DNA from: an uncultured Flavobacteriia bacterium
GTDB taxonomy: Bacteria > Bacteroidota > Bacteroidia > Flavobacteriales > Flavobacteriaceae
Assembly (NCBI GenBank): GCA_946482495.1
Contig: CAMLRV010000053.1
Coordinates: 1-11,258, forward strand
Length of the DNA stretch: 11,258 nucleotides
Direction of reading: 5' to 3'
Under the pieces are notes generated by a model. That model was not told where the DNA came from. It did not search any database and was given only the letters and a program-made list of their open reading frames with translations. Below are positions 1-11,258 of this stretch, in pieces; the first letter of the stretch is position 1; each line of letters starts with the position of its first letter. The position numbers and the translations under genes are program-made.

Positions 1-2524
1 CTATAGCTGCCGTACTCGTTTCACAAACTAAGGTGTTTCCATCTGTACCGGCGTTTGACGGATTATTAACCGTAACAATAACAACTCCTGTTGCAGTATT
101 TGTACATGTTGGAGGCCCTAAAACCGCAATATTTACTAAACTATAAGTTGTAGTTACTGTTGGTGTAACAGTTACAACAGAGTTACCAGTTGCATCTAAT
201 AAAGTGTTATGATTTGTAGTTCCATCATTATAAGTTACTGTTGCATTTGGTGTTCCAACAAAAACTAAATTCGTAGACGAACCATTACATATTGCTGTTG
301 TACCTGTAAAACTAGTTACTACTGGTTGTGGTGTAACTCTAATTTGGAAAAACTTACTATCATCAAAAAGTGAACCATCAGAATTTTTAATTACTCTAAT
401 ATAAATAGTCTGCGGATTTGAAATATTTGGATAAGCGTTATTTGGCGTAATTGGTGCTGCTCCACTAGTTGCATCAGCACTAGTTAAATGATATGAAACT
501 GTATAATCTAAACCACTTAAAGTACCTAAAATTGCACTATTTTGAGAAGATAAATCAAAAATTTCAACACCATTATTAGTACTATCATCACAAAGCACTA
601 AATCTGGAGGTGTTTGAGCCCCACAAACCGCATTAATAACTACGTTTAAAGTACTTGTATCAACTGGACAACTCGCACCAGCAGAAACTGTGTATTGCAA
701 AACATAATTTGCAGCCGTATTATTCGAAGCAATTGTTCCCGCTCCTAAATTAATATTTGCACCAGAACCAGATACAATTGACCAAGTTCCACCTGTTTGT
801 TCCCCTGCAATATAATCAGCTAAGTTATAAACTAAAACATCCGTCATACAAAATGCTAAATTACCATCTGTACCAGCATAATTAGCTTGATTGGCTTGAA
901 GCGTAAATTGTGTAAATTGCTTATTTACTGGCACGGCATTTTCCCAATATCTCACATAAATTTCTTCTGGATTTGAAGTTAACATGTAAGCATTTTGTGG
1001 TGTTATAGGTGCAGTTCCAGCTATTGCTGCTGCCATATCATGGTGAAAACTGATAGAATATTTCGTAGGATCAAAACCATTCAAAATTATTGGTTTTCTT
1101 GTAGTTAAATCGAAAACTGTTGAATTTGGCACTAAACTACAAACTGTATCATCACAATTAACGAATTTCAATTTGAATTCCATTACAGAACGACAAACGT
1201 TTCCTGTTAACATTAAATTAGATACCCCTAAAAAGATAGACTGATTATCTGTTCCTGTAAAATTATTCCAAGTTGAAGATGGAATTACATTTGTATTGTT
1301 AAACGCATCTTCTTTTGTGTTGAAAAATCCTAATTCTTCATAATCTGCATTATAGTTCGGCACAATGTTATTAATCTGCATGTTCAAATCAAAAGAACCT
1401 GTTGCAGTAGAAGGGTTATCTGAACATAATGTTAATGGCGCCGGTGTATTTAATGGTGGACCATATTGGTACTCAATTAAAATGGTATCTTCAAAAGTAC
1501 AATTTTGTGAAGGATATGGTTTTACCACCACCTTTAAAGTTCCATTGGTACACGTAGGATTATCAAAAACAAAAGTATTTGAAGTAGTTGTTGAATAAAT
1601 CAATGTATTATTAAAATACCAATTATGTAAAGCTCCTGGATAACTTGCTGGATCAAAAGGGGTACTGAAATTTAATTTATCACCACAACAAGCTTTACTT
1701 GGCCCTACCATATCTCCTCCTAAATCTACTCTAGGAACAGAGAAACTGTTTTCTTTAAAAAATACTGCTGAATCAAAAGCCGAATCTCCAACATCAGCCA
1801 AAGCTAATTTAATATGATATGTTGCACCACATTGCACTTCCGATTTAGCAGTTAACACAGTAGTAAAAGCATCATATTGAATTGTTGCTCCGCCGGCATT
1901 ACTTACATAGTAAGAACTATTTGAACCAGCATTAACATTATTAATTGAAATAGGAGTATTTGTATTAGGAATTAAGGCAATATTTTTTGCCCAATTGGAA
2001 AATGTTCCATTAATACCAGGACCACTTAAAAAGAATCCAAAGACATCATTAAATTGTGAACCTACATATTCTGGGTATTCTTCAGAAGCAAAAACATATT
2101 CAAACTTCACTTCTGGTCCCATTGGAACGAAATCAAATTCTAAAATACAAATATTGTTAATTGATAAACTTGCAATCATTGCCAAATCTGGATCACCATT
2201 CATTGGACTATTTGACGCCGTTGTACTACCTCCAGCATTATTCGGACCAATTGCTCCAGTAGCCGAACCATTTGTCATGATTAAACCACTTGAAAGTCCT
2301 AAGTTAGTTGGAGTTGTTCCTGTAGAATAAAAACCTAACTGGTTATTATTAACTAATGCACTAGCAGCACTATTGTTGTACTTTACATTCGAAACCGACA
2401 CACCAGGCCCAATTAATTTACTTAAAATTAAATCTGCTGGTGAATAAAGTGTATTATTTACATTTAATTGCGCATTGGCTATAAACGAAAATAATAAAAT
2501 ACTTAAAAGTAGAAATTTTTTCAT
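1..2524 (-). CDS. Large secreted surface protein with choice-of-anchor L domain (partial, C-terminus beyond left edge)
   Basis: The reading frame is open from the ATG at 2524 down to base 1 (841 complete codons) with no stop, so the gene continues left of the window. Residues 1-19 are a signal peptide (MKK, hydrophobic core, cut after NAQ). Residues about 30-265 match the choice-of-anchor L domain; its hallmark block lies at 145-170, with FASEEYPEY followed by FNDVFGFFLSGPG. After it come Ig-like and adhesin-like modules of roughly 93 residues. Each opens with an FDL block (378, 471, 656), and the last two carry the PITPxNAY...NPxxIYxR pattern; an AGTDGN motif recurs at 550 and 825. Asn, Thr and Ser are abundant, with scattered Cys. 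In this family such proteins are exported and then attached or released by the type IX secretion system, usually through a C-terminal type B sorting domain. That domain would lie outside the window, so T9SS export is inferred. Adhesion or polymer binding is plausible but not shown. Confidence 0.88.
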   Translation of the reverse strand, partial: MKKFLLLSILLFSFIANAQLNVNNTLYSPADLILSKLIGPGVSVSNVKYNNSAASALVNNNQLGFYSTGTTPTNLGLSSGLIMTNGSATGAIGPNNAGGSTTASNSPMNGDPDLAMIASLSINNICILEFDFVPMGPEVKFEYVFASEEYPEYVGSQFNDVFGFFLSGPGINGTFSNWAKNIALIPNTNTPISINNVNAGSNSSYYVSNAGGATIQYDAFTTVLTAKSEVQCGATYHIKLALADVGDSAFDSAVFFKENSFSVPRVDLGGDMVGPSKACCGDKLNFSTPFDPASYPGALHNWYFNNTLIYSTTTSNTFVFDNPTCTNGTLKVVVKPYPSQNCTFEDTILIEYQYGPPLNTPAPLTLCSDNPSTATGSFDLNMQINNIVPNYNADYEELGFFNTKEDAFNNTNVIPSSTWNNFTGTDNQSIFLGVSNLMLTGNVCRSVMEFKLKFVNCDDTVCSLVPNSTVFDLTTRKPIILNGFDPTKYSISFHHDMAAAIAGTAPITPQNAYMLTSNPEEIYVRYWENAVPVNKQFTQFTLQANQANYAGTDGNLAFCMTDVLVYNLADYIAGEQTGGTWSIVSGSGANINLGAGTIASNNTAANYVLQYTVSAGASCPVDTSTLNVVINAVCGAQTPPDLVLCDDSTNNGVEIFDLSSQNSAILGTLSGLDYTVSYHLTSADATSGAAPITPNNAYPNISNPQTIYIRVIKNSDGSLFDDSKFFQIRVTPQPVVTSFTGTTAICNGSSTNLVFVGTPNATVTYNDGTTNHNTLLDATGNSVVTVTPTVTTTYSLVNIAVLGPPTCTNTATGVVIVTVNNPSNAGTDGNTLVCETSTAAI

Positions 2525-2566
2525 TTTATATTTGTGTTGTAGTTGTGTTAACAAAATTATAATGTT

Positions 2567-2574
2567 CAAATATA
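2567..2574 (-). promoter_or_regulatory. Candidate -7 box for the choice-of-anchor L gene
   Basis: Read on the minus strand this is TATATTTG, a full match to the Bacteroidota -7 consensus TAnnTTTG. It lies 42 nt upstream of the ATG at 2524, giving a 5' leader of roughly 35 nt. No clear TTG-type -33 element was found at the usual spacing, so the call rests on one box. It is about 25 bp from the oppositely oriented box at 2599-2606, so the two promoters would be back to back. Confidence 0.45.
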
Positions 2575-2598
2575 TAACTTTACTTAATGTAATGTTTG

Positions 2599-2606
2599 TA
2601 TCTTTG
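2599..2606 (+). promoter_or_regulatory. Candidate -7 box for the NifU-like gene
   Basis: TATCTTTG is a full match to the flavobacterial -7 consensus TAnnTTTG. Transcription would begin about 2611-2613, leaving only some 10 nt of leader before the ATG at 2623. An AAAGGA at 2612-2617 sits 5 nt before that ATG and acts as a plausible ribosome site. A TTTA at 2579-2582, 16 bp upstream, is only a weak -33 candidate. The box decides the start: an in-frame TTG at 2596 lies upstream of it and would not be transcribed. Confidence 0.6.
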
Positions 2607-2622
2607 CGAAAAAAGGACTAAA

Positions 2623-3519
2623 ATGGGCAAAATATCGATAAAAATCACAAATAATATTTCAATTGTTAAATTTGAACTAGACGAAATTATCACTAGGAAT
2701 CAAAACTATGAATTTAAGAACATTGACGAAACGGCTAATTCGCCGTTAGCCAAACAGTTATTCTTTCTTCCGTTCGTAAAAACAGTATATATTTCTGGCA
2801 ATTTTATAGCCATTGAGAAGTTTTCTATTGTAGAATGGGAAGATGTTCAAGACGAAGTTGCGAAGCAAATTGAAGACTTTATTGCTAAAGGTGGACAAAT
2901 TATTTTAGAAGAAACGGCTCCTAAAAAGAACCCAATTACCATTTACGCAGAATCGACTCCAAATCCGGCAGTAACGAAATTCGTAGCGAACAAAAAATTG
3001 ACAAACGTTGCCGTTGAATGTAAAAATATTGACGAAACCAAACCTTCACCATTAGCGAAAGATTTATTCAGTTTCCCTTTTGTGAAAGAAGTATTTATTG
3101 ATGAAAATTACGTTTCTATTACGAAATACGACATTGCAGATTGGAACGAAATCACTTTAGAACTACGTACGTTTTTAAAGCAATATTTAGAACAAACAGA
3201 TGTGGTGGTGGATGAAAGTTTAATTGAGAAAACAGATAATTTCAAAATCAAGCAAGACGAGTATTTTGATAATTTGGATGTAACTTCTCAACAAATCATT
3301 AATATTTTAGAAGAATATGTGAAGCCAGCTGTACAAAGTGATGGCGGAAATATTACTTTCAACTCATATGATGAGACTAATAATGTGGTGAAAGTAACAT
3401 TACAAGGAGCTTGTAGCGGTTGTCCATCTTCGACATTTACATTGAAAAATGGAATTGAAAACATGTTACGTCAGATGTTAAGCAACAATACTATTGTTGT
3501 GGAAGCCATGAACGGATAA
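2623..3519 (+). CDS. NifU/Nfu-type iron-sulfur cluster scaffold or carrier protein with duplicated Nfu N-terminal domain
   Basis: 298 residues from the ATG at 2623 (MGKISIK), chosen because it follows the -7 box and an AAAGGA ribosome site. Two copies of the Nfu N-terminal domain lie in tandem: about residues 8-85 (KNIDETANSPLAKQLF, FLPFVKTVYIS) and about 100-185 (KNIDETKPSPLAKDLF, SFPFVKEVFI). The second starts from the family signature ESTPNPAVTKFVAN. The C-terminal NifU domain covers about 220-297 and keeps the cluster-binding CxxC as C264-S-G-C267 in GACSGCPSS. Such proteins assemble or carry [4Fe-4S] clusters to cytosolic apoenzymes. The gene is monocistronic: own promoter, strong hairpin after the stop. 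The family is certain; the division between scaffold and carrier roles is not determinable here. Confidence 0.93.
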   Translation: MGKISIKITNNISIVKFELDEIITRNQNYEFKNIDETANSPLAKQLFFLPFVKTVYISGNFIAIEKFSIVEWEDVQDEVAKQIEDFIAKGGQIILEETAPKKNPITIYAESTPNPAVTKFVANKKLTNVAVECKNIDETKPSPLAKDLFSFPFVKEVFIDENYVSITKYDIADWNEITLELRTFLKQYLEQTDVVVDESLIEKTDNFKIKQDEYFDNLDVTSQQIINILEEYVKPAVQSDGGNITFNSYDETNNVVKVTLQGACSGCPSSTFTLKNGIENMLRQMLSNNTIVVEAMNG

Positions 3520-3563
3520 TTCTTAAAGTTCGAGTAAAAGTCACAAATCTATAAAAAACAGTT

Positions 3564-3600
3564 AAAAAGCGTTCTAATTCTGGAGCGCTTTTTTATTTTT
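3564..3600 (+). terminator. Rho-independent terminator after the NifU-like gene
   Basis: An AAAAAGCG arm at 3564-3571 pairs with CGCTTTTT ending at 3593, and the helix extends inward through TTC opposite GAG with a G-U pair. The loop is about 8 nt, and a run of T broken by one A follows. It lies 45 nt after the NifU-like stop codon. Its T-rich tail overlaps the presumed mscS-like promoter. Confidence 0.75.
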
Positions 3601-3601
3601 G
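3594..3601 (+). promoter_or_regulatory. Candidate -7 box for the MscS-family gene
   Basis: TATTTTTG matches TAnnTTTG and lies 14 nt before the ATG at 3616, the same very short leader arrangement as in front of the NifU-like gene. It is embedded in the T-tract of the preceding terminator. No convincing -33 box is visible. T-rich DNA makes chance matches likely, so confidence is modest. Confidence 0.4.
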
Positions 3602-3615
3602 TAAAAAAAATATTC

Positions 3616-4377
3616 ATGGAAATTCAAACTTATTTCGACACCATTAAAACCCTAATTTTTGATTATTCTCCAAAAATTGCCGTAGCACTTATTATCCTTT
3701 TTGGCGGATTATGGTTTACGAGTTTTATTACCAAAACTGCTAAAAAAATAATGATTAAACGCCATGTAGAAATTACATTAACAAACTTCTTAGGAAACAT
3801 TATTTTTTGGACGTTACGAATCATGTTGTTCATTACCGTGATTTCAAAATTGGGTGTAGAAACTTCTTCGTTTGTAGCTATTTTAGGAGCTGCTGGTTTG
3901 GCAGTTGGTTTGTCTTTACAAGGTTCGTTATCTAATTTTGCGGGAGGAATTTTGATTATTTTATTCAAACCTTTTAAAGTGGGCGACACCATTGAAGTGC
4001 AAGGCGAACAAGGTAAAGTTTCCGAAATTTTAATTTTCTCTACTAAAATAATTACTGGAACCAATCAAGTAGTGTATATTCCAAATGGGATTTTATCTAA
4101 CGGAAAAATTAAAAACTATAGTCAATTAAGTAATCGTCGTGTTGACATTGAAATTATCACCGATTACACTTCCGACATTACAGATATTAAAAACAAAATT
4201 GGAGCGATTATCTACGAACATCCAAAGGTTTTAAAAAGTCCAAAAGCAGAAGTTTTCATCAATAATTTCTCCGATTCAGCCATACATTTCAGCGTAAGAG
4301 TTTGGGTTGAAAATGCCAACCACTTACAAGTGAAATCGGATATTTTAGAGCAAAGTAAGAGCCTGGTGAAGTTATAG
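3616..4377 (+). CDS. MscS-family mechanosensitive channel, C-terminus shortened
   Basis: 253 residues. Three membrane segments are visible: about 19-38, 58-79 and 84-117. The third is the pore-lining helix with the family-typical Gly/Ala pattern (GAAGLAVGLSLQGSLSNFAGG) followed by LFKPFKVGDTIEV. The cytoplasmic beta domain follows, with the signature PNGILSNGKIKNYS at 156-169, and then the alpha/beta domain (VDIEIITDYTSDI; HFSVRVWVENANHLQVKSDILE). Family members open on membrane tension to release solutes during hypo-osmotic shock. MscS proteins normally continue past the SDILE helix by about 20-30 residues, ending in a beta strand with a P-x-P-Q-type motif. Here the frame ends EQSKSLVKL and the motif is absent in all three frames before tsaB. 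The gene stops 3 nt from the convergent tsaB stop, with no terminator between them. Confidence 0.9.
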   Translation: MEIQTYFDTIKTLIFDYSPKIAVALIILFGGLWFTSFITKTAKKIMIKRHVEITLTNFLGNIIFWTLRIMLFITVISKLGVETSSFVAILGAAGLAVGLSLQGSLSNFAGGILIILFKPFKVGDTIEVQGEQGKVSEILIFSTKIITGTNQVVYIPNGILSNGKIKNYSQLSNRRVDIEIITDYTSDITDIKNKIGAIIYEHPKVLKSPKAEVFINNFSDSAIHFSVRVWVENANHLQVKSDILEQSKSLVKL

Positions 4378-4380
4378 GTT

Positions 4381-5046
4381 CTATTTCTTCGTTAACAATA
4401 CAAAGTCTTTCAAATAAAAAGGTTCAAAATACGCCACATCTTCAAATTGCTTACTTTGGAATTTTTGAAACGATACTGCACTCATTTCATTGGCAGAAGG
4501 GAATTCTATTTCTGGGTAATATTGAAATTTAGCATCGGTTAAAACTTCTATAAATTTCATGGCACCGTCTCCTACTAAATGCAGGGTTTCTGAAATTTCT
4601 TGATAACTTGTTTCGTCTAAAATTTCAGATTTGGTTTCTCTAATTTTGTGGTAGTTTTTATCGAAAAATGCAGAAAAAACTTCCATTCTTCTGGCATCAA
4701 TCATTGGAATAATGAATCCATCCGTTATATTTATTCTTCTGGCAATTAATTCTAAAGTGTCTACTGCAATTAATGGAACCGACAAGGCATAACACAAACC
4801 TTTAGCTGCTGAAACGCCAATTCGTAATCCGGTATAAGAACCCGGACCTTGACTCACTGCAATTGCACCTAAATCATGAAGTTTTAAATTATTTTCTGCA
4901 AAAAGTTCTTCTATAAAAACATGTAATTTTTCGGCATGAGAAAAATTTTGAGTAGCAATTTCTTTTATAGCTATAGTTTTCCCTTCCTTTGCTAAAGCAA
5001 CAGAACAATTTTTAGTGGCAGTTTCTATATTTAGAATGAATGACAT
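4381..5046 (-). CDS. tsaB: tRNA threonylcarbamoyladenosine biosynthesis protein TsaB
   Basis: 221 residues from the ATG at 5046 (MSFILNIETATKNCSVAL), the normal TsaB N-terminus. A further in-frame ATG at 5088 would add 14 residues encoded partly by the terminator hairpin and is rejected. Hallmarks are the ASKHA-fold opening ILNIETA, SHAEKLH at 36-42, SQGPGSYTGLRIG at 65-77 and the DARRMEVF block at 117-124. TsaB is the non-catalytic partner of TsaD in the bacterial complex that, with TsaE and TsaC, installs t6A37 in ANN-decoding tRNAs. Length and motifs look intact. It is transcribed away from the export operon, whose terminator lies just upstream; only weak promoter-like sequence (TTTCTTTG, minus strand, 5066-5073) is visible before the start. 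Confidence 0.95.
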   Translation of the reverse strand: MSFILNIETATKNCSVALAKEGKTIAIKEIATQNFSHAEKLHVFIEELFAENNLKLHDLGAIAVSQGPGSYTGLRIGVSAAKGLCYALSVPLIAVDTLELIARRINITDGFIIPMIDARRMEVFSAFFDKNYHKIRETKSEILDETSYQEISETLHLVGDGAMKFIEVLTDAKFQYYPEIEFPSANEMSAVSFQKFQSKQFEDVAYFEPFYLKDFVLLTKK

Positions 5047-5074
5047 TTTAGTGCGATTTATGATACAAAGAAAC

Positions 5075-5106
5075 AAAAAAAGACACAATTTCTTGTGTCT
5101 TTTTCA
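5075..5106 (-). terminator. Hairpin terminator closing the TolC/HlyD operon
   Basis: A perfect 12-bp stem pairs 5077-5088 (AAAAAGACACAA) with 5093-5104 around a 4-nt loop. On the minus strand it is followed by a T-rich stretch, and it starts 23 nt after the HlyD-like stop codon. Because both arms end in A/T runs it could also work on plus-strand transcripts. It insulates tsaB from the export operon. Confidence 0.8.
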
Positions 5107-5126
5107 AAATCAAAATCTATTCATAA

Positions 5127-6452
5127 CTAACTTTTTTGTTCGCTATCTTTTTTGTCTTTATCCGACTTTGTTTCTACCTTAACCTTATCATTAGGCATCA
5201 ATTCTTTTGAAACCATAGTGTAAGGCCCTGTGATAATCTGATCACCTTTTTTCAAACCTGATAAAATTTCAATATTAGTATCGTCTTGAATTCCAGTTTT
5301 TACTACTCTAATTTTGGCTTTATCACCAACTTTCACAAAAACACATTCAAATTTCACATCTTTTTTAGGTGTTTTTCCTTTTTTCTCCGCTTCTTCTTTT
5401 TCCATTTCCTCAACAATATCTTTTTTAGTTGAAGTTGTGTCATCTTTAATTACGATTGCACTAATTGGCACACCTAATACATTTACACTTCTCTTGGTCT
5501 CGATATCAACCGTAGCAGTCATTCCAGGACGGAAAGGAGAATAACTCTCTGGTTTCCCAGCTAATAAATCTTGGTACGATTCTTTTACTAATCTTACTTT
5601 TACTTTAAAGTTTGTTACTTGATCTGCAGTTAAACCTGTTGTAGCCGAGTTTGAAATACTCGTTACCACACCATCAAATTTTCTTTTTAAATAAGCATCT
5701 ACTTCAATTTTTGCTGAATCACCAATACTTACTTTCACAATATCGTTTTCGTTTACATCAACTTCAACTTCCATGTTATTTAAGTTGGCAATTCGCATCA
5801 TTTCCGTACCAGCCATTTGTTGCTGACCTAAAACTCTTTCTCCTAATTCGATATCTAATTTAGAGATTGTTCCATCCGCTGGAGCGAAAATAGTTGTTCG
5901 TTTTAAATTATCACTTGCTTCCGTTACATTTGCAGAAGCGGATTTCATTTGATAATATGCTGATTGTTTTGAAGCAACTGCCACTTCATAAGCAGAAACA
6001 ATTCTGTCCCACTCCGAACGAGAAATTACTCCTTTATCAAATAATTTTTTATTTCTATCGTAGTTGGCTTTTGCTTCTTTTACTTGTGCATCTGCCTGAC
6101 TTACACCAGCTTTAGATGTAGATAAAGAGGCAACAGATCTATCTACACCTGATGTATAAATATCAGGATTGATTTTTACTAATAATTGTCCCTTTTTAAC
6201 TTCTTGTCCTTCTTTTACATTCAAGGCAATGACTTCACCTGAAACTTCTGGCATAATTTTAATTTCAACTTCCGGTTGAATTTTTCCAGTAGCAGAAACC
6301 GTTTCAATAATAGTCATTGTTTCAGCTTTAGCAACTTCTACAACTTTACTATCATCATTATTACCAATTGCTCCTGATTTTTTCAGTATAATTAACAACA
6401 CAATTACTGCTGTTATACTTCCTAAAATGATAAATAATTTTTTTCTTGACAT
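5127..6452 (-). CDS. HlyD/MacA-type periplasmic adaptor (membrane fusion protein)
   Basis: 441 residues. A single N-terminal membrane anchor lies at about 5-23. The first lipoyl-like half is at about 66-98 (MPEVSGEVIALNVKEGQEVKKGQLLVKI), then an alpha-helical hairpin at about 103-186 rich in Ala, Lys and Gln, and the returning lipoyl half at about 188-205 (IFAPADGTISKLDIELGERV). A beta-barrel domain (about 226-320, RPGMTATVDI) and a membrane-proximal domain (325-430) follow. Adaptors of this class bridge an inner-membrane pump to a TolC channel. Two oddities are visible: a highly charged Lys/Glu insert at about 337-367 inside the membrane-proximal domain, and a Lys/Asp/Ser-rich tail. The start is 4 nt after the TolC-like stop, so the pair is co-transcribed and probably translationally coupled. 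The pump (MacB-like ABC or RND) is not adjacent, so the substrate cannot be guessed. Confidence 0.92.
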   Translation of the reverse strand: MSRKKLFIILGSITAVIVLLIILKKSGAIGNNDDSKVVEVAKAETMTIIETVSATGKIQPEVEIKIMPEVSGEVIALNVKEGQEVKKGQLLVKINPDIYTSGVDRSVASLSTSKAGVSQADAQVKEAKANYDRNKKLFDKGVISRSEWDRIVSAYEVAVASKQSAYYQMKSASANVTEASDNLKRTTIFAPADGTISKLDIELGERVLGQQQMAGTEMMRIANLNNMEVEVDVNENDIVKVSIGDSAKIEVDAYLKRKFDGVVTSISNSATTGLTADQVTNFKVKVRLVKESYQDLLAGKPESYSPFRPGMTATVDIETKRSVNVLGVPISAIVIKDDTTSTKKDIVEEMEKEEAEKKGKTPKKDVKFECVFVKVGDKAKIRVVKTGIQDDTNIEILSGLKKGDQIITGPYTMVSKELMPNDKVKVETKSDKDKKDSEQKS

Positions 6453-6456
6453 GGTT

Positions 6457-7824
6457 TTATTGTTTTTCTATAAGTGGAATTCCGAAATAAAATTCTAAAA
6501 TTTTAGTTCTAAAAATATAATCATATTTGGTTCTTAATACTTCCGATTGTGCATTTACATAAGCCGTTTGAGATTGGTTGTAATCGAAAATATTCATCAT
6601 CCCAATTTCATATCTGTCTTTTGCATATTGCATCGCTAATTCACGCGCTTTTACAATTTGTAAGGCAGCTTCATAACTTTCTTTTGCTGCTTTAGTATCT
6701 GTATATGCGGTAAAAACGTTACGCTCAATATCTAATTCTTGTTGTGAAACATTCAGTTTTACTTTTTCAAAATTCACTTTAGTTCTTTGAACGTTGTTTC
6801 GAGTGGCAAATCCATTAAAGATTGGGATGTTTAATGAAATACCGATGTTTTGCCCAAAATTGTTTTGAAATTGTCTGAAAAACGGACTCGCTTTATTGTA
6901 GTCAATTTGACCCGTTGTTTCATTAAAACTTGGAACTTTATTGTAACTAATATTTGAATTTAGACCATAATTTACACTTAAAGATGGTTGAAATGAACCT
7001 TTTGCAATTTGGACATCTTTATTTGCAATTTCTAAATTAGCTTTAGCCAATTTTAGTTCTGTTCTACTTTCTTTAGCTTTTGCGATAACTGCTTCTGGAG
7101 TTTCATTTAAAATAGTTGACAATAATGAAGGAATATCTTCTTCAGAAACATCAAAATTTTGAAAATCTTGAATTTGAAGTAATTGTGCTAAACTTAATTT
7201 AGATAACATTAAAGCATTTTCGGCTACAATAACCCTTTGTTTTCCGGATGCTAAAGTAGCTTGAACATCTAATAAATCACCTTTAGGAACATTACCCGCT
7301 TCCACTAATTCAGTTGTTCTTTCGAATTGTTTGGTATCTAATAAATTTTGTTCTTTTTGAACTTTTAAATTTTCTTTGTTGAACAAAATTTGCAAATATG
7401 CATTGGCAACATTTAACGCCACATCTTCTTGCATTTTAGTCAGTTGATATTGAGAAGCGATGATGGATAAATTCGCTTTTCTTAATTGATTTACATTTTG
7501 TAGACCTTTATACACATCAAATCCTCCATTTAAACCAAAACCTGAAAATTGATTCGTCTGATTCGTTCTGTCGTTGGTAATTGGGTTAATACTAAATCCA
7601 AAATTCCAACCATGATTAGCACTTCCGTTTAATGTTGGTAAAAAATTACCAATGGCATCTTTTTTAGAAATGGCTGCAGTTTGTGAATCTAGTTCTGATT
7701 GTTTTATGGAAATATTATTTTTTATCGCATGATTAATACATTCTTTTAAGGTCCATTTTTTTTCTTGAGCCAAAGAAGCAACACTTATAAAAAATAATAC
7801 AAATACGATTTGTACTGACTTCAT
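6457..7824 (-). CDS. TolC-family outer membrane efflux protein
   Basis: 455 residues. Residues 1-20 form a signal peptide ending in ASLAQ. The mature protein opens with the usual outer-membrane-factor start WTLKECINHAIKNN. Two OEP repeats of long amphipathic helices follow, rich in Ala, Gln, Asn and Lys, separated by the stretch that would form the beta-barrel strands. The QNIGISLNIPIFNGFATRNNV block is a family hallmark of the second half, and the C-terminal helix pattern includes AYVNAQSEVLRTKYDYIFR. TolC proteins are trimeric channels across the outer membrane and periplasm. This is the first gene of the operon with the adaptor downstream. No clean TAnnTTTG box was found in the 95-nt region shared with the divergent DUF4403 gene. 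Confidence 0.93.
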   Translation of the reverse strand: MKSVQIVFVLFFISVASLAQEKKWTLKECINHAIKNNISIKQSELDSQTAAISKKDAIGNFLPTLNGSANHGWNFGFSINPITNDRTNQTNQFSGFGLNGGFDVYKGLQNVNQLRKANLSIIASQYQLTKMQEDVALNVANAYLQILFNKENLKVQKEQNLLDTKQFERTTELVEAGNVPKGDLLDVQATLASGKQRVIVAENALMLSKLSLAQLLQIQDFQNFDVSEEDIPSLLSTILNETPEAVIAKAKESRTELKLAKANLEIANKDVQIAKGSFQPSLSVNYGLNSNISYNKVPSFNETTGQIDYNKASPFFRQFQNNFGQNIGISLNIPIFNGFATRNNVQRTKVNFEKVKLNVSQQELDIERNVFTAYTDTKAAKESYEAALQIVKARELAMQYAKDRYEIGMMNIFDYNQSQTAYVNAQSEVLRTKYDYIFRTKILEFYFGIPLIEKQ

Positions 7825-7919
7825 TATTATTATTGTTTTTCTATTTGACCAATTTTTAAAAAAAATGTTACAGTTAACAATTAAAATTTTACTTTTATAC
7901 CTTAAAATAGCAACATCAC

Positions 7920-9311
7920 ATGAATTTAAAAATTAAAATTTTGCTTTTCGGAATCTTAAATATTGGTCTTTTCAGCTGTAGTTCTTCCAAAAGAATTGAC
8001 ACTATAAAACCAGAGCCAACCGACAATGCACCTCTTATTTATAGCAACAAAACTTCTTTAATTTCAATGCCAATGGAAGTGAGCATGAAAGAAATTGAAT
8101 ACCATTTAAATAAAAATTTAAAAGGATTAATTTACAACGATTCCATTTTAAATGACGATAAAACCGAAATGAAAATTTGGAAAACTTCGGACATTAAATT
8201 GACAGAAAAAAATGGAGAAATTGTTTCGGTAATTCCATTAAAAATTTGGGCCAAAATTAAATATGGAACCGAATTCATGGGTTTAAACGATACGAGAGAA
8301 ATTAATTTGAATGGAACTATCACCTTAAATAGTCAAGCGAATTTCGCGAATTGGAAACTAAATACTTCTTCTAAAATTGAAGATTTCGAATGGAGCGAAA
8401 GTCCGAGTATTTTAGTAGCAGGAAAAAATGTTCCAATTACCTATATTATCAATCCGACTTTATCGATTTTCAAAGGAAGAGTTGCTAAAATGATTGACGA
8501 AGCCATCAATAAAAGCTGTGATTTTAAAGAACAAGTTTTTGGTGTTTTAGAAACTATTTCGACACCATTTATGGCAAACGAAGCTTATGAAACTTGGTTT
8601 AAATTAGCACCAACTGAAATTTATAGTACAAATGCCGTGTTGAATGATTCGAAAGTGACCATGAATTTAGGACTGAAATGTCAGATGCAAACTATGATTG
8701 GACAAAAGCCCAAAAATGGATTTGACAAATCTAAAATTGTTTCCAAAGCGGTGACTAAAATTCCATCCGATTTCAATGCATCTGTTGCTGCAGTTTCAAC
8801 TTATGAAAGTGCGAGTAGAATAATGACAAAAAACTTTTTAGGTCAGGAATTTGGTTCAGGTAGAAGAAAAATCACGGTTCAGAAAGTAGATTTATGGTAC
8901 AAAGATGGTAAAATGATTATCGCTTTGGATATGTTAGGTTCTGTAAATGGAACCATTTATTTAACCGGAATTCCAAAATATAATCCGGAAACTAAAGAAA
9001 TTTACTTTGATGAAATGGATTATGTTTTAAATACGAAAGGCATTTTAACCAGAACGGCCAATTGGTTACTTCAAGGTATGATTTTAAATAAAATTAAAGA
9101 AAACTGTAAATATTCTATCAAGTCTAATTTAGATGAAGGAAAGAAAAACATGTTGCCTTACTTAACGAACTATTCACCAATGAAAGGTGTTTTTGTAAAT
9201 GGAAAATTAAACGATTTTGTGTTTGAAAAAATGGAATTGACTGAAAAAGGAATAGTTGCTTTTATCACTTCCACAGGCTCGATGAAGATTTTAATTGACG
9301 GAATGGATTAG
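7920..9311 (+). CDS. DUF4403 family lipoprotein
   Basis: 463 residues. Residues 1-19 are a lipoprotein signal with lipobox LFSC, so Cys20 would be lipidated. The following SSSKR lacks an obvious acidic surface-export signal, which suggests the protein stays on the periplasmic side, although that rule is lineage-dependent. The rest is soluble alternating beta strands with short helices. It matches what I recall of DUF4403 in length (about 450-480) and in having two similar halves: an N-terminal part from about 35 and a C-terminal part from about 225 (WFKLAPTEIY...). The molecular role is not established. A lipid-binding TULIP-like fold has, as I recall, been proposed for this family by remote homology; treat that as unverified. 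The gene stands alone, divergent from the TolC/HlyD operon, and ends in a strong bidirectional terminator. Confidence 0.8.
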   Translation: MNLKIKILLFGILNIGLFSCSSSKRIDTIKPEPTDNAPLIYSNKTSLISMPMEVSMKEIEYHLNKNLKGLIYNDSILNDDKTEMKIWKTSDIKLTEKNGEIVSVIPLKIWAKIKYGTEFMGLNDTREINLNGTITLNSQANFANWKLNTSSKIEDFEWSESPSILVAGKNVPITYIINPTLSIFKGRVAKMIDEAINKSCDFKEQVFGVLETISTPFMANEAYETWFKLAPTEIYSTNAVLNDSKVTMNLGLKCQMQTMIGQKPKNGFDKSKIVSKAVTKIPSDFNASVAAVSTYESASRIMTKNFLGQEFGSGRRKITVQKVDLWYKDGKMIIALDMLGSVNGTIYLTGIPKYNPETKEIYFDEMDYVLNTKGILTRTANWLLQGMILNKIKENCKYSIKSNLDEGKKNMLPYLTNYSPMKGVFVNGKLNDFVFEKMELTEKGIVAFITSTGSMKILIDGMD

Positions 9312-9315
9312 TATA

Positions 9316-9343
9316 TTTACGATTGACGATTTTGGATTTACGT
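9316..9343 (+). repeat. Degenerate 7-bp tandem array A (4 units)
   Basis: Four consecutive heptads begin 4 nt after the DUF4403 stop codon. The first and last are TTTACGA and TTTACGT; the middle two are TTGACGA and TTTTGGA. The period is exactly 7 with no indels. The array occupies the space between the stop codon and the terminator hairpin. There is no coding potential of its own. Confidence 0.6.
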
Positions 9344-9346
9344 TAT

Positions 9347-9389
9347 AAAAAATCCCGTCTCGTTAATAATAATGAGACGGGATTTTTTT
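9347..9389. terminator. Strong bidirectional terminator between the DUF4403 gene and the 88-residue gene
   Basis: A perfect 15-bp stem pairs 9347-9361 with 9374-9388. It consists of a GC-rich TCCCGTCTC core flanked by A on the left and T on the right, with a 12-nt A/T-rich loop. It has a T-tract in both directions, so it can end plus-strand DUF4403 transcripts and minus-strand transcripts of the SCO/DUF420 cluster. The TAA stop of the minus-strand gene (9388-9390) lies at the very edge of the stem. Confidence 0.9.
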
Positions 9390-9654
9390 ATAATGCTGCT
9401 TTTTCTTTTTTCTTTTGTTTTAATCGCCACACGGCATAGAATACCGCAGCAACCAAAATATAAGGGATAGCCATTAAGTAGACAATTCCGTCGTTTACTC
9501 CTTCTGCTGTGGCTTTATTAGCTTCGTTTTGAAGAGAAGCGCGACACATAGCACATTGACTATAAGTAGCAAAAGACAAAAGGCAAAAGACTATAGTTGA
9601 AAACAAAACTTTACTTCCAACTTCTAACTTCCAACTTCTAACTTTACTTAACAT
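9388..9654 (-). CDS. Small CxxC membrane protein of the oxidase-assembly cluster
   Basis: 88 residues. An N-terminal signal or anchor (hydrophobic core about 16-31, ending TYSQ) is followed at once by CAMCRASLQNEAN, giving C34-x-x-C37. One membrane helix follows at about 58-77 (IVYLMAIPYILVAAVFYAVW), then a Lys-rich tail, so the CxxC should face the periplasm and the tail the cytoplasm. It resembles short 'hypothetical' proteins I recall beside SCO and DUF420 in flavobacteria, where CAMCRA and VNDGIVYLM are conserved. Function is unknown; a metal or thiol role is an inference from the CxxC and the neighbours. The ATG overlaps the DUF420 stop by 11 nt, which suggests translational coupling. 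Residues 3-14 and 22-28 are encoded by 7-bp repeat DNA, an unusual origin for a signal peptide. An alternative start at the TTG for residue 17 would exclude the first repeat block. Confidence 0.75.
   Translation of the reverse strand: MLSKVRSWKLEVGSKVLFSTIVFCLLSFATYSQCAMCRASLQNEANKATAEGVNDGIVYLMAIPYILVAAVFYAVWRLKQKKKEKAAL
9571..9591 (+). repeat. 7-bp tandem array B (3 units) inside the 88-residue gene
   Basis: The three units are AAAAGAC, AAAAGGC and AAAAGAC, with exact 7-bp period. On the coding (minus) strand the 21 bp form seven codons, VFCLLSF, within the signal-peptide core. Its start is 42 bp (six heptads) from the start of array C, so the two are in the same 7-bp phase with three non-matching heptads between them. 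Confidence 0.6.
9613..9647 (+). repeat. 7-bp tandem array C (5 units) across the DUF420 stop and the start of the 88-residue gene
   Basis: ACTTCCA and ACTTCTA alternate twice, followed by ACTTTAC; the period is exactly 7. The last unit contains the TAA stop of the DUF420 gene (9644-9646, minus strand). The remaining units are translated in another frame as residues 3-14 of the 88-residue protein. Coding in both overlapping genes therefore runs through repeat DNA. Confidence 0.75.
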
Positions 9655-10225
9655 AATAAGGAGATATCATAATATAAACAACTACACCTGTTACGGCTAC
9701 ATACAACCAAATTGGAAAAGTAATTTTGGCCAATTTTTTATGTTTATCAAATCGTTGAGATAAAGCTCTTACATACGTAATTAATACCATTGGAATAATC
9801 ACTATTGAAAGACAAATATGAGTGGCTAAAATAAACAAATAAATAACTCTTGAACTTCCAACAGCTAGCTTTTCGCTTTCTTCTAATATGGAATTATGAT
9901 TCACATCACCATAAACTGCAGAGATTGAAGTCATATGATAGGCAACATACATTAATAAAAATGCAATAGAACAAGCAATCGCTGTTTTCATTAAGTTCTC
10001 GTGTAACTTTCTATTTCCATTTTTAATTGCCATTACAGCAACACTAAGCAAAACAGCTGTAATTCCGTTAATAGTAGCATAAATTGGAGGTAAAAAACTC
10101 AAAGGTTCAACATCATAACCTAATTTCTTAAGATTCACTCCAAACAAAGCCGCAACAGCTAAAGGAATAATAATTGAAACGGCTGTAATTAACTTGTTGT
10201 ATTTTGTTTCGATATTGTTTTCCAT
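9644..10225 (-). CDS. DUF420 family membrane protein (YozB/CtaM-like), heme-copper oxidase assembly
   Basis: 193 residues with five predicted membrane helices at about 13-31, 46-67, 81-103, 127-151 and 167-188. The family's His residues are present: H75 in KLHENLM, H97 in AYHMTS, H136 in ATHICLS and H162 in DKHKKLAKITFPIWLYVA. The last block with the following VTGVVVYIM is the most recognisable DUF420 signature. Characterised relatives in Firmicutes act in the maturation of heme-copper oxidases; placement between a SCO protein and a periplasmic CxxC protein fits the same job here. The 3' end overlaps the next gene by 11 nt within repeat array C. Upstream lies a 131-nt gap after SCO that contains repeat array D and a weak promoter candidate, so it may have its own transcript. 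Confidence 0.9.
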   Translation of the reverse strand: MENNIETKYNKLITAVSIIIPLAVAALFGVNLKKLGYDVEPLSFLPPIYATINGITAVLLSVAVMAIKNGNRKLHENLMKTAIACSIAFLLMYVAYHMTSISAVYGDVNHNSILEESEKLAVGSSRVIYLFILATHICLSIVIIPMVLITYVRALSQRFDKHKKLAKITFPIWLYVAVTGVVVYIMISPYYVK

Positions 10226-10259
10226 GATTTATCTTTATTTTCTCTTCGATGTTTAACCG

Positions 10260-10267
10260 CAAAAGTG
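10260..10267 (-). promoter_or_regulatory. Weak candidate -7 box for the DUF420 gene
   Basis: On the minus strand this reads CACTTTTG, one mismatch from TAnnTTTG, 34 nt upstream of the DUF420 ATG. No -33 box stands out at the normal distance. It is offered because the 131-nt spacing after SCO leaves room for a separate promoter; read-through from SCO is equally possible. Confidence 0.25.
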
Positions 10268-10309
10268 CAATGCATTCACAAGGTTACCTAAAGTTTAACA
10301 TCCTTTTTT

Positions 10310-10351
10310 ACTTTTTACTTGTTACTTTTTACTTTTGCCTTTTCACTTGGC
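10310..10351 (+). repeat. 7-bp tandem array D (6 units) just 3' of the SCO gene
   Basis: Three units are ACTTTTT or ACTTTTG and one is ACTTGTT; the last two, CCTTTTC and ACTTGGC, are degenerate. The period is exactly 7. A further imperfect heptad (CTTTTTT) precedes it at 10303. On the SCO sense strand the array begins 5 nt after the TAA stop (10357-10359). Its words closely resemble array B read on the opposite strand. Confidence 0.7.
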
Positions 10352-10356
10352 TCTTT

Positions 10357-10986
10357 TTATTCTTCTAATAATTTCTTAATATCTTCCTTGATTGCATCAA
10401 TTCCTGCTTGTTCTAAACCGTCGTAATATAAAATTGGATTCCCGAATTTGTCTTTTCTACATCTTATATTTCCTTCTTTATCAATTAATGCGAATAATCC
10501 AGAATGTTCAAATCCGCCTTGAACGTTTTCGTTTTTCCCTGCAAAGATATTGAATCCTTTGTTGGCTAAGTTCATAATGTAATTATAATCACCCGTTAAG
10601 AAATGCCAATTCGGATGTTTTACTCCTAAGTTGTTTGCGTGTTCTTTTAACTTGGCAGTTGTATCATTTTCTGGATCGATGGTGATCGAAGCAATTCCGA
10701 AGTTTAAATCACCATAAAAAGCTTCTTGCAATTGCAACATATTTTGATTCATTTTCGGGCAAATTGTTGGGCATGAAGAAAAGAAAAACTCTACAACATA
10801 TACTTTTCCATCATAATCTTTATTAGAAATTTTTTTTCCGTTTTGATCTGTTAATTCAAAGTCTGGTACTTTTTTACCTAAATTCTCTAAATCACTTTTT
10901 TTGAATCGTTCAGTTAATTCCTTTACTGTCCAAATTCCGAACAATAAAATGATAAATGTTATTCCAATGTATGAGTTTTTTTTCAT
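10357..10986 (-). CDS. SCO1/SenC/PrrC-family copper chaperone for cytochrome c oxidase
   Basis: 209 residues. A single N-terminal membrane anchor lies at about 6-22 (YIGITFIILLFGIWTV), with the thioredoxin-fold domain facing the periplasm. The copper ligands are all present: CxxxC as C72-P-T-I-C76 in FFFSSCPTICPKM and the distal His161 in GGFEHSGLFALID. The TIDPENDT block at 102-109 is also typical. SCO proteins deliver copper to, or reduce the cysteines of, the CuA site of oxidase subunit II. It lies directly upstream of DUF420 and the CxxC protein, supporting an oxidase-assembly cluster. Upstream, 122 nt separate it from the partial gene at the right edge; I found no good promoter there. 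Length and motifs are normal. Confidence 0.94.
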   Translation of the reverse strand: MKKNSYIGITFIILLFGIWTVKELTERFKKSDLENLGKKVPDFELTDQNGKKISNKDYDGKVYVVEFFFSSCPTICPKMNQNMLQLQEAFYGDLNFGIASITIDPENDTTAKLKEHANNLGVKHPNWHFLTGDYNYIMNLANKGFNIFAGKNENVQGGFEHSGLFALIDKEGNIRCRKDKFGNPILYYDGLEQAGIDAIKEDIKKLLEE

Positions 10987-11082
10987 TGTTTATTTATTTT
11001 TTAAACAAATAGCGCATAGTATTTATTTGAAAAGCAGCTTCGCATAATTTAAGAAAAAATAGTTCTCTAATTTTTGCTCAAG
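10987..11082. other. Intergenic stretch upstream of SCO
   Basis: A/T-rich spacer between array E and the SCO start. It contains CGCATA twice (near 11011 and 11041) and the short palindrome AAGCAGCTT at about 11031-11040, but no TAnnTTTG box on the minus strand and no hairpin terminator. Nothing further is supported. Confidence 0.4.
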
Positions 11083-11117
11083 ACTGAACACTAAAAACTG
11101 ATTACTGACTACTGTTT
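11083..11117 (+). repeat. 7-bp tandem array E (5 units) at the stop codon of the right-edge gene
   Basis: Units follow ACTGANN: ACTGAAC, ACTGATT and ACTGACT, with ACTAAAA and ACTGTTT as variants. The period is exactly 7 across 35 bp. The TAG stop of the partial right-edge gene (11109-11111, minus strand) lies inside the array, so its final codons and stop are made of repeat DNA. Confidence 0.7.
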
Positions 11118-11258
11118 TTCAATTACTTTTTGTTCAATTTTATCTCTAAATTCGTCTTTACGCTTGTTCTTTTTCAAGGCTAAACGGTATTCACGAAGTA
11201 AAATTTTTACGTCGTCTGACATTTCATTGTGCAATTCGGCAGCTGAAATGGTATTATA
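11109..11258 (-). CDS. C-terminal end of an unrecognised protein (partial)
   Basis: An open frame enters from the right edge and ends at the TAG at 11109-11111, giving 49 residues. They are helical and strongly charged (LLREYRLALKKNKRKDEF, then KIEQKVIEKQ). No stop occurs in this frame up to the edge, while the other minus frames are quickly interrupted, and the composition looks like real protein rather than spacer. I do not recognise the family. It shares strand with the SCO/DUF420 cluster and could be the gene before it in an oxidase locus, but 122 nt separate it from SCO. The final few codons overlap repeat array E. Confidence 0.6.
   Translation of the reverse strand, partial: YNTISAAELHNEMSDDVKILLREYRLALKKNKRKDEFRDKIEQKVIEKQ

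What the first reader, a model, noticed from the sequence alone, without database searches (positions are those of the whole stretch)
9316..11117. Five degenerate tandem arrays, all with an exact 7-bp period but different words
Arrays lie at 9316-9343, 9571-9591, 9613-9647, 10310-10351 and 11083-11117. Each keeps a strict 7-bp register without indels, yet the words differ (ACGATTK, AAAAGRC, ACTTCYA, ACTTTTT, ACTGANN). Within an array about half the positions stay fixed (often ACT) while the others drift. This is unlike ordinary slippage microsatellites, where units are identical, and unlike dispersed palindromic repeats. The period seems conserved while the sequence does not, which suggests a templating or slippage process, or a protein that reads 7-bp steps. 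The nearest named parallel I know is the heptanucleotide STRR family of filamentous cyanobacteria. I recall similar tracts between genes in other flavobacteria but cannot cite a description.
Basis: seen in the sequence. Interest (0 to 1): 0.72.

Follow-up and report, generated by a model that had tools for sequence, protein, structure and literature searches.

The report
Gene-end AGT heptamer repeats in Flavobacterium
Short stretches just outside many bacterial genes repeat a few letters such as AGT every seven bases, often exactly five times and usually pointing away from the gene, which suggests an unrecognised family of small DNA elements rather than ordinary copying stutter.

Summary
In 272 kb of intergenic DNA from relatives, 39 arrays had period 7, 9 had period 8, and at most 2 any other period from 4 to 15 except the harmonic 14. 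More than the period is kept: a short core recurs (AAG, AGT and others) while the bases between vary. AGT runs lie close to gene ends and read outward in 97 of 110 scored cases, 56 of 68 in data fetched after the rule was noticed. In four near relatives AGT runs stop sharply at five copies: 62 loci with four, 104 with five, 21 with more. Words are dispersed and clade-specific: GAGCCAAGTAAAAAG has 62 copies in F. bernardetii, none in 12 of 16 genomes. Orthologous gaps carry different words. Two window arrays lie in the coding start of a small ORF. Best reading: a dispersed family of polar short repeats spread by slippage and short template copying. Selection on the core is suggested for five-AGT elements only, and is not seen over all runs. 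Function is unproven; Ku and reverse transcriptase are not required.

The parts
11083..11117 (-). Five-AGT element (spacers AGTC, AATC, TTTT, GTTC on the - strand) at the 3' end of the gene upstream of SCO1; that gene's TAG stop (11111-11109) lies inside the first units
   Evidence: frame inferred from homologous gene ends in L001, L002, L006
10310..10356 (-). AAGTAAA-type array starting directly after the SCO1 stop (10359-10357); begins with AAAGAGCCAAGTG, whose GAGCCAAGT word is shared with F. bernardetii, F. difficile, F. urocaniciphilum and F. terrigena
9613..9647 (-). Five-AGT array (TAGA/TGGA spacers alternating), starting at the DUF420 stop codon and encoding the charged N-terminus (KVRSWKLEVGSK) of the next ORF
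9571..9591 (-). Pyrimidine-rich array (- strand GTCTTTT/GCCTTTT) encoding the hydrophobic stretch of the same N-terminus, inferred signal peptide
9316..9343 (+). ATTTACG-type array directly after the TAG stop (9309-9311) of the DUF4403 gene, reading outward; an array of the same type lies at the same place in L006
9388..9654 (-). Small ORF (88 aa, CAMC motif after an inferred signal peptide, no Pfam match) whose 5' end is built of arrays
9644..10225 (-). DUF420 protein gene
   Evidence: PF04238
10357..10986 (-). SCO1/SenC gene
   Evidence: PF02630

Best explanation
The arrays belong to a dispersed family of short polar repeats at gene ends. A unit is a short core (AGT or AAG in most arrays studied here; others exist) plus variable bases, at 7-base or in some species 8-base steps. 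Typical AGT members have five cores (31 bp, or 35 bp at step 8), lie within a few bases of a stop or start codon, and read away from the gene. Shown: period enrichment, core with variable spacers, gene-end position, polarity of AGT runs, five-copy limit in several genomes, clade-specific dispersed words, word replacement at orthologous sites. Inferred: new words arrive by short template-switch or conversion copying primed on the shared core, and runs grow or shrink by slippage in whole units. More speculative: the core is kept by selection as a nucleic-acid site read in 7-8-base steps.
For: Period spectrum. AGT p7/p8 polarity: 41 of 42 in the sets where the rule was noticed, then 16 of 21, 10 of 10, 30 of 37. 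Wider array set: stop side 53 AGT-rich: 9 ACT-rich, start side 7: 33, Fisher p 5e-12. Position: 28 of the 37 scored runs begin within 13 bases of a gene end (my count). Five-copy limit: four near relatives (G001, G002, G003, G005) 62 / 104 / 21 loci with 4 / 5 / >=6 AGTs; the chance of going on falls from 0.67 to 0.17. Same at step 8 in F. cauense (hand tally: 7 with four, 22 with five, 6 with more, one of these overlapping another on the opposite strand). 53 distinct five-AGT elements hold 59 different spacers; the last base of the third spacer is C in 4% against 30-36% in the other three, so units are not equivalent. Dispersal: GAGCCAAGTAAAAAG 62, 116, 8, 6 copies in four related species, 0 in 12 others, 1 copy in 60 further Bacteroidota. 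129 orthologous gaps of F. bernardetii and F. difficile: arrays in both 16, one only 19, neither 94. Four alignable five-AGT orthologue pairs: core 58 of 60 kept, spacers 49 of 64.
Against: Core conservation is weak. Choosing elements by AGT in one species hides about half of the core changes; corrected, the five-AGT result is p about 0.02. Over all alignable AGT runs of three or more, 25 of 208 core and 43 of 207 spacer positions changed, which after that correction shows no excess conservation. Two of the four five-AGT pairs lie inside called ORFs, and a fifth with wholly replaced words was left out. Core-free word-sharing polarity was weak in F. bernardetii (228 same, 192 opposite) and absent in F. 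cauense (6: 6), though clear in F. difficile (121: 28) and G042 (21: 5). Polarity has 13 exceptions of 110, and runs inside called ORFs or without flanking ORFs were not scored. The five-copy limit is absent in other array-rich genomes (G014, G020, G021, G025). Some arrays clearly expand (at least 200 bp in F. difficile), as slippage would. AGT is not the commonest core everywhere. No transcript, protein or phenotype data; ORFs came from a crude caller.
Confidence: 0.42

Rival explanations
1. Plain 7-base replication slippage: the polymerase slips most readily by about 7 bases (hypothesis credited to Mrazek et al. 2007), arrays arise anywhere and survive only where length and sequence are free, i.e. 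gene ends and signal peptides; words drift by point mutation.
For: Period 7 dominates across unrelated words; homogeneous arrays and large expansions exist; several arrays fill whole gaps and stop at coding sequence; core positions are not clearly better conserved than spacers over all runs. The polymerase-contact idea is reported in PMC4692102 (passages seen).
Against: Does not predict the five-copy cut-off, outward polarity, ordered spacers, clade-specific dispersed 15-mers, or neighbouring units that differ at 3.1 of 7 positions.
Confidence: 0.27
2. Arms of intercistronic RNA (or DNA) hairpins: an AGT/purine arm after the stop pairs with an ACT/pyrimidine arm before the next start, acting as terminator or mRNA stabiliser.
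For: Opposite-strand neighbours within 250 bp are inward: AGT runs 6 of 6, AAG runs 13 of 14. Strong self-pairing in 21% of 29 and 19% of 79 co-directional array gaps (both sides, one side) against 4% of 120 sampled gaps without arrays; some near-perfect hairpins.
Against: About 80% of co-directional array gaps lack it. Single word copies show no inward bias (AAGTAAA 50: 44, AAGTTGG 6: 6). In two-arm cases such as L235, L236 and L257 both arms carry AGT runs with non-complementary words (by reading). Several start-side arrays alone fold hardly at all.
Confidence: 0.12
3. Translation signals: pyrimidine-rich, G-poor leaders before starts (for example S1-binding), as proposed for TAACTGA repeats.
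For: Ordinary leaders are also somewhat G-poor (skew -0.06 to -0.23); start-side arrays are C/T-rich in sense.
Against: Four of five window arrays and 112 of 185 sampled arrays are on the stop side; ordinary post-stop DNA has no matching G excess (-0.08 to +0.06).
Confidence: 0.1
4. End addition at breaks by a template-carrying enzyme (reverse transcriptase or Ku/LigD end joining), which would give inward-facing AGT arrays on both sides of a break.
For: Predicts the observed order whatever the gene directions.
Against: Array-rich F. bernardetii (G001) and G042 have neither a Ku match (24 of 198 genomes do) nor an RVT_1 match (84 of 198 do); a very divergent enzyme is not excluded.
Confidence: 0.03

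Closest known systems
TAACTGA direct repeats of marine Beggiatoaceae, Cyanobacteria and five Bacteroidetes (MacGregor 2015, PMC4679880; outline, abstract and sections 8 and 10 read)
   Same: Heptamer register, mostly intergenic, near gene ends; on the other strand the word is CAGTTAT (rotated), i.e. it also carries AGT; indels mostly in 7-nt steps between two Cyanothece strains.
   Different: There one fixed word repeated exactly, and single-base variants are rarely repeated; in BOGUAY mostly just before start codons. Here many words share only a core, post-stop sites are at least as common, AGT polarity is tied to gene ends, and five copies are preferred in several genomes.
Over-represented heptameric simple sequence repeats in bacteria (Mrazek et al. 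2007, not held; seen only as cited in PMC4692102) and GGGAATC / GGGGA(C/T)T repeats of Xanthomonas and Nostoc (PMC4692102, passages only)
   Same: Excess of period 7 over other periods; partly degenerate units; intergenic; length and sequence change between close species at the same gene pair.
   Different: G-rich quadruplex-type words there, AT-rich AGT/AAG words here; no core-and-spacer rule, polarity or five-copy rule in the passages I saw.
STRR heptanucleotides of Calothrix and other filamentous cyanobacteria
   Same: Period 7.
   Different: Different phylum, defined words.
REP / BIME / MITE palindromic repeats (recalled)
   Same: Dispersed, at gene ends, clade-specific.
   Different: Units not palindromic; no transposase link was looked for.

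Membership tests
Simple sequence repeat (microsatellite) | Units near identical | tested here: not met
   Mean Hamming distance of adjacent units 3.13 of 7 over 1345 pairs in 131 arrays (arrays merged from period 7, 14 and 21 tracts, so register breaks may add to it). Some arrays are homogeneous.
Simple sequence repeat (microsatellite) | Unit number falls off smoothly (no preferred number) | tested here: not met
   Cut-off at five AGTs in G001, G002, G003, G005, G007, G016, G026; smooth decline in G014, G020, G021, G025.
TAACTGA repeats | Exact TAACTGA direct repeats | tested here: not met
   None in the window by reading.
TAACTGA repeats | Mostly within several bases upstream of a start codon | tested here: not met
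   Window: four of five arrays are at stops; sampled arrays 112 on the stop side, 73 on the start side.
STRR (cyanobacterial heptanucleotide repeats) | Defined heptanucleotide word in a filamentous cyanobacterium | tested here: not met
   Window is Flavobacterium by its nearest relatives; words vary.
Intergenic hairpin / terminator repeat | Self-complementary arms | tested here: inconclusive
   Enriched, but in about 20% of co-directional array gaps only.
Intergenic hairpin / terminator repeat | Terminates or stabilises transcripts | not testable with these tools
   No RNA data.
Protein-binding iterated site | Fixed core conserved against variable spacers between species | tested here: inconclusive
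   Five-AGT elements: core 58 of 60, spacers 49 of 64 kept, bias-corrected p about 0.02; all AGT runs: 25 of 208 core, 43 of 207 spacer positions changed, no excess after correction.
Protein-binding iterated site | A cognate protein | not tested
   No candidate sought; only Ku and RVT_1 were profiled.

The most novel reading that the evidence does not exclude
Five-AGT elements are functional gene-boundary marks: a five-module protein (or pentamer) recognises five AGT cores spaced 7-8 bases with free spacers, in one orientation relative to the coding region, so that Flavobacterium chromosomes carry directional marks at the outer edges of genes. The period and the core number are what selection sees; the words are free to turn over.
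Probability: 0.17. Interest if true: 0.88.

Novelty: new variant of a known kind. Interest (0 to 1): 0.62.

Why it matters
Why heptamer repeats are over-represented in bacteria has, as far as I saw, only a guess about polymerase contacts as an answer. A core with free spacers, a five-copy limit and polarity set by gene ends are countable properties that pure slippage does not predict, so the question becomes testable. In array-rich species these elements fill many intercistronic gaps and even build N-terminal coding sequence such as inferred signal peptides, so they matter for gene annotation, operon spacing and the evolution of exported proteins.

Tried and rejected
Stop-codon insulation (a period coprime with 3 puts a stop in every frame): all three frames closed in 53 of 112 stop-side arrays in sense and 47 in antisense, no real difference. 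Composition alone: ordinary post-stop DNA has no G excess. Reverse transcriptase and Ku: no match in two array-rich genomes. Hairpin as the sole cause: arms often not complementary. Core-free polarity test: weak in some genomes. Alternation of two words (units two apart closer than neighbours, 574: 366 pooled) comes from F. difficile (285: 61); F. bernardetii shows none (205: 205). Position inside ORFs: 10 of 23 period-7 tracts in the first 120 bases (expected 12%), but control periods are raised too (8 of 21 at period 8, 6 of 25 at 11) and several starts are doubtful, so I make nothing of it. Literature: nine searches listed no paper on AGT-cored polar arrays in Flavobacterium; most subscription papers are not in that library. 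Not run: E. coli and other non-Bacteroidota controls, same-species strain comparison, signal-peptide prediction.
Full report
What the window is. The nearest named relatives of the window's SCO1 gene are Flavobacterium bernardetii, F. terrigena and F. urocaniciphilum (86-89% protein identity). No genome is held for the window itself, so genome-scale tests used relatives: 62 loci around SCO1, 26 whole genomes reached through those loci, 198 genomes of the phylum, and sampled stretches.

The observation. Two are strong, one moderate, two short. No other period from 2 to 20 gives a comparable tract in the window, apart from 14. 9613-9644 is a perfect 14-base repeat of two alternating words. The arrays at 9613 and 9571 are inside the 5' end of a small ORF (9388-9654, - strand): one encodes a charged stretch, the other the hydrophobic stretch of what looks like a signal peptide (inferred, no predictor was run).

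Is period 7 special? In 400 kb of F. bernardetii (threshold 16) there were 11 tracts of period 7, 8 of 14, 5 of 21, and at most 4 of any other period; Markov simulations gave 0-2 tracts in all. A scan for degenerate arrays in 272,435 intergenic bases gave 39 at period 7, 18 at 14, 9 at 8, and 0-2 at every other period from 4 to 15. With the exact pattern AGT x4, 26 genomes gave 1420 hits at spacing 7, 451 at 8 and 151 at 6 (my sums). Abundance is patchy: G004 and G022 have 1 hit each, G021 has 205. In the phylum sample 145 of 198 genomes have at least one. G007 (F. cauense), G010 and G018 have more at spacing 8 than at 7, so 7 is not universal.

Which core? AGT is not the only one. In sampled DNA, four-copy trinucleotide runs at spacing 7 were commonest for AAG (40), ATT (30) and GAA (21), with AGT 17; these overlap, since an AAGT array counts for both AAG and AGT. 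In the genome search the TGA control beat AGT in 4 of 26 genomes. I followed AGT because it recurs in the window and allows strict pattern counts; the rules below are firm for AGT only.

Same place, different words. Between the DUF420 gene and the small ORF, 18 of 62 loci carry a period-7 or -14 tract, with words such as AAGTTGG, AGAATAT, AAGTCAA, AAGCCGA or TTCTTGT. At the end of the gene before SCO1 the window and F. terrigena have AGT-N4 words, F. bernardetii has AAGAGCCAAGTAAAA, and F. urocaniciphilum and F. difficile have none (by reading). Of 129 orthologous gaps of F. bernardetii and F. difficile (flanking proteins mostly 90-98% identical where printed, a few down to 47%; a few of the stretches had been picked for holding arrays; the low threshold lets in some T-rich runs), 16 have arrays in both, 10 and 9 in one only, 94 in neither. 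In one gap a TATGCTT array faces an AGT-N4 array right after the same stop codon; in another the same words fill at least 200 bases in F. difficile.

Anatomy. Neighbouring units differ at 3.1 of 7 positions on average (131 arrays, 1345 pairs), so many arrays are strings of different words sharing a core. Alternation of two words is marked in F. difficile (units two apart closer in 285 cases, neighbours in 61) but absent in F. bernardetii (205: 205). In 53 distinct elements with five AGTs there are 59 different 4-base spacers; C is 0-9% in spacer positions 1-3 (flanks 4-19%), and the last base of the third spacer is C in 4% against 30-36% in the others, where T takes its place. So the units are not equivalent. 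The window's 11083 array follows this plan, with TTTT as its third spacer.

Five copies. From hits to four, five, six and seven AGTs the number of loci of each length follows. In four near relatives that share the GAGCC words (G001, G002, G003, G005), 62 loci have exactly four, 104 exactly five, 21 more. Free slippage predicts steady decline. The same cut-off appears in G007, G016 and G026, and at spacing 8 in F. cauense (7 with four, 22 with five, 6 with more; my tally of the listing). It is absent in G014, G020, G021 and G025, where the decline is smooth. Over all 26 genomes 270 loci have four, 274 five, 128 more.

Polarity. Within a gap, AGT runs (three or more, spacing 7 or 8) read on the + strand at the left end and on the - strand at the right end, whatever the direction of the genes: they point away from the gene beside them. 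Sets in which the rule was noticed: 41 of 42. Held-out sets, criterion fixed: 16 of 21 and 10 of 10. A third set, 40 stretches that I picked from the listings for holding five-AGT runs, scored (runs of four or more) by nearest gene end: 30 of 37. Together 97 of 110; held-out alone 56 of 68, p 6e-8. Not scored because inside a called ORF, or without two flanking ORFs: 26 runs, 7, 7, 10 of 47. In a wider set, post-stop arrays are AGT-rich 53: 9 and pre-start arrays ACT-rich 33: 7. The four window arrays at stops fit (by reading); the 9571 array is inside the ORF and cannot be scored. Against this, a core-free test on shared words was weak in F. bernardetii (228: 192) and null in F. cauense (6: 6), though clear in F. 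difficile (121: 28) and G042 (21: 5) and slight in G102 (10: 5).

Dispersal. GAGCCAAGTAAAAAG occurs 62 times in F. bernardetii, 116 in F. difficile, 8 in F. urocaniciphilum, 6 in F. terrigena and not at all in 12 other family members; 1 copy in 60 further genomes of the phylum. Independent slippage at dozens of sites would not hit the same 15 bases. Words must be copied between sites or inherited from copies.

Selection on the core? In four orthologue pairs of five-AGT elements 58 of 60 core bases and 49 of 64 spacer bases are the same. Picking elements by AGT in one species hides about half of the core changes; corrected, p is about 0.02. Two of these pairs lie in called ORFs, and a fifth alignment (words wholly replaced) was left out. 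Over all alignable AGT runs of three or more, counted from both species, 25 of 208 core and 43 of 207 spacer positions changed; uncorrected p 0.017, but with the same correction there is no excess conservation. So selection on the core is a suggestion for five-AGT elements and not a general result.

Mechanism. I favour dispersed polar repeats whose words spread by short core-primed copying and whose length changes by unit slippage; selection on the core is possible. Polarity and the five-copy limit are not explained by slippage, by stop-codon content, by composition, or by hairpins alone (about 20% of co-directional array gaps). Ku and reverse transcriptase are not required, since two array-rich genomes have no match to either. 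A reader protein with 7-8-base steps remains open and is the boldest reading.

Known work. Heptamer over-representation and a polymerase-contact guess are reported in PMC4692102 (passages). TAACTGA repeats in Beggiatoaceae, Cyanobacteria and five Bacteroidetes, with a suggested translational role, are in PMC4679880 (outline, abstract and two sections). That paper mentions other heptamer repeats in Gramella, Aequorivita and Elizabethkingia gaps. Nine searches listed no account of core, polarity or five-copy number, within an open-licence library only.

Noticed in passing
window 9347-9388: Perfect inverted repeat with A and T tracts (AAAAAATCCCGTCTC ... GAGACGGGATTTTTT) between the convergent DUF4403 gene and the small ORF, a likely bidirectional terminator; several relatives have different stems at the same place.
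   Followed up: no
L068 (G001:C1:115981-116123): Another ORF whose called N-terminus is built of an AAGTAAA array followed by its near complement CTTTTTACTTG, i.e. charged then hydrophobic stretch, as in the window.
   Followed up: partly
L186, L187 (G001:C1 near 466450 and 484520): ATTTACG/ATTTGGG arrays that run on into a shared stretch beginning GTGAAG, perhaps a longer dispersed repeat.
   Followed up: no
L063-L082 and L183-L202 (F. bernardetii): Separate dispersed near-palindromic repeat around CTGAAACAAGTTCAGAATGACA, its core 15-mer at 12 places in 800 kb.
   Followed up: no
G001, G005, G012, G019 and others (listing): Period-6 relatives of the form AGTCNC repeated (CAGTCTCAGTCGC), so the AGT core also occurs at spacing 6.
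   Followed up: no
G014:C33:307146-309014 (listing): The same AGT-containing 21-mer recurs at multiples of 231 bases (six places), pointing to a long tandem repeat of 231-bp units.
   Followed up: no
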